Shown here: one piece after another, positions 1 to 64,000 of the stretch | Layout of the letters: each line of letters starts with the position of its first letter | How positions within the stretch are numbered: the stretch's first letter is position 1 | NCBI RefSeq assembly: GCF_002795865.1 | Contig: NZ_CP024920.1 | Coordinates: 2,577,001 to 2,641,000, forward strand | DNA length: 64,000 nt | Direction: 5' to 3' | Origin: Qipengyuania seohaensis | GTDB taxonomy: Bacteria > Pseudomonadota > Alphaproteobacteria > Sphingomonadales > Sphingomonadaceae | The notes under the pieces: model-generated | Told to the model about the DNA's origin: nothing | Databases searched by the model: none | What the model saw: the letters and a program-made list of their open reading frames with translations, nothing else | Position numbers and translations under genes: made by a program

Positions 1-589
1 TGGTCTTGAGCGGCACGCGCTTGCTCCCGCGCAGGCCCTCGTCGGCAGTGACCACGAACCGGCTGCCGCAGCCCTCGATACGGCCGGCCAGCGCCTCGGG
101 CGAAAAGCCGCCGAAGACGACCGAATGGATTGCTCCGAGCCTGGCGCAGGCAAGCATGGCCAGCACGCCTTCGATGATCATCGGCATGTAGATCGTCACG
201 CGATCGCCCTTCTTCACGCCGATCGCCTTCAGCGCGTTCGCCATAGCGACCACTTCGGATTGCAATTCGCGATAGGTGAGGGTGCGCCCCGGGCTCTGCG
301 GATCGTCCGGCTCGAAAATCAGCGCCGTCGCATCGGGGCGCGATGCGGCATGGCGGTCCACCGCATTGTGGCACAGGTTGAGCTTGCCGTCGGCGAACCA
401 CGCAATATCGACCGGGTCGAAAGACCACTCACCGCCCTTGGTCGGAGCCTTCACCCAGTCCAGCCGCTCCGCCTGCTCGAGCCAGAACGCATCGCTCTCT
501 TCCACCGAACGGCGGTACATCGTTTCGTAGTCGCTGCTGGTGCAGTGCGTGGCTGCCGAACTCTGCGGACGTTTGACGGTGTCGAGCAT
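1..589 (-). CDS. acs: Acetyl-CoA synthetase, N-terminal part (runs off the window)
   Basis: Minus-strand reading frame opening with ATG at 589-587, preceded by a GGAGA ribosome binding site, and still open at base 1, so about 196 residues are visible. It shows the N-terminal part of the AMP-forming acyl-CoA synthetase family: a GKLNLCHNAVDRH stretch, ITY-like TYREL, then KKGDRVTIYMPM, LACARLGAIHSVVFGGFSPEAL and TADEGLRG, which is the Acs pattern. Acs activates acetate to acetyl-CoA through an acetyl-adenylate in the cytoplasm. The catalytic core and C-terminal lysine lie outside the window, so propionyl-CoA synthetase cannot be fully excluded. It is divergent from a porin gene, which hints at organic-acid use (inference). 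Confidence 0.88.
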   Translation of the reverse strand, partial: MLDTVKRPQSSAATHCTSSDYETMYRRSVEESDAFWLEQAERLDWVKAPTKGGEWSFDPVDIAWFADGKLNLCHNAVDRHAASRPDATALIFEPDDPQSPGRTLTYRELQSEVVAMANALKAIGVKKGDRVTIYMPMIIEGVLAMLACARLGAIHSVVFGGFSPEALAGRIEGCGSRFVVTADEGLRGSKRVPLKT

Positions 590-730
590 GAAAGTGTCTC
601 CCTTCAGCGACGGCATAGCAGGTAAGCGGCCAGTCGCGCTTTCAGACGAAGGTCTTACGACCAATCGCCCATTTATCCAGTCCAGCCTTGCCCATCATAA
701 TCGCCCGACAAGAAATAGAGGGAGGTTGGA

Positions 731-2119
731 ATGACTGGGAAGTCCTTGAAATTGGCGCTGCGAACCGGCTTGCTCGCTTCGACCTGCCTGATCGCCGTGC
801 CAGCTTCGGCGCAGGATGCCGACGTCGAACAGCGGCTCGAGAGGCTCGAAGCGCTGGTCATGCAATTGGTGGAACGCCTCGACGCCAAGGATGGCGAAAT
901 GGATGCGGCCCGCGCGGAAACCGTCGCGGCCACACAGCAGGCGCTGGCCGAGACTCGCGCCCTGCAACTGCGGCAGGAAGAACTTGCCGCGCAGATCGAC
1001 GAGCCCAAGAAGCAGGAAGACAAGGGCTTCCGCGTCGGCAACACCACGGTGTCCTACGCCGGCTATGTAAAGCTCGACGCGATCAGCCAGCGCACCAGCG
1101 GCGGACAGGTCGCATCCGGCAGCATCGTGCGTGACTTTCTGATCCCCGGGGCCATCCCTGTCGGCGGAGACGGGTCGGGCTGGGACACGGATTTCAATGC
1201 GCGCCAATCGCGGTTCATCTTCAAGACCGCGACCGATGTCGGGGCCGAGCATACGCTCAACTCGCAAATCGAGCTCGATTTCATGGTCACGCCCGACGGC
1301 GACGAGCGGATTTCCAATAGCTATACCCCCCGGTTGCGGCAGGCCTTCATCACCTACGACAACTGGCTGTTCGGCCAGGCCTGGACGACCTTCCAGAATG
1401 TCGGCGCCTTGCCGGAAAGCCTCGATTTCATCGGCACGACGCCGGGTACGATCTTCGCCCGCCAGCCGATGATCCGCTACACCGACGGCGGTTTGATGCT
1501 GGCTGTGGAACAGCCCGAAACGACCGTGACATCGAGCACGGGCGCCAGGGTCATAGCGGGCGACGATTCGCTCCCAGATATCGTTGCCCGCTACAATTTC
1601 AGCGGCGACTGGGGCTCGCTGTCAGCCTCCGGCATCCTGCGCAATCTGAAGATCTCGGAGGATGATTTCGGCACCGATGGCGACAGCGCGATCGGATACG
1701 GGGTCAGCCTGTCCGGCAAGCTCAAGCTGGGCGAACGCGACGATTTCCGGTTCATGGGAACGGTGGGTGACGGGTTGGGACGCTATATCGGCCTCAATAT
1801 CGTCAATGATGCTGCGCTGGACCTCGACGGCGATCTCGACCCGATCTTCACCTATTCGGGTTTCGGCGCCTATCGCCATATGTGGTCCGACAAGGTCCGC
1901 TCCAACATCGCGGCGTCCTATTTCAAGGCCGACAATCCGGTATTGCTGACCTCCGGCGCGGTGACCGACGAAAGCTGGAACGTGCTGGCGAACATCATCT
2001 ATTCGCCAGTCAAACCGGTCGATATCGGGATTGAGTACATGTACGCAGAACGGACACTGGAAAACGGCCAGTCGGGCAATCTGCAAAAGATCCAGGTCTC
2101 GACGAAATACTCGTTCTGA
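731..2119 (+). CDS. DcaP-like outer membrane porin
   Basis: 462 residues. A signal peptide (about 1-28, ending PASAQ) is followed by a heptad-type coiled coil (about 30-90) and then a beta-barrel domain beginning near VSYAGYVKLDA. RDFLIPG, FNARQSRF and the GQAWTTFQN segment match the DcaP-like trimeric porin family, and the last residue is Phe as in BamA-folded barrels. The start is supported by GGGAGG seven bases upstream. DcaP porins pass negatively charged small molecules such as dicarboxylates; the exact substrate here is unknown. It is divergent from acs, so uptake of organic acids is a reasonable guess. Confidence 0.82.
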   Translation: MTGKSLKLALRTGLLASTCLIAVPASAQDADVEQRLERLEALVMQLVERLDAKDGEMDAARAETVAATQQALAETRALQLRQEELAAQIDEPKKQEDKGFRVGNTTVSYAGYVKLDAISQRTSGGQVASGSIVRDFLIPGAIPVGGDGSGWDTDFNARQSRFIFKTATDVGAEHTLNSQIELDFMVTPDGDERISNSYTPRLRQAFITYDNWLFGQAWTTFQNVGALPESLDFIGTTPGTIFARQPMIRYTDGGLMLAVEQPETTVTSSTGARVIAGDDSLPDIVARYNFSGDWGSLSASGILRNLKISEDDFGTDGDSAIGYGVSLSGKLKLGERDDFRFMGTVGDGLGRYIGLNIVNDAALDLDGDLDPIFTYSGFGAYRHMWSDKVRSNIAASYFKADNPVLLTSGAVTDESWNVLANIIYSPVKPVDIGIEYMYAERTLENGQSGNLQKIQVSTKYSF

Positions 2120-2139
2120 CGTCAGCGGGTATCAACCCG

Positions 2140-2202
2140 CAAACGAAAACGCGCCGCTGGTGGCTGGGTGTTCCCGAAGGATTGCCAGTCGCCGCGGCGC
2201 GT
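2140..2202 (-). terminator. Probable terminator of tRNA-Pro
   Basis: On the minus strand a 9-base stem (2202-2194 with 2157-2149, ACGCGCCGC/GCGGCGCGT) is followed by TTTTCGTTT. The loop is long (36 bases), so this is a moderate call. It lies just after the tRNA-Pro gene. Confidence 0.45.
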
Positions 2203-2221
2203 ATTTCGTTCGTGATCGAAA

Positions 2222-2298
2222 TGGTCGGGGAGAGAGGATTCGAACCTCCGGCCCCTGCCTCCCGAAGACAGTGCTCTACCAGGCTGAGCTACTCCCCG
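2222..2298 (-). tRNA. tRNA-Pro (anticodon CGG)
   Basis: Seventy-seven bases including an encoded CCA. The acceptor stem CGGGGAG pairs with CTCCCCG, the anticodon stem CTGTC pairs with GGCAG (one G-U), and the loop TTCGGGA gives anticodon CGG. The T arm GGAGG-TTCGAAT-CCTCT is normal. It reads proline codon CCG, which is frequent in this GC-rich genome. Confidence 0.95.
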
Positions 2299-2416
2299 AC
2301 CGGATCGGCCCGCAGTGAACAATCGCTGCGGGTGCGAAGCAAGGCGCGCCCTATAGGTGTGGATTGCGGCACACGCAAGCAGGCATTTTGCCGAAAATCG
2401 GGATAGGGCTTCCGCC

Positions 2417-3343
2417 GTGTCACACCAGCATTACGAACAGCAATATCTCGATCTCATGCGCCGCATCTGGCGCGAAGGCGACGAACGCCGCGATAGGACC
2501 GGAGTCGGCACGAGGTCCGTCTTCGGCGCGATGTTGCGCTTCGACCTCGCCGAAGGCGCGATGCCGCTGATCACGACCAAACGCGTCTACTGGAAAACCG
2601 CCACGCGCGAGATGCTGTGGTTCCTCACCGGAGACACGAACATCCGCCCGCTGGTGCAGCAGGGCGTGAAAATCTGGAACGAGTGGCCGCACGCCAAATA
2701 TGTGAAGGCGACCGGCCAGGACATCTCGGTCGAGGACTTTGCGCAGCGCATTGCAGAGGATGCAGACTTTGCCGCGGAATGGGGCGATCTCGGCCCGGTC
2801 TATGGCAAGCAGTGGGTCGACTGGCCCGTCTACACGCCCACGGGCGATGGCAGCTATGCCCGCACCGGCAGCGTCAACCAGGTCGCCGAGGTCGTCGAAT
2901 CGCTCAGTACCAATCCGGGTAGCCGGCGCCACATCATCGAGGGTTGGAATGTCGCCGAACTCGATTCGATGGCGCTGCCGCCGTGTCACAAGACCTACCA
3001 GTTCCATGTCGCAGGCGACCGGCTGAATTGCCTTCTCTACCAGCGCAGTTGCGATGTCGCGCTGGGCCTGCCGTTCAACCTGTGGTCGGCGGCCTTGCTG
3101 CAACGGATGATCGCGCAGCAGGTCGACCTCGAACCGGGCGAACTCGTATGGACGGGCGGAGATACGCACCTTTACCTCAATCACGAGCACCTGGTGGAAG
3201 AGCAGCTGTCGCGGGAACCGCAGGGCCATCCGACCTTTGAGATTCTGCGGCGTCCGGCCTCGATCTTCGACTATCGCATTGAGGATTTCGCGGTTCACGA
3301 CTACACGCCGCACGGGCCCATCAAGGCGCCCGTCGCAGTGTGA
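2417..3343 (+). CDS. thyA: Thymidylate synthase
   Basis: Converts dUMP to dTMP with methylene-tetrahydrofolate in the cytoplasm. The folate site motif RRDRTGVGT and the catalytic cysteine in LPPCHKTYQFHV (about residue 190) are both present, as are RSCDVALGLPFN and GDTHLYLNH near the C-terminus. I chose GTG at 2417, which opens VSHQHYEQQYLDLM; the upstream in-frame ATG at 2357 would add 20 unlikely residues. With 308 residues it is longer than the 264-residue E. coli enzyme because of an insert around residues 95-155, as in other long ThyA forms. It stands alone between tRNA-Pro and the bkd operon. Confidence 0.95.
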   Translation: MSHQHYEQQYLDLMRRIWREGDERRDRTGVGTRSVFGAMLRFDLAEGAMPLITTKRVYWKTATREMLWFLTGDTNIRPLVQQGVKIWNEWPHAKYVKATGQDISVEDFAQRIAEDADFAAEWGDLGPVYGKQWVDWPVYTPTGDGSYARTGSVNQVAEVVESLSTNPGSRRHIIEGWNVAELDSMALPPCHKTYQFHVAGDRLNCLLYQRSCDVALGLPFNLWSAALLQRMIAQQVDLEPGELVWTGGDTHLYLNHEHLVEEQLSREPQGHPTFEILRRPASIFDYRIEDFAVHDYTPHGPIKAPVAV

Positions 3344-3355
3344 TCCGGCTCTCAC

Positions 3356-3384
3356 TTGACCGTTTCACTCCTGTGAAATAAAAT
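3356..3384 (+). promoter_or_regulatory. Promoter of the bkd operon with a palindrome in the spacer
   Basis: TTGACC at 3356-3361 and TAAAAT at 3379-3384 with exactly 17 bases between, near the sigma-70 consensus. The spacer holds a perfect inverted repeat TTTCAC-TCCT-GTGAAA (3363-3378), placed where a repressor would block polymerase. The bkdA1 ATG follows at 3421 after GGAGAG. Confidence 0.7.
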
Positions 3385-3420
3385 AACGCGCAAGCGTAAG
3401 ATTGCGTCTGGAGAGAGTTT

Positions 3421-4752
3421 ATGGCCGCACGGCCCCCCGCCGAGGGAGATCGGAATGCCGCGAGCGCGGGCGACAACCGCCCTGCGCTTTCGCTCCATGT
3501 CCCCGAACCCAAGTACCGCCCCGGCGATGCGGTCGATTTTTCGCACATCCAGGTTCCAGAGGCGGGCGCGCAGGCACGGCCCGACGAGACCGCCGATCCA
3601 AAGGACATGCTCGATCTCGCGCATGACCTGATCCGCGTGCTGGGCGAAGACAACAAGGCGCACGGACCCTGGGATCCCAAGCTCGATCCAGAAACGCTGC
3701 GCACCATGCTCGGCCACATGGCCATGACGCGTGCATTCGACGAGCGGATGTTCCGCGGCCAGCGCCAGGGCAAGACCAGCTTCTACATGAAGTGCACCGG
3801 CGAAGAGGCGACCAGCGTGTCCGCTTCAATGGCACTTGCCGCCGACGACATGGTCTTCCCCAGCTACCGCCAGCAGGGCATCCTGATCCAGCGTGGCTAC
3901 CCGATGATCGAGATGATCAACCAGATCTATTCGAACCGGGGCGACAAGCTGAAGGGCCGCCAACTGCCGATCATGTACTCCAGCCGCGAGCACAATTTCT
4001 TCTCGATCTCGGGAAATCTCGCCACACAGACCCCGCAGGCGGTCGGCTGGGCGATGGCTTCCGCAATCAAGGGCGACAGCCGCATCGCCGCGACCTGGGT
4101 GGGTGAGGGCAGCACCGCGGAAGGCGATTTCCACTCCGCCTGCCTGTTCGCGACCGTCTATAACGCGCCGGTCATCCTGAACGTCGTGAACAACCAGTGG
4201 GCGATTTCCAGCTTCAGCGGCTTTGCCGGGGCGGAGCGTTCGACCTTCGCCGCGCGCGGCGTGGGATACGGTATCGCATCGCTGCGCGTGGACGGTAACG
4301 ACCCGCTGGGTTGCTACGCAGCAGAGCAATGGGCCGCCAACCGCGCCCGCGCCAATGCCGGGCCAACGCTGATCGAGTTCTTCTCCTATCGCGCGGAAGG
4401 CCATTCTACCTCCGACGATCCGAGCGGCTATCGCAGCGCGCAGGAACGCGAGGAATGGCCGCTGGGCGATCCCGTCATGCGCCTCAAGAACCACCTCATC
4501 GCCATCGGTGAATGGGACGAGGAGCGTCAGGAGAAGATGGACCTCGAAGCGGCGGAATACGTCAAGAAGGTCACCAAGGAAGCGGAAGCCAACGGCATCC
4601 TCGGTCATGGCCTTCACCACCCGTTCCGCACCATGTTCGAAGACGTTTTCGAAGAACTGCCCTGGCACCTGAAGGAGCAGAGCGAACAGGCCATCCGCGA
4701 ACGCGAGACGAAGTTTCCCGAAGGGCTTCCTAACGAAGGGAAGGGCGCATGA
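3421..4752 (+). CDS. bkdA1: Branched-chain 2-oxoacid dehydrogenase E1 alpha subunit
   Basis: 443 residues. The E1 alpha chain binds thiamine diphosphate and decarboxylates 2-oxo acids derived from valine, leucine and isoleucine, passing the acyl group to lipoyl-E2. The ThDP motif begins GEGSTAEGDFH (about residues 230-240) and ends at NNQWAIS. The N-terminal extension rich in Pro and Asp (RPGDAVDFSHI) is typical of the branched-chain enzyme rather than pyruvate dehydrogenase E1 alpha. GGAGAG precedes the ATG. Its stop codon overlaps the start of the E1 beta gene (ATGA), a sign of translational coupling. No E3 gene is in the window. Confidence 0.92.
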   Translation: MAARPPAEGDRNAASAGDNRPALSLHVPEPKYRPGDAVDFSHIQVPEAGAQARPDETADPKDMLDLAHDLIRVLGEDNKAHGPWDPKLDPETLRTMLGHMAMTRAFDERMFRGQRQGKTSFYMKCTGEEATSVSASMALAADDMVFPSYRQQGILIQRGYPMIEMINQIYSNRGDKLKGRQLPIMYSSREHNFFSISGNLATQTPQAVGWAMASAIKGDSRIAATWVGEGSTAEGDFHSACLFATVYNAPVILNVVNNQWAISSFSGFAGAERSTFAARGVGYGIASLRVDGNDPLGCYAAEQWAANRARANAGPTLIEFFSYRAEGHSTSDDPSGYRSAQEREEWPLGDPVMRLKNHLIAIGEWDEERQEKMDLEAAEYVKKVTKEAEANGILGHGLHHPFRTMFEDVFEELPWHLKEQSEQAIRERETKFPEGLPNEGKGA

Positions 4753-5810
4753 GCGACACCGCAACCAAAACCGCGCCGACAAGCGAAGCGCCCGCTGAAC
4801 GCCGCCTCAACATGATCGAGGCAATCAACGAAGCGCTCGACGTGACCATGTCGCGCGACGACAATATCGTCGTCATGGGCGAGGATGTCGGCTATTTTGG
4901 CGGGGTTTTCCGCTGCACGGCAGGCCTTCAGGAAAAATACGGCAAGAGCCGCGTCTTCGACACGCCGATTTCCGAATGCGGCATCATCGCGGCGGCAGTC
5001 GGTATGGGCGCTTACGGCCTGCGCCCCGTACCCGAAATCCAGTTTGCCGATTATATCTACCCCGGTCTGGACCAGCTGATCTCCGAAGCGGCGCGCCTGC
5101 GCTATCGTTCGGCAGGCGAATATACTTCGCCGATGACGGTCCGCAGCCCGTTCGGCGGAGGTATTTTCGGCGGCCAGACCCACAGCCAGAGCCCGGAAGC
5201 GATCTTCGCGCACGTCTCCGGCCTCAAAACCGTCATCCCGGCCACGCCTTACGACGCCAAGGGCCTGCTGATCTCCTGCATCGAGGACAATGACCCCGTC
5301 ATCTTCTTCGAGCCGAAGCGCATCTATAACGGCCCGTTTACAGGCTATTACGACAAGCCCGTACAACCGTGGAAAAAGTTCGATGCGAGCATCGTGCCCG
5401 AGGGGCACTACACCATCCCGCTCGGCAAGGCGCGGCTGGCGAACGAGGGCGAGGAACTGACGATCTTGGCCTACGGTACCATGGTCCACGTGGTAGAAGC
5501 CGTTTGCGCAGAGAAAGGTATCGAAGCAGATATCCTCGACCTTCGCACGATCGTCCCCCTCGACATCGAAGCGATCGAGGAAAGCGTGAAGAAGACCGGC
5601 CGCTGCCTGATCGTGCACGAGGCTACCCGCACCGCCGGTTTCGGCGCCGAACTCTCGGCTCTCGTCACCGAACGCTGTTTCTATCATCTCGAAGCGCCGG
5701 TCGAACGCGTGACCGGCTTCGACACACCTTATCCCCACAGCCTCGAATGGGCCTATTTCCCAGGCCCGATCCGCATCGGCGAGGCCCTCGACAAGATTTT
5801 GGCGGAGTAA
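4749..5810 (+). CDS. bkdA2: Branched-chain 2-oxoacid dehydrogenase E1 beta subunit
   Basis: 353 residues, a transketolase-like pyrimidine-binding domain followed by the C-terminal transketolase domain. Motifs seen are MGEDVGYFGGVFRCT, TPISECGIIAAAVGMGAYGLRPVPEIQFADYI (partly), RSPFGGGIFGGQTHSQSPE and HEATRTAGFGAE. With E1 alpha it forms the alpha2beta2 decarboxylase of the branched-chain complex. The start overlaps the E1 alpha stop by four bases and the E2 gene begins five bases after its stop, so the three genes form one transcript. Confidence 0.93.
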   Translation: MSDTATKTAPTSEAPAERRLNMIEAINEALDVTMSRDDNIVVMGEDVGYFGGVFRCTAGLQEKYGKSRVFDTPISECGIIAAAVGMGAYGLRPVPEIQFADYIYPGLDQLISEAARLRYRSAGEYTSPMTVRSPFGGGIFGGQTHSQSPEAIFAHVSGLKTVIPATPYDAKGLLISCIEDNDPVIFFEPKRIYNGPFTGYYDKPVQPWKKFDASIVPEGHYTIPLGKARLANEGEELTILAYGTMVHVVEAVCAEKGIEADILDLRTIVPLDIEAIEESVKKTGRCLIVHEATRTAGFGAELSALVTERCFYHLEAPVERVTGFDTPYPHSLEWAYFPGPIRIGEALDKILAE

Positions 5811-5815
5811 CCGCA

Positions 5816-7111
5816 ATGGCAAAGTTCATATTCAACATGCCCGACATCGGCGAAGGCATTGCCGAGGCGGAAATCGTCCAGTGGCACAAGAAGGTCGGCG
5901 ACACGGTCCGTGAAGACGAGGAATTCGTCGACATGATGACCGACAAGGCGACCGTCCCGATGGAAAGCCCGGTCGACGGAAAGATCATCGAGATCGCGGG
6001 TGAAGAGGGCGACATGGTCTCGATCGGCTCGATGCTGGTCGTGATCGAGGTCGAAGGCGACGTACCTGAAGATGTCGCGGAAGACGTCGAACCGGCCCCC
6101 GCTCCCAAGGCAGACAAGGTCGAAGAGCGCATCGAAGTGGAAACCTCCGATGCGAGCGATGCCGACGATGCGATGGCGGCCGATCCCAGCCCGCCGCCGG
6201 CTCCGACCCCGACGCCTGCGCCCGAACCTGCTCCGGCACCCTCGGCAAAGGTTCTCGCCACGCCTGCCGTGCGCAAGCGCGCCAAGGACCTTGGCGTCGA
6301 CCTTTCGCAGGTGAAGCCTGCCGAAGATGGCCGCGTGCGCCACGGCGACCTCGACCAGTTCCTCTCCTACAACTCCGGCTATTCGGCGGCTGCACCCACT
6401 CGCCAGGACGAGGAGAAGAAGGTCATCGGCATGCGTCGCCGCATCGCCGAGAACATGGCGGCGTCCAAGCGCAACATCCCCCACTTCTCCTATGTCGAGG
6501 AAGTGGACGTCACCGATCTGGAAGTGCTGCGCGCGCAGCTGAACACCAATCGCGGCGACAAGCCGAAACTGACGATCCTCCCGCTCCTGATCACGGCGAT
6601 CTGCAAGACCTTGCCGCAATTCCCGATGATCAATGCGCGGTATGACGACGAAGCGGGTGTGGTAACGCGGTTCGGTGCGGTCAACATGGGCATGGCGGCA
6701 CAGACCGATGCGGGCCTCATGGTGCCGGTCATCAAGAATGCCCAAGGCATGAACCTGTGGCAGCTCGCCAACGAGATTTCGCGCCTTGCAGAGGCGGCCC
6801 GCAATGGCACGGCCAAGAAGGAAGAGATGGAAGACGGCACGCTGACCGTGACCTCTCTTGGCCCGCTTGGCGGCGTGGCGACCACACCGGTCATCAACCG
6901 GCCGCAGGTCGCGATCATCGGGCCCAACCGGATTATCGAACGCCCGATGTATGTCAGCGACGGTGCTGCCGGCGAGCGTATCGAGAAGCGCAAGCTGATG
7001 AATATTTCCATCAGCTGCGATCACCGGGTCGTCGATGGCTATGATGCGGCGAGTTTCGTCCAGGAGCTTAAGAAAATGCTCGAAACACCTGCATTGATCC
7101 TGGTCGACTGA
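5816..7111 (+). CDS. bkdB: Branched-chain 2-oxoacid dehydrogenase E2 (lipoamide acyltransferase)
   Basis: 431 residues. One lipoyl domain (about 3-78) carries the lipoyl lysine K44 in TDKAT. A Pro/Ala-rich linker (about 80-145) is followed by a peripheral subunit-binding domain (about 150-188, TPAVRKRAKDLGVDLSQV) and the catalytic trimer-forming domain (about 205-431) with DHRVVDGYDAASF near the end. I chose ATG at 5816, just after the E1 beta stop; the frame is open upstream to 5369 but that part lacks homology. E2 carries acyl groups between E1 and CoA. The dihydrolipoamide dehydrogenase partner must be encoded elsewhere. Confidence 0.93.
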   Translation: MAKFIFNMPDIGEGIAEAEIVQWHKKVGDTVREDEEFVDMMTDKATVPMESPVDGKIIEIAGEEGDMVSIGSMLVVIEVEGDVPEDVAEDVEPAPAPKADKVEERIEVETSDASDADDAMAADPSPPPAPTPTPAPEPAPAPSAKVLATPAVRKRAKDLGVDLSQVKPAEDGRVRHGDLDQFLSYNSGYSAAAPTRQDEEKKVIGMRRRIAENMAASKRNIPHFSYVEEVDVTDLEVLRAQLNTNRGDKPKLTILPLLITAICKTLPQFPMINARYDDEAGVVTRFGAVNMGMAAQTDAGLMVPVIKNAQGMNLWQLANEISRLAEAARNGTAKKEEMEDGTLTVTSLGPLGGVATTPVINRPQVAIIGPNRIIERPMYVSDGAAGERIEKRKLMNISISCDHRVVDGYDAASFVQELKKMLETPALILVD

Positions 7112-7225
7112 TCAGGGCGCGGGCGCCTGATAGCAGTCGTACTGGATATCGATCGCCGATTTCGCGACCAGCGCGCCGCCTCCAAGCAGCGCCAGCGATG
7201 CGGCGAGTAATGCGCCCTGTAACAT
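7112..7225 (-). CDS. Possible 37-residue membrane microprotein
   Basis: A short minus-strand frame starting MLQGALLAASLALLGGGAL and ending with the QAPAP tail. An excellent ribosome binding site, GGGGGA, lies six bases before the ATG. The first 20 residues are hydrophobic and could be a membrane anchor or uncleaved signal; there is one cysteine near the C-terminus. The stop codon starts directly after the bkdB stop (convergent). I recognise no family; the case rests on the ribosome binding site and the hydrophobic profile. Confidence 0.35.
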   Translation of the reverse strand: MLQGALLAASLALLGGGALVAKSAIDIQYDCYQAPAP

Positions 7226-7341
7226 GCGACTTCCCCCGTTACCCCACGTGGAAATGCGTGGGTCACTGTCGCGCGCAAGTGGTTACTTTCAGGTAAATTG
7301 CGGCGCGGTAAAAAGAAGCGAAAAAAGGCACGAAAACTGCA

Positions 7342-7370
7342 TTGACAGGAATCGGACCGCCGCCTAGATG
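7342..7370 (+). promoter_or_regulatory. Promoter of tRNA-Asp
   Basis: TTGACA (7342-7347), 17-base spacer, TAGATG (7365-7370); the tRNA starts at 7403. The -10 region with its flank (CGCCTAGATGCGCGG) occurs again 31 bases later, up to the tRNA 5' end. Confidence 0.7.
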
Positions 7371-7402
7371 CGCGGCTCCCAAGAGGCACAGCGCCTAGAT
7401 GC

Positions 7403-7479
7403 GCGGGTGTAGCTCAGTTGGTTAGAGTATCGGCCTGTCACGCCGAGGGTCGCGGGTTCGAGTCCCGTCACTCGCGCCA
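7403..7479 (+). tRNA. tRNA-Asp (anticodon GTC)
   Basis: Seventy-seven bases with encoded CCA. Acceptor stem GCGGGTG pairs with CACTCGC, the anticodon loop CTGTCAC gives GTC, and the T arm GCGGG-TTCGAGT-CCCGT is normal. Discriminator base is G, as expected for tRNA-Asp. Confidence 0.96.
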
Positions 7480-7510
7480 CTTGGGACATTCTTCGAATGA
7501 TGAATGCGAA

Positions 7511-7534
7511 AGCGGGGCTTCGGCCCCGCTTTTT
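7511..7534. terminator. Intrinsic terminator after tRNA-Asp
   Basis: Stem AGCGGGGC / GCCCCGCT around a TTCG tetraloop, then TTTT. It lies between tRNA-Asp and the convergent MFS gene and may serve both. Confidence 0.85.
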
Positions 7535-7544
7535 CGTTTGGGCT

Positions 7545-8996
7545 TTATTGCGCGGCAGCACTCTCGCGAAGACGGCGCAGGTTCTCCTCGTGTCCGCGCT
7601 TGTCGATCTTGTAGCGCGTGACGAAGAACAGCGCGCCCAGATAGAGCACGAGCAGGGAAGGAGCGTAGAACGCGCCCAATTGCCACACGGTATCCGTGTC
7701 GACGGTGCCGGGGTCAGCTCCTTCGGGGAAGCCGATGCCGGACAGGATCAGGCCTGCGGCCAGCACGCCAAGGCCTTGGGTGGTTTTCCGGGTGAACGTC
7801 ATCGCGGCGTAGTAGACGCCCTCCGAGCGGCGTCCCGTCTTCACCTGGTTCGCCTCGACCAGGTCGGCGATCATCGAGAAGGATACCGCCTGGACGGCAA
7901 TGATCAGCGCCAGATCGATGACATTGACGCCAAGGACGATCGGAAACAGTAGCGGGTCGCCGTTTTCGGGCATCATGCCGGCGAGACGCAACAGGACAGG
8001 TGCGGGCTGGATCGTGAAAGCCAGCAGGCCTAGCACGATAACCGCTGGCTTCTTGCCAATCTTGCGCGTGGCCCAGGGCGCCAGCAGGAAGCCGAAAAGG
8101 GCCGAAAGGACCACGGTGCAGGTCCACAGGAAGATCTGGTAGGACGAGAATTCCCAGAAATATGTGAGCAGCAGGTAATTCAGCGAGGCCGCAAGTCCGG
8201 TCGCGATGGCGAAAAGCACGGTCGCGAAGAACAGCGCAATGAAGCTCTTCTCGCTCAATGTCTCGATCATTTCGCGAAAGATCCGGCCGACGCTGTATCT
8301 CTCGGACCGGGTCACGGGGCGATGCAGGTGCGGGATGCGGCTATGCGTGCCGACCGAAGAAATCATGATGAAGATGAAGATCATCGCACTGCCGATCATG
8401 CCGTAGGTGGCGTAGGCATCCCGATCGAGGAGGCCTTGTGGGCCTGTCAGCAGCGCACCGAACATGATCACGCTCATCAGTGCGCCGAAGGTCCAGCCGA
8501 AGAACAGTCGATAGGACTGGAGGCTGGTGCGTTCTTCATAATCGGTCGTCAGTTCCGGGATCAGTGCCGAACTCGGAGTTTCGTAGAAGGTGATGAAGGT
8601 GCGGATCAGGATTGCCAGGCTGGTCAGATAGAGGAAAAGCGCGGTCTGACCCATCTCTGGAGGGTTCCACAGCAGGAAGTAGCTCAATGCGACCGGTATG
8701 GCCGCCGCATACATGAAGGGATGTCGGCGTCCCCAGCGCGACTGCAGATTGTCGGACCAGTAGCCGACCAGCGGGTCGGATACCGCGTCGAACACCAGCG
8801 CGATCAGGATGGCGAGGCCGACGAGCGACGGCTCGAGCCCGATGACGGTGCCGTAGAAAATCAGCAGGAAATAGTCGAAGCCGTTGTTCTTGATGCCGAA
8901 GGCGGCTGCCCCCGAACCGTGTGCCAGCTTTAGCCAGACAGGCATTTTCTCGCTCGCGTCGACGGACGCTGCCGTCGCCGTTGTGTCTTGCGTCAA
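7545..8996 (-). CDS. MFS transporter, GPH (glycoside-pentoside-hexuronide:cation symporter) type
   Basis: 483 residues with about twelve hydrophobic segments. The loop after helix 2, DPLVGYWSDNLQSRWGRRHPFM, partly quoted here as SDPLVGYWSD and RWGRRHPFM, is the hallmark of the MFS_2/GPH family, which moves sugars or glycosides with a cation. A second signature, DLVEANQVKTGRRSEGVYYA in part (TGRRSEGVYYA), lies in the C-terminal half. AGGAG precedes the ATG. No sugar-metabolism gene is adjacent, so the substrate is unknown; related proteins in sphingomonads are often annotated only as MFS transporters. Confidence 0.85.
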   Translation of the reverse strand: MTQDTTATAASVDASEKMPVWLKLAHGSGAAAFGIKNNGFDYFLLIFYGTVIGLEPSLVGLAILIALVFDAVSDPLVGYWSDNLQSRWGRRHPFMYAAAIPVALSYFLLWNPPEMGQTALFLYLTSLAILIRTFITFYETPSSALIPELTTDYEERTSLQSYRLFFGWTFGALMSVIMFGALLTGPQGLLDRDAYATYGMIGSAMIFIFIMISSVGTHSRIPHLHRPVTRSERYSVGRIFREMIETLSEKSFIALFFATVLFAIATGLAASLNYLLLTYFWEFSSYQIFLWTCTVVLSALFGFLLAPWATRKIGKKPAVIVLGLLAFTIQPAPVLLRLAGMMPENGDPLLFPIVLGVNVIDLALIIAVQAVSFSMIADLVEANQVKTGRRSEGVYYAAMTFTRKTTQGLGVLAAGLILSGIGFPEGADPGTVDTDTVWQLGAFYAPSLLVLYLGALFFVTRYKIDKRGHEENLRRLRESAAAQ

Positions 8997-9043
8997 GGGG
9001 CTCTCCTCCCGTTACGGGGAGGGTAGGGCACTTGGACGTGAGG

Positions 9044-9277
9044 TCAATCTTTCTTGGGCGGGGCGGACCAGTGGCCTGTTTCCATCCAGGTCAGGAAACG
9101 ACGCAAGGGGGCCAGCCAGATGAGGCCCAGGAAGAGGTAGATGACGGTCTGCACCAGCGCGTTCCAATCGCCGATCAAGCCGGGAAGGTAGCGTGCGATC
9201 AGGATCCCGTAGACGAGCAGGGCAAGCAGGAGTCCGAGCAGTCCGACGGGAATGCGCCAGGTGGGTTCGTCTCTCAT
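9044..9277 (-). CDS. DUF2842 family small membrane protein
   Basis: 77 residues with two hydrophobic helices (about 10-32 and 40-58) and a charged C-terminus ending PPKKD. Size, helix layout and the position just downstream of the cyclo-ligase gene (four-base overlap) fit the DUF2842 family of alphaproteobacterial inner membrane proteins. Function unknown. The gene is probably translated from the cyclo-ligase transcript. Confidence 0.65.
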   Translation of the reverse strand: MRDEPTWRIPVGLLGLLLALLVYGILIARYLPGLIGDWNALVQTVIYLFLGLIWLAPLRRFLTWMETGHWSAPPKKD

Positions 9278-9846
9278 GCGAAAGGTCCGTAAAAGCGTGT
9301 TGTCGTGACGATGGCGTCGAGGCGCGCGTCATGATCCTCGGTGGGCAGGCTGTCGACGCGCTGGCAATCCCAGGCGAGCCCGATGGTGCGGGTGTCCGGA
9401 TGCGCGGACAGCCAGCGGTCGTAGTGGCCGCCGCCCTGACCAAGCCTCTCACCACTATCGGTGAAGCCTATGAGCGGCACGAACAGCAAGTCGGGCCGCA
9501 AAGCAGGCGCGTCGGCGTAAGGCTGGAGCAGGCCAAACGGTCCAACCTCCAGGTCTTCTTCGTCGAACGGATCGGAGTGGCGTGCAAACTCCATCGGCGC
9601 GTTGCGGCTTTCGAAGCGCGGCAGAGCGATTTCATGGCCCATGTCGAGGAAGAACTTGGCATAGGATGCAGCCGGGGCCTCGAACGGATTGGCGCGGTAT
9701 AGACCGATCGTCGCTCCTTGCGGGACAATGTCCAGAAGCGGCGCGGGCGGGCGATGGAAGACAAGCGCGCGCATACTGTCGGGCAACGCGGCCACCTGAT
9801 CGCGGCGCGCAGCGCGCAATTGCTTGCGAAGTTCGTCCTTGGTCAA
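9274..9846 (-). CDS. 5-formyltetrahydrofolate cyclo-ligase
   Basis: 190 residues. Recycles 5-formyl-THF to 5,10-methenyl-THF using ATP, in the cytoplasm. The C-terminal signature GFTDSGERLGQGGGHYDRWL is present in part as LGQGGGHYDRWL, and KDELRKQLRAARR is the usual N-terminus. I chose TTG at 9846 with AGGTGGG upstream; the frame is open to an ATG at 9924, but that extension overlaps the predicted 6S RNA and has no family similarity. The order zapA, 6S RNA, cyclo-ligase is the same as in E. coli (zapA-ssrS-ygfA). Confidence 0.88.
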   Translation of the reverse strand: MTKDELRKQLRAARRDQVAALPDSMRALVFHRPPAPLLDIVPQGATIGLYRANPFEAPAASYAKFFLDMGHEIALPRFESRNAPMEFARHSDPFDEEDLEVGPFGLLQPYADAPALRPDLLFVPLIGFTDSGERLGQGGGHYDRWLSAHPDTRTIGLAWDCQRVDSLPTEDHDARLDAIVTTTRFYGPFA

Positions 9847-9904
9847 ATACCCACCTGCTTCTCTCGATGAGGCCGTAAGCGCCCACCCGCGCTCAAGCAG
9901 CGAA

Positions 9905-10095
9905 GCGGTAGCGCGACGTATCAAGTGACGGGACCGCCATGGGTCGTTGCCGGAAAATCCTCTGACGCCTTCACGTCAGGTGGGCGCCATGTATCCAGAT
10001 TGCCAGGACAAACCCGCCAATCCGGTAGGGACGGCTCCCTTGGATTGCTTATAGCCTCAGGGATGTTCATGCGGCTCGTGCCGGGCAGCCCCGTC
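9905..10095 (-). ncRNA. ssrS: 6S RNA (ends approximate)
   Basis: The space between zapA and the formyl-THF cyclo-ligase gene is non-coding (about 258 bases), GC-rich and has several inverted repeats, for example CTGACG-TGAAGG-CGTCAG on the minus strand. In many proteobacteria exactly this slot holds ssrS, whose product binds RNA polymerase holoenzyme in stationary phase. A promoter with 17-base spacing points into it and predicts a start near 10095. The 3' end is a guess. I could not fold the full molecule by eye, so the call rests on synteny and promoter rather than on covariance. Confidence 0.6.
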
Positions 10096-10101
10096 GCCGT
10101 C

Positions 10102-10130
10102 TATTTAGGAGGCCGCAGGTCCACCCTCAA
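10102..10130 (-). promoter_or_regulatory. Promoter of the 6S RNA, overlapping the end of zapA
   Basis: On the minus strand TTGAGG (10130-10125), 17 bases, TAAATA (10107-10102). The TAA of the -10 element is also the zapA stop codon. Confidence 0.6.
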
Positions 10131-10446
10131 GTGCTGATGCAGCGTTTTCGAATGCGGTGGCCAGACGTTCCAGCCGCGCGGCTATGGCATCGCTCTGGTC
10201 CAAACCGGTTGCGGCCGTGCCGGCAGGCGCTTCTGCGGCCGGCCTCTTGCCCGCCTCGTCGACTTCGTCCGCCAGCATGAGCGCGGCGAACAGGAGGTTC
10301 TTCGCCTCGTTGGCGGTAAGATTGCCGCCCATGGCCTTGAGCTTGGCATCGACCATGCCGGCAAGGTGTTCGACATGCTGCTCCTGGCCGTCTGCGCAGG
10401 AGACGGTGTAGGACCGCTCCCCGACCGTGAGCTTGACGTCGCTCAT
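10105..10446 (-). CDS. zapA: Cell division protein ZapA
   Basis: 113 residues. ZapA binds and bundles FtsZ at the division site. The N-terminal part (VKLTVGERSYTVSCADGQEQ... then LAGMVDAKLK) is the ZapA beta-alpha domain, followed by a helix containing NEAKNLLFAALMLADEVDEA and a C-terminal coiled-coil region with an Ala/Pro-rich break. The gene overlaps the preceding small coiled-coil gene by ATGA and is followed by the 6S RNA locus, the classical ZapA neighbourhood. Confidence 0.88.
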   Translation of the reverse strand: MSDVKLTVGERSYTVSCADGQEQHVEHLAGMVDAKLKAMGGNLTANEAKNLLFAALMLADEVDEAGKRPAAEAPAGTAATGLDQSDAIAARLERLATAFENAASALEGGPAAS

Positions 10447-10634
10447 CGCTCCATCTCCCCGATCAGCGTGTCGAGTTCGGCAAGGCTAGCGGTGACTTGG
10501 CTGCGCAGAGCGTCATGCTTTGCGGCGAGATCGCCGGCTTGTCCCTGACTGCTTGCAAGTGCGGCTTGCGTTTCGATTCGCGCGAGCGCTTTTTCAATCC
10601 TGTCGATGGCAGATAAGATGCGCGCTTCGCTCAT
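10443..10634 (-). CDS. Small coiled-coil protein upstream of zapA
   Basis: 63 residues, MSEARILSAIDRIEKALARI onward, almost entirely helical heptads with no hydrophobic membrane segment. I chose the ATG at 10634; the frame is open further upstream but that part looks non-coding and overlaps the divergent tkt promoter region. It overlaps zapA by four bases. Position and shape suggest a ZapB-like or ZapA-partner role in division (inference); I do not recognise a named family. No clear Shine-Dalgarno sequence is seen, and the message may have a very short leader. Confidence 0.7.
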   Translation of the reverse strand: MSEARILSAIDRIEKALARIETQAALASSQGQAGDLAAKHDALRSQVTASLAELDTLIGEMER

Positions 10635-10665
10635 GATGGGAAGAAATACCAAGATTGGTGTTGCA

Positions 10666-10681
10666 GCGCAAAGGTTTGCGC
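10666..10681. promoter_or_regulatory. 16-base inverted repeat in the zap/tkt divergent region
   Basis: GCGCAAA-GG-TTTGCGC, perfect 7-base arms. On the minus strand its TTGCGC half is also the -35 of a possible promoter (TTGCGC-N17-TATTTC) for the small coiled-coil gene. It could be an operator or a hairpin. Confidence 0.45.
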
Positions 10682-10810
10682 CGTGCTGTTGATAAATCGC
10701 TCCAAAACCGGGCGGCGGGGCATCACTCGTGTACCAAGGTTGACCTCGCGCGCGGCGTTCGCGAAGGGTGCGCGCGCGTCGAATCGACCCCTCTCGCGGA
10801 GATACCAAGC

Positions 10811-12790
10811 ATGACAATCGACACTGCCCGCATGGTCCAGATGGCCAACGCCATCAGGGCTCTTTCGATGGATGCGGTGCAGGCTGCGAATTCGGGGCAC
10901 CCCGGCATGCCGATGGGCATGGCCGATGCCGCCGCCGTGCTGTGGTCGGAATATCTCCGCCACGATCCCAAGGCACCCGACTGGGCGGACCGCGATCGTT
11001 TCGTGCTGTCGGCAGGCCACGGGTCGATGCTGATCTACTCGCTGCTTCACCTTGCGGGGTATGAGCAGCCGACAATCGAAGACATTCGCAACTTCCGCCA
11101 GATCGGTAGCCCCTGCGCGGGACACCCGGAAAACTTTCTGCTGCCAGGTGTCGAATGCACGACCGGTCCGCTCGGCCAGGGCCTGGCGATGGCAGTCGGC
11201 ATGGCCATTGCCGAGCGTCATCTCAATTCCGCCTTCGGCAACGCCCTGGTCGATCACAAGACCTGGGTGATCGCAGGCGACGGCTGCCTCATGGAAGGCA
11301 TCAACCACGAAGCGATCGGTATCGCCGGCCACCTCAAGCTGGGCCGGATGAACGTGCTGTGGGACGACAACAACATCACCATCGACGGTTCGACCGACCT
11401 GTCGACCAGCGAAGACATCAAGGCCCGTTACGAAGCGACCGGCTGGCACGTCACGAGCTGTGACGGCCACGACTTCGACGATATTCGCCGCGCGCTGAAC
11501 GAAGCGCAGGCCGACGATCGCCCCTCGCTGATCGCCTGCAAGACCATCATCGGCAAGGGTGCGCCCACCAAGCAGGGCACCAGCGCGACGCATGGTGCGC
11601 CGCTGGGCGACGAAGAGATTTCGGCTGCCCGCGAAGTGCTCGGCTGGGATGCCAAGCCCTTCGAAATTCCCGAGCAGGTCTACGCCGACTGGCGCGCCAA
11701 GAATGCGGACCATGCCAAGGCCCGCGACGAGTGGCAGGATCGCCTGAACGCCAGCGGCCAGCGCAAGGAATTCGAACGCCGCATGGCAGGCGACCTGCCC
11801 GAAAGCTTCAGCCTCGATAACTACATCCAGAAGCTGATGGCCGAACCGCAGAAGGTCGCGACCCGCAAGGCCAGCGAAATGGCTCTGGCGCAGATCAACG
11901 GCAAGCTCGCCGAAACCATCGGCGGCAGCGCCGATCTCACCGGTTCGAATAACACCAAGGCAGGCGGCATCGGCCCGCTCACAGCCGACGATTACTCGGG
12001 CCGTTACATTTACTACGGCATCCGCGAATTCGGCATGGCCGCCGCGATGAACGGCATGGCGCTGCACGGCGGCGTGATCCCTTACGGCGGCACCTTCCTT
12101 GTGTTCACCGATTATTGCCGCGCTGCAATCCGTCTCTCGGCCTTGCAGCAGACCCGCGCGATCTACGTCATGACGCATGACAGCATCGGGCTGGGTGAAG
12201 ACGGCCCGACGCACCAGCCGATCGAGCATGTGCAGAGCCTGCGCATGATCCCCAACCTCCTCGTCATGCGTCCGGCGGACGTTGTCGAAACGGCGGAGTG
12301 CTGGGAGATCGCTCTGCGCGAGAAGGATCGCCCGACGGTTCTGGCTTTGACGCGCCAGGGTCTGCCGCAATTGCGCAATGCACCCGACGAAACGGACATG
12401 TCTTCGAAGGGCGCCTACCGCCTCAAGAAATCGAGCAACGCCCACAAGGTCACCCTGGTGGCCAGCGGTTCGGAAGTGCACGTCGCTCTCGAATGCGCCG
12501 AGCGGCTCGAGAAGGAAGGCATCGGTGCCAGCGTGGTCTCGATGGTCTGCACCCAGCTGTTCGACGAACAGTCGGCAGACTATCGTACCGACATGATCCC
12601 GGCCGATACGCTGCGCGTCAGCGTCGAGGCGGGCACCACCTTCGGCTGGGAACGCTACACTGGCACGGATGGTCTCAACATCGGCATCGACCGCTTCGGC
12701 GCATCGGCACCGGCTGGCGATCTCTTCAAGAAATTCGGTCTCACTGCGGACGATATCGTTCCGCAAATCATGAACAAATTAAACGGTTAA
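10811..12790 (+). CDS. tkt: Transketolase
   Basis: 659 residues. A thiamine diphosphate enzyme moving two-carbon ketol units between sugar phosphates in the pentose phosphate pathway. Seen in order are MVQMANAIRALSMDAV, SGHPGMPMGMAD, the ThDP motif GDGCLMEGINHEA to NNITIDGST, FGMAAAMNGMALHGG and HDSIGLGEDGPTHQPIE. ATG at 10811 follows GGAGA; the frame is open upstream but without homology. It heads the co-directional tkt-gap-pgk group, so carbon exchange between pentose phosphates and glycolysis is encoded together. Confidence 0.96.
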   Translation: MTIDTARMVQMANAIRALSMDAVQAANSGHPGMPMGMADAAAVLWSEYLRHDPKAPDWADRDRFVLSAGHGSMLIYSLLHLAGYEQPTIEDIRNFRQIGSPCAGHPENFLLPGVECTTGPLGQGLAMAVGMAIAERHLNSAFGNALVDHKTWVIAGDGCLMEGINHEAIGIAGHLKLGRMNVLWDDNNITIDGSTDLSTSEDIKARYEATGWHVTSCDGHDFDDIRRALNEAQADDRPSLIACKTIIGKGAPTKQGTSATHGAPLGDEEISAAREVLGWDAKPFEIPEQVYADWRAKNADHAKARDEWQDRLNASGQRKEFERRMAGDLPESFSLDNYIQKLMAEPQKVATRKASEMALAQINGKLAETIGGSADLTGSNNTKAGGIGPLTADDYSGRYIYYGIREFGMAAAMNGMALHGGVIPYGGTFLVFTDYCRAAIRLSALQQTRAIYVMTHDSIGLGEDGPTHQPIEHVQSLRMIPNLLVMRPADVVETAECWEIALREKDRPTVLALTRQGLPQLRNAPDETDMSSKGAYRLKKSSNAHKVTLVASGSEVHVALECAERLEKEGIGASVVSMVCTQLFDEQSADYRTDMIPADTLRVSVEAGTTFGWERYTGTDGLNIGIDRFGASAPAGDLFKKFGLTADDIVPQIMNKLNG

Positions 12791-12805
12791 GCAGGAGCTT
12801 TTCGC

Positions 12806-13813
12806 ATGGCTACCAAGGTTGCAATCAACGGTTTCGGACGCATCGGTCGCCTGGTGGCGCGCGCTATCCTGGAGCGTGAGGATCACGATCTCGACCTCGT
12901 GTCGATCAACGATCTGGCCGACACCAAGTCGAATGCCCTGCTGTTCCAGTATGACAGCACCCACGGCCGTTTCCCCGGCACGGTGGAAGTCGGCGACAAT
13001 GCCATCATCGTGAACGGCAAGTCGATCGCGGTCACTTCCGAGCGTGAACCCGGCAAGCTGCCGCATGGCGAACAGGGCGTCGACATCGTTCTCGAATGCA
13101 CCGGCTTCTTCCAGTCTGACGAAGCCTGCCGCCCGCACCTCGATGCTGGTGCCAAGCGCGTCCTGATCTCGGCCCCGGCCAAGAACGTGTCGGCCACGAT
13201 CGTCTACGGCGTGAACCACGATGTCCTGTCCGCCGAAGACGTGATCGTCTCGAACGCCAGCTGCACCACCAACTGCCTCTCGCCGATGGCCAAGGTGCTG
13301 CACGACACGGTCGGCATCGAGCGCGGCTTCATGACCACGATCCACAGCTACACCAACGACCAGCGCATGCTCGACCAGATGCATTCCGACATGCGCCGTG
13401 CCCGCGGCGGTGCGCAGAACATGATCCCGACCACCACCGGCGCTGCCCGTGCGGTCGGCCTCGTCTTGCCCGAACTAGCCGGCAAGCTCGACGGCAGCTC
13501 GGTCCGAGTACCCACGCCGAACGTCAGCCTCGTCGATCTCGTCTTCACCCCCGGCCGCGACACCAGCGCCGAGGAACTGAATGCCGCTTTGAAGGCCGCG
13601 GCCGATGGTCCGATGAAGGGTGTGCTCGACTTTACCGACCAGCCGCTCGTTTCGAGCGACTTCAACCACCATCCGGCCAGCTCGACCATCGACAGTCTCG
13701 AAACCAGCGTCATGGAAGGCAAGCTTGCCCGCGTGGTTTCGTGGTATGACAACGAGTGGGGCTTCTCCAACCGCATGATCGACACCGCCGGTGTCATGGC
13801 GAAGTTCCTCTAA
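12806..13813 (+). CDS. gap: Glyceraldehyde-3-phosphate dehydrogenase, type I
   Basis: 335 residues. Oxidises glyceraldehyde 3-phosphate to 1,3-bisphosphoglycerate with NAD(P). The Rossmann motif INGFGRIGR is at residues 7-15 and the catalytic cysteine is C153 in NASCTTNCL; the C-terminal [12 protein letters not shown] motif is intact. AGGAG precedes the ATG. It lies 15 bases after tkt and 12 before pgk, consistent with one transcript. Confidence 0.96.
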
Positions 13814-13825
13814 GGAAACCCCGAT

Positions 13826-15025
13826 ATGAGCAGCTTCAAGACCCTGGATGATCTTGGCGACGTGACCGGCAAGGTCGCGCTCGTACGCGTCGATCTGAAC
13901 CTTCCGATGCAGGAAGGGCGCGCCAGCGATGTCACCCGGGTTGAAGCTGTGAAGCCCACCATCCTCGAGCTGGCCGACAAGGGCGCGAAGGTTCTCCTCC
14001 TTGCCCATTTCGGCCGGCCCAAGGGCCAGCGCCACTCGACCATGAGCACCAGCATGGTGCAGGGCGACATCGAACGCGTTCTCGACCGCGAAATCATGTT
14101 CATCCCCGAAGTGATGGGGCCGGTGGTCGAACAGTCGATCGGCATCCTCTCCGACGGCGATATCGGCCTGCTCGACAACATTCGCTTCTGGCCCGGCGAG
14201 GAAGCTAACGACCCCGAATTTGCCAAAGGCATTGCTGCTCACGGCGATTTCTACGTTAACGATGCCTTCTCCGCCGCGCACCGCGCCCATGCCTCGACCG
14301 AAGGGCTGGCGCACCAGCTGCCCGCCTATGCCGGGCGCGCGATGGAAGCGGAACTCAAGGCCCTCGAAGCCGCGCTCGGCTCGCCCGAGCAGCCGGTCGC
14401 AGCGGTCGTTGGCGGGGCCAAGGTTTCGACCAAGCTCGACGTGCTCGAGAACCTCGTCGGCAAGGTCCAGCACCTGATCATCGGTGGCGGCATGGCCAAC
14501 ACCTTCCTCGCCGCTCGCGGTGTGGATGTCGGCAAGTCCCTGTGCGAACATGATCTGACTGCTACCGCGAACAAGATCATGGACACGGCCGATCACGCGG
14601 GTTGCACCGTGCACCTGCCCTACGATGTGGTCGTGGCGAAGGAATTCGCGGAAAACCCAGCTTCCTTGCGGACCTGCAACGTCCATGAGGTCGCCTCGGA
14701 CGAGATGATCCTCGACGTTGGTCCGCAGGCGGTCGAAGCGCTCGGCGATGTGCTGAAGACCTGCCGCACGCTGGTCTGGAACGGCCCGCTCGGCGCGTTT
14801 GAGACGGAGCCTTTCGATGCCGCGACCGTGGCACTGGCTCGAACCGCGGCTGCCCTGACGCAGGACGGTTCGCTGACATCGGTCGCAGGAGGGGGCGACA
14901 CCGTTGCCGCGCTCGCCCATGCCGGCGTGAAGGACGATTTCACCTTCGTCTCGACCGCGGGCGGAGCCTTCCTCGAATGGATGGAAGGCAAGGATCTTCC
15001 CGGCGTAGCTGCGCTGACCGCCTAA
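13826..15025 (+). CDS. pgk: Phosphoglycerate kinase
   Basis: 399 residues. Transfers phosphate from 1,3-bisphosphoglycerate to ADP. The N-terminal substrate site [29 protein letters not shown] and the C-terminal nucleotide-site GGGDTVAAL are present in the usual order. It is the third gene of tkt-gap-pgk. Its stop overlaps that of the convergent flavodoxin-like gene by three bases. Confidence 0.96.
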
Positions 15026-15780
15026 CGGTATTCGGGGTTCGGCGCGTCGAAGCGGCGGCCCTCGTTCCACAGATCGACCGAGTTTCCGTGGCAGGGGATG
15101 CCGCCAGCGTCTTTCAGCATGCGTGCCATGTGCATCAGGTTCCATGTCATGAAGGTCGTGTTGCGCTTGGTAAAATCGTTGTCGAAACCGACATAGCCCG
15201 ATCCGTCTTCCTTCGCGTCGCCGTAACTCGGCCCGGGCCCGGCTTCGCCGATCCAGCCCGCATCGGCTTGCGGGGGAATGGTGTAGCCGACGTGCTGCAA
15301 TGAGTAGAGCACGCCCATGCCCACGTGCTTGATGCCGTCCTCGTTGCCGGTGACGATGCAGCCGCCGACCTTGCCGTAAAAGATGTACTGGCCCCGGTCG
15401 TTGCGCTGACCTGAGTGGGCGTAGAGCCGTTCGATCAGGCGCTGGCATACCGAGGACTTCTCACCCAGCCAGATCGGCGTGCCGACGACGAGGATATCGG
15501 CGGCCTCGACCTTTTCCCAGATCGCAGGCCAATCATCGCGCGTTGCACCGTGTTCGGTCATGTCGGGATAGACCCCGGGTGCGATGTCGTGGTCGACCAG
15601 CCTTACCTGTTCGAGCGAGACATCGTTGCGCACCAGGATCGTCTCGACCACGCCAAGCAGCTTGTCCGTGTGCGAGCCGTCGGGCGATCGCTTCAGCGTG
15701 CAGTTGATCGTCAGCGCCTTGAGGTCGGAGAAATCGGTCTCGTTCTCGGCGCACAGGCGCTCTTGGGTATCGTCCAGCAT
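15022..15780 (-). CDS. Flavodoxin-like NAD(P)H-dependent FMN reductase family protein
   Basis: 252 residues. The domain begins at about residue 20 with [19 protein letters not shown], an FMN phosphate-binding loop of the NADPH-dependent FMN reductase/flavodoxin_2 fold, followed by [17 protein letters not shown], which shapes the flavin pocket. I chose the ATG at 15780, with GGAGCG upstream; a longer open frame upstream is a shadow of the aldolase gene. The gene is on the opposite strand inside the glycolytic group. A redox or quinone-reductase role is likely; the substrate is not evident. Confidence 0.78.
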
Positions 15781-15835
15781 TGTCGCTCCTTTGCCACTAT
15801 TACGAACGAGGGCGGGTAAAGTTACCGGCAGGGCG

Positions 15836-15864
15836 TTGCGGCAGGGCGAAGCCCTTTGTATGGG
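15836..15864 (+). promoter_or_regulatory. Promoter of the class I aldolase gene
   Basis: TTGCGG (15836-15841), 17-base spacer, TATGGG (15859-15864). The spacer contains a small GGGC-GAA-GCCC hairpin. The ATG follows at 15901 after GAGGA. Confidence 0.5.
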
Positions 15865-15900
15865 CCGCGCATACCTATGCATGCACCAGCGAGGACGGAC

Positions 15901-16794
15901 ATGAATTTCGAGGAAATGACGGCGAAAATGCGCGACGGACAGGGCTTTATCGCGGCTCTGGACCAGTCGGGCGGTTCCACTCCCAAGGCGCTCCGGGCCT
16001 ATGGCGTGGAAGACGCCGAATGGGACGGCGATGACGAAATGTTCGCCAAGATCCACGAAATGCGCTGCCGTATCGTCGATTCCCCGTCCTTCTCGAACGG
16101 CAAGGTGATCGGGGCGATCCTGTTCGAAAAGACCATGGAAGGCTGCAACGCCGAAGGTTCGCCCATTCCCGAACTGCTGAGCCGCCGCGGCGTGGTCCCT
16201 TTCCTCAAGGTCGACAAGGGCATGCACGACGTCGAGAACGGCGCGCAGCTGATGAAGCCGATCCCCGAACTCGAAGCGCTGTGCAAGCGCGCCAAGGAAC
16301 TGGGCGTCTTCGGCACGAAGATGCGTTCGGTCATCCACGAAGCGAACCGTGAGGGTGTGGCTGCCAATGTCGCGCAGCAGATGGATTACGGTCTCGAAAT
16401 CCTCTCCTTCGGTCTCGTCCCGATTCTCGAGCCGGAAGTCAGCCTCGACAGCGCAAGCCGTCCGCAGGCCGAAGCCCTGCTGCTGTCCAACATGCTCGAC
16501 CAGCTGGAGCGGGTGCCGGAAGGCAAGCAGGTCATGCTCAAGCTCACGATCCCGAGCGAGCCCAACCTCTATAAGTCGCTTATCGACCATCCCAAGGTGC
16601 TGCGCGTCGTGGCATTGTCGGGCGGCTACAGCCGCGAGGACGCGTGCCGCGAACTGGCGAAGAACGACGGCATGATCGCCAGCTTCAGCCGCGCCCTGCT
16701 CGAAGTTCTCGAAGCCAAGATGGACGACCAGCAGTTCGACCAGGCCTTGGGCAATGCGATCGACGAGATCGCCTGCGCGAGCACCGGAGCCTGA
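15901..16794 (+). CDS. Fructose-bisphosphate aldolase, class I
   Basis: 297 residues. Cleaves or forms fructose 1,6-bisphosphate through a Schiff-base lysine, probably K214 in VMLKLTIPSEP. ALDQSGGSTPKAL near the N-terminus and RGVVPFLKVDKGM are conserved in the bacterial class I enzymes. I chose the ATG at 15901 with GAGGA upstream over an upstream in-frame start at 15856. Placed after gap and pgk, it completes the lower Calvin-like/glycolytic set; it is followed by a thiE-like gene. Confidence 0.92.
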   Translation: MNFEEMTAKMRDGQGFIAALDQSGGSTPKALRAYGVEDAEWDGDDEMFAKIHEMRCRIVDSPSFSNGKVIGAILFEKTMEGCNAEGSPIPELLSRRGVVPFLKVDKGMHDVENGAQLMKPIPELEALCKRAKELGVFGTKMRSVIHEANREGVAANVAQQMDYGLEILSFGLVPILEPEVSLDSASRPQAEALLLSNMLDQLERVPEGKQVMLKLTIPSEPNLYKSLIDHPKVLRVVALSGGYSREDACRELAKNDGMIASFSRALLEVLEAKMDDQQFDQALGNAIDEIACASTGA

Positions 16795-16847
16795 CGCCCT
16801 AGACGATCTGCTTGGCGTATCGGTCATCCGGCGATAGAGCGCCGCGC

Positions 16848-17477
16848 ATGACCAATACTCCTTGCCAGCTTTATCTCATCTCCCCGCTCGAAGTCGGCGG
16901 GGACTTTCCGCAGCGTCTCGAACGGGCGCTCGATGCCGGGAAGGGCGTCGTGACCGCGTTCCAGTTCCGCGTGAAGGGACTGGACCAGCACGATGCCGCC
17001 GCACTGGCAGAGCCGCTGCAGGAAATCTGCGCTGCCCGCGAAGTGGCGTTCATCGTCAATGACGACATTGCGCTCGCCAAGCGGCTCGGCGCAGATGGCG
17101 TCCACCTGGGGCAGGGCGATGGCGACCCGCGCGACGCAAGAGAGGAACTCGGTCGCGAAGCCCAGATCGGCGTGACCTGCCATGGTTCGCGCCACCTTGC
17201 TCTGGAAGCGGGCGAGGCCGGAGCCGACTACGTGGCATTCGGCGCCTTCTCCCCCAGCACGACCAAGGAAACCGAGCATACTGCGGATACGGCGCTGCTC
17301 GAATGGTGGCACGAGATGGTGGAGATACCCTCGGTTGCCATCGGCGGCATCACGCCCGCCAATTGCAAACCCTTGATCGAAGCCGGGGCAGACTTCCTTG
17401 CCGTGTCAGGTGCGATCTGGTCGGGCGACGAAGTCAAGGCAGTTCAAGCATTTGCGGAGCAAATCGCCGCCAAGTGA
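16848..17477 (+). CDS. thiE: Thiamine phosphate synthase-like protein
   Basis: 209 residues, a TIM barrel of the ThiE/TenI type. Motifs seen are FQFRVKG (for QLR-K), VNDDIALAKRLGADGVHLGQ, then GADYVAFGAFSPSTTK and AIGGI. ThiE couples hydroxymethylpyrimidine diphosphate to thiazole phosphate to make thiamine phosphate. The substrate loops are somewhat divergent, so a TenI-like regulator or related enzyme is possible. I chose ATG at 16848 (MTNTPCQLYLISP); the upstream start at 16812 adds no homology. It follows the aldolase gene by about 50 bases and ends at a clear terminator. Confidence 0.8.
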   Translation: MTNTPCQLYLISPLEVGGDFPQRLERALDAGKGVVTAFQFRVKGLDQHDAAALAEPLQEICAAREVAFIVNDDIALAKRLGADGVHLGQGDGDPRDAREELGREAQIGVTCHGSRHLALEAGEAGADYVAFGAFSPSTTKETEHTADTALLEWWHEMVEIPSVAIGGITPANCKPLIEAGADFLAVSGAIWSGDEVKAVQAFAEQIAAK

Positions 17478-17493
17478 GTTGTAGCTTCCGAAA

Positions 17494-17516
17494 GGGGCGG
17501 ACTGCGCCCCGTTTTT
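17494..17516 (+). terminator. Intrinsic terminator after the thiE-like gene
   Basis: Stem GGGGCG / CGCCCC with a five-base loop, followed by GTTTTT. Confidence 0.85.
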
Positions 17517-17527
17517 GGGGAGCTTCC

Positions 17528-18739
17528 ATGCGCCAATTCCTGTTTATCGCCGCTTCGTCCCTCGCTCTTGCCGCCTGCGGCATGGATGGTGCGGAGGACG
17601 AAACCGAAACGACTTCCGCGTCGGCAGAAGCTAATTCCGCTTCCGATCAGGGGTACGAAACCTACAGCGACGACAATCATGCCGACAGCATGGCATCGAA
17701 CGACGAAGCCAGCTCTGCATCCGGCAGCTCCGACGCACAGATCGAAGATCCCGAAGATCGCCCGATCATGCAGGCGCAGGTCGTGCTCGACAGGATCGGC
17801 TTCGGACCCGGCGTGATCGACGGCAAGATGGGCATGAGCACCGAGAACGCACTGTCGGGCTTTCAGGAGGCAAACGACCTCGAAGTGACTGGCAAGCTCG
17901 ATGAGAAAACGAAGAGCGCATTGGCAGAGTGGGACCGTATCGCGGCCACGCGCGTCGTTACCATCCCCGCCAGCTGGGGCGATATCGAATTCAAGGAAAT
18001 GCCCGAAGACACTGTCAAGAAGGCAGAAATGGAAAACCTCGGATACACTTCGCTCGACGAAAAGCTGGCAGAGCGTTTTCACACCACCGTCGAGGTCCTG
18101 CGCCAGCTCAATCCGAATGGCAGACCTGCCGGTTCTTCGGATACGGCCCAGCCGTCTACGAACGATGCCGAAGCCGACGCTCCGCCGACCAAACGCCCCG
18201 GTGACGGCTATTTCCGTGCCGGCCAGCAGATCCGCGTTCCGAACATCGGCGGCGATGCGATCAAGCCGGGTTCGATCACCGACCAGGGTTGGCAAAAGAC
18301 CCTCGCGGCGCTCGGAGTCGGTAGCGACCAGCCGGAGGTCGATCGTATTGTCGTGAGCAAGTCGGAAGACACGCTGAAGGCCTACCAGGGCGACAAGCTT
18401 ATCGCCATGTTCACAGTCAGCTCGGGATCCAGCGAGTTTCCACTGCCGATCGGCGAATGGGATATCTTAGGTGAGGCATACAATCCCCCCTATTCCTACG
18501 ACCCCGAGGTTCTGGGGCAGGGTGATGGCGAAACCTACAAGCTGCCCCCCGGACCGAACGGTCCGGTCGGGGTCGTATGGATCGACCTGTCGAAGGAACA
18601 CTACGGCATCCACGGCACGCCGGACCCGGAAACCATCGGCCGTGCGCAGAGCAGCGGCTGCGTTCGCCTGACCAACTGGGATGCTGCGCGCCTTGCGCAA
18701 ATGGTGTCGCCGTCGACGCAGGTGATCTTCGAGGCCTGA
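17528..18739 (+). CDS. L,D-transpeptidase lipoprotein with peptidoglycan-binding domain
   Basis: 403 residues. A lipoprotein signal ends in LAAC with C17 as the lipid-carrying residue. After an acidic Ser-rich linker comes a PG_binding_1 domain (about 80-135), a LysM-like segment (about 160-240) and a C-terminal YkuD domain whose catalytic centre is HG...SSGCVRLTNWD with C378. YkuD enzymes form 3-3 peptidoglycan crosslinks or attach proteins to the wall, in the periplasm. I chose the ATG at 17528, directly downstream of a terminator. The next gene encodes an M23 peptidase, so the two may act together on the wall. Confidence 0.88.
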   Translation: MRQFLFIAASSLALAACGMDGAEDETETTSASAEANSASDQGYETYSDDNHADSMASNDEASSASGSSDAQIEDPEDRPIMQAQVVLDRIGFGPGVIDGKMGMSTENALSGFQEANDLEVTGKLDEKTKSALAEWDRIAATRVVTIPASWGDIEFKEMPEDTVKKAEMENLGYTSLDEKLAERFHTTVEVLRQLNPNGRPAGSSDTAQPSTNDAEADAPPTKRPGDGYFRAGQQIRVPNIGGDAIKPGSITDQGWQKTLAALGVGSDQPEVDRIVVSKSEDTLKAYQGDKLIAMFTVSSGSSEFPLPIGEWDILGEAYNPPYSYDPEVLGQGDGETYKLPPGPNGPVGVVWIDLSKEHYGIHGTPDPETIGRAQSSGCVRLTNWDAARLAQMVSPSTQVIFEA

Positions 18740-18756
18740 TCGGCTAGGGAGGAGCC

Positions 18757-19431
18757 ATGAATATCGTCGATCGCATTCTTACCATCGTTGTCACCGCCAC
18801 GATTACCAGCATCGTCTGGATCGTGGCGGGCGGCAGTCTCATCGAAAACGCCACCAGCGACAGCCAGCGCAAGAACACGCGCCCGGCCGAAGTGGCGCCC
18901 AGCCCGGAGCCAAGTCCTACAGAAGGCGAGACGATGGAAGAGGCGGCCGGTCTCGATACGGCCATGCCAACGTCACCGGCGCAGAATGCCAGCAACCGGC
19001 TACTGATCCCGGTCAAGAACATCCGCGTATCCGATCTGAGCGACACGTTCAGCGATTCGCGCGGTGAAGGCGTCCGCCTGCACGAAGCGATCGACATCAT
19101 GGCCCCGACAGGAACCAGTGTCGTGGCAGCAGCACCCGGTACGGTGGAAAAGCTGTTTCGCTCCGATGCAGGCGGCAACACGATCTATGTGCGCTCGAAC
19201 GACGGCGAGACGATCCATTATTACGCCCACCTCGACGAATATGCGGAAGGACTGAAGGAGGGCCAGCGTGTGCGCCGCGGCCAGCGGCTCGGCACTGTCG
19301 GGTCCAGCGGCAATGCCTCGGAACAGGCGCCGCACCTGCATTTCGCGGTGTTGCAGACCACGGCGGATGCGGAGTGGTGGGAACCCGCCAACGCGGTGAA
19401 CCCGTATCCGCTGCTCACCGGAGAGCAGTAG
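18757..19431 (+). CDS. M23 family zinc metallopeptidase, membrane-anchored
   Basis: 224 residues. One N-terminal membrane helix (about 7-28), a Pro/Glu-rich linker (about 45-75) and a C-terminal M23 (LytM) domain. The zinc-binding pattern is intact: HEAID (H-x3-D) and HLHF. These enzymes cut peptidoglycan cross-bridges, or regulate amidases when degenerate; here the ligands suggest activity. GGAGG precedes the ATG. It lies 17 bases after the L,D-transpeptidase gene. Confidence 0.87.
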   Translation: MNIVDRILTIVVTATITSIVWIVAGGSLIENATSDSQRKNTRPAEVAPSPEPSPTEGETMEEAAGLDTAMPTSPAQNASNRLLIPVKNIRVSDLSDTFSDSRGEGVRLHEAIDIMAPTGTSVVAAAPGTVEKLFRSDAGGNTIYVRSNDGETIHYYAHLDEYAEGLKEGQRVRRGQRLGTVGSSGNASEQAPHLHFAVLQTTADAEWWEPANAVNPYPLLTGEQ

Positions 19432-19432
19432 G

Positions 19433-19804
19433 TCAGTCTACGAGCGGACCGGCACGGTGACAGCGCAGGCGGCCGAGCTTTCCGTCGCGCCCCAGTTCCT
19501 GCAGCAGGCCGGACGAGAGCAGCATCATGCGATGCCCCTTCATCGGGCCGCGGGTGAACGTAACGCGCTTGCCTTCGAGCAGGTAGGTGCCGACGCCTTT
19601 CTCGGTGCGGTAGCTGGATGCCCCGGTAATCGCGAAATTATGCGCTTCCATCTCCTGCCAGGCAGGGCCAGTCGCGCTTCCGGGCAGGGCGCAAACATAT
19701 TCGCCCTGTTCGAGCAGGCCCAAACGTCCCTGCGCCTGTCCCGTGGCGGGGAACAGCGCGAAAAGCGAAGCTGCAGCGATGCCGATTGCGATGCGGCGTG
19801 TCAT
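19433..19804 (-). CDS. Secreted hypothetical protein
   Basis: 123 residues. ATG at 19804 with GGAGGA upstream opens a clear Sec signal peptide (MTRRIAIGIAAASLFALFPA, cleaved near GQAQG). The mature part has two cysteines, YVCALPGSA and RLRCHRAG, that could form one disulfide, and a short GKRVTFTRGPMKGHRM stretch. I do not recognise a family. It converges on the M23 peptidase gene and is divergent from efp; periplasmic location is the only supported statement. Confidence 0.7.
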   Translation of the reverse strand: MTRRIAIGIAAASLFALFPATGQAQGRLGLLEQGEYVCALPGSATGPAWQEMEAHNFAITGASSYRTEKGVGTYLLEGKRVTFTRGPMKGHRMMLLSSGLLQELGRDGKLGRLRCHRAGPLVD

Positions 19805-19967
19805 GACCAATTTCCTCCACTCACCCCTATAGCGCGGGCAAGCTGAATTTTCCATTGCCTTGCCCCTTGGCCCCGCCTCGGGTAAGGCGCGCGGCGCACG
19901 ACCGCCCCGCACGAATCCGCGTGTCATTTGAGGGGCGGCGCTCTTTCACATCGAAGGCAGGTTCCTC

Positions 19968-20531
19968 ATGAAGATCAGCGGCGTGGACATCCGTCCGGGC
20001 AACATCATCGAATACGAAGGCGGCATCTGGAAGGTCGCCAAGATCCAGCACACCCAGCCCGGCAAGGGCGGCGCCTACATGCAGGTCGAGATGAAGAACC
20101 TGCAGGATGGCCGCAAGACCAACGTCCGCTTCCGCAGCGCCGACACGGTCGAGAAGGTGCGCCTCGATACGCAGGAATACCAGTTCCTCTATGAAGACGG
20201 CGACATGCTCGTGTTCATGGACCAGAACACCTACGAGCAGATCAACCTGCCGAGCGACCTCCTGGGCGATGCCCGGCCGTTCCTCCAGGACGGCATGCAG
20301 GTGAAGCTGGAGCTGTGGGAAGAAAAGCCGATTTCGGTCGAACTGCCCGCCCAGATCGAAGCAGAAATCGTCGAGGCCGATGCCGTGGTGAAGGGCCAGA
20401 CCGCTTCGTCCAGCTACAAACCCGCCGTGCTCGACAACGGCGTTCGCATCATGGTCCCGCCGCACATCGAAAGCGGCACGCGCATCATCGTCGACGTCTA
20501 CGAACAGAGCTACGTCGGCAAGGCGTCCTGA
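19968..20531 (+). CDS. efp: Elongation factor P
   Basis: 187 residues, the usual length. Three beta-barrel domains are indicated by [19 protein letters not shown], the loop [15 protein letters not shown] that carries the modification-site lysine (KGG), and the C-terminal [20 protein letters not shown] rescues ribosomes stalled at proline runs. The tip residue is Lys in PGKGGA, so lysylation or another lysine modification would be needed; no modifying enzyme is in the window. It is followed by a short unknown gene and suhB. Confidence 0.96.
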
Positions 20532-20534
20532 TCC

Positions 20535-20888
20535 ATGGGCAAGTCCATCGCCAGCCGGTTCGACAATGTCGATATCGCCAAGAGCACCCTGCGTGCGGTC
20601 ATCATCAACGATGACGAACTGACGCTGGAGATGGATTTCTGCCTCGAGCCCGAGCATCCCGAATACGAGGCGCCGGGCGCGGGGGAAGAATGCTGCTTCC
20701 ACCCCGGAATGCTCAAATTCGCGGGCATTTCAAAGCTCAACCTCGACCGCCGCGAAACCGGCGGCGAGGGCAAGCAACGCCGTTTCGCAATCGACACGTT
20801 CAACATTGAAGGCACGAAATTCGACATGGCCTGCGAGTGGGGAGACATCCACCTGCAAGCCCGTTCGATCCGCGTGCTCACCGAGTAA
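20535..20888 (+). CDS. Hypothetical cytoplasmic protein between efp and suhB
   Basis: 117 residues, no signal peptide and no membrane segment, acidic. It contains LEPEHPEYEAPGAGEECC in the middle, with three clustered cysteines or near-cysteines, and a beta-rich C-terminal half. The start codon comes three bases after the efp stop, so the two are surely co-transcribed. I do not recognise a family. Because neighbours act in translation and RNA-related functions (efp, suhB), a link to translation is conceivable but unproven. Confidence 0.7.
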   Translation: MGKSIASRFDNVDIAKSTLRAVIINDDELTLEMDFCLEPEHPEYEAPGAGEECCFHPGMLKFAGISKLNLDRRETGGEGKQRRFAIDTFNIEGTKFDMACEWGDIHLQARSIRVLTE

Positions 20889-20897
20889 GAGATACCC

Positions 20898-21716
20898 ATG
20901 GCCGCAATTTCCGGACTGATCCGCGTGATGGAGAAAGCCGCACGCAAGGCGGGTGGCCGCCTGCGCCGCGATTTCGGCGAGATCGAACATTTGCAGGTAA
21001 GCCGCAAGGGCCCTGCCGACTTCGTGTCGAAGGCCGACATGCGTGCAGAGCGCACGATCTATGACGAGCTGCTCCAGGCGCGCCCCGATTGGGGCTTCGA
21101 AATGGAAGAAGCCGGCACCATCGAAGGTGCAGACGGCATGCCGCGCTGGATCGTCGACCCGCTCGACGGCACCAGCAACTTCCTCCACGGCATTCCGCAT
21201 TTCGCGATCAGCATCGCGGTGCAGGAACGTAAGCTGGGCAGCGACGACTGGGGCGATGTGACCGCTGCCGTCGTCTACAACCCGGTCACCGACGAAACCT
21301 TCTGGGCGGAAAAGAGCCGCGGTGCATGGCTGCACGACGGGCGGTTGCGCGTTTCCTCGCGCCGCGCGCCGTCCGAAGCGCTGATCGCCACCGGCATTCC
21401 CTTCCAGGGCCACGGCGACTTTGCCGAATGGTCGCGCATCTTCGGTGCGATCGGCCCCAATGTCGCAGGCATCCGCCGCTTCGGCGCCGCCTCGCTCGAC
21501 CTAGCCTGGCTTGCGGCAGGCCGGTTCGACGGTTTCTGGGAGAGCGGTCTCAACGACTGGGACACCGCAGCCGGTTGCCTGATCGTGCGCGAAGCAGGAG
21601 GCTTTGTCTCCGACTTCCGGGGCCGTTCGCAGCCGATCCATTCCAAGCAGGTGCTTGCCGCGAACGATGTCCTGCACTCCAAATTGCACAAGATGCTGGC
21701 GGGCGCGCTCAAATAG
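20898..21716 (+). CDS. suhB: Inositol monophosphatase family protein
   Basis: 272 residues. The three metal-binding motifs are there: EEAG (about residue 73), WIVDPLDGTSNF and, near the C-terminus, NDWDTAAGCLIVREAGG. The protein hydrolyses myo-inositol 1-phosphate or a related sugar phosphate, and SuhB homologues also join rRNA antitermination complexes. It is nine bases after the preceding unknown gene, so efp, the unknown gene and suhB form one operon. Confidence 0.9.
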   Translation: MAAISGLIRVMEKAARKAGGRLRRDFGEIEHLQVSRKGPADFVSKADMRAERTIYDELLQARPDWGFEMEEAGTIEGADGMPRWIVDPLDGTSNFLHGIPHFAISIAVQERKLGSDDWGDVTAAVVYNPVTDETFWAEKSRGAWLHDGRLRVSSRRAPSEALIATGIPFQGHGDFAEWSRIFGAIGPNVAGIRRFGAASLDLAWLAAGRFDGFWESGLNDWDTAAGCLIVREAGGFVSDFRGRSQPIHSKQVLAANDVLHSKLHKMLAGALK

Positions 21717-21730
21717 GGTGAAAACAGCGC

Positions 21731-21759
21731 TTGATGGCATGGGCGAGCGGGGCTAATCC
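21731..21759 (+). promoter_or_regulatory. Promoter of tRNA-Leu
   Basis: TTGATG (21731-21736), 17 bases, TAATCC (21754-21759); the tRNA begins at 21776. Confidence 0.55.
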
Positions 21760-21775
21760 CCGCCGTCCATCATGG

Positions 21776-21860
21776 GCCTCCGTGGCGGAATTGGTAGACG
21801 CGCTCGACTCAAAATCGAGTTTCTTACGAAGTGCCGGTTCGAGTCCGGCCGGGGGTACCA
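21776..21860 (+). tRNA. tRNA-Leu (anticodon CAA)
   Basis: Eighty-five bases with encoded CCA and a long variable arm, as for type II tRNAs. Acceptor GCCTCCG pairs with CGGGGGT, anticodon stem CTCGA/TCGAG, loop CTCAAAA giving CAA; T arm GCCGG-TTCGAGT-CCGGC. Confidence 0.95.
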
Positions 21861-21944
21861 CTCTTCTCTTTGCCGTAACCTTCTTGCCTGCCGGCACGAA
21901 TGGTGGTGCATGACTGCCCACAAGGGGCGGCAAGGGGACTGACC

Positions 21945-22541
21945 ATGAAAACACAGTCACAGGTAGGCGCTGTCGGTGCAGCGCTTTTGCTCACAGTGGC
22001 GAGCCAGGTGTTCTACATCACCGTCGTCTCGGGCTCCGCGAACGAGATGTTGCGGCCGCTCACGTGGTTCACCGAACTCTTCGCGTTTGCTGCAGTCTTG
22101 ATCCTCGCGCTATCCCTATCGGTGCGCAGACCCGGGCAATCCGTGTTGTGGGCCGCAATCGCTGTGTCGGGAATGCTCAACCTGCTGCAAGTGGGCATGG
22201 GCCTCTCCATGTTCGCACCGGCAATGGAAGCCGGCGAGAGCGAACCGCAATTGTTCGCGACCGTGCTGGCTGGCGCGTTCTTCCTCTATTTCCTCGCCAA
22301 GCTGATCCTCGGCGCAGCGGCGCTTGGCGTAGGCGTAAGCCTTGCGCGCAAAGGATCTGGATGGGGAAAGGGCCTTGGCGTCCTGACGGCAATCGCTGGG
22401 TTTGGGGCAATAGTCCTCAACCTTCTCGCGATGATGGATGCGAAGGCGTGGACTCTCCCGGCAGGCGGGGCAGGCACGGCGGCCACCGCTTTGCTGGCAT
22501 TGACCCTGCTGTGGGCGGAAAGATCCCTCAGCGAGGCCTGA
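21945..22541 (+). CDS. Hypothetical six-helix membrane protein
   Basis: 198 residues with about six hydrophobic segments (near 8-28, 38-58, 67-90, 105-135, 143-163, 172-188). I chose ATG at 21945, which opens MKTQSQVGAVGAALLL; the frame runs up to a weak start at 21900 close to the tRNA. No catalytic motif or known family is recognised. It precedes the SLC13 transporter gene by 63 bases without a clear terminator. Confidence 0.7.
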   Translation: MKTQSQVGAVGAALLLTVASQVFYITVVSGSANEMLRPLTWFTELFAFAAVLILALSLSVRRPGQSVLWAAIAVSGMLNLLQVGMGLSMFAPAMEAGESEPQLFATVLAGAFFLYFLAKLILGAAALGVGVSLARKGSGWGKGLGVLTAIAGFGAIVLNLLAMMDAKAWTLPAGGAGTAATALLALTLLWAERSLSEA

Positions 22542-22604
22542 GAAGCGCCCTTTTGCGGGAAAACCCTTGATATTCCTGCGTAGCGGTGGAATTCACCGCG
22601 GCGA

Positions 22605-24440
22605 ATGATCGGCATGCCGTCTTATCACGCGATTGCCGCAATGGCGGTTACCCTCGCCATGTTCGTCGCCTTTGCGCGCGGACGAATGTCCATTGAGATC
22701 ATCTCACTCCTGACAATCGCGGTAATCGCGGTCGGTCTCTATTTCTTCCCGCTCGAAGGCAGCGCACCGACGGACGGCCTGCAGCTCGCATTCTCCGGCT
22801 TCGGTCACTACGCGCTGATCACGATCTGTGCGCTGATGGTGATGGGGCGCGGCCTTGTCGTAACCGGCGCGCTCGAGCCGGCGGCGCGGTTCCTGGAACG
22901 GGTTTTCAAAATCAACCTCCAGCTGGGACTGCTGTTCTCGCTGGTGGTGTGTTTCATTTTGTCGATGGGCGTGAACAATACGCCGGTCCTGGTCCTGCTG
23001 ATCCCGATCTTCGTGGCGTTGGCGGAGCGTGGGATGATGCCCGCCTCCAAGACGCTGATCCCGCTCAACGCTGCATCACTCCTCGGCGGGCTTGCGACCA
23101 CCATCGGGACCTCGACCAACATCCTTGTCGTTTCGATTGCGGTAGACCTGGGGATGGAGCGTATGGGCGTGTTCCACTTCACCCCGATCGTCATCGTCGC
23201 CTGCCTTGTCGCCCTGCCATATGTCTGGCTGGTCATGCCCCGCATGCTCAAGAGCAACCAGATCGAACAGGTCCATGCCTTGCGCAAATTCGAAACCCGC
23301 CTGCGCATTACCGAAAATTCCGTGCTGAACGGACGTGAGCTGTCGGAAGTCGCTTCGCGCCTGCCCGACGGGATCGAATTCCATGATGTCCCGCCCGGCC
23401 TGCTCAGGCCCCAGCATCGCCTCCTGATGACTGGCACTCACGCAGCAATCGAAGAAGCCATGTCGGTCCTGCGCGGCGATGCCGCGCCCAGCTGGGTAAT
23501 CGACCGCATCCGTCGCAACTCGCATGACAAGGGCGTCGACATCGCGGTGGTCGAAATGACCGTGACAGCGGATTCGCGCCTGATCGGTCGTACGCTGCCA
23601 AGTTCGGGCATCGCCGACCTCTACGGCGTAGCAGTCATCGGCACCCACCGGCCGGAGCGGCTGATGGGCGAAAAGGACCAATTTTCCGAAGGCGGCGACA
23701 TGCGCCTCATCGAAGGCGATGTCCTTCTGGTGATGGGCCTGCCTGACGACATCGAGCATTTCTCACGTGCCGACGGCCTTCTGACGCTCGAAGGGCGGCG
23801 TGAATTGCCGCGTCGTTCCAAGGCTGTGCTCGCGGCGGCGATCATGGGCGCTTCGGTGGCGCTCGCATCGGTGGGCCTGCCGTTCTACGGATCGGAAGGC
23901 TTCTATCTCCTGAAGGTCCCGATTGCGATTTCGGCGCTGCTCGGTGCAATCCTGATGTTCGTGACCGGATGTGTGAAATTCGACCGTGTAGGCCGCGCCC
24001 TGTCGGCCTCGGTCATCGTGCTGGTTGCGGCCAGTATCGCGCTTGGACGCGTGATCCTCGAAAGCGGTGCGGCGGACTGGATCGGCCTGGTGATGGCCAG
24101 CGGCCTGCAATATCTCACCCCTGCCGCATCGCTCGCGGTGATCATGCTCACCATGACGGTGATCACCAACTTCGCCTCGAACGCCACGGCTGCAACGGTT
24201 GGCACGCCCATCGCCTTCGCCATCGCAACCCAGCTGGGCCTGCCGCCCGAACCCATGGTCCTTGCCGTGCTGTTCGGCTGCAACCTCTGCTATGCGACGC
24301 CGATCGCCTACCAGACGAACATGCTGATCATGTCCGAAGGCAGCTATGAATTCTTCGATTACGTGCGCACCGGCGTGCCGCTGGTGATCATCATGGTCGT
24401 GGCGCTCTCTACCACCCTTGTATTCACCTACGGACTGTAG
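22605..24440 (+). CDS. SLC13-family permease with TrkA-C domains
   Basis: 611 residues. Two hydrophobic halves flank a soluble middle (about 215-400) with two RCK/TrkA-C-like stretches, for example DRIRRNSHDKGVDIAVVEMT in part (GVDIAVVEMTV). The membrane motifs NNTPVLVLLIPI, GTSTNILV and its repeat NATAATVGTPIAF correspond to the SLC13/DASS and ArsB-like fold, where SNT-type motifs bind Na+ and substrate. Family members carry sulfate, dicarboxylates or other anions. The substrate is not deducible. Start could also be the ATG at 22614. Confidence 0.82.
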   Translation: MIGMPSYHAIAAMAVTLAMFVAFARGRMSIEIISLLTIAVIAVGLYFFPLEGSAPTDGLQLAFSGFGHYALITICALMVMGRGLVVTGALEPAARFLERVFKINLQLGLLFSLVVCFILSMGVNNTPVLVLLIPIFVALAERGMMPASKTLIPLNAASLLGGLATTIGTSTNILVVSIAVDLGMERMGVFHFTPIVIVACLVALPYVWLVMPRMLKSNQIEQVHALRKFETRLRITENSVLNGRELSEVASRLPDGIEFHDVPPGLLRPQHRLLMTGTHAAIEEAMSVLRGDAAPSWVIDRIRRNSHDKGVDIAVVEMTVTADSRLIGRTLPSSGIADLYGVAVIGTHRPERLMGEKDQFSEGGDMRLIEGDVLLVMGLPDDIEHFSRADGLLTLEGRRELPRRSKAVLAAAIMGASVALASVGLPFYGSEGFYLLKVPIAISALLGAILMFVTGCVKFDRVGRALSASVIVLVAASIALGRVILESGAADWIGLVMASGLQYLTPAASLAVIMLTMTVITNFASNATAATVGTPIAFAIATQLGLPPEPMVLAVLFGCNLCYATPIAYQTNMLIMSEGSYEFFDYVRTGVPLVIIMVVALSTTLVFTYGL

Positions 24441-24558
24441 GCCTTCCCTACCGACGCCGGGCGTGCCAGACAGGCGCGCAATCGAACGCCGGATGCGGTG
24501 CCGGGTTTTCTTCTCCTGGACCGTGTTCCACATGTTCCACTCTGTGGGGGAGATACCA

Positions 24559-25893
24559 ATGAAGTCCAACTTGCGTCCAACACTCGCCGCGCTCGCCGTT
24601 ATGGCCATCGTTACGCCAGCCTCGGCGCAGGATCTGCGCGCTTCGCTCGCTGACGATATGCCCGGCCTGATGGAGCTTTACCGCGATCTCCACGCGCATC
24701 CGGAATTGAGCTTCGAAGAGCACAAGACCGCTGCCAAGCTGGCCAAGCGGATGCGCGATCTGGGCTTCGAGGTGACCGAGGGCGTTGGCCAGACCGGCGT
24801 CGTCTCCGTGATGAAGAACGGTAACGGTCCCGTGGTCATGCTGCGCGCCGACATGGACGGACTGCCTGTGATCGAACAGACCGGGCTGCCCTTCGCAAGC
24901 AAGGAAATGGCGACGCCCGCCAGCGGCGTGACGACCGGTGTGATGCACGCTTGCGGCCACGATACGCACATGGCGGGCTTCATCGGTGCCGCGCAGCTCC
25001 TGGTCGAGCACAAGGACCAATGGCAGGGCACGCTGGTGATGATCCTGCAGCCCGCCGAAGAGCTTGGCCTTGGCGCGATCGCGATGATCGAGGACGGGCT
25101 CTACACGCGCTTTCCCAAGCCGGACTACGTGCTGGCCTTCCACGACGCCGCTGCGCCCGCTCCGGCAGGCACCATCGGCTATACGCCGGGTTATGCGCTG
25201 GCCAATGTCGACAGCGTCGACATCACGGTGAAGGGTATCGGTGGGCATGGCGCCTATCCGCACACCACGATCGATCCGGTGGTGCTCGGCAGTGCCATCG
25301 TGATGAAGGTGCAGACGGTGGTGAGCCGCAGCTCCTCGCCGCTCGATCCGGCGGTGATCACAGTCGGCAGCTTCCATGCGGGCGCCAAGCACAACATCAT
25401 CTCTGACGAGGCCAAGCTGCAGCTGACAGTGCGCAGCTATTCGGATCAGAGCCGGCAGCTGCTACTCGATGGCATCCGCCGTGTTGCGAAGGGCGAAGCG
25501 ATCACAGCCGGCCTGCCCGAGGAACTGCACCCGGTGGTGACGGTGGAAGAGCCGTACACGCCCTCGACCTTCAACGATCCGGAGTTCTCCGAGGAGCGTG
25601 CGGCATCCTTCCGCGCGCGTTTCGGTGAAGAGCGCGTCATGCAATGGCCGGCGGTCATGGGCGGCGAGGATTTCAGCCAGTTCCGCCGCGCTTCGCCCGA
25701 AGACGTGAAGAGCATGATTTTCTGGATCAGCGGCACGACCGACGAAATGCTCACTGCGCTCAAGGAAGATGGGAAGCCACTTCCCTCGCTTCATTCGCCG
25801 TTCTGGGCGCCCGACGCTGAAAAGGTAGTGGCGACAGGTGCCGAAGCGCTGGCCGGTGCGGCGCTCGACCTGATGCCCCGCAACGGGGGCTGA
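24559..25893 (+). CDS. M20-family amidohydrolase (exported)
   Basis: 444 residues. A Sec signal peptide ends at TPASAQD (about 25). The M20D catalytic domain follows with LRADMDGLP, the zinc site HACGHDTHM, QPAEELGLGA, and the last ligand in LHSPFWAPD; the dimerisation domain is the segment with GIGGHGAYPHTT. Such enzymes release amino acids from N-acyl or indole conjugates, or act as carboxypeptidases; the export signal suggests use of extracellular substrates in the periplasm. I chose ATG at 24559 after GGGGAG; the longer frame to 24418 lacks a signal. Confidence 0.86.
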   Translation: MKSNLRPTLAALAVMAIVTPASAQDLRASLADDMPGLMELYRDLHAHPELSFEEHKTAAKLAKRMRDLGFEVTEGVGQTGVVSVMKNGNGPVVMLRADMDGLPVIEQTGLPFASKEMATPASGVTTGVMHACGHDTHMAGFIGAAQLLVEHKDQWQGTLVMILQPAEELGLGAIAMIEDGLYTRFPKPDYVLAFHDAAAPAPAGTIGYTPGYALANVDSVDITVKGIGGHGAYPHTTIDPVVLGSAIVMKVQTVVSRSSSPLDPAVITVGSFHAGAKHNIISDEAKLQLTVRSYSDQSRQLLLDGIRRVAKGEAITAGLPEELHPVVTVEEPYTPSTFNDPEFSEERAASFRARFGEERVMQWPAVMGGEDFSQFRRASPEDVKSMIFWISGTTDEMLTALKEDGKPLPSLHSPFWAPDAEKVVATGAEALAGAALDLMPRNGG

Positions 25894-25904
25894 CCCATAA
25901 ATTG

Positions 25905-25945
25905 ACGGCCGCCGCAGCATTGGGGGTGCTGCGACGGCCGTTTCT
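25905..25945. terminator. Bidirectional terminator between the M20 gene and the aceA operon
   Basis: A long hairpin, ACGGCCG and CGCAGCA on one side against TGCTGCG and ACGGCCG(T) on the other, followed on the plus strand by TTT. It lies between convergent transcription units and can serve both. Confidence 0.65.
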
Positions 25946-26009
25946 CCTCCCCAGGAGAACTTGGTGTCTTTGTTGGGCTACCGCTTCGCTGCTTTAGCCC
26001 GGACGTTAT

Positions 26010-26201
26010 TCAACCGTCCGAGGGAACGTAGGTCCCGAGGCGATGGTGCAGGGCGTTGATCTTCGCCAGCTCCTCGCGGTCTTCGGTCTGGCGCGCGTAG
26101 CTCGTGAGAGCGGTGCGCAGGAGACGGAAATCGGCGGTCGAGAACAGGGCGCGTGCGCGGCCTGGCTCGGTCTTGGGAGTGTCTTCGGTCATCGTAGTCA
26201 T
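26010..26201 (-). CDS. Small hypothetical protein downstream of aceA
   Basis: 63 residues, hydrophilic, mostly helical, with FSTADFRLLRTALTSYARQ and a C-terminal HHRLGTYVPSDG. It starts 12 bases after the aceA stop on the same strand, so it is probably co-transcribed with isocitrate lyase. Two ATG codons (MTTMTED) could start it. Function unknown; the position suggests an accessory to the glyoxylate shunt (inference). Confidence 0.6.
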   Translation of the reverse strand: MTTMTEDTPKTEPGRARALFSTADFRLLRTALTSYARQTEDREELAKINALHHRLGTYVPSDG

Positions 26202-26213
26202 CCTTCCTCTCCG

Positions 26214-27812
26214 TTAGGCTGCAGCGAACTGGTTCATCGTGTTGTCCTTGCCGCCGGCCTTCAGGGCCGCTTCTCCGGCAAAGTATTCCTTGTGGTCATC
26301 GCCGATGTCCGAACCGGCCATGTTCTGGTGCTTCACGCAGGCAATACCCTGGCGGATTTCCTCGCGCTGTACGTTCTTGACGTAACCGAGCATCGCCTGT
26401 TCGCCGAAGTATTCCTTGGCGAGGTTGTCGGTGCTCAGCGCGGCCGTGTGGTAGGTCGGCAGCGTAATGAGATGGTGGAAGATACCGGCACGCTTCGCGC
26501 CATCGGCCTGGAAGGTGCGGATCTTCTCGTCGGCTTCGGCGGCGAGTTCGGTGCCGTCATAGTCGATGCTCATGAGCTTGGCGCGGTCGTAACCCGACAC
26601 GTCCTTGCCCTCTGCTTCCCACTTGTCGAAGATCTGCTGGCGGAAGTTGAGCGTCCAGTTGAAGCTGGGCGAGTTGTTGTAGACCAGCTTCGCATTGGGG
26701 ATCACTTCGCGGACACGGTCGACCATGCCGGCGATCTGTTCGACGTGCGGCTTCTCGGTCTCGATCCACAGCAGGTCGGCACCCGCCTCAAGCGCAGTGA
26801 TGCAATCGAGGACGCAGCGGTCTTCACCGGTTCCGGGACGGAACTGGTAGAGATTGCTGGGCAGGCGCTTGGGTGCCAGCAGCTTGCCGTCGCGGCTGAT
26901 GAAGACCTGGCCGTTCTTGATGTCGGCTGCGTCGACTTCGTCGCAATCGAGGAAGCTGTTGTACTGGTCGCCCAGATCGCCCGGTTCCTTCGAATAGGCG
27001 ATCGACTTGGTCAGCCCGGCGCCGAGGCTGTCGGTGCGGGCAACGATGATGCCGTCGGGAACGCCGAGTTCGAGGAAGGCGTAGCGGATTGCACGGATCT
27101 TCTGGTGGAATTCCTCGTGCGGGACCGTGACCTTGCCGTCCTGGTGGCCACACTGCTTTTCGTCCGACACCTGGTTTTCGATCTGCAGGGCGCAGGCACC
27201 GGCCTCGATCATCTTCTTGGCGAGCAGGTAGGTCGCCTCGGCATTGCCGAAACCTGCGTCGATGTCGGCAATGATCGGCACAACATGAGTTTCATGCTCG
27301 TCGATCTCCTTCAGCAAGCGGTGTGTGTTGACCGCGTCGCCCTTGGCCTTGGCTTCGTCGAGCTCACGGAACAGGCCGCCCAGCTCGCGGGCGTCGGCCT
27401 GGCGCAGGAAGGTGTAGAGTTCTTCGATCAGCGCAGGAACGCTGGTCTTCTCGTGCATCGACTGGTCGGGCAGGGGGCCGAAGTCGCTGCGCAGGGCGGC
27501 AACCATCCAGCCCGAAAGATAGAGGTAACGGCGCTTGGTGCTGCCGAAATGCTTCTTGATCGAGATCATCTTCTGCTGCGCGATGAACCCGTGCCAGCAG
27601 CCGAGCGATTGGGTGTAGTTCGCCGGGTCGGCATCATAGGCTTCCATGTCTTCGCGCATGATCTTCGCGGTGTAGCGCGCGATGTCGAGACCGGTGGGGA
27701 AGCGGTTCTGGACGGCCATGCGTGCAGCACTGGCAGCGTCGATAGCGCCCCAGGGTGCCCCGTTTTCCGAGATGGTCTTGCCGAGTTCGGCGATGCGGCT
27801 CTGATAGGTCAT
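26214..27812 (-). CDS. aceA: Isocitrate lyase
   Basis: 532 residues, the long Pseudomonas-type form. Splits isocitrate to glyoxylate and succinate in the glyoxylate shunt, needed for growth on acetate and fatty acids. The catalytic motif KQCGH lies at about 219-223 (C221), and the neighbouring sequence EKQCGHQDGKVTVPHEEF is typical. AGGAG precedes the ATG. It is divergent from an XRE/DUF2083 regulator gene; the 148-base intergenic region carries TTTACA half-sites. Malate synthase is not in the window. Confidence 0.96.
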   Translation of the reverse strand: MTYQSRIAELGKTISENGAPWGAIDAASAARMAVQNRFPTGLDIARYTAKIMREDMEAYDADPANYTQSLGCWHGFIAQQKMISIKKHFGSTKRRYLYLSGWMVAALRSDFGPLPDQSMHEKTSVPALIEELYTFLRQADARELGGLFRELDEAKAKGDAVNTHRLLKEIDEHETHVVPIIADIDAGFGNAEATYLLAKKMIEAGACALQIENQVSDEKQCGHQDGKVTVPHEEFHQKIRAIRYAFLELGVPDGIIVARTDSLGAGLTKSIAYSKEPGDLGDQYNSFLDCDEVDAADIKNGQVFISRDGKLLAPKRLPSNLYQFRPGTGEDRCVLDCITALEAGADLLWIETEKPHVEQIAGMVDRVREVIPNAKLVYNNSPSFNWTLNFRQQIFDKWEAEGKDVSGYDRAKLMSIDYDGTELAAEADEKIRTFQADGAKRAGIFHHLITLPTYHTAALSTDNLAKEYFGEQAMLGYVKNVQREEIRQGIACVKHQNMAGSDIGDDHKEYFAGEAALKAGGKDNTMNQFAAA

Positions 27813-27889
27813 GGCGAATCTCCTGTAATTTCTGGCGCGGTGGCCTTGCCCCTGAACTTGGGGCGATTAGCGGCTCCGTGACAGGAAAA

Positions 27890-27959
27890 TTTACAGAATT
27901 TGTTGTCTGAATCGCGCCAATCTGGCAGATCGTGCTGTAATGATGTAAAGGAATTTACA
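27890..27959. promoter_or_regulatory. Putative operators between aceA and its regulator
   Basis: An inverted repeat TGTAAA-GGAA-TTTACA (27944-27959) overlaps the ribosome binding site of the regulator gene and ends one base before its ATG. A third TTTACA half-site (27890-27895, within GGAAAATTTACAGAA) lies toward aceA and a TGTAAT half-site at 27936-27941. This layout suits an autoregulated activator or repressor of aceA. Confidence 0.6.
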
Positions 27960-27960
27960 A

Positions 27961-29346
27961 ATGGCAGACGCCGCGCTCCTGGCCGGACCAGCAATACGTC
28001 GACTGCGTAAACGTGAAAACCTGACCCAAGCGGCCATGGCCACTCGGCTGGCGATTTCGCCTAGCTACCTGAACCTGATCGAACGCAATCAGCGACCTGT
28101 CAGCGCGCGTGTCGTGATGGCGCTGGTAGAGAAATTCGACTTCGATCCCCGATCCTTGCGGGAAGACGAGGCGGTTGGCGGCCTCGACGGCCTGATGCGC
28201 CGTCTTGCCGACGAAAGGTTCGCCGATCTCGACATCGATCGCGACGAAGCGGAGGAATTCCTGTCCACCGCTCCGCAGGTCGCTGCTGCATTCGCTCGCC
28301 TATACGACAAATCCGGGCCGGATGCCGATTTGCAGGACGACGCGCTGGCGGCATCGCGACGCGAGATCGAACGCTGGCGCAACCATTTTTCCGACCTCGA
28401 CCATTCGGCGGAAGAACTGGCGGATGAAATGCGATTGTCACGCGGCGATATCGGGCTGGCACTGACCGAACGCCTCCGCGAACGGCACCAGCTCTCGGTC
28501 CGGATCCTGCCTCGCGACGTACTTCCTGAAAGCCTCAGCCGCCTCGATCTCCATGCGAGGCAAATCCAGCTTTCGGAAATGCTCGGTCCCGCATCGCGCA
28601 ATTTCCAGCTCGCCCTCAAGGTGGCGCAATTGGAGAAGCGTGAGGAAATCGAAGCCGTCGCCCAAGGGGCGGACTTTGATGAGGAGGCGGCGCGCGCGTT
28701 GTTCCGCCGCCATCTCGAAGGGTATTTCGCCGCAGCTCTGCTGATGCCCTATGGCCGTTTCCTGCGTGCCTGCGAGGCAACCGGATACGATCTCCTCGTT
28801 CTCGAGCGGCGATTCTCCGTCAGTTTCGAACAACTGGCGCATCGTCTCACCACTCTCCAGCGTGTGGGGCAGCGCGGTTTGCCGTTCTTCATGGTCCGGA
28901 TCGACCGTGCGGGGCAGTTTTCCAAGAGCTTCATCGGCGCGAGCACGGCGCATTTCGCCAGTGCGGATGTGTCCTGCCCCTTGTGGGATGCACACCGGGC
29001 TTTCGAGACCGGAGGCGAACTCGTCACGCAATTCGTGGCGCTGGAGCAGGCGGGCGAGGGCCAGGCGGGCGGCTGGCTGACCATGATGCGCAGCGTCGAA
29101 GGCAGTGGCGCACCCGGCGAGGCGCGTTTCGTGGTCGCGATCGGTATCGAGGCAGTGCTTGCGGCCGACCTTGCCCAGGCCCGCGGATTGTCGCTCAATC
29201 CGGCAGATGCGCAACCGATCGGACCGGGGTGCGCAGCCTGTCAGAGGCAGAACTGCCGACAACGTTCCCTCCCCCCGCGAGGTAGGAAACTGCAATTCGA
29301 CCGGATGCGCCGCGGCAACACTCCTTTCGAATTCGGCGAGCGTTAA
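27961..29346 (+). CDS. XRE-type regulator with DUF2083 (short-chain fatty acyl regulator family)
   Basis: 461 residues. An N-terminal helix-turn-helix (about 10-65, LTQAAMATRLAISPSYLNLIERNQRPVS in part as ISPSYLNLIERNQRPVS) is followed by an IrrE-like region (HQLSVRILP) and a C-terminal DUF2083 domain with the cysteine set CAACQRQNC. Homologues such as RamB and ScfR/PrpC-type regulators control acetate and propionate genes, including aceA. The divergent aceA and shared operators support the same role here. ATG at 27961 overlaps the operator. Confidence 0.85.
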   Translation: MADAALLAGPAIRRLRKRENLTQAAMATRLAISPSYLNLIERNQRPVSARVVMALVEKFDFDPRSLREDEAVGGLDGLMRRLADERFADLDIDRDEAEEFLSTAPQVAAAFARLYDKSGPDADLQDDALAASRREIERWRNHFSDLDHSAEELADEMRLSRGDIGLALTERLRERHQLSVRILPRDVLPESLSRLDLHARQIQLSEMLGPASRNFQLALKVAQLEKREEIEAVAQGADFDEEAARALFRRHLEGYFAAALLMPYGRFLRACEATGYDLLVLERRFSVSFEQLAHRLTTLQRVGQRGLPFFMVRIDRAGQFSKSFIGASTAHFASADVSCPLWDAHRAFETGGELVTQFVALEQAGEGQAGGWLTMMRSVEGSGAPGEARFVVAIGIEAVLAADLAQARGLSLNPADAQPIGPGCAACQRQNCRQRSLPPRGRKLQFDRMRRGNTPFEFGER

Positions 29347-29420
29347 CCTTGATGCGGGGAACGGCGAGGAACTTCTGCGCGTTGGGGCCGCAGTAAAACA
29401 TGGATGGAAAAGGATTTTCC

Positions 29421-29714
29421 ATGACGGAAGAACGTATCACGGAAACGCGCACGCCCGACGGCAACACCCATACGACGCACACTGTCGTCACCGACGAACC
29501 GCGTCGCAGCGGTGGGTCCGGCTGGCTGATAGCGATCATTCTCCTGGTTGCCGCGATCGTGGCTATCGTGGTCTTCACCCAAATGGGCGGTGCGGAAGTG
29601 GCCAAGGACGAGGCGATCACCGATGCTGCCAACCAGGTAGGCGAAGCAGCCGGACAGGTTGGAGAAGCGGCCCAGGAAGCTGGCAACGCCGTTGGCGACG
29701 CGGTCAATAACTGA
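29421..29714 (+). CDS. Small single-span membrane protein with Gly/Ala helix tail
   Basis: 97 residues. Polar N-terminus (about 1-35, rich in Thr), a membrane helix (about 40-62, WLIAIILLVAAIVAIVVF), and an Ala/Glu-rich C-terminal tail with quasi-repeats such as GEAAGQVGEAAQEAGNAVGDAV. I chose ATG at 29421 because AGGA is eight bases upstream; an in-frame ATG at 29400 has none. The tail resembles YtxH- or CsbD-like helical stress proteins but I cannot name the family. A terminator follows. Confidence 0.7.
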   Translation: MTEERITETRTPDGNTHTTHTVVTDEPRRSGGSGWLIAIILLVAAIVAIVVFTQMGGAEVAKDEAITDAANQVGEAAGQVGEAAQEAGNAVGDAVNN

Positions 29715-29736
29715 TCCAGACCCCGATCTGAAAAAG

Positions 29737-29768
29737 ACGGCGCCCCGGTAATTCGGGGCGCCGTTTTC
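29737..29768 (+). terminator. Intrinsic terminator
   Basis: Eleven-base perfect stem ACGGCGCCCCG / CGGGGCGCCGT with a six-base loop, then TTTTC. Confidence 0.92.
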
Positions 29769-29849
29769 TTTGGTGTAAAGTTTACCGACAGTTCACCAAT
29801 GCCATGGTAAGGGAAGGCTTAACCAACCTTCGGGGTATCGCCGCCTGCC

Positions 29850-31238
29850 ATGATCAGAGTTTTCAAGCACTACATCCCCCAAGAGGTGATGCTGCTTTGC
29901 CTGTTCGACCTGCTGTTGCTTGGTCTGGCAGGGGAAGCAGGCTGGCAGCTGCGGACTTTCCAGCTTTCGATCGACCCGGGGCCCTTTGCGGAACGGGCGG
30001 TGGCGATCTGCGGTTTTGCCATGATCGTCTGGCTCGCGGTGATTGCGGTCGGTACCTATACTCCGCTTGCCTTACGCTCGATCCGGTTCGCGACAGCGCG
30101 CCTGTTCGTGGCACTCGGTCTCGGCATGCTGTCGATCTCCTTCGTCAATCTCGTCATGCCGGGCACGGCGCTGTGGCGTTCGATCCTGCTCTACGCGATG
30201 GCCCTTGGCTTGTTGCTACTGGTCATGAACCGCCTGATTGCGACGCGCGTCGTCGACGCCAGGGCATTTCGCAGGCGGATACTGGTCCTTGGTGCAGGAC
30301 CGCGGGCCCAGCGCCTGCTCGACCTTTCCAATCGGCCCGACAGCGGCTTTCGAGTGCTGGCATTCGTCGCCATGGGGGGCGCTGTCACTGAACGGGTGGC
30401 GGGAGCAATCGACCGCGAGGAAATCGGTGATCTCGGCAAATATGTGGAACGCATTCGCGCGCAGGAAGTCGTGCTCGCCATGCAGGAAAGGCGCAATTCC
30501 CTGCCGCTCAAGGACCTAGTTCGCGTCAAGACCAAGGGCGTCGATGTCAGCGATCTGTCGGGCTTCCTCGAACGAGAAACCGGCAAGCTCGATCTCGATA
30601 CGCTCAATCCAAGCTGGTTGATCTTTTCCGATGGCTTCATTGCGGGGCAGCGCATCTCCACGGTCGCCAAACGTGTCTTCGACGTCGTCGTGAGCCTGGC
30701 TGTGCTGTTGCTCACGCTCCCGCTCATCGGTTTCTTCGCGCTGCTGGTGAAGCTGGAGAGCAAGGGACCGGTGTTCTATCGGCAGGAGCGTGTCGGGCTT
30801 TACGGCCAGACCTTCCAGATTCCCAAGCTGCGCTCCATGCGCCAGGATGCCGAGGCGCAGGGCATCAAGTGGGCGGAGAAAGACGATCCGCGCATTACCC
30901 GGGTGGGCCGCTTCATCCGCCTCGTGCGGATTGACGAATTGCCCCAGTTGTGGAGCGTCCTCAAGGGAGAGATGAGCTTTGTCGGCCCGCGACCTGAACG
31001 CCCCGAGTTCGTCGCCGAGCTGGACGAGAAGCTCCCGTTCTACGCCGAACGTCACATGGTCAAACCCGGCATAACCGGATGGGCGCAGATCAATTACCCT
31101 TACGGAGCGAGTATCGAGGATGCGCGCGGCAAGCTGGAATACGATCTGTACTATGCCAAGAATTACTCCCCCTTCCTCGACCTCCTGATCCTTCTCCAGA
31201 CGGCCCGCGTCATACTGTGGCCGGAAGGTGCGCGCTGA
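29850..31238 (+). CDS. Exopolysaccharide polyprenyl glycosylphosphotransferase, PEP-CTERM/EpsH1 associated (TIGR03013 type)
   Basis: 462 residues. About four N-terminal membrane helices (to residue 135), a nucleotide-binding-like middle (RRILVLGAGPRAQRLL), one more helix (about 275-300) and a C-terminal bacterial sugar transferase domain with FYRQERVG, KLRSMRQDAE and ELPQLWSVLKGEMSFVGPRPERP. It transfers a sugar phosphate to undecaprenyl phosphate, starting exopolysaccharide synthesis at the inner membrane. It is coupled to prsK (TGATG overlap) and prsR, the usual arrangement around exosortase A loci. Cys-free core; complete. Confidence 0.88.
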   Translation: MIRVFKHYIPQEVMLLCLFDLLLLGLAGEAGWQLRTFQLSIDPGPFAERAVAICGFAMIVWLAVIAVGTYTPLALRSIRFATARLFVALGLGMLSISFVNLVMPGTALWRSILLYAMALGLLLLVMNRLIATRVVDARAFRRRILVLGAGPRAQRLLDLSNRPDSGFRVLAFVAMGGAVTERVAGAIDREEIGDLGKYVERIRAQEVVLAMQERRNSLPLKDLVRVKTKGVDVSDLSGFLERETGKLDLDTLNPSWLIFSDGFIAGQRISTVAKRVFDVVVSLAVLLLTLPLIGFFALLVKLESKGPVFYRQERVGLYGQTFQIPKLRSMRQDAEAQGIKWAEKDDPRITRVGRFIRLVRIDELPQLWSVLKGEMSFVGPRPERPEFVAELDEKLPFYAERHMVKPGITGWAQINYPYGASIEDARGKLEYDLYYAKNYSPFLDLLILLQTARVILWPEGAR

Positions 31239-33343
31239 TGGTCTGGCTCGCAAACATCGGATCGCTGTCGTTCCTGCTCGGCGCCTTGGTCAGCGGACTG
31301 GCGGCGTTGTGGATCGCGCGCTCGGGAGCGGCAGAGCGATCCGATCGCTGGGCGGGGGTTGCCGCGTTGGCCCTGACGGCGAACTGGTGCTTTGCAGCGG
31401 CGAGCTTCGGCGCAGAACAGCCGGTGGTCGCCCTCACCGAAGTCACCAAGAATCTCGCCTGGATTTACGTGCTGCTGCGCCTGTTCGCAAACGACGGTCG
31501 TGACGAGACCCTGCGCTTGGTGCGCCCCGCTGCAATCGTCCTCGGGATCGTCGAGACCTTCCAGATCGTTCTTGTCATGCTCGCCCTGCGCAATGCGAAT
31601 TCGCCCGGCGCAGCGACGCTGGTATTCGAAACGTCCGCAATCCTGCGCGCCCTCACCGTGGTCGGCGCACTGGTCCTGCTGCACAATCTATATGTTGGCG
31701 CAGCCCTGTCGTCGCGCCGGATCCTGCGATGGAATGCTGCGGCGCTTGCGGGAATGTGGGCATTCTCGCTCAATTTCTACACGCTCAGCTATCTCACGGG
31801 CGAAGTGCCTGTGGAATTGCAGGCCATAAGCGGCCTTGCGGCTGCGATTATCGCGATACCCTTCGCCGTCGGCTTCAATTCGAGCGCTGCCGGGCTGGAA
31901 TTTCGTCCATCGCGTACGCTCACCTTCCGTTCGCTCTCGCTGCTGGTCATCGGTGCCTATTTCATCCTGATGCTCTTGCTGGCCAATTCGCTCGATATGC
32001 TGCGCGGCGATATCCGGGCGCTCACGCAGGTCGGCCTGATCCTCGCGGCGGGCGCTTTGGCGCTGATATGGTTGCCGTCGCAAAGGGTGCGTGGCTGGCT
32101 GCGGGTGACTGCGGTCAAACACCTGTTCAAGCACCGCTACGACTATCGCAACGAGTGGATTCGATTCACCAACACCATCGGCCGGACCGGTTTCGACGAA
32201 ACCAGCCTGCAAGAGCGGGCTATAAAGGCACTGGCAGATATCACCGACAGTCCGTGCGGGCTCCTGCTGCTGCCCGACGACGACGGTGCGCTGGGGATGG
32301 GAGCCCATTGGAACTGGCCCAATTCGCAGCTGCCACCTTGCGTGATGAGCGCTGATCTGGCCGCGATACTGGAGCGCGAAGGGCTCATCCTCGATTTCGA
32401 CGAGGTCCGGTCCGGCAAGGATCACCATGGCGAACTGGCCCATATGCCCGCATGGCCCGATGCCGAAACCCGCGCCTGGGCTGCCGTACCTCTGCTCCAC
32501 TTCGATCGCCTTGTAGGGGTCGTCGTCCTTGCGCGTCCGGCCATCGAACGCGAGCTCGATTGGGAGGATTACGACCTCCTCGGCATCGTCGGACGGCAGC
32601 TGGCGAGCTATCTGTCTGAACAAAGCGGCCAGGCTGCCCTGTCCGAGGCAAGCCGCTTCGACGAGTTCAACCGGCGCATGGCTTTCGTCATGCACGACAT
32701 AAAGAACCTTTCCAGCCAGATGTCGCTGCTCCTGCGGAATGCCGAGAAGCACGCGGACAAACCCGAATTCCGCAAGGATATGCTGGTCACGCTCAGGAAC
32801 AGCGCGGACAAGCTCAATTCGCTGCTGGCGCGCCTTGGGCGCTACGGCACAGGGGCGCGCGAGGAAATGCACGCGATCAACCTGGCAGACGTCGCCCGTT
32901 CTATCGTCAAGAGCTTCGACGGGGTTCATCCCGTGGCCCTCTCCCGCTGCGAGGGAAACGAGGTAATCGGCGACCGCGAGGGGCTGGAGCAGGCGCTCGT
33001 CCATCTCGTCCAGAACGCCATCGACGCCAGCGAACCGGACGTCCCGGTGATGATCGAAGCCTTTAGCGACGGGATCAGCGGCCAGTTCCAGATCATCGAC
33101 AATGGGAAGGGCATGAGCCCGGCTTTTGTCCGCAATGGCCTATTCAAACCCTTCGTGTCGTCCAAGGACGGCGGTTTTGGCATCGGTGCCTATGAAGCGC
33201 GCGAGATCATCCGAGCGATGGATGGTCGGCTGGACGTGGAATCTCGTGAAGGCCTGGGCACCCGCTTCACTGTCAGCCTGCCACTGCGATCCGCACGCGA
33301 AATCTACGCCGGGCCCAAAGAACATATCGAGGAGACGGTCTGA
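31238..33343 (+). CDS. prsK: PEP-CTERM system histidine kinase PrsK
   Basis: 701 residues. Seven or eight N-terminal membrane helices (about 1-290), a GAF domain (about 330-470, with DSPCGLLLLPDD), then the kinase core. H486 in MHDIKNLSSQ is the phosphorylation site and the ATP site shows NAIDAS, DNGKGM and GFGIGAYEA. PrsK pairs with PrsR in exosortase/PEP-CTERM exopolysaccharide regulation. ATG at 31238 overlaps the preceding stop (TGATG), and the next gene overlaps in the same way, so translation is coupled through the three genes. Confidence 0.88.
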   Translation: MVWLANIGSLSFLLGALVSGLAALWIARSGAAERSDRWAGVAALALTANWCFAAASFGAEQPVVALTEVTKNLAWIYVLLRLFANDGRDETLRLVRPAAIVLGIVETFQIVLVMLALRNANSPGAATLVFETSAILRALTVVGALVLLHNLYVGAALSSRRILRWNAAALAGMWAFSLNFYTLSYLTGEVPVELQAISGLAAAIIAIPFAVGFNSSAAGLEFRPSRTLTFRSLSLLVIGAYFILMLLLANSLDMLRGDIRALTQVGLILAAGALALIWLPSQRVRGWLRVTAVKHLFKHRYDYRNEWIRFTNTIGRTGFDETSLQERAIKALADITDSPCGLLLLPDDDGALGMGAHWNWPNSQLPPCVMSADLAAILEREGLILDFDEVRSGKDHHGELAHMPAWPDAETRAWAAVPLLHFDRLVGVVVLARPAIERELDWEDYDLLGIVGRQLASYLSEQSGQAALSEASRFDEFNRRMAFVMHDIKNLSSQMSLLLRNAEKHADKPEFRKDMLVTLRNSADKLNSLLARLGRYGTGAREEMHAINLADVARSIVKSFDGVHPVALSRCEGNEVIGDREGLEQALVHLVQNAIDASEPDVPVMIEAFSDGISGQFQIIDNGKGMSPAFVRNGLFKPFVSSKDGGFGIGAYEAREIIRAMDGRLDVESREGLGTRFTVSLPLRSAREIYAGPKEHIEETV

Positions 33344-34707
33344 TGGCCGAGAACAAACCCAAGCTCCTGGTGGTGGAGGACGACGAGGGCCTGCAGGCCC
33401 AGCTCAAGTGGGCGTATGACGATTACGAGGTCGTGATCGCCGGCAACCGCGATCAGGCGCTGGCCCTGTTGCGCTCGGAAGAGCCGGCGGTCGTCACTCT
33501 GGACCTTGGCCTTCCGCCGGATCCAGACGGCACGACCGAAGGCTTTGCCGTGCTCGATGCGATCATGGAAATGAAGCCCGATACCAAGGTGGTCGTGGCG
33601 AGCGGGCATGGCGCGCGCGAGAGCGCTTTGCAGGCGATCGAGCGCGGGGCCTACGATTTCTACCAGAAGCCGGTGGACATCGAGCAATTGGGCATGATCG
33701 TCGATCGTGCACATCGGCTGCATGCGATCGAAGCCGAAAACCGCCGCCTTGCCGACAAGGTGGGCGAGGAAAAGACCGTACTCGGTTCGATGATTACGGC
33801 AGCTCCCGAAATGGCCAAGGTTGCCCGCACGATCGAGCGCGTGGCACCGACGAATGTGTCCGTCATGCTCCTAGGTGCCAGCGGAACGGGCAAGGAGTTG
33901 CTCGCCAAGGGCCTGCATGAGGCAAGCGATCGCAAACACGGCGCATTCGTCGCGATCAACTGCGCTGCGATCCCCGAGAACCTATTGGAAAGCGAGCTGT
34001 TCGGCCACGAGAAGGGAGCTTTCACCGGCGCTGTCAAAACCACGGAGGGCAAGATCGAACTGGCCAATGGGGGCACGCTGTTCCTGGACGAGGTCGGCGA
34101 TATTCCGCTGCCCTTGCAAGTGAAGCTGCTCCGCTTCCTGCAGGAGCGCTTGATCGAGCGTATCGGCGGCCGCAAGCCCATCGCCGTGGACACGCGCATC
34201 GTGTGCGCCACGCATCAGAACCTGGAAGCCATGATTGCCGAGGGCAGCTTCCGCGAAGACCTGTTCTATCGCCTCGCCGAAATCGTCGTGAAAATCCCCT
34301 CGCTGACCGAACGCCCGGGCGATGCAGTGCTCCTGGCGAAGCATTTCCTTGCGAAGTTCGCTGCGGAAATGAACCCGCAGGTCAAAGGGTTTGCGCCGGA
34401 TGCGCTGGCGGCCATAGATAGCTGGACCTGGCCCGGTAACGTGCGTGAACTGGAGAACCGGATCAAGCGAGCCGTCATCATGGCGGACGGGAAACTGGTC
34501 GGTGCAGACGATCTGGACATGGACACGGACGAGGACGGCGGCGAGTTGGCCCTCAATCTCAAGCAGGCCCGGGAAGAGGCCGACCGTAGGATGATCCGCA
34601 AGGCGCTGGCGCGGACGCAGGGAAATATTTCGAACAGCGCCAAGATACTCGGGATCAGTCGCCCGACGCTTTACGATCTACTCAAGCAGTATGATCTCCA
34701 GGCCTGA
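33343..34707 (+). CDS. prsR: PEP-CTERM system sigma-54-dependent response regulator PrsR
   Basis: 454 residues. Receiver domain (about 8-120) with D54 in VTLDLGLPP, AAA+ domain with Walker A GASGTGKE (178-185) and the sigma-54 contact loop GAFTGA (225-230), and a C-terminal Fis-type helix-turn-helix ending ISNSAKILGISRPTLYDLL. It should activate RpoN-dependent promoters of exopolysaccharide and PEP-CTERM genes on phosphorylation by PrsK. I see no obvious -24/-12 promoter before the operon here, so targets are probably elsewhere. Confidence 0.9.
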   Translation: MAENKPKLLVVEDDEGLQAQLKWAYDDYEVVIAGNRDQALALLRSEEPAVVTLDLGLPPDPDGTTEGFAVLDAIMEMKPDTKVVVASGHGARESALQAIERGAYDFYQKPVDIEQLGMIVDRAHRLHAIEAENRRLADKVGEEKTVLGSMITAAPEMAKVARTIERVAPTNVSVMLLGASGTGKELLAKGLHEASDRKHGAFVAINCAAIPENLLESELFGHEKGAFTGAVKTTEGKIELANGGTLFLDEVGDIPLPLQVKLLRFLQERLIERIGGRKPIAVDTRIVCATHQNLEAMIAEGSFREDLFYRLAEIVVKIPSLTERPGDAVLLAKHFLAKFAAEMNPQVKGFAPDALAAIDSWTWPGNVRELENRIKRAVIMADGKLVGADDLDMDTDEDGGELALNLKQAREEADRRMIRKALARTQGNISNSAKILGISRPTLYDLLKQYDLQA

Positions 34708-36406
34708 CCTCGCCATTGTCCTCGCGCTCCTGTGCGCAGCAGTCGCGTCCTGCGGCGGACCGGCTGCGACGATTGACGATCTGGTGCAGCTTCGCTCGCA
34801 AGTCGCCCGCGGCGATGCAGGTGCAGCGCAGCTGACGGTGGACCGGCTGGTCGAATCCGAGCTCGAGCGCAGTACCTATGCAGCCTATGCAGGAGAGGCC
34901 GCCTTGTTGCGCGGCGACCTGGCGGATGCTCGAACCTGGCTAGCGGACGGGAAGTTCGACGACCGGACGGCTTCCCTTGGATACCGATTGCTGGCCGATC
35001 TCGAAATGCGCGAAGAGAATGTCGCCGCCGCTGCGGACGCGTTGGAGCAGGCGAGAATGGTCGCGCCGGACGATCCGCGCGTCTGGGTCCTTATCGGCCG
35101 CTTGCGCTATAGCCTGGGCAACCATCTCGCTGCTTTCGAAGCGGCTGACCGCGCGATGGAACTGGGTCCGACCGATGTCGAGGCGCTCAAATTTCGTGGA
35201 CAGCTCGCACGGGATAGCGAGGGCATGGTGCCTGCCGTGCAGTGGTTTGAGAAAGCCGTCGGGCAAGCTGGAAGTGATCGCGCATTACAGATCGAATATG
35301 CAGCGACGCTGCTGGATGCAGGTGAGCCCGAGCGGGCACAGTCGATCCTGGCTCAATTCGACGATCCATATCTCAAGGCAGTCGAGCTGGCCCGGACGGG
35401 TGACTTCGTCGCGGCACGCCAGGCGCTCGAGCTTACCGAAGGTGCCCGGCGCGATACCGCAGCGGCCAGGTTGCTCTCGGCCATCATCGACGTGGAGCTC
35501 GGCAATTTCCAGAGTGCGGCGCAGGAGCTCGACCAGCTTGGCCGGGAACAGCCATCGAACCATCGTATCCGCGACTTGCTGGCCTTTGTGCTGTCGCAGA
35601 ACGGGAATGAGCAGGAAGTGATCTATCGCTTTTCCGACCAGGCACGCGGCCCCGGAGGCTCACCATGGCTCCGTACGCTCGTCGGGCGGGCATTCGAGGC
35701 GCTGGATCGCCGCGAAGAGGCGGCAATCTATCTCGATCTAGCCGCGGTCGATGAAACTGTATTGGGTCCGCTCCGTGGCGGGGAAAAACAGGCCGGGGAT
35801 GAAGGAATAATGAGGCGAGACCAGGTTCGCGCTGCGCTGTCTGCAGGCGATATCGAGCGCGGGGTGGATATGGCCCGTCGCATGGCTGAAGCCTACCCGG
35901 AATCCGCCGACGCGGCAGCCCTGCTGGGCGATGCACTCCTTGCACGAAACGACCGGGTTGCCGCCTTCAGGGCCTATGAGCGCGCAGCGCGTGTACGCCG
36001 GAACTGGCCCCTCTTGCTAAGGATGGCGGCTGCTCGCGAGCGGGCAGAAGCCGCGCGCCTGGTCGCCGCTTTCGCTGCGGCCAACCCCCTCAACGCAGAG
36101 GCCGCGGCATTGGCTGCCGATGGTTATGCCGCAGCGGGTCAATGGGAGGATGCCGCAAGGTTGCTGGATCGCGCGCTTGGAAATGGAATGAGGCAAGTGC
36201 CGTGGGTCCTCGCCGCGCGCAGCGTCGCCGCCCGGGAACTGGGTGAAGGGGACGGGGTCGACCAGCTCGACTGGGCAATCGAAGCATATGAGACGCAGCG
36301 CATGAGCCCTCCTGCAATTGCGGCCCTGCTGGCGGCCCTGCCGGAAGAGGACGTGCAGCTTCGTTCGGAGCTGGCGGCCAAGCTGCGCGCGCTGTCGGAG
36401 AGCTAG
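34691..36406 (+). CDS. TPR-repeat lipoprotein (PrsT-like)
   Basis: 571 residues. A lipoprotein signal with lipobox AVASC (C21) is followed by many TPR-like helix pairs through the whole chain, for example VLIGRLRYSLGNHLAAFEAADRAMELGP in part (NHLAAFEAADRAMELGP). The ATG at 34691 overlaps the end of prsR by 17 bases. In PEP-CTERM loci the gene after prsR encodes the TPR lipoprotein PrsT; this one is shorter than the roughly 900-residue type. It probably acts in assembly or export of the polysaccharide at the outer membrane (inference). Confidence 0.75.
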   Translation: MISRPDLAIVLALLCAAVASCGGPAATIDDLVQLRSQVARGDAGAAQLTVDRLVESELERSTYAAYAGEAALLRGDLADARTWLADGKFDDRTASLGYRLLADLEMREENVAAAADALEQARMVAPDDPRVWVLIGRLRYSLGNHLAAFEAADRAMELGPTDVEALKFRGQLARDSEGMVPAVQWFEKAVGQAGSDRALQIEYAATLLDAGEPERAQSILAQFDDPYLKAVELARTGDFVAARQALELTEGARRDTAAARLLSAIIDVELGNFQSAAQELDQLGREQPSNHRIRDLLAFVLSQNGNEQEVIYRFSDQARGPGGSPWLRTLVGRAFEALDRREEAAIYLDLAAVDETVLGPLRGGEKQAGDEGIMRRDQVRAALSAGDIERGVDMARRMAEAYPESADAAALLGDALLARNDRVAAFRAYERAARVRRNWPLLLRMAAARERAEAARLVAAFAAANPLNAEAAALAADGYAAAGQWEDAARLLDRALGNGMRQVPWVLAARSVAARELGEGDGVDQLDWAIEAYETQRMSPPAIAALLAALPEEDVQLRSELAAKLRALSES

Positions 36407-36441
36407 ACAGGCGCACAAAGGCTCGGCAGGGCGTTAGGCGA

Positions 36442-37449
36442 ATGGCAATCCGTACGATCACGAAAGACCCGATGCTGCGGCTCCTGCTTGCCGCAATGGT
36501 GTTGGCTGCGTTTTTCCCGGCGACGGGGACTTGGCGCAGCGCCGCGCAGATGGCGGCGAACCTCGGCATCTTCTTCCTGTTCCTTGCCAACGGAATGCGC
36601 ATCGCCCGCTCCGAGATCGCCTCTGGCATCGCGAACTGGCGCTTCTTCCTCCCGCTGACGCTGTGGATGTTCGGCGCGATGTCGGGCGTCGGACTGGCCT
36701 TGTCCCATGCCGGCGAAGCAATCCTGCCGCCGCTTCTCGCGGTTGGGTTCCTCTATCTTGGCGCGCTGCCGACGACTGTCCAGTCATCGACGTCCTACAG
36801 CTCGCTGGCTGGCGGCAATATCGCCCTGTCGGTTATTGCGGCCGCATCGATGAGCATCCTCGGTGTTTTCATTTCGGTGCCCATTTTCCTCTCGCTTGGT
36901 GGGAGCGGGGAAGGGATGGTGGGCAATGATGCGCTTATAAAGATCATCCTAATCCTGATCCTGCCTTTCGCGATCGGACAGTTGGTGCAGAGCAAGTCTG
37001 CGGCCTTCATCGCGCAGCAGAAACCACGGATCGTATGGCTCGACAGGCTGATCATTGCCTTCGCCGTCTACGTCGCGTTTTCGGGCGCGGTGGAGCAGGG
37101 CATCTGGACGCGCATCGACGGTTGGGGTTGGGCGGTGACAATGGGTCTGGTGACACTGTTCCTGGTCGTGGGTCACGCAGGAGCGTGGTTCGCGCCCGCT
37201 GGCCTCGGCCTACCGCGCCAGGACCGCATCGCCTTCCTGTTTGCCGGAGCCCAGAAGTCCGCGGCAATCGGCGCGCCCCTCGCCACGGTCCTGTTCGAGC
37301 CGGCAGCAGCAGGCTTCATAGTCTTGCCGCTGCTGCTCTACCATTTCTTCCAGCTGGTACTGGCCGCGCCGCTCGCTACTCGGCTGGCAGCTCGGTCCGC
37401 TCTTCGCCCGGATGCTTCCGGTTATGACGCACCGACCACCAGAAGCTGA
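36442..37449 (+). CDS. Bile acid:sodium symporter family protein (SBF-like)
   Basis: 335 residues with about ten hydrophobic helices and no cleaved signal. The segments LGIFFLFLANGMRI, GALPTTVQSSTSYSSLAGGN and FLFAGAQKSAAIGAPLA match the SBF-like (YfeH/PF13593) branch of the BASS superfamily, whose crossing helices bind Na+ and substrate. Substrates in bacteria are poorly known. Its C-terminal 74 bases are also coding on the opposite strand for the DUF475 protein. Confidence 0.85.
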   Translation: MAIRTITKDPMLRLLLAAMVLAAFFPATGTWRSAAQMAANLGIFFLFLANGMRIARSEIASGIANWRFFLPLTLWMFGAMSGVGLALSHAGEAILPPLLAVGFLYLGALPTTVQSSTSYSSLAGGNIALSVIAAASMSILGVFISVPIFLSLGGSGEGMVGNDALIKIILILILPFAIGQLVQSKSAAFIAQQKPRIVWLDRLIIAFAVYVAFSGAVEQGIWTRIDGWGWAVTMGLVTLFLVVGHAGAWFAPAGLGLPRQDRIAFLFAGAQKSAAIGAPLATVLFEPAAAGFIVLPLLLYHFFQLVLAAPLATRLAARSALRPDASGYDAPTTRS

Positions 37450-38449
37450 GCCCGATCAGCACTGCGCCGAGCAGGCCCGTGATTGTTTCCGGAATATGCC
37501 AGCGTGCAGATAGCAGCATGATGATGCCGAGCACGATGATGGCCCAGAAAGCACCGTGTTCGAGATAGCGATACTGGGCGAGCGTACCCGTGCGCACGAG
37601 GTGGATGGTCATCGAGCGCACGAACATGGCGCCGACCGACAGGCCTAGCGCAATGATGATCATGTTGTTCGACAGGGCGAACGCACCGATTACTCCGTCG
37701 AAGCTGAAACTTGCGTCCAGCACCTCGAGATAGAGGAAACCGCCAAGGCCCGATTTCACGATCTCGCCAGCGGCCTTCTTGCGGGCCTCGCGCGCCTCGA
37801 TGATGGCGGCAATGGCGTGGACTGCGATAAAGGTGACGAGGCCGAGGATCGCCGCCGTCAGGAACACGATCGCATCGTCCGGTGCCAGCATGGTCGAAAC
37901 GAAATAGACCAGCAGGAGGACGAGGCCGATCTCCACCGCAGGAACATTGGAGAACCTGTTGATGGTACGTTCGAGCACTGCGATCCAGTGTATCTCCTTG
38001 TCCTCTTCAAAGAAGAAGGTCAGGCCAACCATGGCAAGGAAAGCGCCGCCGAAACCGGCGATGCCGATGTGGGCATCAGAGACCAAGCGTTCGTATTCCT
38101 GGGGATCGTTCAACGACAGGTTGATCGCCTCCATGGGGCCGATCTCGGCAGCTATTGCCACGATCGCGATCGGAAAGACGATCCGCATGCCGAAGACGGC
38201 GATCAATATGCCGATAGTCAGGAAGCGCTGCTGCCAGACCGGGTCCATATCGCGCAGGACGGTGGCGTTCACCACCGCGTTATCGAAGCTGAGCGACACC
38301 TCCAGTATCGACAGGACGAGCACGATCCACAGGATGCCCAGTGTCGCGGAGATCGAGCCCGTGCTGCTCCACCCGTACCATCCGGCCAGACCGAAACAGA
38401 TTGCCGTAAAGACGAGCGAGAACGTGTAGTACTTGCGAAGCGTTTCCAT
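37376..38449 (-). CDS. DUF475 (TerC-like) integral membrane protein
   Basis: 357 residues with about nine or ten hydrophobic helices. The acidic motif EVSLSFDNAVVNATVL and its repeat EVLDASFSFDGVIGAFAL (partly) are characteristic of DUF475/TerC proteins, implicated in metal or tellurite handling and in metal loading of exported enzymes. I chose ATG at 38449 (METLRKYYTFS); AAGGA lies 13 bases upstream, a long spacing, and the frame is open further. It follows panB on the same strand by 16 bases and converges on the SBF gene with a 74-base overlap. Confidence 0.83.
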   Translation of the reverse strand: METLRKYYTFSLVFTAICFGLAGWYGWSSTGSISATLGILWIVLVLSILEVSLSFDNAVVNATVLRDMDPVWQQRFLTIGILIAVFGMRIVFPIAIVAIAAEIGPMEAINLSLNDPQEYERLVSDAHIGIAGFGGAFLAMVGLTFFFEEDKEIHWIAVLERTINRFSNVPAVEIGLVLLLVYFVSTMLAPDDAIVFLTAAILGLVTFIAVHAIAAIIEAREARKKAAGEIVKSGLGGFLYLEVLDASFSFDGVIGAFALSNNMIIIALGLSVGAMFVRSMTIHLVRTGTLAQYRYLEHGAFWAIIVLGIIMLLSARWHIPETITGLLGAVLIGLSFWWSVRHNRKHPGEERTELPAE

Positions 38450-38465
38450 CGATTTTTTGAGGTCC

Positions 38466-39341
38466 TTAGCCCTTCTTGGGCTGGTAAGTCTGATCTGCCG
38501 AGGGGAAGCTGCGTTCGCGCACTTCCTCGGCATATTGCGCGACCGTGCGGTCGATCACTTCGGCGATATTCTCGTATTTTTTCACGAAGCGCGGGACGCG
38601 TTCGAACATGCCGAGCATATCCTCGGTCACCAGCACCTGTCCATCGCATTGCGCCGAAGCGCCGATACCGATGGTGGGGCAGGAGACTGCCTTGGTGGCC
38701 TCGATGGCGATGGGTTCGAGAACGCCTTCGAGGACGATAGCGAATGCGCCCGCCTCATCCAGTGCCTTCGCGTCCCCGACGATCTTCCTGGCTTCCGCAT
38801 CGTCGCGTCCGCGTGCCATATAGCCGCCGAGGACGTTCACGGCCTGCGGGGTGAGGCCGACATGGCCCATCACAGGAATGCCGCGCTGGTTCAGGAAAGC
38901 GACCGTTTCCGCCATCTGCTCGCCGCCTTCCAGCTTCACCGCTGCCGCGCCGCTTTCCTTGAGCAGGCGAGCGGCACTCTCGAAAGCCTGTTCCTTCGAG
39001 GCTTCGTAGGAGCCGAACGGCATGTCGACGACCACTACCGCATGATAACTGCCACGAACCACCGCAGCTGCATGGTTGGCCATCATTTCAAGCGTGACGG
39101 GAATCGTCGATGGCAGGCCGTAGATCACCTGCGCCAGCGAATCCCCAACCAGGAGTATGTCACAATGCGCATCGAGCAATTGCGCCTGACGGGCCGTGTA
39201 AGCCGTCAGCATGACCAGCGGCTGCTTGGTTTCCCCGTCGGCCTTGTGCGCGCGAATCTTCGGCACCGTGAGCCGCTTCATCGGCTGCGGGGTAGGGTTT
39301 GCGCGGCTGGTGCTCGTATCGAGCTGGAAAGTGGTCGACAT
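38466..39341 (-). CDS. panB: 3-methyl-2-oxobutanoate hydroxymethyltransferase
   Basis: 291 residues. First step of pantothenate synthesis: transfers a hydroxymethyl group from methylene-THF to 2-oxoisovalerate. Conserved parts are [52 protein letters not shown] and IGIGAS. I chose ATG at 39341 (MSTTFQLD), with GGGAC upstream; the frame is open to 39455. It uses the same oxo acid that the bkd complex above degrades. panC is not adjacent. Confidence 0.94.
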
Positions 39342-39471
39342 GTGCGTCCCGTAGCAAGTGCAGGGAAGAAGGCAAAGCAACGCTTGGACAGCGACGGGTT
39401 TCCGTGCTTTAAGCCCACCCCGAGGAGCGGCACGGGAGAACGCCGCTGGACACAAGGGATTTTAACGACAC

Positions 39472-40902
39472 ATGGTCGCTACTTCGCAAACCACGGGCGA
39501 GGGCTGGTCCTCGCGCAGCGCATTCATTCTGGCAGCCGTTGGCGCGGCAGTCGGTCTCGGCAATATCTGGCGTTTTCCGACGCTTGCCGGTGAAAGCGGA
39601 GGCGGTGCCTTCGTCATCTTCTACATCGCCTGCGTTTTCCTGCTCGGCCTGCCACTGGTGCTGGCGGAAATCTTCATCGGTCGCGTGGGACAGACCGATG
39701 CGGTGGGTTCGATCCGCAAGGTTTCGCAGGAATCGAAAGCATCGCCAAGCTGGTCGATCTTCGGCGGCGTGGGCGCAATTGCGGCCTTCCTGATCGTTTC
39801 CTTCTACTCGGTCGTGGCCGGTTGGGTGCTTTATTACGCCGGTGTGATGGGTCTCGACTTCATCCAGGCCGTGGGCGCGGGCGAACCATTCCGCGGTGCG
39901 CTGGCGGGCGAAAGCCAGGAACAGATCCAGCAGCGCCTCGGCGATATGTTCGCCAGCCCGAGCCTTCTGCTTGCCATGCACTTCGCCTTCATGGGCCTGA
40001 CGCTCTACATCGTCGCTCGCGGCGTCAGCTCGGGTATCGAGAAGGCCGCGACCTACCTTATGCCGATGTTCTTCGTGCTGCTTGTCGGCCTCGTCGTGTA
40101 TGGTGCGATCGAGGGCGACATTGGCGATGCATTCGCCTTCCTGTTCACCCCCGACTGGTCGAAATTGACTCCGCAGGTGATGAATTCCGCGCTTGGCCAG
40201 GCCTTGTTCTCGCTCTCGCTGGGCGTCGCAGGCCTCATCACTTATGGCTCCTACATCAAGGAAAAGAGCAATCTCGGCGGCACTGCGGCCATGATCGCGA
40301 TTGCCGATACGAGCGTGGCGCTGCTGGCCGGCCTGATGATCTTCCCGATCGTTTTTGCGGTCGGTCTGGATCCTGCCGCAGGCCCGACGCTGGTATTCCA
40401 GACCTTGCCCTTTGCATTCCAGACGATGCCCGGCGGCGCTCTATTCGGCTTCCTGTTCTTCGTCCTTATCCTCGTCGCGGCGGTTACCAGTTCGATTTCG
40501 TTGCTCGAAGTGCCGACCGCATGGGGCATCGGCGAGCGCGGATGGAGCCGGAGGAAATCGGCGCTGATCTTCGGCATTGGCGCCTTCCTCATCGGCATCT
40601 TCTGCCTGCTTGGCTACAACGTGCTGGCCGATGTCCGACCGCTCGGCTTCTGGTCGCTGTTTGAGAATACCGACATCCTCGACACGGTCGACGGCTTTAC
40701 CGGCAAGGTGATGCTGCCGGTCGGTGCCTTGCTGACTTCGCTCTTCATCGGCTGGAAGGCGGATGCCAACCTTCTGCGCACGACCACAGGCCTGTCGCCG
40801 CTGGCGTTCAATGTCTGGCGTTTCCTGCTGGCATGGCTGTGCCCGCTCGCAGTGACGGTTATCTTGGTAACCGGTCTGTTCCCCAGCATCCTAGGGTCCT
40901 GA
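39472..40902 (+). CDS. Neurotransmitter:sodium symporter (NSS/SNF) family transporter
   Basis: 476 residues with about eleven or twelve helices. The first helix carries the family signature GAAVGLGNIWRFPTLAGESGGGAF (partly), which includes unwound Na+ and substrate residues as in LeuT, and ITYGSYI is in the helix 7 region. Such transporters take up amino acids with Na+, consistent with a marine or brackish organism. Transcription ends at a strong terminator. Substrate not deducible. Confidence 0.9.
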   Translation: MVATSQTTGEGWSSRSAFILAAVGAAVGLGNIWRFPTLAGESGGGAFVIFYIACVFLLGLPLVLAEIFIGRVGQTDAVGSIRKVSQESKASPSWSIFGGVGAIAAFLIVSFYSVVAGWVLYYAGVMGLDFIQAVGAGEPFRGALAGESQEQIQQRLGDMFASPSLLLAMHFAFMGLTLYIVARGVSSGIEKAATYLMPMFFVLLVGLVVYGAIEGDIGDAFAFLFTPDWSKLTPQVMNSALGQALFSLSLGVAGLITYGSYIKEKSNLGGTAAMIAIADTSVALLAGLMIFPIVFAVGLDPAAGPTLVFQTLPFAFQTMPGGALFGFLFFVLILVAAVTSSISLLEVPTAWGIGERGWSRRKSALIFGIGAFLIGIFCLLGYNVLADVRPLGFWSLFENTDILDTVDGFTGKVMLPVGALLTSLFIGWKADANLLRTTTGLSPLAFNVWRFLLAWLCPLAVTVILVTGLFPSILGS

Positions 40903-40903
40903 C

Positions 40904-40944
40904 GCAAGAAGGGCCGCCTTTGCGGGCGGCCCTTCTGCGTTTTC
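40904..40944 (+). terminator. Intrinsic terminator after the NSS transporter
   Basis: Stem AAGGGCCGCC / GGGCGGCCCTT extended by further pairs with one bulge, then GCGTTTTC. Confidence 0.9.
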
Positions 40945-40957
40945 GATGTAGTCTGAT

Positions 40958-41443
40958 TTAGAGGTCGACGTTATCGGCGTGGCGCTCTTCTGCTTCGTCA
41001 TGGACGTTCATGCCCAGCGCCATCTTGGCTGTGTTGAGAAGGCCGAGGTCGCCGCTCCAGATTTCGGCATCGCCAAGATCCATGCGCAGGAACAGGATGT
41101 CCGGATCGTCCTTGCCGCCATCGTACCAGGCTTCGACAAAGTTGTTCCAGAACTGGTCGAACCGTTCCTTGCTGGTTTCGACCGACAGCGTGCCGTCGAA
41201 ACGGGCGAACATGTCGTGGTCCTTGCCGGCAAAGCTTGCCGTGACCTTGCCGAGCTGGGCGAAGGTCGAGTTCTTCTGGGTGAAGAACCAGATCGAGCTG
41301 TTGGCGTCCTTGTCGAGCTGGGCGGTCATCGGCACCGCAGTGTCGGAGCGACCGTCCAGTTCGAGGAAGACGAACGGCGAATCAGACATGGCGAGCCAGA
41401 ACTTCTTCTTGAGCGCGTCGGGATTGCCTTCGGAATATTTCAT
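40958..41443 (-). CDS. Pyridoxamine 5'-phosphate oxidase-like (general stress protein 26 type)
   Basis: 161 residues. The split-barrel flavin/F420 fold is suggested by FVFLELDGRSDTAVPMTAQL, quoted in part, SSIWFFTQKNS and KVTASFAGKDHDMFARFDGTL in part (HDMFARFDGTL). GsiB/GSP26-like proteins bind FMN; a stress or antioxidant role is likely. I chose ATG at 41443 with a GAGAGG site; the frame stays open upstream through the antisense of imuA but that part is a shadow. It is the neighbour of the SOS operon on the opposite strand. Confidence 0.82.
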   Translation of the reverse strand: MKYSEGNPDALKKKFWLAMSDSPFVFLELDGRSDTAVPMTAQLDKDANSSIWFFTQKNSTFAQLGKVTASFAGKDHDMFARFDGTLSVETSKERFDQFWNNFVEAWYDGGKDDPDILFLRMDLGDAEIWSGDLGLLNTAKMALGMNVHDEAEERHADNVDL

Positions 41444-41537
41444 GAGTGACCTCTCGTGTTTGCGTTTGTCTATCCTACGCTCGGGGGAGGTCTTGCGTTC
41501 CGCGAGGCGCGCCGGAGCGAGGGGGTGCAGGGATGAA

Positions 41538-41572
41538 TTGCGCAAACGGCGATATTGGAACATAATGAGAAC
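41538..41572 (+). promoter_or_regulatory. imuA promoter with overlapping LexA box
   Basis: TTGCGC (41538-41543), 17 bases, CATAAT (41561-41566). The alphaproteobacterial LexA box GAAC-N7-GAAC lies at 41558-41572 (GAACATAATGAGAAC) and covers the -10 element, so LexA would block transcription until DNA damage. Confidence 0.8.
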
Positions 41573-41590
41573 GAACGAGTCGATTCTCTC

Positions 41591-42373
41591 ATGTCCCATG
41601 CCGATCTTTCCTCCCTGCCGATAACGGCCTTCGAAGACGTTGCCGCGCTGTCCGCACGGCGCAGCGTGCGCTGGCGTCCGGGGCTTGCAGCCGTGCAGGG
41701 GGCCGCTCACCACACCGAAGTGTTCACCGCTTCGGGCGATGCGGCAGGGGCAGGGGTGGCGCTGGCATTGGCGCTCGACGATTTGCGGCACCTGCCGCGG
41801 GCGGATGGCAGCGAAGCCGATGATCGGCGCAACGTGCTGTGGGTGCAAACCCGCGATGCGGTGCGCCTGAGCGGGCGGCCCTATCGCGCGGGCCTTCCGC
41901 AAAGCCTGCAATCGCGGCTCGTCCATGTGCTGGCCGAGAAGGCCGAGGATGCGCTCTTCGCCCTGGAAGAAGGGCTGCGCTGTCGCGATTTCGCATTCGT
42001 GATCGGCGAGATGGCTGGCAATGCCAAGGCGCTCGATTTCACCGCCTCGCGCCGCTTGACGCTGACGAGCGAGCGGCACGGCATCCCGCTGTTCCTCGTG
42101 CGGATCGATGCCGCGCACGACCTGTCGTCTGCCCGGATGCGCTGGGAAGTGGCCAGCGCGCCGTCTTCTGCGCCCGCGTGGAACGCACAGGCCCCCGGCG
42201 ATCCGGCGTGGAAGGCGGAGCTTTTCCGCGCGCGCTCCCATGCTCCGGGTACTTGGACGCTGAGTGACGGAGAAACTTCGCTAACCGCCAGTAAGCTGCG
42301 CGAGGATACCGATCGCGCCGTGGCGGGCTGGACGGCCGGGTTGCAGCATCGCCGCTCGCCCCGCGCCCGATGA
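41591..42373 (+). CDS. imuA: ImuA, accessory protein of the SOS mutasome
   Basis: 260 residues, RecA/SulA-like. The chain has VRWRPGLAAVQGA at the start, a nucleotide-site-like region around NVLWVQTRDAVRLSGRPYRAGL in part, and a basic C-terminus. ImuA works with ImuB and DnaE2 in damage-induced mutagenesis. I chose ATG at 41591; the longer frame from TTG 41555 would begin inside the LexA box. No good Shine-Dalgarno is seen (leader about 18 bases). It overlaps imuB by ATGA. Identity rests mainly on the partner gene and operator. Confidence 0.88.
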   Translation: MSHADLSSLPITAFEDVAALSARRSVRWRPGLAAVQGAAHHTEVFTASGDAAGAGVALALALDDLRHLPRADGSEADDRRNVLWVQTRDAVRLSGRPYRAGLPQSLQSRLVHVLAEKAEDALFALEEGLRCRDFAFVIGEMAGNAKALDFTASRRLTLTSERHGIPLFLVRIDAAHDLSSARMRWEVASAPSSAPAWNAQAPGDPAWKAELFRARSHAPGTWTLSDGETSLTASKLREDTDRAVAGWTAGLQHRRSPRAR

Positions 42374-43959
42374 ACGCGAAGACACCGGATGCCGTATCTT
42401 CCCGCCGCATCCTATCCATCTGGCTGCCCGCTATAGCCATGGACCGCTGGCGAAACGCCGGGGACGAGGACCGCCGCTCGCTCGACAGTCGGCCGCTGGT
42501 CCTGATCGCCGATACCGCGCATGGGCCGCGGATCGAGGCAGCGAACCGCGCAGGCATGGTGGCAGGCGCCCGGCGCGGCATGATGCTGGCCGACGCGCGG
42601 ACCCTGTGTCCCGACATCGTCACCGCGCCGAGCGATCCGGCAGGCGATCTCGCCTTTCTCGAAAAGCTGGCGATCTGGGCGCGGCGCTGGGGGCCGTGGT
42701 CGGCGATGGATGCACCCGACGGCCTGCTGGTGGACGTTACCGCCGTCCCGCACCTGTTCGGCGGGGAGGAGAAGCTGGTCGCCGATGTCGAGGCGGCATT
42801 CGCGCGGCGCGAGCTTGGCCTGCGCTGTGCCATCGCCCCCACGGCGGGCGCGGCCTGGGCGCTGTCGCACTTCGGCCCGCAAGGCGCGATCCTGGAGGGG
42901 CGAGGCGATTTCGAGGCCCGGCTGGCGGAACTGCCTGTCGCCGCGCTGCGGCTCGACGACGATGTGCTTACGGTCCTGCGCCGCCTCGGCCTCAAGCGGC
43001 TGGGAGATCTGACCGGTATCGAGAACGGAGGAAGCGGGCGCGATGCCATCCAGCGCCGCTTTCGCAACCGCAAGTCGCCTGCCGCCAACCCGCTTATCCG
43101 CCTCGACCAGATCCTCGGCCGGGTGCCGGAGCCCTTGCTGCCCGTGGTCCCGCAGCACATGCCGCTGGTGCAGCGCCGCCTGATGGAGCCGATCCGCCAC
43201 CGCCAGCTGCTGGACAAGGTCGTCGAAGACTTGGCGCAGGACATGGCGCGCGAACTGGAAGGGCGCGGCGAAGGGGCAAGGCGGCTCGAACTGGGCCTGT
43301 GGCGCGTCGATGGCGAAGTCGTCGTGCGCCGACTGGAAATGGCCTCTGCCACGCGCGAGGCGGGGCATATATGCCGCCTGTTCGCTGCACGGCTGGACGA
43401 TGTCGATGCCGGTTTCGGGATCGAGATGCTGCGCCTGCGCGCTAGCTGGGCCGAACCGCTGGCGCTGGAGCAGGGCGATATCGAGGCGGCGGCCGAAACG
43501 CATGGCACATCGTTGTCGGCCTGTATCGACCGGCTGACCGTGCGGCTGGGGGCGAGGGCGGTCAGCCGTCCCGTCGCCTTTGCCAGCCACATTCCCGAAC
43601 GCGCGCAGCGCTGGCAGCCGCCGCTGGACCCGGAACCCGCTTCACAAGGAGAGTTCGCTTTCCACAAGAGGCCATTGAAAATGCTCGACAAGCCGGAAAT
43701 GATTTCGGTGCTCTACGCAACGCCCGACGGCTATCCCAAGCGTTTTCGCTGGCGCGGCGGGGTGCATGAGGTCACGCGGGTCGAAGGACCAGAGCGGATC
43801 GCGCCGGAATGGTGGCGCGAACGCGGTGGCACGCGGCTGCGGGACTATTACCGGATCGAGGACGACCGTGGTCGCCGCTACTGGATCTACCGGCTCGGCA
43901 TCGTGGGAGACGGGCGCGGCGGAGCTCCCGACTGGTACCTGCAGGGATTGTGCGCCTAG
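42370..43959 (+). CDS. imuB: ImuB, Y-family polymerase-like protein without catalytic residues
   Basis: 529 residues, Y-family (DinB-like) fold. The N-terminal motif reads LSIWLPAIAMDRW instead of the D-x-D of active polymerases, and the second acidic motif (S-x-D-E) is replaced by APDGLLVDVT. So ImuB is predicted inactive and to act as a bridge between the beta clamp, ImuA and DnaE2; QGEFAF near residue 430 could be the clamp motif. Overlaps imuA by four bases and shares its LexA-controlled promoter. Confidence 0.9.
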   Translation: MNAKTPDAVSSRRILSIWLPAIAMDRWRNAGDEDRRSLDSRPLVLIADTAHGPRIEAANRAGMVAGARRGMMLADARTLCPDIVTAPSDPAGDLAFLEKLAIWARRWGPWSAMDAPDGLLVDVTAVPHLFGGEEKLVADVEAAFARRELGLRCAIAPTAGAAWALSHFGPQGAILEGRGDFEARLAELPVAALRLDDDVLTVLRRLGLKRLGDLTGIENGGSGRDAIQRRFRNRKSPAANPLIRLDQILGRVPEPLLPVVPQHMPLVQRRLMEPIRHRQLLDKVVEDLAQDMARELEGRGEGARRLELGLWRVDGEVVVRRLEMASATREAGHICRLFAARLDDVDAGFGIEMLRLRASWAEPLALEQGDIEAAAETHGTSLSACIDRLTVRLGARAVSRPVAFASHIPERAQRWQPPLDPEPASQGEFAFHKRPLKMLDKPEMISVLYATPDGYPKRFRWRGGVHEVTRVEGPERIAPEWWRERGGTRLRDYYRIEDDRGRRYWIYRLGIVGDGRGGAPDWYLQGLCA

Positions 43960-44273
43960 GCGGGCTCGGTTGCGGCTTCTTCGCCCACTTCTTCCTCGTC
44001 CGGCACAACAGCCTCTTCGGGCCCATGTTGCAATTCGGAAAGTTCGGGATTGAGTGCGCTGGTCTTGCACACCTGGTCGCCCGCCACGATCGTCGCCGCG
44101 ATGCGCGACTGTTCCATCGCTTCGGGCGTGTTGTTGAAGGTCGGCACGATTGCTTGCGGCGCGATGCACTTGCGCACTTCGCGGCGGTCTTCCTCGACCG
44201 GGGTATCGGCTTCCTGGGCAAGCGACGGGGTAGCCAAAACGACGAGCGAAGATACGAAAAGGACAGCACGCAT
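43956..44273 (-). CDS. Small secreted hypothetical protein
   Basis: 105 residues. A Sec signal peptide (MRAVLFVSSLVVLATPSLAQ) is followed by an acidic chain with two cysteines (VRKCIAPQ and QVCKTSALNP) and a very acidic Glu-rich C-terminus. No family recognised. Its stop overlaps the imuB stop by four bases (convergent). It is the first of three minus-strand genes that lie between the two SOS operons. Confidence 0.65.
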   Translation of the reverse strand: MRAVLFVSSLVVLATPSLAQEADTPVEEDRREVRKCIAPQAIVPTFNNTPEAMEQSRIAATIVAGDQVCKTSALNPELSELQHGPEEAVVPDEEEVGEEAATEPA

Positions 44274-44328
44274 GGAAATCTCCTACGCGCGGACTTCTAC
44301 CGCCGCGCGCTTTCGCGTGCCTGAACCG

Positions 44329-44727
44329 TCAGCCTTCGGAAACCAGCGATGCCCTGCGCGAGCGCTTCTGGCCAAGCGGGATATTGCCGAACTTGGCCAC
44401 GGGTCCGGACTGGACCTCAACCTGTTCGACGGTCTCTTCCACGACGTGCATGGGGACCGGTCTTTCGAAAATGATGCCGCAGCTCTTGTCGTTCGCCCAG
44501 ACGATCTTGCCGAAATGTTCGTGCCCGTTCCAAGAAAGCAGGCCCGACACGCCTTCGGTAGGTGGATTGCTCGTCTCCAATCGCGCCCCGGCGTCGGAAA
44601 GGTCGGACAGGCGCCCGACCCGATCACCGCCCAGCATCTTGAGGGTAGCGGGGCAATCGACGGCATAGCGGGCGGTCGCTCGCCGTTCCTGCGGCGCTAT
44701 GGCTTGCTTCCTGCGGAATAGCCCCAC
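44329..44727 (-). CDS. PilZ domain protein
   Basis: 132 residues, one PilZ domain. The c-di-GMP-binding motifs are there: RRATARY (R-x3-R) near residue 16 and DLSDAGARL (D/N-x-S-x2-G) near residue 44. Soluble PilZ proteins act as c-di-GMP receptors controlling motility or polysaccharide. The start is at 44727 or a few codons later. Nothing around it shows which process it controls. Confidence 0.85.
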   Translation of the reverse strand: MGLFRRKQAIAPQERRATARYAVDCPATLKMLGGDRVGRLSDLSDAGARLETSNPPTEGVSGLLSWNGHEHFGKIVWANDKSCGIIFERPVPMHVVEETVEQVEVQSGPVAKFGNIPLGQKRSRRASLVSEG

Positions 44728-44808
44728 ACATTTTCTCCCCTTGGTTTCGCCTTGTGCGTTGCGAAGGGTAAATGTCGCGCTTCCCGACAGGATTACCGCG
44801 CCATTAGG

Positions 44809-44843
44809 AAACGGGCCGAAAGCGACAAGCTTCCGACCCGTTT
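44809..44843 (-). terminator. Probable terminator of the carbonic anhydrase gene
   Basis: A 14-base imperfect stem (12 pairs) AAACGGG..AAAG against CTT..CCCGTTT with a seven-base loop. On the minus strand it follows the carbonic anhydrase stop. The T run is short. Confidence 0.5.
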
Positions 44844-44860
44844 CAAGAGGTTATTCGCCG

Positions 44861-45583
44861 TTATTCGGGTGCGACGAGGAGGCGCGTCCCCAGCGGCTGG
44901 ATCGACCGGGCGGAGGGGCCGAGGTTGGCTTCCATCGCCGCGATCTGTTCCGCGCTGGCGGTCATCACTTCGTCGGCAACATGCCAGTTCACACCTTCGC
45001 TGCACGGCGGCGTGGTGAGCGAGCCCATGTAGCGATAGATGCCGGTGTCTTCGGGCACCATGTCGTTCACGTCGAATTCGACGGCGGCACCCTTTCCGGC
45101 TCCGACACCCGCCACGATGGTCTCAAGCGCGGGATTGGCGTCGCCTTCTTTGAACATGACTCCAAGAACGCCCAGTTCCCCTGTTTCGGTGGCGTGGACG
45201 AAGTGCGCGACGAGGGGATAGCGCTTGCCGCTGATCGCGTGTTCCGACGGGGTGTGGAAGTGAACCTGGATCAGGGCGAAATCCTTGCCACCCGAATTCA
45301 TTCCGAGGCCGGCGGGGAAGTCCACCTGGACCTTCTCCTTGCCGAGCACGATCGTGCCTGCGGTTTCGCCGAAGTTCGTTTCCAGTTCGATATCGCCGCG
45401 TGCATTGGCGGCACTGAGATCGATCGGCGACTGGTTCAGGCCTGCATCGCACATGGAATAGGCCGCGTTTACGGTAGCCCAGCGTTCGGGCGATACGCCG
45501 TCACTGAAGCTCCAGTCTTTTTCCTGCGCAGCGAGAGGCGTTGCCGCAAGACCGATCAAGGCGAGAGAAGCGAGATATTTCAT
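44861..45583 (-). CDS. Alpha-class carbonic anhydrase (periplasmic)
   Basis: 240 residues. Signal peptide about 1-20 (ATPLAAQ). Zinc ligands are H108 and H110 in QVHFHTPSEH and H127 in PLVAHFVH; the substrate pocket SLTTPPCSEGV is intact and the cysteine pair C45/C194-like could form the usual disulfide. Converts CO2 and water to bicarbonate and a proton in the periplasm. It is divergent from the LexA-controlled radical SAM operon but shows no LexA box on its own side. Confidence 0.93.
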   Translation of the reverse strand: MKYLASLALIGLAATPLAAQEKDWSFSDGVSPERWATVNAAYSMCDAGLNQSPIDLSAANARGDIELETNFGETAGTIVLGKEKVQVDFPAGLGMNSGGKDFALIQVHFHTPSEHAISGKRYPLVAHFVHATETGELGVLGVMFKEGDANPALETIVAGVGAGKGAAVEFDVNDMVPEDTGIYRYMGSLTTPPCSEGVNWHVADEVMTASAEQIAAMEANLGPSARSIQPLGTRLLVAPE

Positions 45584-45776
45584 TGCATACTCCAGACTGG
45601 CGACCAGAGGGTCGCTGAATGTAGGTATGCCGACGATGTCTTAGTTTCGTTTCTGACAGGCCGTCGGCGTTACTTACGTCCGACATCACGTGCGATTGCA
45701 CGCCAGAGGGGCCCGGTCCGTGGCGTTTATACGCGGAAGCTGCGGTGAGGTTCCCGCCAAATATAACTTTTGATAT

Positions 45777-45808
45777 TTGCGAATCCTACAGCGGAACGTA
45801 TAGTGAAC
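45777..45808 (+). promoter_or_regulatory. Radical SAM-udgX-dnaE2 promoter with overlapping LexA box
   Basis: TTGCGA (45777-45782), 16 bases, TATAGT (45799-45804). LexA box GAACGTATAGTGAAC at 45794-45808. The start codon follows two bases after the box, so the transcript start (about 45811) coincides with the ATG. Confidence 0.82.
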
Positions 45809-45810
45809 AA

Positions 45811-47055
45811 ATGGCCGCGCAAACTATCCTGCAGAAGCTCGAGATTCTCGCCGATGCGGCGAAATACGATGCTTCCTGCGCCTCGTCCGGCACGGCGAAG
45901 AAGAACAGCCTTGGCGGCAAGGGGATCGGTTCGACCGAAGGGATGGGCATCTGCCACGCCTATGCGCCCGATGGCCGCTGTATCTCGCTGCTCAAGATAC
46001 TGCTTACCAACCACTGCGTGTTCGACTGCCATTACTGCGTCAATCGTAAGAGCTCCAACGTGGCGCGGGCGCGCTTCACCCCGCAGGAAGTGGTCGACCT
46101 GACGCTGGCCTTCTACCGGCGCAATTACATCGAGGGGCTGTTCCTCTCCTCCGGCATCGTGAAGAATTCGAACCACACGATGGAGCAGATCGTCGAGGTC
46201 GCGCGGATCTTGCGCGAAGAGCACGATTTTCGCGGCTACATTCACCTCAAGACCATACCCGAGGCCGATCCGGAGATTGTCCACCAGGCGGGGCTTTATG
46301 CCGACCGGGTCTCCATCAATGTCGAACTGCCGACCGACAGCGGCCTCACCCGCCTCGCGCCAGACAAGGACGCGCGGCAGATCGAAGGCGCGATGGGCAA
46401 GGTGAAGGCCGACCTGGTCGAGGCGAAGGATGCGAGGAAGCGTTTCCGCCACGCGCCGCGCTTCGCGCCCGCAGGACAGTCGACGCAGATGATCGTCGGT
46501 GCCGATGCCGCGACCGATGCGGATATCGTTGGCAAGGCGAGCCGGCTCTACGACAATTTCCGTCTGCGCCGCGTCTATTACAGCGCCTTTTCGCCGATAC
46601 CCGATGCCAGCGCCGTGCTGCCGCTGAAGCGTCCGCCGCTGATCCGCGAACACCGGCTCTACCAGTCCGACTGGCTGATGCGCTTCTATGGCTACAAGCC
46701 TTCGGATGTGATGCAGGCGACCGAGGCGGACGGAAACCTGCCGCTCGACATCGATCCCAAGCTCGCCTGGGCATTGAAGTTCCGCGAGGCTTTTCCGGTC
46801 GACGTGAACCGCGCGAGCAAGGAGCAATTGCTGCGTGTGCCGGGGCTGGGCGTGAAGGCGGTGGGCAAGATCCTCGCCAGCCGCCGCCACCGCGCGCTGC
46901 GGCTGGACGACGTGGCACTGCTCACCCAGTCGATCACCAAGGTGCGACCTTTCATCTGCACCGTCGATTGGCGGCCTATCACGCTGACCGACCGCGCGGA
47001 TTTGCGCAGCCTGCTCGCGCCGAAGTCGGAACAGCTTGAATTGTTCGCCGCATGA
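45811..47055 (+). CDS. SOS-linked radical SAM protein (putative DNA modification/repair, TIGR03916 type)
   Basis: 414 residues. The radical SAM motif C-x3-C-x2-C is C69, C73 and C76 in HCVFDCHYCVNR; the barrel continues through EGLFLSSGI and HLKTIPEADPEI. The C-terminus has a helix-hairpin-helix, VNRASKEQLLRVPGLGVKAVGKIL in part (LRVPGLGVKAVGKILA), which binds DNA. Earlier frame to 45745 would start before the promoter, so ATG 45811 is chosen. The reaction is unknown. Its stop overlaps the UdgX start by ATGA, and both lie under a LexA box together with dnaE2. Confidence 0.88.
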   Translation: MAAQTILQKLEILADAAKYDASCASSGTAKKNSLGGKGIGSTEGMGICHAYAPDGRCISLLKILLTNHCVFDCHYCVNRKSSNVARARFTPQEVVDLTLAFYRRNYIEGLFLSSGIVKNSNHTMEQIVEVARILREEHDFRGYIHLKTIPEADPEIVHQAGLYADRVSINVELPTDSGLTRLAPDKDARQIEGAMGKVKADLVEAKDARKRFRHAPRFAPAGQSTQMIVGADAATDADIVGKASRLYDNFRLRRVYYSAFSPIPDASAVLPLKRPPLIREHRLYQSDWLMRFYGYKPSDVMQATEADGNLPLDIDPKLAWALKFREAFPVDVNRASKEQLLRVPGLGVKAVGKILASRRHRALRLDDVALLTQSITKVRPFICTVDWRPITLTDRADLRSLLAPKSEQLELFAA

Positions 47056-48488
47056 CCGCGCTCCAGCACGTCAAGCTAGGCACCTATTACGTGGTGCATT
47101 TGCCCGAAGCCGATGACTTCGATTTCTGGCGCGAGAGGGCGCGCGCGCTGGTCCAGAGCGATGTGCCGCCCGACCGCGTGGCCTGGGTCGAGCCGGGCGG
47201 GAGCGGCGACCTGTTCGCTCACGGCGAGCGGCGCATGCCCGTGCCGCCGATGGATGCGAAGCCGGTGCGTGCCAACCGCCGCTTCGTCAGCCTGGCAAGA
47301 AATGCGATCCTGCACTCCGATCCGGAACGGTTCGCGCTGCTCTACCGCCTGCTCTGGCGGCTCCAGTCTTCCCCGCGGATGATGGAAGACAAGGCGGATC
47401 CCGATGTCCGCCGGGTGGAGGAACTCGACAAGAATGTACGGCGCGACAGCCACAAGATGCACGCCTTCGTCCGCTTCCGGCTGGTGGAAAGTGAAGACGA
47501 AGACGTGGGCGAGCATTACGTCGCCTGGTTCGAACCCGACCACCACATCCTGCGCGCCAATGCCGGCTTCTTCATGCGCCGCTTCTCGAACATGCGCTGG
47601 TCGATCCTGACCCCGCGCGGAAGCCTGCACTGGGATACCGAGACCATGTCCGAAGGCCCGCCCGCCGAGCGCCACGATGCGCCCGGCGGCGATCCGATGG
47701 AGGACCTGTGGCGCACCTATTACGCTTCCATCTTCAACCCCGCGCGGCTGAAGATCGGCGCGATGCTGAAGGAGATGCCGAAGAAATACTGGAAGAACAT
47801 GCCGGAGGCTTCGCTCATTCCCGAGCTTGTCGCAGGCGCACAGGGGCGCGAGGCCAGGATGGTCGAAAAAGGCGCGCTGGAGTTCGAAGAACGCCCCGAT
47901 ACGCTCGCCGCGATCGATAAGGCGATCCACGCCTGCCGCAAGTGTCCCATCGGCCAGCTCGACAACCATGCCGTCATGGGCGAGGGGCCGCAGGATGCCG
48001 CATTGATGATCGTCGGCGAACAGCCCGGCGATCAGGAGGACCAGACCGGTCGGCCTTTCGTAGGGCCTGCCGGGCAATTGCTCGACACGCATCTGGAGAA
48101 GGTCGGCATCGACCGGCGCGCGGCCTACGTCACCAATGCGGTGAAGCATTTCAAATACGTCCAGCGCGGCAAGCGGCGGCTGCACCAGAACCCCGGCGCG
48201 AAGGAGATCGACACCTGCCGCTGGTGGATCGAGGGCGAGCGCGCGATCGTGCAGCCAAAGCTGGTGCTCGCCATGGGGGCCAGCGCGGCGCGAGGGTTGC
48301 TGGGCAAGACCGTGAGTATCTCCAGGGTCCGCGGCGCGCCGATCCCGCTGGAGGACGGCAGCGAGCTCTGGGTCACCGCTCATCCATCCTACCTGCTGCG
48401 TCTCGAAGGTGCCGCGCGCGAGGAGCAGGCGCAGCTGTTCGATGCCGACCTCGCCGCCGTCCGCGCGCGGCTGGAGGAACTGGCGTGA
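47052..48488 (+). CDS. udgX: DUF4130-UdgX fusion: uracil-DNA glycosylase of the self-crosslinking type
   Basis: 478 residues. The N-terminal part (about 1-250) is DUF4130 (TIGR03915), the usual partner of the radical SAM protein; the C-terminal part (about 285-478) is a family-IV-like uracil-DNA glycosylase. GEQPGDQED (322-330) and the loop KRRLH (374-378) match UdgX, in which the loop histidine binds covalently to the abasic site after uracil removal. Cysteines C295, C298 and C389 could hold an Fe-S cluster, the fourth ligand is not obvious. dnaE2 begins two bases after its stop. Confidence 0.88.
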   Translation: MTALQHVKLGTYYVVHLPEADDFDFWRERARALVQSDVPPDRVAWVEPGGSGDLFAHGERRMPVPPMDAKPVRANRRFVSLARNAILHSDPERFALLYRLLWRLQSSPRMMEDKADPDVRRVEELDKNVRRDSHKMHAFVRFRLVESEDEDVGEHYVAWFEPDHHILRANAGFFMRRFSNMRWSILTPRGSLHWDTETMSEGPPAERHDAPGGDPMEDLWRTYYASIFNPARLKIGAMLKEMPKKYWKNMPEASLIPELVAGAQGREARMVEKGALEFEERPDTLAAIDKAIHACRKCPIGQLDNHAVMGEGPQDAALMIVGEQPGDQEDQTGRPFVGPAGQLLDTHLEKVGIDRRAAYVTNAVKHFKYVQRGKRRLHQNPGAKEIDTCRWWIEGERAIVQPKLVLAMGASAARGLLGKTVSISRVRGAPIPLEDGSELWVTAHPSYLLRLEGAAREEQAQLFDADLAAVRARLEELA

Positions 48489-48489
48489 G

Positions 48490-51400
48490 ATGCCCGAGAA
48501 CGACCTCCAGATACCCAAGCGGACGATCGAGCTCGATCCTGCGGGCATAGACGCCCCGCAGCGCAGCGCCTTTGTCGAGCTTGGCCTCGTCTCCTGCTTC
48601 AGCTTCCTGCGCGGGGCGTCCGATGCGGTCGACCTCGTGTTGCAGGCGCGCGCGCTGGGTTATGACGCGGTGGGGATCGCCGATGCCAATACGATGGCGG
48701 GCGTCGTGCGCGTCCATACCGAGGCGAAAACGCTCAAGCTGAAACCGTGCATCGGCTGCCGGATCGAAACGGTCGAGGGGCTGGCCTTCCTCGCCTATCC
48801 CAAGAACCGCAAGGCCTATGGTCGCCTGTGCCGCCTCATTTCCGCCGGGCGCATGCGCACCCTGTCGGGCGAATGGCAGGAGAAGGGCGAATGCGACATC
48901 TCCCTGCCGATGCTGTCCGCGCATAGCGAGGGGGTGCAGCTGATCCTGCTGCCTCCGCGCGACCTCGCGCGCGAGTTCACCGTGCCCGCATGGGCGAGTA
49001 ATGTCGTGGGTCTTGCAGGCGAAAAGGTACAGGACCTGGTCGCTGCCCCGTTCAAGGACATCGTGCCGCATCTCGCCGCAGGCCTGCCGACCCTGCGCCA
49101 TATCGCAGCGGCCTTCCTCTACACCGATAGCGATGTGGCGCGGATCGAGCGGCTCGATGCGCTCGCCCGCGCGAACGGCCTCTCCATCCTCGCCACCAAC
49201 GACGTGCATTACGCGACGCCCGACAGGCGTCCGCTGCAGGACGTCATGACCGCGATCCGGCACAAGACCACCGTGGCGCGGGCCGGGCACCTGCTCCACG
49301 GCAATGCCGAGCGTTACCTGAAACCGCCCGAGACCATGTGCCGCCTGTTCGAACGCTGGCCGCACGCCATTTCCGCCGCACGCGAAGTGGCCGATGCCTG
49401 CAACTTCAGCCTCGACGAGCTCAAATACGAATATCCCGAGGAACTCTATCCCGGCGGCGTCGAACCGCAGGAATACCTCGAAAGCGAAACATGGAAGGGC
49501 GCGCAATGGCGCTATCCGGCGGGCATTCCCGATAGCGTGACCGAAACGCTGCACAAGGAACTGGCGCTGATCGGGAAGATGGACCTCGCGCGGTATTTCC
49601 TGACCATCAAGGACATCGTCGATTTCGCACGCGAGAAGGTCGACCCGCCGATCCTGTGCCAGGGGCGCGGCAGCGCCGCCAATTCGGCCGTGTGCTACTG
49701 CCTCGGCATCACCAATGTCGACCCTGCACAGCACCAGTTGCTGTTCGACCGCTTCATCTCCGAAGACCGCAAGGAACCGCCCGATATCGACGTCGATTTC
49801 GAGCACGAGCGGCGCGAGGAAGTGATCCAGTATCTCTATCGCAAATACGGTCGCCACCGCGCCGGACTCTGCGCCACGGTGATCCACTATCGCCCGCGCA
49901 TGGCGATCCGCGAAGTGGTCAAGGCGATGGGGCTGACCGAGGACGTGACCGCCGCGCTCGCCAAGACGGTTTGGGGCGGGTGGGGTCGCGAAATCAGCGA
50001 GAAACACGCGCAAGAGACGGGCATGGACGTGACCGATCCGCACCTGAAGCGGGTTCTCAAGCTGACCGAGCAAATGATTGGAATGCCGCGCCATTTGTCG
50101 CAGCACGTCGGCGGGTTCATCCTTACCGAAGGCGCGCTCACCGAAACGGTGCCGGTGGGCAATGGCGCCATGCCCGATCGCAGTTTCATCGAATGGGACA
50201 AGGACGATATCGAGGCGCTAGGCATCCTCAAGGTCGATGTGCTGGCGCTGGGCATGCTGACCTGCATCAGGAAATGCCTCGACCTGCTCGACGATCATCA
50301 CGGCCGCACGCTGACGCTGGCCAATGTCCCGCGCGAGGACCCGGAGACCTATGCCATGCTGCGGACAGGGGACTCGCTCGGCGTCTTCCAGGTCGAAAGC
50401 CGGGCGCAGATGAACATGCTGCCGAGGCTGCGCCCGCGCCAGTTCTACGATCTCGTCATCCAGGTCGCCATCGTGCGCCCCGGCCCGATCCAGGGCGACA
50501 TGGTCCACCCCTACCTGAAGCGCCGTCGCGGGGCCGAACCCGTGGTTATCCCTGCGCCAAGTCCGCAGCACGGCCCGCCGGACGAGCTGTCGAGCATTCT
50601 CGAGCGTACGCTGGGCGTCCCGATCTTCCAGGAACAGGCGATGAAGATCGCCCTCGACGCGGCGAAGTTTTCGTCCAAGGAGGCGAACCGCCTGCGCAAG
50701 GCCATGGCCACATTCCGCAGCCGCGGGATGGTGGACGAGCTTCAGGACATGATGGTCGAGCGCATGGTCACGCGCGGCTACGACCGCGAGTTCGCGCAGC
50801 GCTGCTTCAACCAGATCCGCGGTTTCGGCGAATACGGCTTTCCCGAAAGCCACGCGGCGAGCTTCGCTCACCTTGTCTACGTGTCGAGCTGGCTCAAATG
50901 CCACTTCCCCGCCGCCTTCGCCTGCGCGCTGCTCAATTCGCAGCCGATGGGTTTTTATGCGCCTGCGCAGATCGTGCGCGATGCGGCGGAACACGGCGTG
51001 CGCGTGCTGCCGGCGGACGTGAATCTGTCGCAGTGGGATTGCACGCTGGAACGGAACGGAGAAGGCAGGGCGGGTGCGGGCGACAGCGGACGGCTCGACA
51101 AGCATATCGCGCTGCGCCTTGGCCTGCGTCAGATCGACGGGCTGCCCGAAGCGGTTGCGGCGCAGCTGATCGCCGAACGCGAGGCCAACGGTGCCTATGC
51201 CGATGTGCGCGCGCTGCGCGACCGCGCTCGCACCAGCCCCGCGCATGTCGAACGGCTCGCCAGCGCCGATGCCTTCGGTTCGATGCAGCTGACCCGCAGG
51301 CAGGCCCTGTGGGATGCGCGCAGCCTTGTCGGCGGGCCCGACCTGCCGCTTTTCGCCGCCGCTGCAGCGCGGGACGAGGGGGCCGAAAAACAGCCTACGC

Positions 51401-52029
51401 GCCTGCCGCAGATGCCGCTGTCGGAAGAGGTCGTCGCGGATTACCAGACCACGCGCCTCAGCCTGAAGGCGCACCCCATGGCCTTCCTGCGCGCAAGCCT
51501 TGCCGAACGCGGCTTCGTGCGCGCCTGCGACCTGCGCGCGAAGAAATTCCGCTCCATGGTCCATGTCGCAGGCGTGGTGCTGATCCGCCAGCGTCCGGGC
51601 AGCGCCAAGGGCGTGTGCTTCATCACGCTGGAAGACGAGACGGGCGTGATCAATCTCGTCGTCTGGCCGGACCTGAAGGAAAAGCAGCGCCGCGTGGTCA
51701 TGGGCGCGCGCCTGATGGAGGTGCGCGGGCGTGTCGAATATGATGACGAAGTGATCCATGTGATCGCGCAGCACATGACCGATGCGACCGGGGAACTGCA
51801 CAAGCTGTCCGACGACATGCTCAACGCTCCGCTCGCACGTGCCGATCACGTCTCTTCGCCGCTACCGGATAAGTTCAATCCACGCGATAATCTGCGCGAG
51901 GGCAAGGACGATCCCTACCAGCCCATCGAGCCGTGGCAGGAACCGCCGCCGGGCAATCGCGAATGCGGCTGGCATGGCAGCCACCCGCGCGATGTGCGCA
52001 TCATTCCGAAATCGCGCGACTTCCATTGA
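48490..52029 (+). CDS. dnaE2: Error-prone DNA polymerase III alpha-like subunit DnaE2 (ImuC)
   Basis: 1179 residues. The order is PHP domain (about 25-270), polymerase palm with PDIDVDFEHERREEV (catalytic aspartates), fingers, helix-hairpin-helix near 880-920 and a C-terminal OB fold (VHVAGVVLIRQRPGS). DnaE2 performs translesion synthesis with ImuA and ImuB after DNA damage and causes induced mutations. I chose ATG at 48490, two bases after the udgX stop. It is normally found next to imuAB; here it sits in a second LexA-controlled operon about 6.5 kb away. Confidence 0.93.
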   Translation: MPENDLQIPKRTIELDPAGIDAPQRSAFVELGLVSCFSFLRGASDAVDLVLQARALGYDAVGIADANTMAGVVRVHTEAKTLKLKPCIGCRIETVEGLAFLAYPKNRKAYGRLCRLISAGRMRTLSGEWQEKGECDISLPMLSAHSEGVQLILLPPRDLAREFTVPAWASNVVGLAGEKVQDLVAAPFKDIVPHLAAGLPTLRHIAAAFLYTDSDVARIERLDALARANGLSILATNDVHYATPDRRPLQDVMTAIRHKTTVARAGHLLHGNAERYLKPPETMCRLFERWPHAISAAREVADACNFSLDELKYEYPEELYPGGVEPQEYLESETWKGAQWRYPAGIPDSVTETLHKELALIGKMDLARYFLTIKDIVDFAREKVDPPILCQGRGSAANSAVCYCLGITNVDPAQHQLLFDRFISEDRKEPPDIDVDFEHERREEVIQYLYRKYGRHRAGLCATVIHYRPRMAIREVVKAMGLTEDVTAALAKTVWGGWGREISEKHAQETGMDVTDPHLKRVLKLTEQMIGMPRHLSQHVGGFILTEGALTETVPVGNGAMPDRSFIEWDKDDIEALGILKVDVLALGMLTCIRKCLDLLDDHHGRTLTLANVPREDPETYAMLRTGDSLGVFQVESRAQMNMLPRLRPRQFYDLVIQVAIVRPGPIQGDMVHPYLKRRRGAEPVVIPAPSPQHGPPDELSSILERTLGVPIFQEQAMKIALDAAKFSSKEANRLRKAMATFRSRGMVDELQDMMVERMVTRGYDREFAQRCFNQIRGFGEYGFPESHAASFAHLVYVSSWLKCHFPAAFACALLNSQPMGFYAPAQIVRDAAEHGVRVLPADVNLSQWDCTLERNGEGRAGAGDSGRLDKHIALRLGLRQIDGLPEAVAAQLIAEREANGAYADVRALRDRARTSPAHVERLASADAFGSMQLTRRQALWDARSLVGGPDLPLFAAAAARDEGAEKQPTRLPQMPLSEEVVADYQTTRLSLKAHPMAFLRASLAERGFVRACDLRAKKFRSMVHVAGVVLIRQRPGSAKGVCFITLEDETGVINLVVWPDLKEKQRRVVMGARLMEVRGRVEYDDEVIHVIAQHMTDATGELHKLSDDMLNAPLARADHVSSPLPDKFNPRDNLREGKDDPYQPIEPWQEPPPGNRECGWHGSHPRDVRIIPKSRDFH

Positions 52030-52051
52030 GGCCGCGGTTAAGGGCGCAGGC

Positions 52052-52690
52052 GTGATCCCCGCCGAAACCCTCCTCGCATTCCTGATCGTCACGGCCACGA
52101 CCAGCATCGTGCCAGGCCCGTCGATGATGTTCGTCATGGGGCAGGCCATCTGGCGCGGGCCGCGCTCGGGCTGGGCGGCACTGATGGGCATGCAGGTCGG
52201 CTATTTCGTCTGGTGGGCTTTCGCGGCGCTCGGGCTTGGTGCCTTGGCGAGCGCCTATCCGTTGGCTTTCCGCCTCCTCGCAATTGCCGGTGTAGCCTAC
52301 CTCGGGTGGCTCGGTTTGAAGGCAATCCGTCATTCTTTCCACGCGGACGAAGGCGAGGGTGAAGCGCCGTCGCGCAAGGTATCCAACCATGCTTTCCGTG
52401 ACGGTATCGCGGTCGCGATCGGCAATCCAAAGTCCCTTGTCTACATGCTTGCGATCATCCCGCCTTTCGTAGATCCGGAGCGGAGCGTGCCGATGCAAAT
52501 CGTCGTGTTGGCCCTGGTCGCCCTAGTGGCCGACCTTGTCATCGGGTGGCTGTATATTGCAGCCGGAAAACGGCTCGCCCGGTTGATGGAGCGCGCGGCA
52601 ACACGCGTCTGGATCGATCGGGGCATCGGAATCGTATTCATCCTGATAGCGATCGCCATCCTGGTCGATCTCATGGGTACGCAGATTTGA
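52052..52690 (+). CDS. LysE family exporter
   Basis: 212 residues, five or six helices. Typical parts are PGPSMMFVMGQAI (helix 1) and NPKSLVYMLAIIPPFVDP (helix 4), the LysE/RhtB pattern for amino-acid export. I chose GTG at 52052; the upstream open frame is a shadow of dnaE2. It follows dnaE2 by 22 bases and may share its transcript. Substrate unknown. Confidence 0.83.
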   Translation: MIPAETLLAFLIVTATTSIVPGPSMMFVMGQAIWRGPRSGWAALMGMQVGYFVWWAFAALGLGALASAYPLAFRLLAIAGVAYLGWLGLKAIRHSFHADEGEGEAPSRKVSNHAFRDGIAVAIGNPKSLVYMLAIIPPFVDPERSVPMQIVVLALVALVADLVIGWLYIAAGKRLARLMERAATRVWIDRGIGIVFILIAIAILVDLMGTQI

Positions 52691-53412
52691 ATTTTACGCT
52701 TTCGCGCCACATCGGGAAGTTCGTCGGGGATCGTCGGGTAATCGCCGTTCTGATCCTGATCGCGCTGGCCGTAGCTGGCCGCGCCTGGCTGGCTGCACAC
52801 CCCCAGCACGATCCCTGGGCGCCGCTCGACCTGAACGACCCGGTCGGCTGGGCTACCGAAGCGAAGCTACAGGCCCTGCGCGGCGATGTGCCGCAATGCC
52901 GCGCCGTGCTGGAGCGGAGTGAGGTGGCATTCAACGCGCTCGAACCTGTGGGCGAGGGGCCGTGCCGGCGCGAAGACCGCACGCAACTTTCCGATTTCCC
53001 CCTTAGCCCGGATACTCCGCCTACGACATGTCCGGTGGCAATCGGATTGCAACTGTGGAAGCGCGACGGCATCGATCCGGCGGCGCAAGAGATTTTCGGC
53101 AGCGAAGTCGCGCAGATCGAGCATTTGGGCGCGTATTCCTGCCGCCGTCTTTATGGTCGCGGTGAGGGGCCTTGGAGCCAGCACGCCACGGGCAATGCGC
53201 TGGATATTGCCGGCTTCGTCCTCGCCGACGGTACGCGCATCAGTGTCCTCGGCGACTGGGACGGGGAGGGGGACAAGGCCCGCTTCCTGCGCGAAGTCCG
53301 CGACCGCGCCTGCGACAGCTTCGGCATCGTGCTTTCGCCAGATTACAACGCAGCCCACGCCGACCACTTCCACTTCGACATGGGCGCTCGGCGCGGGGGG
53401 CTGTGCCGCTAG
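52687..53412 (+). CDS. Extensin-like family protein, membrane-anchored
   Basis: 241 residues. An N-terminal membrane helix (about 17-38, AVLILIALAVAGRAWLAA) is followed by the Extensin-like_C domain (PF06904) with four or more cysteines (QCRAVL, GPCRRED, TCPVAI, YSCRRLY), HATGNALDIAGFVL and HADHFHFDMG, a metal-site-like pattern related to D,D-carboxypeptidases of the M15 type. I chose TTG at 52687, which overlaps the LysE stop; no ATG is available in frame nearby and no Shine-Dalgarno is evident, so the start is uncertain. Converges on phoB. Confidence 0.75.
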   Translation: MNFTLSRHIGKFVGDRRVIAVLILIALAVAGRAWLAAHPQHDPWAPLDLNDPVGWATEAKLQALRGDVPQCRAVLERSEVAFNALEPVGEGPCRREDRTQLSDFPLSPDTPPTTCPVAIGLQLWKRDGIDPAAQEIFGSEVAQIEHLGAYSCRRLYGRGEGPWSQHATGNALDIAGFVLADGTRISVLGDWDGEGDKARFLREVRDRACDSFGIVLSPDYNAAHADHFHFDMGARRGGLCR

Positions 53413-54137
53413 ACCGCTTCGAGCGAGTATCCGGCGCTGCGGACGGTGCGGATCGGGTCTTTCATGCCCTCGACTTCCAATGCCTTGCGAAGGCGCCGGA
53501 TATGCACGTCGACGGTGCGCAGCTCGATGTCGCTTTCAGTGCCCCAAACCGCGTCGAGCAATTGGTTGCGGCTGAACACGCGGCCCGGGCTCTCCATGAA
53601 GAACTTCAGCAGGCGGTATTCCGTCGGTCCGACTTTGAGCACCTTTCCGCGGCGCATAACTTTGTGCGCGACCGGGTCGAGCGACAGGTCGCCCGCCTCG
53701 ATGGTCTCGCCAGCGAGGACCGGCCTGATGCGTCGCATGACCGCGGCGACGCGGGCGAGCAGTTCGCGCGGCGAGAACGGTTTGGTCAGATAGTCGTCGG
53801 CGCCGGTCTCAAGGCCGCGTACGCGGTCGTCTTCTGTCTCGCGGGCGGTGAGCATGATGATCGGGACATGTGCCGTCGATTTGTCGCGCCGCAGCCTGCG
53901 GCAGACCTCGATCCCGCTGGTGCCCTCAATCATCCAGTCGAGGATAACGAGGTCCGGCGTTTCCTCGCTCGCAAGCAGGATCGCCTCGTCGCCGTCCGGA
54001 GTGGTCCGGACGTTATAGCCTTCATTCGAAAAGCGGTATTCCAGAAGCTCGGAGAGGGCGGGATCGTCCTCAACCAGAAGAAGTTTGGCAGCCTGCACTT
54101 TCGCGTCTCCATGCGAGCGTGGTTTCTCGTTGGACAC
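53409..54137 (-). CDS. phoB: Phosphate regulon response regulator PhoB
   Basis: 242 residues. Receiver domain (about 18-132) with acidic pocket EDD (24-25) and phosphorylation site D67 in VILDWMIEG, then an OmpR/PhoB winged helix (about 145-240) ending IRTVRSAGYSLEAV. It binds PHO boxes when phosphorylated by PhoR. It is the last gene of the pst operon on this strand, and its stop overlaps the convergent extensin-like gene. Confidence 0.94.
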   Translation of the reverse strand: MSNEKPRSHGDAKVQAAKLLLVEDDPALSELLEYRFSNEGYNVRTTPDGDEAILLASEETPDLVILDWMIEGTSGIEVCRRLRRDKSTAHVPIIMLTARETEDDRVRGLETGADDYLTKPFSPRELLARVAAVMRRIRPVLAGETIEAGDLSLDPVAHKVMRRGKVLKVGPTEYRLLKFFMESPGRVFSRNQLLDAVWGTESDIELRTVDVHIRRLRKALEVEGMKDPIRTVRSAGYSLEAV

Positions 54138-54168
54138 GTCTTTATGACCCCCAGGCTACAGGAATGTG

Positions 54169-54840
54169 TCAGCCGTCCTCGTCTACCGGATATTGTCCGG
54201 TAGCTGCAAAGTGCACCATTTCGGCTACGTTAGTGGCGTGATCCCCTATACGTTCGAGATTGCGGGCTACAAAAAGTAGCTGCGCCGCGCTCGAGATCAT
54301 CGAGGGGTTTTCGACCATGTGGCTGACGAGATTGCGGAAGATCGAATTGTAGAAGGCATCGACCTTTTCGTCCGCCAGGATGACTTCCTTGGCGAGTTCG
54401 GGATCTCGTGCTGCATAGGCCGTCAGCACATCGTGGACCATTTCGCTCGCCACTTCCGCCATGGCGGGCAGCAGGGTGAGCGGTTCGAACTTTTTGCGAT
54501 TGTCGCCGATCTCGCGGCTCGCCTTGGCAATATTCTTGGAATAATCGCCGATCCGCTCCACCACGCCGGCGATTTTCAGCGCAGCAATGACTTCGCGAAG
54601 GTCGTCCGCCATGGGCGCGCGCAGGGCAATGATGCGCACGGCAAGTTTATCGATTTCGCTTTCCAGCGCGTCGATCTTCTTGTCGCCTTTGACGACCTTC
54701 TTCGCCAGATCGTCGTCGCCGCGGACAAGCGCGTCGAGCGACTGCTGGATCGCAACTTCGGCCAATCCGCCCATCTCGGCGATCAGGCCGCGCAGGCGCG
54801 TAATGTCTTCGTCGAAGGCTTTAACGGTATGTTCTTGCAT
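54169..54840 (-). CDS. phoU: Phosphate transport regulator PhoU
   Basis: 223 residues, two PhoU three-helix repeats (about 10-105 and 115-210), with DKKIDALESEIDKLAVRI and RNLERIGDHATNVAE as the two metal-site regions. PhoU keeps PhoR-PhoB signalling off when phosphate is ample. I chose ATG at 54840 (MQEHTVKAFDEDI). It is between pstB and phoB. Confidence 0.94.
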   Translation of the reverse strand: MQEHTVKAFDEDITRLRGLIAEMGGLAEVAIQQSLDALVRGDDDLAKKVVKGDKKIDALESEIDKLAVRIIALRAPMADDLREVIAALKIAGVVERIGDYSKNIAKASREIGDNRKKFEPLTLLPAMAEVASEMVHDVLTAYAARDPELAKEVILADEKVDAFYNSIFRNLVSHMVENPSMISSAAQLLFVARNLERIGDHATNVAEMVHFAATGQYPVDEDG

Positions 54841-54853
54841 CTTTTCCAAAGCC

Positions 54854-55645
54854 TTATCCGTACCGGCCGGTGATGTAATCCTGGGTCCGCTGTTCGAGCG
54901 GGTTGGTGAATATGTCAGATGTACGACCATATTCCACCATCTTTCCGAGGTGGAAGAAGGCCGTGCGCTGGCTGACGCGGGCCGCCTGCTGCATCGAGTG
55001 CGTGACGATGACTATGGCGTAGCGCCCGTTGAGTTCGTCGATCAGTTCCTCGATCTTTGCCGTGGCAATCGGGTCCAGCGCAGAACAGGGTTCGTCCATC
55101 AGGATGACTTCGGGATCGACCGCAATCGCGCGGGCAATACACAGGCGCTGCTGCTGGCCGCCCGAAAGGGCCGTACCGCTGTCCTGCAGGCGATCCTTCA
55201 CTTCTTCCCACAGGCCGGCGCGCCGAAGCGACTTCTCGACGACGGCGTCGAGCTCGTCCTTGCCTTCGGCAATCCCGTGAATCCTGGGGCCGTAGGCGAT
55301 GTTGTCATAAATCGATTTCGGAAAGGGATTGGGCTTCTGAAACACCATCCCGACACGGGCGCGCAATTGCACGACGTCCATGCCGGACTTGTAGATGTCT
55401 TCACCATCGAGATTGATCTCGCCCTCGACACGGGCCGAAGGGATCGTGTCGTTCATGCGATTGAGGGTGCGAAGGAAGGTCGACTTGCCGCAACCGGATG
55501 GTCCGATGAAAGCAGTGACGTACTTCGTCGGGATGTCGATCGACACCTCGTCGATAGCCTTCTTGTCGCCGTAGTAAACGGAGACGTCACGCGCACTCAT
55601 CTTGGCGTCGGTATCTTCCAGGTTTTCGTGAACTACGGTCACCAC
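54854..55645 (-). CDS. pstB: Phosphate ABC transporter ATPase PstB
   Basis: 263 residues. Walker [10 protein letters not shown], signature [16 protein letters not shown], Walker [14 protein letters not shown] and H-loop VTHSMQQA. Couples ATP hydrolysis to phosphate uptake through PstA and PstC. The start overlaps the end of pstA by seven bases. Confidence 0.96.
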
Positions 55646-56889
55646 TTTTTCTCGAACTTGTTGCGCAGGTAGATGGCGAGGCCGTTCATCAGCAGGAGGA
55701 ACAGCAATAGGACGATGATAGCCGCACTTGTTCGTTCCACGAAACCGCGGTCGATTTCATCCGACCAGAGGAAGATCTGCATGGGCAGGACAGTGGCCGG
55801 CGAAGTGAAACCGTCGGGTGGGGTGGCGACGAAAGCGCGCATCCCAATCATGAGCAGCGGAGCGGTTTCGCCGAGCGCACGCGCCATGCCGATGATCGTG
55901 CCAGTCAGGATGCCGGGTAAGGCGAGCGGCAATACGTGGTGGAATACCACCTGCACCGGAGATGCACCGACGGCCAGCGCGCCATCGCGAATACTCGGCG
56001 GAACCGCCTTGATCGCGTTGCGGCCCGCGATGACGATCACGGGCATCGTCATGAGCGCGAGCGTCATACCGCCGATCACGGGGGCAGAGCGCAAGTTGGG
56101 GAACAGGGTCAGGAAGACTGCCAGGCCGAGCAAGCCGAAGATGATCGAAGGAACAGCCGCAAGGTTGTTGATCGAAAGCTCGATCAGGTCAGTCCAGCGG
56201 TTTTTCGGTGCATATTCTTCGAGATAAAGTGCAGCCAAAACGCCGATGGGGAAGGCGAGCAGGAGCGTGACGACCATCGTCAGCATCGAACCCTTGAGAG
56301 CGCCCCAGATCCCGACTTGCTGGGGGTTGGTGGCGTCGGCGCGGGAGAAGAACCCGACATCGAAATTCTTGTCGATCTTGCCTGCACTATCGAGTTCGGC
56401 GGCCAGTGCCTGGAGCTCTCGCGACCCTTCACCCGCATAGCCGCTGGCGAGGTCCGCGCTGGCGGGGAGCCAGAAGGTTTGCTCGCCGCGCACGATAGAC
56501 GGATCGTCTATGATCGCCTGCGCGACGTCACGCCACGCCTGCGCGCCCAGCTCTGCGGCGCCCGCTTCGCCAAGCGATTCCTGAGCGAAATACTGGACGA
56601 CTTCCGGCAGGCCCTGGCCCTGGAGCGATTGCAGCGCCTGGGGCGTTTTCATCGTTGCGGGGTCGGCAGAAAGACCCGCCTGGGTGAAATCGATAGGCAC
56701 TTCGACTTCAGCGCGCTGGAAGCCGCCGATGCCGTTGAACGTCATGGTGCCGAGCAGATAGATCAGCACCGCGACCGAAAACACGATCGCTGCCAGACCG
56801 AGCGACCGGAAGCGTTTCTCCGCAGCATAGCGTTTCTTCAAGCGCGCTTCGAAAGCGGGCGTGCGCGTGGGGGCGATATGCTCACTCAT
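55639..56889 (-). CDS. pstA: Phosphate ABC transporter permease PstA
   Basis: 416 residues, longer than the usual 280-300 because of an inserted periplasmic region (about residues 60-190, the DUF3333 type) between the first helix and the permease core. The core shows [18 protein letters not shown] and the EAA-type loop [26 protein letters not shown] in part. Overlaps pstC by eight bases. Confidence 0.93.
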
Positions 56890-58267
56890 AAGCTTCGCGG
56901 AACCTCTTTACGACGCGCAGGGCGATGAAGTTGAGACCGAGCGTGACCATGAACAGCACGAAGCCGAGCGCAAATGCGCTGAGGGTTGCCGGATGGTCGA
57001 AACTGCCTTCGCCGGTCAACATGGCTACGATCTGCACCGTCACCGTGGTCATGGAATCGAGCGGATTGGCGCTCAGGTTTGCTGCAGTCGAAGCGGCCAT
57101 CACCACGATCATGGTCTCACCGATTGCGCGGCTGATCGCGAGCATCACACCCGCGACGATGCCTGGAAGGGCAGCCGGTACGAGAACGCGGCGGATAGTC
57201 TCGTTCGTCGTGGCGCCCATCGCAAGGCTGCCGTCGCGCATGGATTGCGGCACGGCAGCAATGGAATCGTCGGCCATCGACGACACGAAAGGAATGATCA
57301 TCACACCCATCACCAGGCCTGCCGCGAGGGCGCTTTCGGAGGACGGGTTGGATGCACCAAGATCGACCGCAAGGTCACGGATCGCAGGGGCGATGGTGAG
57401 CGCAGCGAAATAGCCGTAGACCACGGTCGGCACGCCAGCGAGAATTTCCAGCGTCGGTTTCACCCATGCACGCAGGCGAGGGTCGGCATACTGCGTAAGA
57501 TAGACTGCGCTCATCAGTCCGAGCGGGATGGCCACGATCATCGCAATGATCGCGCCGATGAACAGCGTGCCCCAGAACAGCGGAATGGCGCCGTAGCGTG
57601 TCGGGTCCGGATTTTCAGGATTGCTCATCGGATCGGGTGCCCAGTGGGTCCCGAAGAGGAAGTCGATCGGATTGACCATCCCGAAGAAGCGCAGCGTCTC
57701 GAAGACGAGGCTGACGAAGATTCCGATGGTCGTCAGGATGGCAACCAGCGATGCGCCAAACAGGATCGCCATTACGATGCGTTCCACCCGAGTGCGCGCG
57801 GTGAAATCGGGTTTCAGACGCAGGAACGCGAAGGCTCCTCCGAGGAAGGCGATTACCAGGGTCGCGGCGATGCCGATCCAATTGTAGAAGGACAGCGCGT
57901 CGCGATAAGGTTCGACGAATTCGCGGGCGAGCGGATTGAAGACGCCTTGCGCTGCGCCAGTGGCGACAGCGCGTGCTTCGTTGAGGATCGTCTGGCGCTG
58001 GAAACCGAAAGCAGGCAGCTGGTCTGCGGCAGGGGCGGCAAGGACCGACTGGGTCACGAGACCCGGCGCGACCGCACTCCAAATAGCGATGAAGACAAGA
58101 ACGGGCAGCACTATCCACAGCGCGACATACCACGCGTGGTAGCTCGGCAAGCTGGCGAGCCGCCCGGTGGGGCTCGCCTTGCGGAAGGTCCACGCACGCG
58201 CACGAGCCGCCAACCATCCGGCGAGCCCGAGCCCGAGGGCCAGGAGGAGCAGAATGGTTAGCGACAT
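56882..58267 (-). CDS. pstC: Phosphate ABC transporter permease PstC
   Basis: 461 residues, with an N-terminal extension of about 160 residues relative to E. coli PstC. The permease core shows IPLGLMSAVYLTQYADP (partly), VVYGYFAAL, and the EAA loop MRDGSLAMGATTNETIRRVLVPAALPGI in part. It forms the channel with PstA in the inner membrane. It follows pstS by 17 bases. Confidence 0.93.
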   Translation of the reverse strand: MSLTILLLLALGLGLAGWLAARARAWTFRKASPTGRLASLPSYHAWYVALWIVLPVLVFIAIWSAVAPGLVTQSVLAAPAADQLPAFGFQRQTILNEARAVATGAAQGVFNPLAREFVEPYRDALSFYNWIGIAATLVIAFLGGAFAFLRLKPDFTARTRVERIVMAILFGASLVAILTTIGIFVSLVFETLRFFGMVNPIDFLFGTHWAPDPMSNPENPDPTRYGAIPLFWGTLFIGAIIAMIVAIPLGLMSAVYLTQYADPRLRAWVKPTLEILAGVPTVVYGYFAALTIAPAIRDLAVDLGASNPSSESALAAGLVMGVMIIPFVSSMADDSIAAVPQSMRDGSLAMGATTNETIRRVLVPAALPGIVAGVMLAISRAIGETMIVVMAASTAANLSANPLDSMTTVTVQIVAMLTGEGSFDHPATLSAFALGFVLFMVTLGLNFIALRVVKRFREAYE

Positions 58268-58284
58268 AGCGTGCGTGGTTACCC

Positions 58285-59328
58285 TTACTTCAGCTCGGAA
58301 CCGTCGAGCGTGGTGTACTCGGTGACAGCAGCCTTGGCTGCGGCTGCTACATCATCGGGATTGGCGACGAGGCCGATCTTGGCGAGCGGCCCGTCCTTGT
58401 CCCACATGGTCGCCCACTGGCCGAGGAACTCCTTCAGGCCGGGGATGGCGTCGAGGTGTGCCTTCTTGACGTACATGTAGAGCGGACGTGCGCCCGGGTA
58501 TTCGAAGCTGGCGATGTTCTCGTAGGTCGGGTCGACGCCATTCATCGGCAGGCCCTGCACCTTGTCGAGATTCTCCTCAAGGTACGAATAGCCGAAAATC
58601 CCCACCGCGTTCGGATTGCCTTCGATTTTCTGGACGATCAGGTTGTCTTGCTCGCCCTGGTCGACATAAGCGCCGTCGCTGCGGACTTCCGTGCAAACCT
58701 GGTCGTAGCGGTCTTCGTCGGTTTCCTTGAGCGCCTTGGTGGCTTCGTCGGTCTTGCAGCCGGCTTCGAGGATCAGTTCCTTGAGCGCGTCGCGCGTGCC
58801 CGACGTGCTCGGCGGGCCGTAGACGAGGATCGGCTGCGCCGGGAGCGAGGGATCTACATCTGCCCAGGTCTTGGTGGTCTGCTCACCGCCATAGGGCGAA
58901 GCGGCCAGCGCTTCGTATACCATCTTCGGGGTGAGGTTCATCATGATGCCGCCCTTCGAAGAGGCGAGGGCGATGCCGTCGAGGCCGACCTGTACTTCGA
59001 TGATGTCGGTCACGCCATTGCTCTGGCAGCCAGCGAACTCGCTGGCCTTCATGCGGCGCGATGCATTGGCGATATCGGGCGTTTGAGCGCCGACGCCGGA
59101 GCAGAACAGCTTCATGCCGCCGCCCGTACCGGTCGATTCGATGATCGGCGATGCGAACTGGGTGTCGCGGGCGAAGGCTTCCGAAACCGCCTTCGAGAAC
59201 GGGAAGACGGTCGAGGAGCCGACGGCCTTGATCTGTTCGCGCGAACCGCCACCGGCGGAATTGTCACCACAAGCGGTGAGCGCGAGAGCCGAAGCGGCGG
59301 CGAGAGCAATCTTGAAAGTCTTGGTCAT
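58285..59328 (-). CDS. pstS: Phosphate-binding protein PstS (lipoprotein)
   Basis: 347 residues. A lipoprotein signal ends LALTAC with C20, so the protein is tethered to the periplasmic side of a membrane. The phosphate site starts with GSSTVFPF, followed by ESTGTGGGMKLFC and the middle segment STSGTRDAL. Binds phosphate for PstCAB. A PHO-box-like triple repeat and a small hairpin lie upstream. Confidence 0.95.
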   Translation of the reverse strand: MTKTFKIALAAASALALTACGDNSAGGGSREQIKAVGSSTVFPFSKAVSEAFARDTQFASPIIESTGTGGGMKLFCSGVGAQTPDIANASRRMKASEFAGCQSNGVTDIIEVQVGLDGIALASSKGGIMMNLTPKMVYEALAASPYGGEQTTKTWADVDPSLPAQPILVYGPPSTSGTRDALKELILEAGCKTDEATKALKETDEDRYDQVCTEVRSDGAYVDQGEQDNLIVQKIEGNPNAVGIFGYSYLEENLDKVQGLPMNGVDPTYENIASFEYPGARPLYMYVKKAHLDAIPGLKEFLGQWATMWDKDGPLAKIGLVANPDDVAAAAKAAVTEYTTLDGSELK

Positions 59329-59375
59329 GGTAGAACCCCTATGTTGTCCAACTAGCCGCGCAAAAGCGCGGGATT

Positions 59376-59404
59376 GTTACAAGGTGACGACAAAAGTGTG
59401 ACTT
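59376..59404 (-). promoter_or_regulatory. PHO-box-like triple repeat upstream of pstS
   Basis: On the minus strand three seven-base units, AAGTCAC, TTGTCGT and TTGTAAC, with four-base spacers, so the GTCA/GTCG/GTAA cores are exactly 11 bases apart. This is the spacing of the CTGTCAT direct repeats bound by PhoB. Confidence 0.75.
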
Positions 59405-59452
59405 CCGCTCCAGGGCACCGAATCGTTGTCGATGCCCCTAGCGGGATATGGA

Positions 59453-60814
59453 TCAGAAATCGACCTGAGCGCGAATTCCGAAAGCATCGACGGTGTAATC
59501 GGTGTCGCCATCCGCCTTGGCATGGACTGCATCGGTGTAGTCCATCTTGCCGTAGTTCAGGCTGAAGAGCGTATAATCCGTCGGTTTCCAGATCAGCGAC
59601 GCGAGGTAGCCGTTCTGGATGCCGCCGACGATTCCTGCATCGTTGAGGTCAAGGAAATCGTAGCGAAGGTTCAGCTGTACCGAGCCCATGCCGCCTTCGC
59701 CGACCGGGCTTTCGGGCTTCGTGCGGTCGAATTTCCCGCCCTTGTAGCCACGACTGTCACCCTTGGTCAGGAAATAGCCGACCTCGGCATAACCGCCGAA
59801 GAAGGTCGGGTTGTCGGTCATCGCGGGCATGTCGACATTCTGCCAGAAACCTTCAGCCGCAGCGTGGAAGGGGCCAGAAACCATCGCGCCTTCGATGCCA
59901 AATCCGAACTCGCTTTCCGCATCGATGTTGCCGGTGCTCACGAACCGCTCCGAGGTGAAGTGCACGAGCGGGCGCTGGCGATAGCGGACACTGGCGTCTT
60001 CCTGGCCCAGATCGTTGTAGTGCAGCGAGCCGCCGAGATGGAATTGCGTGTTCCCGCTCTTCGGCATCACCACCAGGCGTCCGTCGAAACCGCGATTGTC
60101 GGTGCCAGTGTCATCGAAATTATCGGTGAAGACGCCTGCCTGCGCCAAGACGATGCCGCTGCTGTAGCTGACCGAGGCACCGATCCGGCGTTCGAAACCG
60201 AATGCATCGGTGAAAGCAGCGCGCTCGATGAAGGTCGTGTGCAGGCTGCTGGTCAGTTCTTCGAGCGACTGGAAATTGTTGTGGTGGCCGATCGCCACTT
60301 CCAGACCGCCGTCTTCGTAGGTCAGGATCGCATCGGCCGCTTCGACCTCGTTGCCGGCGAAGTCGAGTTCGAATTTGTACCCGAAACCTCCGCCAAGCCC
60401 GCCGGATGCGCCAAGACGTGCGCGGCGCACTTCATTTGCGAAGCCATCGTCGCGTCCGGTCGAGTCAGGAACGCTCGTGAAGCCGGCGTCGTACATCAGG
60501 CGACCGCGCGGCTTGAAGCTCCAGCCATCCTTCTTTTTAAGGGTAGCAACCTGCGGCTCCGCTGCAGGGGCAGGGGCGGCAGCCGCTTGGGCAGTGGCGG
60601 CGATTGTCGCATCCTGCGCGGCATTTGCGGCCTTTTCCTCTGCGAGCTCACCTTCGAGCTGGTCGATGCGGGTCACGAGAGCTGCGAGTTGAGCCCGCAT
60701 TTCTGCGAGTTCCTGCGGCGCCGTAGGGGCAGCTTCGGCCTGCGCAGAAACGGGAGTTGCGATGGTGCAGCTCAACGCGGCCGCGATAACAGAGAGCCGG
60801 AATGGCGAATTCAT
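59453..60814 (-). CDS. Phosphate-selective porin (OprO/OprP family)
   Basis: 453 residues. Signal peptide about 1-25 (TPVSAQA), a coiled coil (about 35-65, LAEMRAQLAALVTRIDQLEG in part), then the porin barrel starting FKPRGRLMYDAGF and ending IRAQVDF with a terminal Phe. The EVRRARLG and YKFELDFAGNEV motifs fit the Porin_O_P family. It should pass phosphate across the outer membrane to PstS. It has its own PHO box, so it belongs to the same regulon. Confidence 0.92.
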   Translation of the reverse strand: MNSPFRLSVIAAALSCTIATPVSAQAEAAPTAPQELAEMRAQLAALVTRIDQLEGELAEEKAANAAQDATIAATAQAAAAPAPAAEPQVATLKKKDGWSFKPRGRLMYDAGFTSVPDSTGRDDGFANEVRRARLGASGGLGGGFGYKFELDFAGNEVEAADAILTYEDGGLEVAIGHHNNFQSLEELTSSLHTTFIERAAFTDAFGFERRIGASVSYSSGIVLAQAGVFTDNFDDTGTDNRGFDGRLVVMPKSGNTQFHLGGSLHYNDLGQEDASVRYRQRPLVHFTSERFVSTGNIDAESEFGFGIEGAMVSGPFHAAAEGFWQNVDMPAMTDNPTFFGGYAEVGYFLTKGDSRGYKGGKFDRTKPESPVGEGGMGSVQLNLRYDFLDLNDAGIVGGIQNGYLASLIWKPTDYTLFSLNYGKMDYTDAVHAKADGDTDYTVDAFGIRAQVDF

Positions 60815-60855
60815 GTGACGAATCCCTTACAAGGTTACGATCCGGAGACGCCTTT

Positions 60856-60884
60856 ATGACCCGATAATTACGAGTTTGTGACAC
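60856..60884 (-). promoter_or_regulatory. PHO-box-like triple repeat upstream of the porin gene
   Basis: Minus-strand units GTGTCAC, TCGTAAT and GGGTCAT with four-base spacers; the GTCA/GTAA/GTCA cores are 11 bases apart, the same frame as in front of pstS. Confidence 0.75.
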
Positions 60885-60963
60885 AGGTTCACAAGGCGCT
60901 CGAAGCCTGTGGATTACGTGTGCATAGCGGTGGGAAATCTCGGAAAACGGGCGCTGCGGGCGC

Positions 60964-62136
60964 TTAGTCGGCGAGGGGGAGGGTGATCTTTACCCGCGTT
61001 CCTTCGCCCTGCTTGCTCTCGATAACCAGCTTGCCGCGATGTCGTTCGACGATGTGCTTCACGATGGCGAGGCCGAGCCCGGTTCCGCCGGATGCGCGGC
61101 TGCGACCCGGATCTGTCCGGTAAAACCGTCGCGTCAGGTGCGGGATATGTTCCGGAGCGATGCCTTCGCCGCGATCGGTCACGGTCATTAGGACCCGGGC
61201 ATCGCCTTGCGGTACAAGCCTTACCGTGACGGGCGTATCCGGTGCACCGTACTTCATCGCATTGTCGACTAGGTTTCGCACCAGCTGTTCGAGCTGTTGC
61301 TCGTCACCACGGACCAGAAATTCTCCATGCGCTTCGAAGTCGAGGCGATCCATCCGCTCGGCACCGGCGCCATCGTGCGCGGCGCGTTTGGCCAACTCAC
61401 CCAGCGCAACGGTTTTTGCAGGCAGGTCGTGTTTTTCGGCTTCGATGCGCGACAGCGACATCAGATCACTTACGAGATCCTGCAGGCGCTTTGCTTCGCG
61501 GTGGATGGTGCCAAGGAACTTGTCCGCCATCTTGGGATCGATTTCCGCGCCGTCTTCGCGGAGCGTCTCGACATATCCCAGGATTGCCGCAAGCGGAGTG
61601 CGCAATTCGTGGCTGGCATTGGCAACGAAATCGGTATGCGCGCGGCTGATATCTGCCTCTGCCGTCTTGTTGACGAGTTCGATGACCGAAAGGTTCTTGT
61701 CCAATTTCTTGCGATTGATACGCCAGATATCCTTCCTCCGAGCGAGGCCCCTCACAACGGCGGCACCGTCTTCCGGCTTTTCCAGCAGGCGCACCGCTTC
61801 CGGCTGGCGCAAAGCCATCTTCACATCCTGTCCGAGAATGTGTGCGCCCAGCAGCCTGCGCGCGGCAATGTTCGCGATGATGACGCGTCCACGCTCGGTA
61901 AGCAGGACGGGCGTTTCGGAGTGCTCGAACAGATCGCCCATTGAATCGCGCGAGATCGATCCCTCGCTGTTCTTCTCTACAGGCGGCGGTGGTGTCGAGC
62001 CAACGAGCCACAGCGACCCGGCCCAGACCAGCAGGATCACCGCGACGACGAAAAAAGGGATCTCGAGCACGAGAAGACCGATGGCCGTCGCAATCGCCAG
62101 GGCAAAGGCGGACCAGGGAAAGGAGCGCGCGCTCAT
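60964..62136 (-). CDS. phoR: Phosphate regulon sensor histidine kinase PhoR
   Basis: 390 residues. Two close N-terminal membrane helices (about 8-46), a PAS-like segment (about 70-155), the HisKA domain with H176 in NASHELRTPL and an ATPase domain with NLVDNAMKYG, DRGEGI and GGTGLGLAIVKHI. Phosphorylates PhoB when phosphate is scarce, under control of PstSCAB and PhoU. It lies upstream of the porin and pst genes rather than next to phoB. Confidence 0.9.
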   Translation of the reverse strand: MSARSFPWSAFALAIATAIGLLVLEIPFFVVAVILLVWAGSLWLVGSTPPPPVEKNSEGSISRDSMGDLFEHSETPVLLTERGRVIIANIAARRLLGAHILGQDVKMALRQPEAVRLLEKPEDGAAVVRGLARRKDIWRINRKKLDKNLSVIELVNKTAEADISRAHTDFVANASHELRTPLAAILGYVETLREDGAEIDPKMADKFLGTIHREAKRLQDLVSDLMSLSRIEAEKHDLPAKTVALGELAKRAAHDGAGAERMDRLDFEAHGEFLVRGDEQQLEQLVRNLVDNAMKYGAPDTPVTVRLVPQGDARVLMTVTDRGEGIAPEHIPHLTRRFYRTDPGRSRASGGTGLGLAIVKHIVERHRGKLVIESKQGEGTRVKITLPLAD

Positions 62137-62201
62137 GCCAAGCCGCTTAGCTTGCCGCGTTTGCCTGCGCCAGCCGTAATCGGAGCGAAGTTTGCGAGAA
62201 G

Positions 62202-62276
62202 TGGTGACCCGTACGGGAATCGAACCCGTGTTTCAGCCGTGAAAGGGCCGCGTCCTAACCGCTAGACGAACGGGCC
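62202..62276 (-). tRNA. tRNA-Glu (anticodon TTC), downstream copy
   Basis: Seventy-five bases with encoded CCA. Acceptor GGCCCGT pairs with ACGGGTC (one G-U), anticodon loop within CCCTTTCACGG gives TTC, T arm ACGGG-TTCGATT-CCCGT. Identical to the copy at 62323. Confidence 0.96.
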
Positions 62277-62322
62277 ACACATGTGGCGCTTTGCGCGGAT
62301 TGCAGATGCAATAACGCCACCG

Positions 62323-62397
62323 TGGTGACCCGTACGGGAATCGAACCCGTGTTTCAGCCGTGAAAGGGCCGCGTCCTAACCGCTAGACGAACGGGCC
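62323..62397 (-). tRNA. tRNA-Glu (anticodon TTC), promoter-proximal copy
   Basis: Identical to the copy at 62202, offset 121 bases. The first of the tandem pair, directly behind the promoter. Confidence 0.96.
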
Positions 62398-62429
62398 ACA
62401 CCCGTTGCCGGGTCGGTGGCGTGGCGGGG

Positions 62430-62458
62430 CACTTAGGCGGGGGCGTCGAAAGCGTCAA
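62430..62458 (-). promoter_or_regulatory. Promoter of the tRNA-Glu pair
   Basis: Minus strand TTGACG (62458-62453), 17 bases, TAAGTG (62435-62430). The tRNA begins at 62397; no second promoter is evident between the copies, so they are likely one transcript. Confidence 0.7.
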
Positions 62459-62482
62459 GCCTCGAATTGTGCAACTTGCGGA

Positions 62483-64000
62483 TCAGTCTGCGAAAGCTGC
62501 GTCTTCGAGGTGCAGCTCCGCTTGCGGGCGACTGCCCCAATCGTCGATCTTCGCGCGGCCTGCCAGCCACAAGCGGCGTCCGCGCGAGCCATGGAGCAGG
62601 GCCTGGCCCATTTCGCTATCGGCCGCCCGAAACGCGATCCCCTTGAAGCTTTTTCCGTCATCACCGCTGGCGATCAGGCGTACGTGATCCGTTCCGACGA
62701 TATCGCATTTTACGAGCCGGACCGGGCCGACCGCGACCCTCGGTCCAGGCCAGCCCACGCCGTATGGGCCGCCGGCATCGAGCGATTCGACCAGCTCGGG
62801 TGTAAGACCCCCGGGAGCGACCGCGATATCGAGTAACATCTCGAGATTGTCAGATGCCCGGACGACGGCTTGTTCGAGATGGCTGTCCAGCCATTCGGCC
62901 AATGCATCGATCTTGTCGGCATCGACGGTAAGGCCAGCGGCCATGGCGTGTCCGCCGCCCTTGACCAGCAATCCTTCCTCGCAGGCACGGATAATGGCAG
63001 CGCCCAGATCGACCCCGGGGATCGAGCGTCCGGATCCTTTGCCTTCACCCGATGCCGCGTCCACCGCGATGACGAGGGACGGTTTCCCGGTCTTCTCCTT
63101 TATCCGTCCTGCCACGATGCCGATAACCCCGGGGTGCCAGCCTTCGCCGTTGAGCACGTGAACGGCGCGATTGTGCTGGGCGGCCAGTTGCTCTTCCGCC
63201 GCCTGCTGGACTTCTGCCTCGATGGCGCGCCGTTCTTCGTTGAGTGCGGAAAGCTGAGCGGCAATCTGCGCAGCTTCCTCTGGATCCTGCGTGGTTAGCA
63301 ATCTGACACCGAGCGTGGATTCTCCGACCCGCCCACCCGCATTGATGCGCGGTCCCAGCGCGAACCCGAGATCGGAGCAAACGGGGCTGCGCTTCAGGCG
63401 GCTGGCATCGATAAGTGCGGCCATTCCCGTATTGGCGCGCTTGCCCATTACCTTGAGCCCTTGCGCAACGAACGCGCGGTTGAGGCCGTGCAACGCCGCC
63501 ACATCGGCGACTGTGCCCAGCGCGACGAGATCAAGTAAGGCCAGCAGGTCGGGTGCGGTGCGGTCTTCGAAATAACCGCTGTTGCGCAGTGTGCGGACGA
63601 CTGCGATGGCGAGCAGGAATGCCACGCCAACCGCCGCAAGGTGCCCATGGGCCGCGGCAAGGTCGTTTTCGTCGAGCCGGTTCGGATTCACCAGCGCGAC
63701 CGTGCGCGGCAGTTCAGGCGAGCATTTGTGGTGGTCGACAACGATCACGTCGATGCCTGCATCGCTTGCCATCGAAAGCGCGTCGTGTGCCATTGCACCG
63801 CAGTCGACAGTAACCACGAGGCTGGACCCGGCCTGACCCAGCTTGACCAATGCTTCGCCGGATGGCCCGTAACCTTCCAGCAGCCGGTCCGGAATATAAT
63901 AGTCCGCGTCGACGCCGAGTTCGCGAAGCAACCTGATCAGCAGCGCAGAGCTGGTCGCTCCATCCACATCGTAATCCCCGTAGACGGTAATCTTCTCTCC
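62483..64000 (-). CDS. recJ: Single-stranded-DNA exonuclease RecJ (5' end outside the window)
   Basis: At least 505 residues visible; the frame is open at base 64000. The upstream end shows GEKITVYGDYDVDGATS, the first metal motif of the DHH phosphoesterases; VVDHHKC (DHH) and GPRINAGGR follow, then the DHHA1 and OB-fold regions with SGGGKGSGRSIPG-like SGEGKGSGRSIPG and KGGGHAMAAG. RecJ degrades single-stranded DNA 5' to 3' in recombination and mismatch repair. Roughly 80-90 N-terminal residues are missing by comparison with the usual length (inference). Confidence 0.93.
   Translation of the reverse strand, partial: GEKITVYGDYDVDGATSSALLIRLLRELGVDADYYIPDRLLEGYGPSGEALVKLGQAGSSLVVTVDCGAMAHDALSMASDAGIDVIVVDHHKCSPELPRTVALVNPNRLDENDLAAAHGHLAAVGVAFLLAIAVVRTLRNSGYFEDRTAPDLLALLDLVALGTVADVAALHGLNRAFVAQGLKVMGKRANTGMAALIDASRLKRSPVCSDLGFALGPRINAGGRVGESTLGVRLLTTQDPEEAAQIAAQLSALNEERRAIEAEVQQAAEEQLAAQHNRAVHVLNGEGWHPGVIGIVAGRIKEKTGKPSLVIAVDAASGEGKGSGRSIPGVDLGAAIIRACEEGLLVKGGGHAMAAGLTVDADKIDALAEWLDSHLEQAVVRASDNLEMLLDIAVAPGGLTPELVESLDAGGPYGVGWPGPRVAVGPVRLVKCDIVGTDHVRLIASGDDGKSFKGIAFRAADSEMGQALLHGSRGRRLWLAGRAKIDDWGSRPQAELHLEDAAFAD

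Follow-up and report, generated by a model that had tools for sequence, protein, structure and literature searches.

A LexA-boxed radical SAM–UdgX unit between imuB and dnaE2 in Qipengyuania seohaensis

Introduction

The SOS mutasome cassette of Caulobacter and mycobacteria comprises imuA, imuB, and dnaE2 together with a LexA-type box; the same three genes and the same type of box occur in the 64,000-nt stretch of Qipengyuania seohaensis DNA that we analyzed (the window), and the position of a clamp-type motif in ImuB is common to both. The window's cassette differs in that it is split by an inserted pair of genes encoding a radical SAM protein (rSAM) and a DUF4130-UdgX fusion, in that dnaE2 is apparently read from the promoter of this pair, and in that the ImuB motif is a variant, QGEFAF.

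The rSAM belongs to family TIGR03916 (rSAM_link_UDG), which we take to be the same family as COG4277. An SOS-regulated two-gene operon of a uracil-DNA glycosylase (UDG) and COG4277 is described for Bacteroidetes, and reported also for Verrucomicrobia and Alphaproteobacteria, in the accessible part of PMC8565304; the pairing of rSAM with a UDG under SOS control is already published. As in the window, the UDG and COG4277 genes of that operon are under LexA control; relative to what the accessible text describes, the window's pair differs in sharing one operon with dnaE2, and the clamp tag and cysteine triad of rSAM are described from the present analysis. The UdgX half of the fusion shares motif A (GEQPG), the R-loop (KRRxH), and motif B (HPS) with UdgX from Mycobacterium smegmatis, from which it differs in that DUF4130 precedes it in a single polypeptide and that a radical SAM gene adjoins its own. 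UdgX is proposed to protect AP sites (PMC10359453, accessible part).

New here are a β-clamp-type tag on rSAM that is retained as far as Fusobacteria, three extra invariant cysteines in the same protein, and the location of the pair between imuB and dnaE2 in one Erythrobacteraceae/Novosphingobium group. The most likely interpretation of these sequence features is that the pair acts as a clamp-tethered, SOS-induced lesion-processing unit that is co-expressed with the mutasome.

Results and discussion

Two gene groups in the window

Open reading frames, profile searches, and exact motif matches place imuA-imuB and rSAM-udgX-dnaE2 in the window with a GAAC-N7-GAAC box ahead of each (Table 1), so the layout described in an earlier, sequence-only reading of this DNA is confirmed; all three families of the ImuA-ImuB-DnaE2 mutasome are present under SOS-type boxes, here in two transcription units. 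Adjacent genes are tightly packed: imuA runs 4 nt into imuB, as does rSAM into udgX, and 1 nt separates the udgX stop codon from the dnaE2 ATG. The imuB-rSAM gap, given earlier as 1.85 kb, measures 1851 nt; its three genes, all on the minus strand, are a small ORF and those for PilZ and carbonic anhydrase; we count this separation of the two groups against the explanation proposed below.

The imuB product contains IMS, IMS_C, and DUF6504 domains, and DnaE2 matches PRK05672 at 1374 bits (cut-off 939). The imuA product matches the NCBIfam ImuA model weakly (24.5 bits vs a cut-off of 150) and had no Pfam match in the profile search; its identity is assigned because this weak match is joined by its position ahead of imuB and by its relatives. 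The rSAM, DUF4130-UdgX, and hemerythrin proteins gave no match to anti-phage defence models.

Table 1. Coordinates of genes, regulatory elements, and protein motifs in the window.
Feature	Position	Strand	Description	Basis
imuA	41591..42373	+	260 aa	ORF, weak profile match
imuB	42370..43959	+	529 aa, Y-family-like mutasome adaptor	ORF, profiles
rSAM, TIGR03916	45811..47055	+	414 aa	profiles
DUF4130-UdgX fusion	47052..48488	+	478 aa	profiles, solved relatives
dnaE2 / imuC	48490..52029	+	1179 aa	profiles
LexA-type box GAACATAATGAGAAC	41558..41572	+	overlaps imuAB -10	exact match; conserved ahead of imuA
LexA-type box GAACGTATAGTGAAC	45794..45808	+	covers rSAM -10	exact match; conserved ahead of rSAM
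imuAB promoter	41538..41566	+	-35 TTGCGC (41538-41543), 17-nt spacer, -10 CATAAT (41561-41566)	sequence
rSAM-udgX-dnaE2 promoter	45777..45804	+	-35 TTGCGA (45777-45782), -10 TATAGT (45799-45804); predicted start on ATG	
Radical SAM cluster motif CX3CX2C	46015..46038	+	C69/C73/C76	
Three extra invariant cysteines	45877..45981	+	C23, C48, C57; possible auxiliary cluster	
QLELF, β-clamp-type motif	47032..47046	+	residues 408-412, rSAM C-terminus	
QGEFAF in ImuB	43645..43662	+	residues 426-431, variant of hexamer clamp-type motif	
UdgX R-loop KRRLH	48171..48185	+	crosslinking histidine position	

Conserved LexA-type boxes at both promoters

The bare box is a poor guide to regulation: the window contains 5 matches vs 1.68 expected, a count reached by 5 of 100 shuffles, and the genome contains 90 matches vs 91 for a reversed control. 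The bare motif is therefore rejected as a sign of regulation; the evidence is its conservation. The box lies ahead of rSAM in 78 of 80 relatives (the best 80 of 595 loci, mostly named Sphingomonadales) vs 81 of 15264 control windows, and ahead of imuA in 23 of the 25 rows with enough upstream sequence, window included, vs 109 of 4856 controls; the exact box is absent at the remaining two loci in each set. The same motif precedes lexA, recA, uvrA, radA, and an SplB-like gene in the same genome. A GTTC/GAAC-N7 box that sits at each promoter and is conserved in relatives is what is expected of LexA regulon members, so that shared LexA-type regulation of the two groups, as proposed earlier, is backed by the conservation and by the known SOS genes that share the motif; we infer that LexA would bind both boxes.

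As also described earlier, each box overlaps a -10 hexamer, CATAAT for imuAB and TATAGT for rSAM (the hexamers of both promoters were chosen by eye). In 62 of the 80 rSAM loci the box occupies one fixed place (-17), covering the -10, with the -35 (T 92%, G 95%) and the TATA spaced as if the ATG were +1. In those 62 loci the transcript is predicted to be leaderless, with its start on the ATG; in the window the two hexamers are 16 nt apart (TTGCGA-16-TATAGT). In none of the 25 rows in which the pair is linked to dnaE2 is there a box in the interval that begins 300 nt ahead of the udgX end and closes 120 nt past it.

Sequence features of rSAM and ImuB

The rSAM matches TIGR03916 at 572.9 bits (cut-off 343.5), with its DUF4130 partner adjoining. 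Its C-terminal QLxLF-type motif is found in 123 of 127 rows vs 4 of 2167 control frames. Against this, such motifs are short and most of the 127 rows are closely related, and the controls comprise stop-to-stop frames of 250 or more codons from the six reading frames, coding or not. In 24 diverse rSAM rows, including Fusobacterium, Clostridia, and Gemmatirosa, Q408 and L409 are present in every one, and the protein continues beyond the motif in four (L211, L216, L218, and L220). The tail is modelled with low confidence, as expected of a flexible peptide; a linear motif in a predicted flexible tail is characteristic of β-clamp clients, and rSAM is probably docked on the replication clamp through this tag. 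No report of the tag appeared among the listed papers joining 'radical SAM' and 'sliding clamp', judged by titles and abstract openings. If conserved in function as in sequence, the tag would show where the rSAM-UDG pair works. The extra cysteine triad suggests a second metal cluster and points to chemistry beyond that of a single-cluster lyase.

The window's own ImuB has QGEFAF instead of QxxLxF, the form present in 19 of 26 ImuB rows and absent from 7; we count both the variant and these seven rows against the explanation proposed below.

One alternative is that rSAM acts on a UV lesion itself, by direct reversal or remodelling in the manner of spore photoproduct lyase, and that UdgX then traps uracil from a deaminated dimer cytosine. 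Cytosine in dimers deaminates rapidly, rSAM is paired with a UDG, and its C-terminus contains a helix-hairpin-helix (HhH) that is likely to bind DNA (the Pfam HHH_3 match is below its cut-off). The solved relatives found by sequence are only weak ComEA-type HhH and radical SAM matches (E 0.035 or worse); spore photoproduct lyase is not among the 50 matches listed, an absence that carries no weight. We regard direct action on a UV lesion as unlikely.

The pair is conserved; its partners are optional

The earlier view of rSAM and DUF4130-UdgX as a conserved pair, a view already in print, holds: DUF4130 is found in all 127 family genomes with an rSAM above the cut-off (one, G223, with an internal stop), and the two genes start within 5 kb of each other in 122. 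Two further genomes have DUF4130 without an over-cut-off rSAM, and the rSAM-UDG pair is found in several phyla. The fusion protein exceeds the cut-offs of both TIGR03915 and TIGR03914. Its UdgX half carries every sequence hallmark of crosslinking (GEQPG 322-326, KRRLH 374-378, and HPSYLLR 444-450), and its nearest solved relatives are UdgX structures (E 1e-42, vs 4e-29 for a plain uracil-DNA glycosylase, 1ui0), in agreement with the earlier assignment to the UdgX type. DUF4130 has no meaningful solved relative by sequence. For comparison with the DHH/DHHA1 phosphoesterases, its Asp and His residues were examined as candidate metal ligands: across 14 diverse rows none is kept in 13 or more, and in an alignment of 72 rows, most of them proteobacterial, D214 is kept throughout and H88, H134, H164, D22, D116, and D195 reach 90%. 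These patterns lend no clear support to an obvious metal enzyme.

The adjacency of rSAM-udgX and dnaE2 that the sequence-only reading proposed to survey is seen in one Erythrobacteraceae/Novosphingobium group. Among the 150 listed places (145 genomes), 61 of the 101 genomes with both have the pair and dnaE2 separated by over 10 kb or on different contigs. Among the same places, 44 genomes have dnaE2 without the rSAM unit. Conversely, four genomes in which only replicative-type DnaE was found retain the unit: L109, G221, and G356 have rSAM-DUF4130-UdgX together with its SOS box, and G295 has rSAM-DUF4130. Neither the unit nor dnaE2 therefore requires the other, and an obligate partnership of rSAM-UdgX with DnaE2 is rejected; we count the independent persistence of each against the explanation proposed below.

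These distributions bear on the earlier suggestion that UdgX covalently caps abasic sites and that the crosslinked site is a defined substrate, or a shield, for DnaE2 bypass. The intact hallmarks, the single nucleotide between udgX and dnaE2, and the proposed protection of AP sites (PMC10359453, accessible part) are in its favor. Against these, the unit is kept without dnaE2, the two are frequently unlinked, and the UDG is itself optional (DUF4130 frames without a fused UDG exist in alphaproteobacteria, Acinetobacter, and Fusobacterium); the model also leaves rSAM unexplained. Since UdgX and DnaE2 are both optional partners of rSAM-DUF4130, the suggestion is unsupported, and we consider it improbable.

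Origin of the linked operon

In all 20 sampled unlinked relatives imuB lies directly ahead of dnaE2 (imuA-imuB-dnaE2), which suggests that the linkage arose by one insertion into this ancestral order and was then repeatedly lost. In a tree, the linked dnaE2 genes cluster inside canonical dnaE2; L192, though labelled canonical, and L100 are one gene, three other canonical rows (L191, L194, and L236) fall within the linked clade or next to it, and L204 is a long-branch row. Several losses of linkage are seen within the clade in a tree with eight unlabelled rows and with three rows labelled 'alone' (L120, L143, and L150) whose sequence stops less than 400 nt past udgX, too early to show a subsequent dnaE2. 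The dnaE2 genes of Q. vulgaris, Alg239-R51, and Actirhodobacter belong to other clades.

These losses, the dnaE2 genes from other clades, and the many genomes in which the pair and dnaE2 lie apart are also what would be seen if the linkage were only a regulatory convenience, that is, if a chance insertion had been kept by co-regulation from a shared SOS promoter, with the products acting on different lesions and making no contact. The clamp-type tags carried by rSAM and by ImuB suggest instead that the two share a platform, and in 21 of the 25 linked rows udgX and dnaE2 are within 10 nt, a distance taken to the point where the tblastn match begins. We find mere co-regulation a less convincing account, though the strongest of the three alternatives.

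A proposed clamp-tethered unit in the mutasome operon

The explanation that we prefer, to which we assign a probability of roughly 0.6, is an SOS unit inserted with its own promoter, in which a clamp-held rSAM would allow processing and DnaE2 bypass at the same gaps. The rSAM and DUF4130 genes (here UdgX-fused) would have entered between imuB and dnaE2 of the ancestral operon and brought a LexA-controlled leaderless promoter; damage would lead to LexA cleavage and the opening of both promoters, with dnaE2 now transcribed from that of rSAM. Through its C-terminal QLELF the rSAM would be tethered to the DnaN clamp, as ImuB would be through its own motif, so that lesion processing and DnaE2 bypass would be brought to the same clamp-marked gaps; UdgX would trap uracil, e.g., from deaminated cytosine lesions, beside the radical SAM step. 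Strains with the linked operon would express radical chemistry together with uracil capture and error-prone synthesis.

A broader and speculative extension is that TIGR03916 proteins are clamp-tethered, two-cluster radical SAM enzymes that chemically repair or remodel a lesion at gaps left by replication, and that DUF4130 is their DNA-binding partner, RecJ/Cdc45-like and without catalytic activity. In Erythrobacteraceae they might join ImuB-DnaE2 on a shared clamp in a single damage-gap complex, which would make radical chemistry an integral step of the mutasome.

The SplB-like proteins provide a second SOS-boxed radical SAM group, with the box in 30 of 30 and a clamp-type tag at the C-terminal end in 27 of 30, as in TIGR03916; TIGR03916 is a different subfamily, distinguished by its extra cysteines, HhH, and DUF4130 partner.

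LexA-type boxes and SOS control

The window spans 2577001-2641000 of a 2.94 Mb genome assembled as one contig. Its rSAM protein is 98% identical to the counterpart in Qipengyuania polymorpha and 96% identical to that in Q. vulgaris, which probably places the source within Erythrobacteraceae, as a Qipengyuania-like bacterium. The gene order is imuA, imuB, a gap of 1851 nt, the radical SAM gene (rSAM; TIGR03916), a DUF4130-UdgX fusion and dnaE2; the neighbors among the last three genes overlap or almost touch. The genome also encodes two more members of the UDG superfamily and one other Y-family protein. By eye, a PilZ-like ORF resembling that in the window's imuB-rSAM gap recurs in the gap of several relatives; in four loci (L085, L096, L098, L110) the gap is <90 nt.

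The window contains five GAAC-N7-GAAC boxes vs 1.68 expected; genome-wide, we count 90 vs 91 for the reversed pattern. Bare box counts are no proof of SOS control; conservation across relatives is a strong test. In rSAM loci taken from named genomes, the exact box is located upstream of rSAM in 78/80 vs 81/15264 control windows, and the two others (L119, L145) each have a one-base variant; upstream of imuA, the exact box occurs in 23/25 vs 109/4856 controls. Among 20 genome stretches picked around box matches that looked AT-rich or intergenic, the box is just upstream of lexA, recA, uvrA, radA and a gene for a SplB-like radical SAM protein. Pfam confirms lexA and recA as well as a radical SAM domain in the SplB-like protein; uvrA and radA are identified by their N-termini.

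In 62/80 loci the box starts at -17 relative to the rSAM ATG. Within these 62, position -35 is T in 92% and position -33 is G in 95%, and a TATA stretch covers about -12 to -9; this is the spacing expected if the ATG were the transcription start. We infer that the rSAM promoter is leaderless, with its predicted start on the ATG; LexA would then be positioned on the -10 element.

A clamp-type tag on rSAM

QLxLF and QLxLxF are beta-clamp motifs. The window rSAM ends in EQLELFAA, and Q[LM]x[LM][FWLY] is present within the last 35 residues of 123/127 rSAM rows (the other four end in QLSLAF, QFELFAA (twice) and QLALI) and in 4/2167 of the remaining long open frames in these loci, a control set that takes in non-coding frames. 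Across 24 diverse rSAM rows, in which one Acinetobacter sequence occurs twice, residues 400-407 vary but Q408 and L409 never change; in four rows, the protein extends beyond the motif. In the AlphaFold2 model (mean pLDDT 77.6), residues 407-414 are below 50.

QxxLxF is found near the C-terminal part of ImuB in 19/26 rows (QGEFAF in the window). In the SplB-like radical SAM family (30 loci covered, of 53 matching genomes among 59), 27/30 loci, the host's own included, have a clamp-type C-terminal tag and 30/30 have the box.

Coordinates of additional features
Feature	Location	Strand	Remark
SplB-like radical SAM gene	L007:444-1526 (genome 2797143-2798225)		Box at start; clamp-type tag, C-terminal QLRLL
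imuB-rSAM gap genes	window 43956-45583	minus	Small ORF, PilZ protein, carbonic anhydrase
Hemerythrin-domain (HHE) gene	L118:11314-11796		Between rSAM and DUF4130-UdgX
TnpB-family gene	L209:7246-8388		Between rSAM and UdgX gene; Azospirillum plasmid

Origin of the linked operon

Among 199 sampled genomes of the family to which the window belongs, 127 have an rSAM over the cut-off; DUF4130 is also present in 127/127 of these, with starts ≤5 kb apart in 122. The sequence-only reading joined rSAM-udgX to dnaE2 and called for a survey of this adjacency. Where rSAM and dnaE2 are both among the places listed, they are within 10 kb in 40/101 genomes and not in the rest. dnaE2 is within the flank in 24/80 rSAM loci, several clipped by contig ends, and imuA and imuB are also there in 23 of those 24. 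In a picked sample of unlinked genomes, imuB directly precedes dnaE2 (20/20).

The linked state requires 8 changes on the rSAM tree vs 21.3 with shuffled labels, and 4 (one a labeling artifact) vs about 18 on the dnaE2 tree, where linked genes are nested within canonical ones (imuA-imuB-dnaE2 order) and three canonical rows fall within or next to the linked group. Three members of the linked rSAM clade (Q. vulgaris, Alg239-R51, Actirhodobacter) have dnaE2 genes that belong to other clades. On these sequences, the simplest reading is that the pair was inserted once between imuB and dnaE2, with later losses and replacements. We find no box around the udgX-dnaE2 junction in 25/25 linked rows, so dnaE2 of the linked operon probably depends on the rSAM promoter.

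DUF4130, radical SAM and UDG were tied to mutagenesis in 2013, according to PMC3765255; PMC8565304 reports a UDG-COG4277 operon under LexA control and cites Caulobacter and Verrucomicrobia papers. As far as literature searches show, the clamp-type tag, the cysteine triad (C23/C48/C57) of rSAM, the predicted leaderless SOS promoter and the proposed imuB/dnaE2 insertion are new.

UdgX as an optional part

The UdgX half of the window fusion has the full set of UdgX hallmarks; as read from gene content, UdgX is an add-on to rSAM-DUF4130. DUF4130 alone is next to rSAM in Acinetobacter and Fusobacterium (by Pfam) and in three further loci (L039, L040, L043); in gut clostridial records, DUF4130-like stand-alone frames come next. 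In 14/56 genomes over the cut-off (one, G647, a partial match), the open frames are ≤343 aa, too short for the fusion. Two genomes (G221, G356) and the Q. algicida locus (L109) retain rSAM-DUF4130-UdgX and a third genome (G295) retains rSAM-DUF4130; only replicative-type DnaE was found in each, and the SOS box is present (4/4). In Qipengyuania sp. YIM B01966 (L087), the UdgX R-loop is KRRLN, with Asn at the position of the crosslinking histidine.

A hemerythrin-domain gene separates rSAM from DUF4130-UdgX in 16/77 rows holding both genes; perhaps it is an oxygen shield for iron-sulfur clusters. Besides the tabulated example, it was seen in 15 other Sphingomonad loci, with Pfam assignments for three of the 16; the Azospirillum plasmid has its TnpB-family insertion at the corresponding junction.
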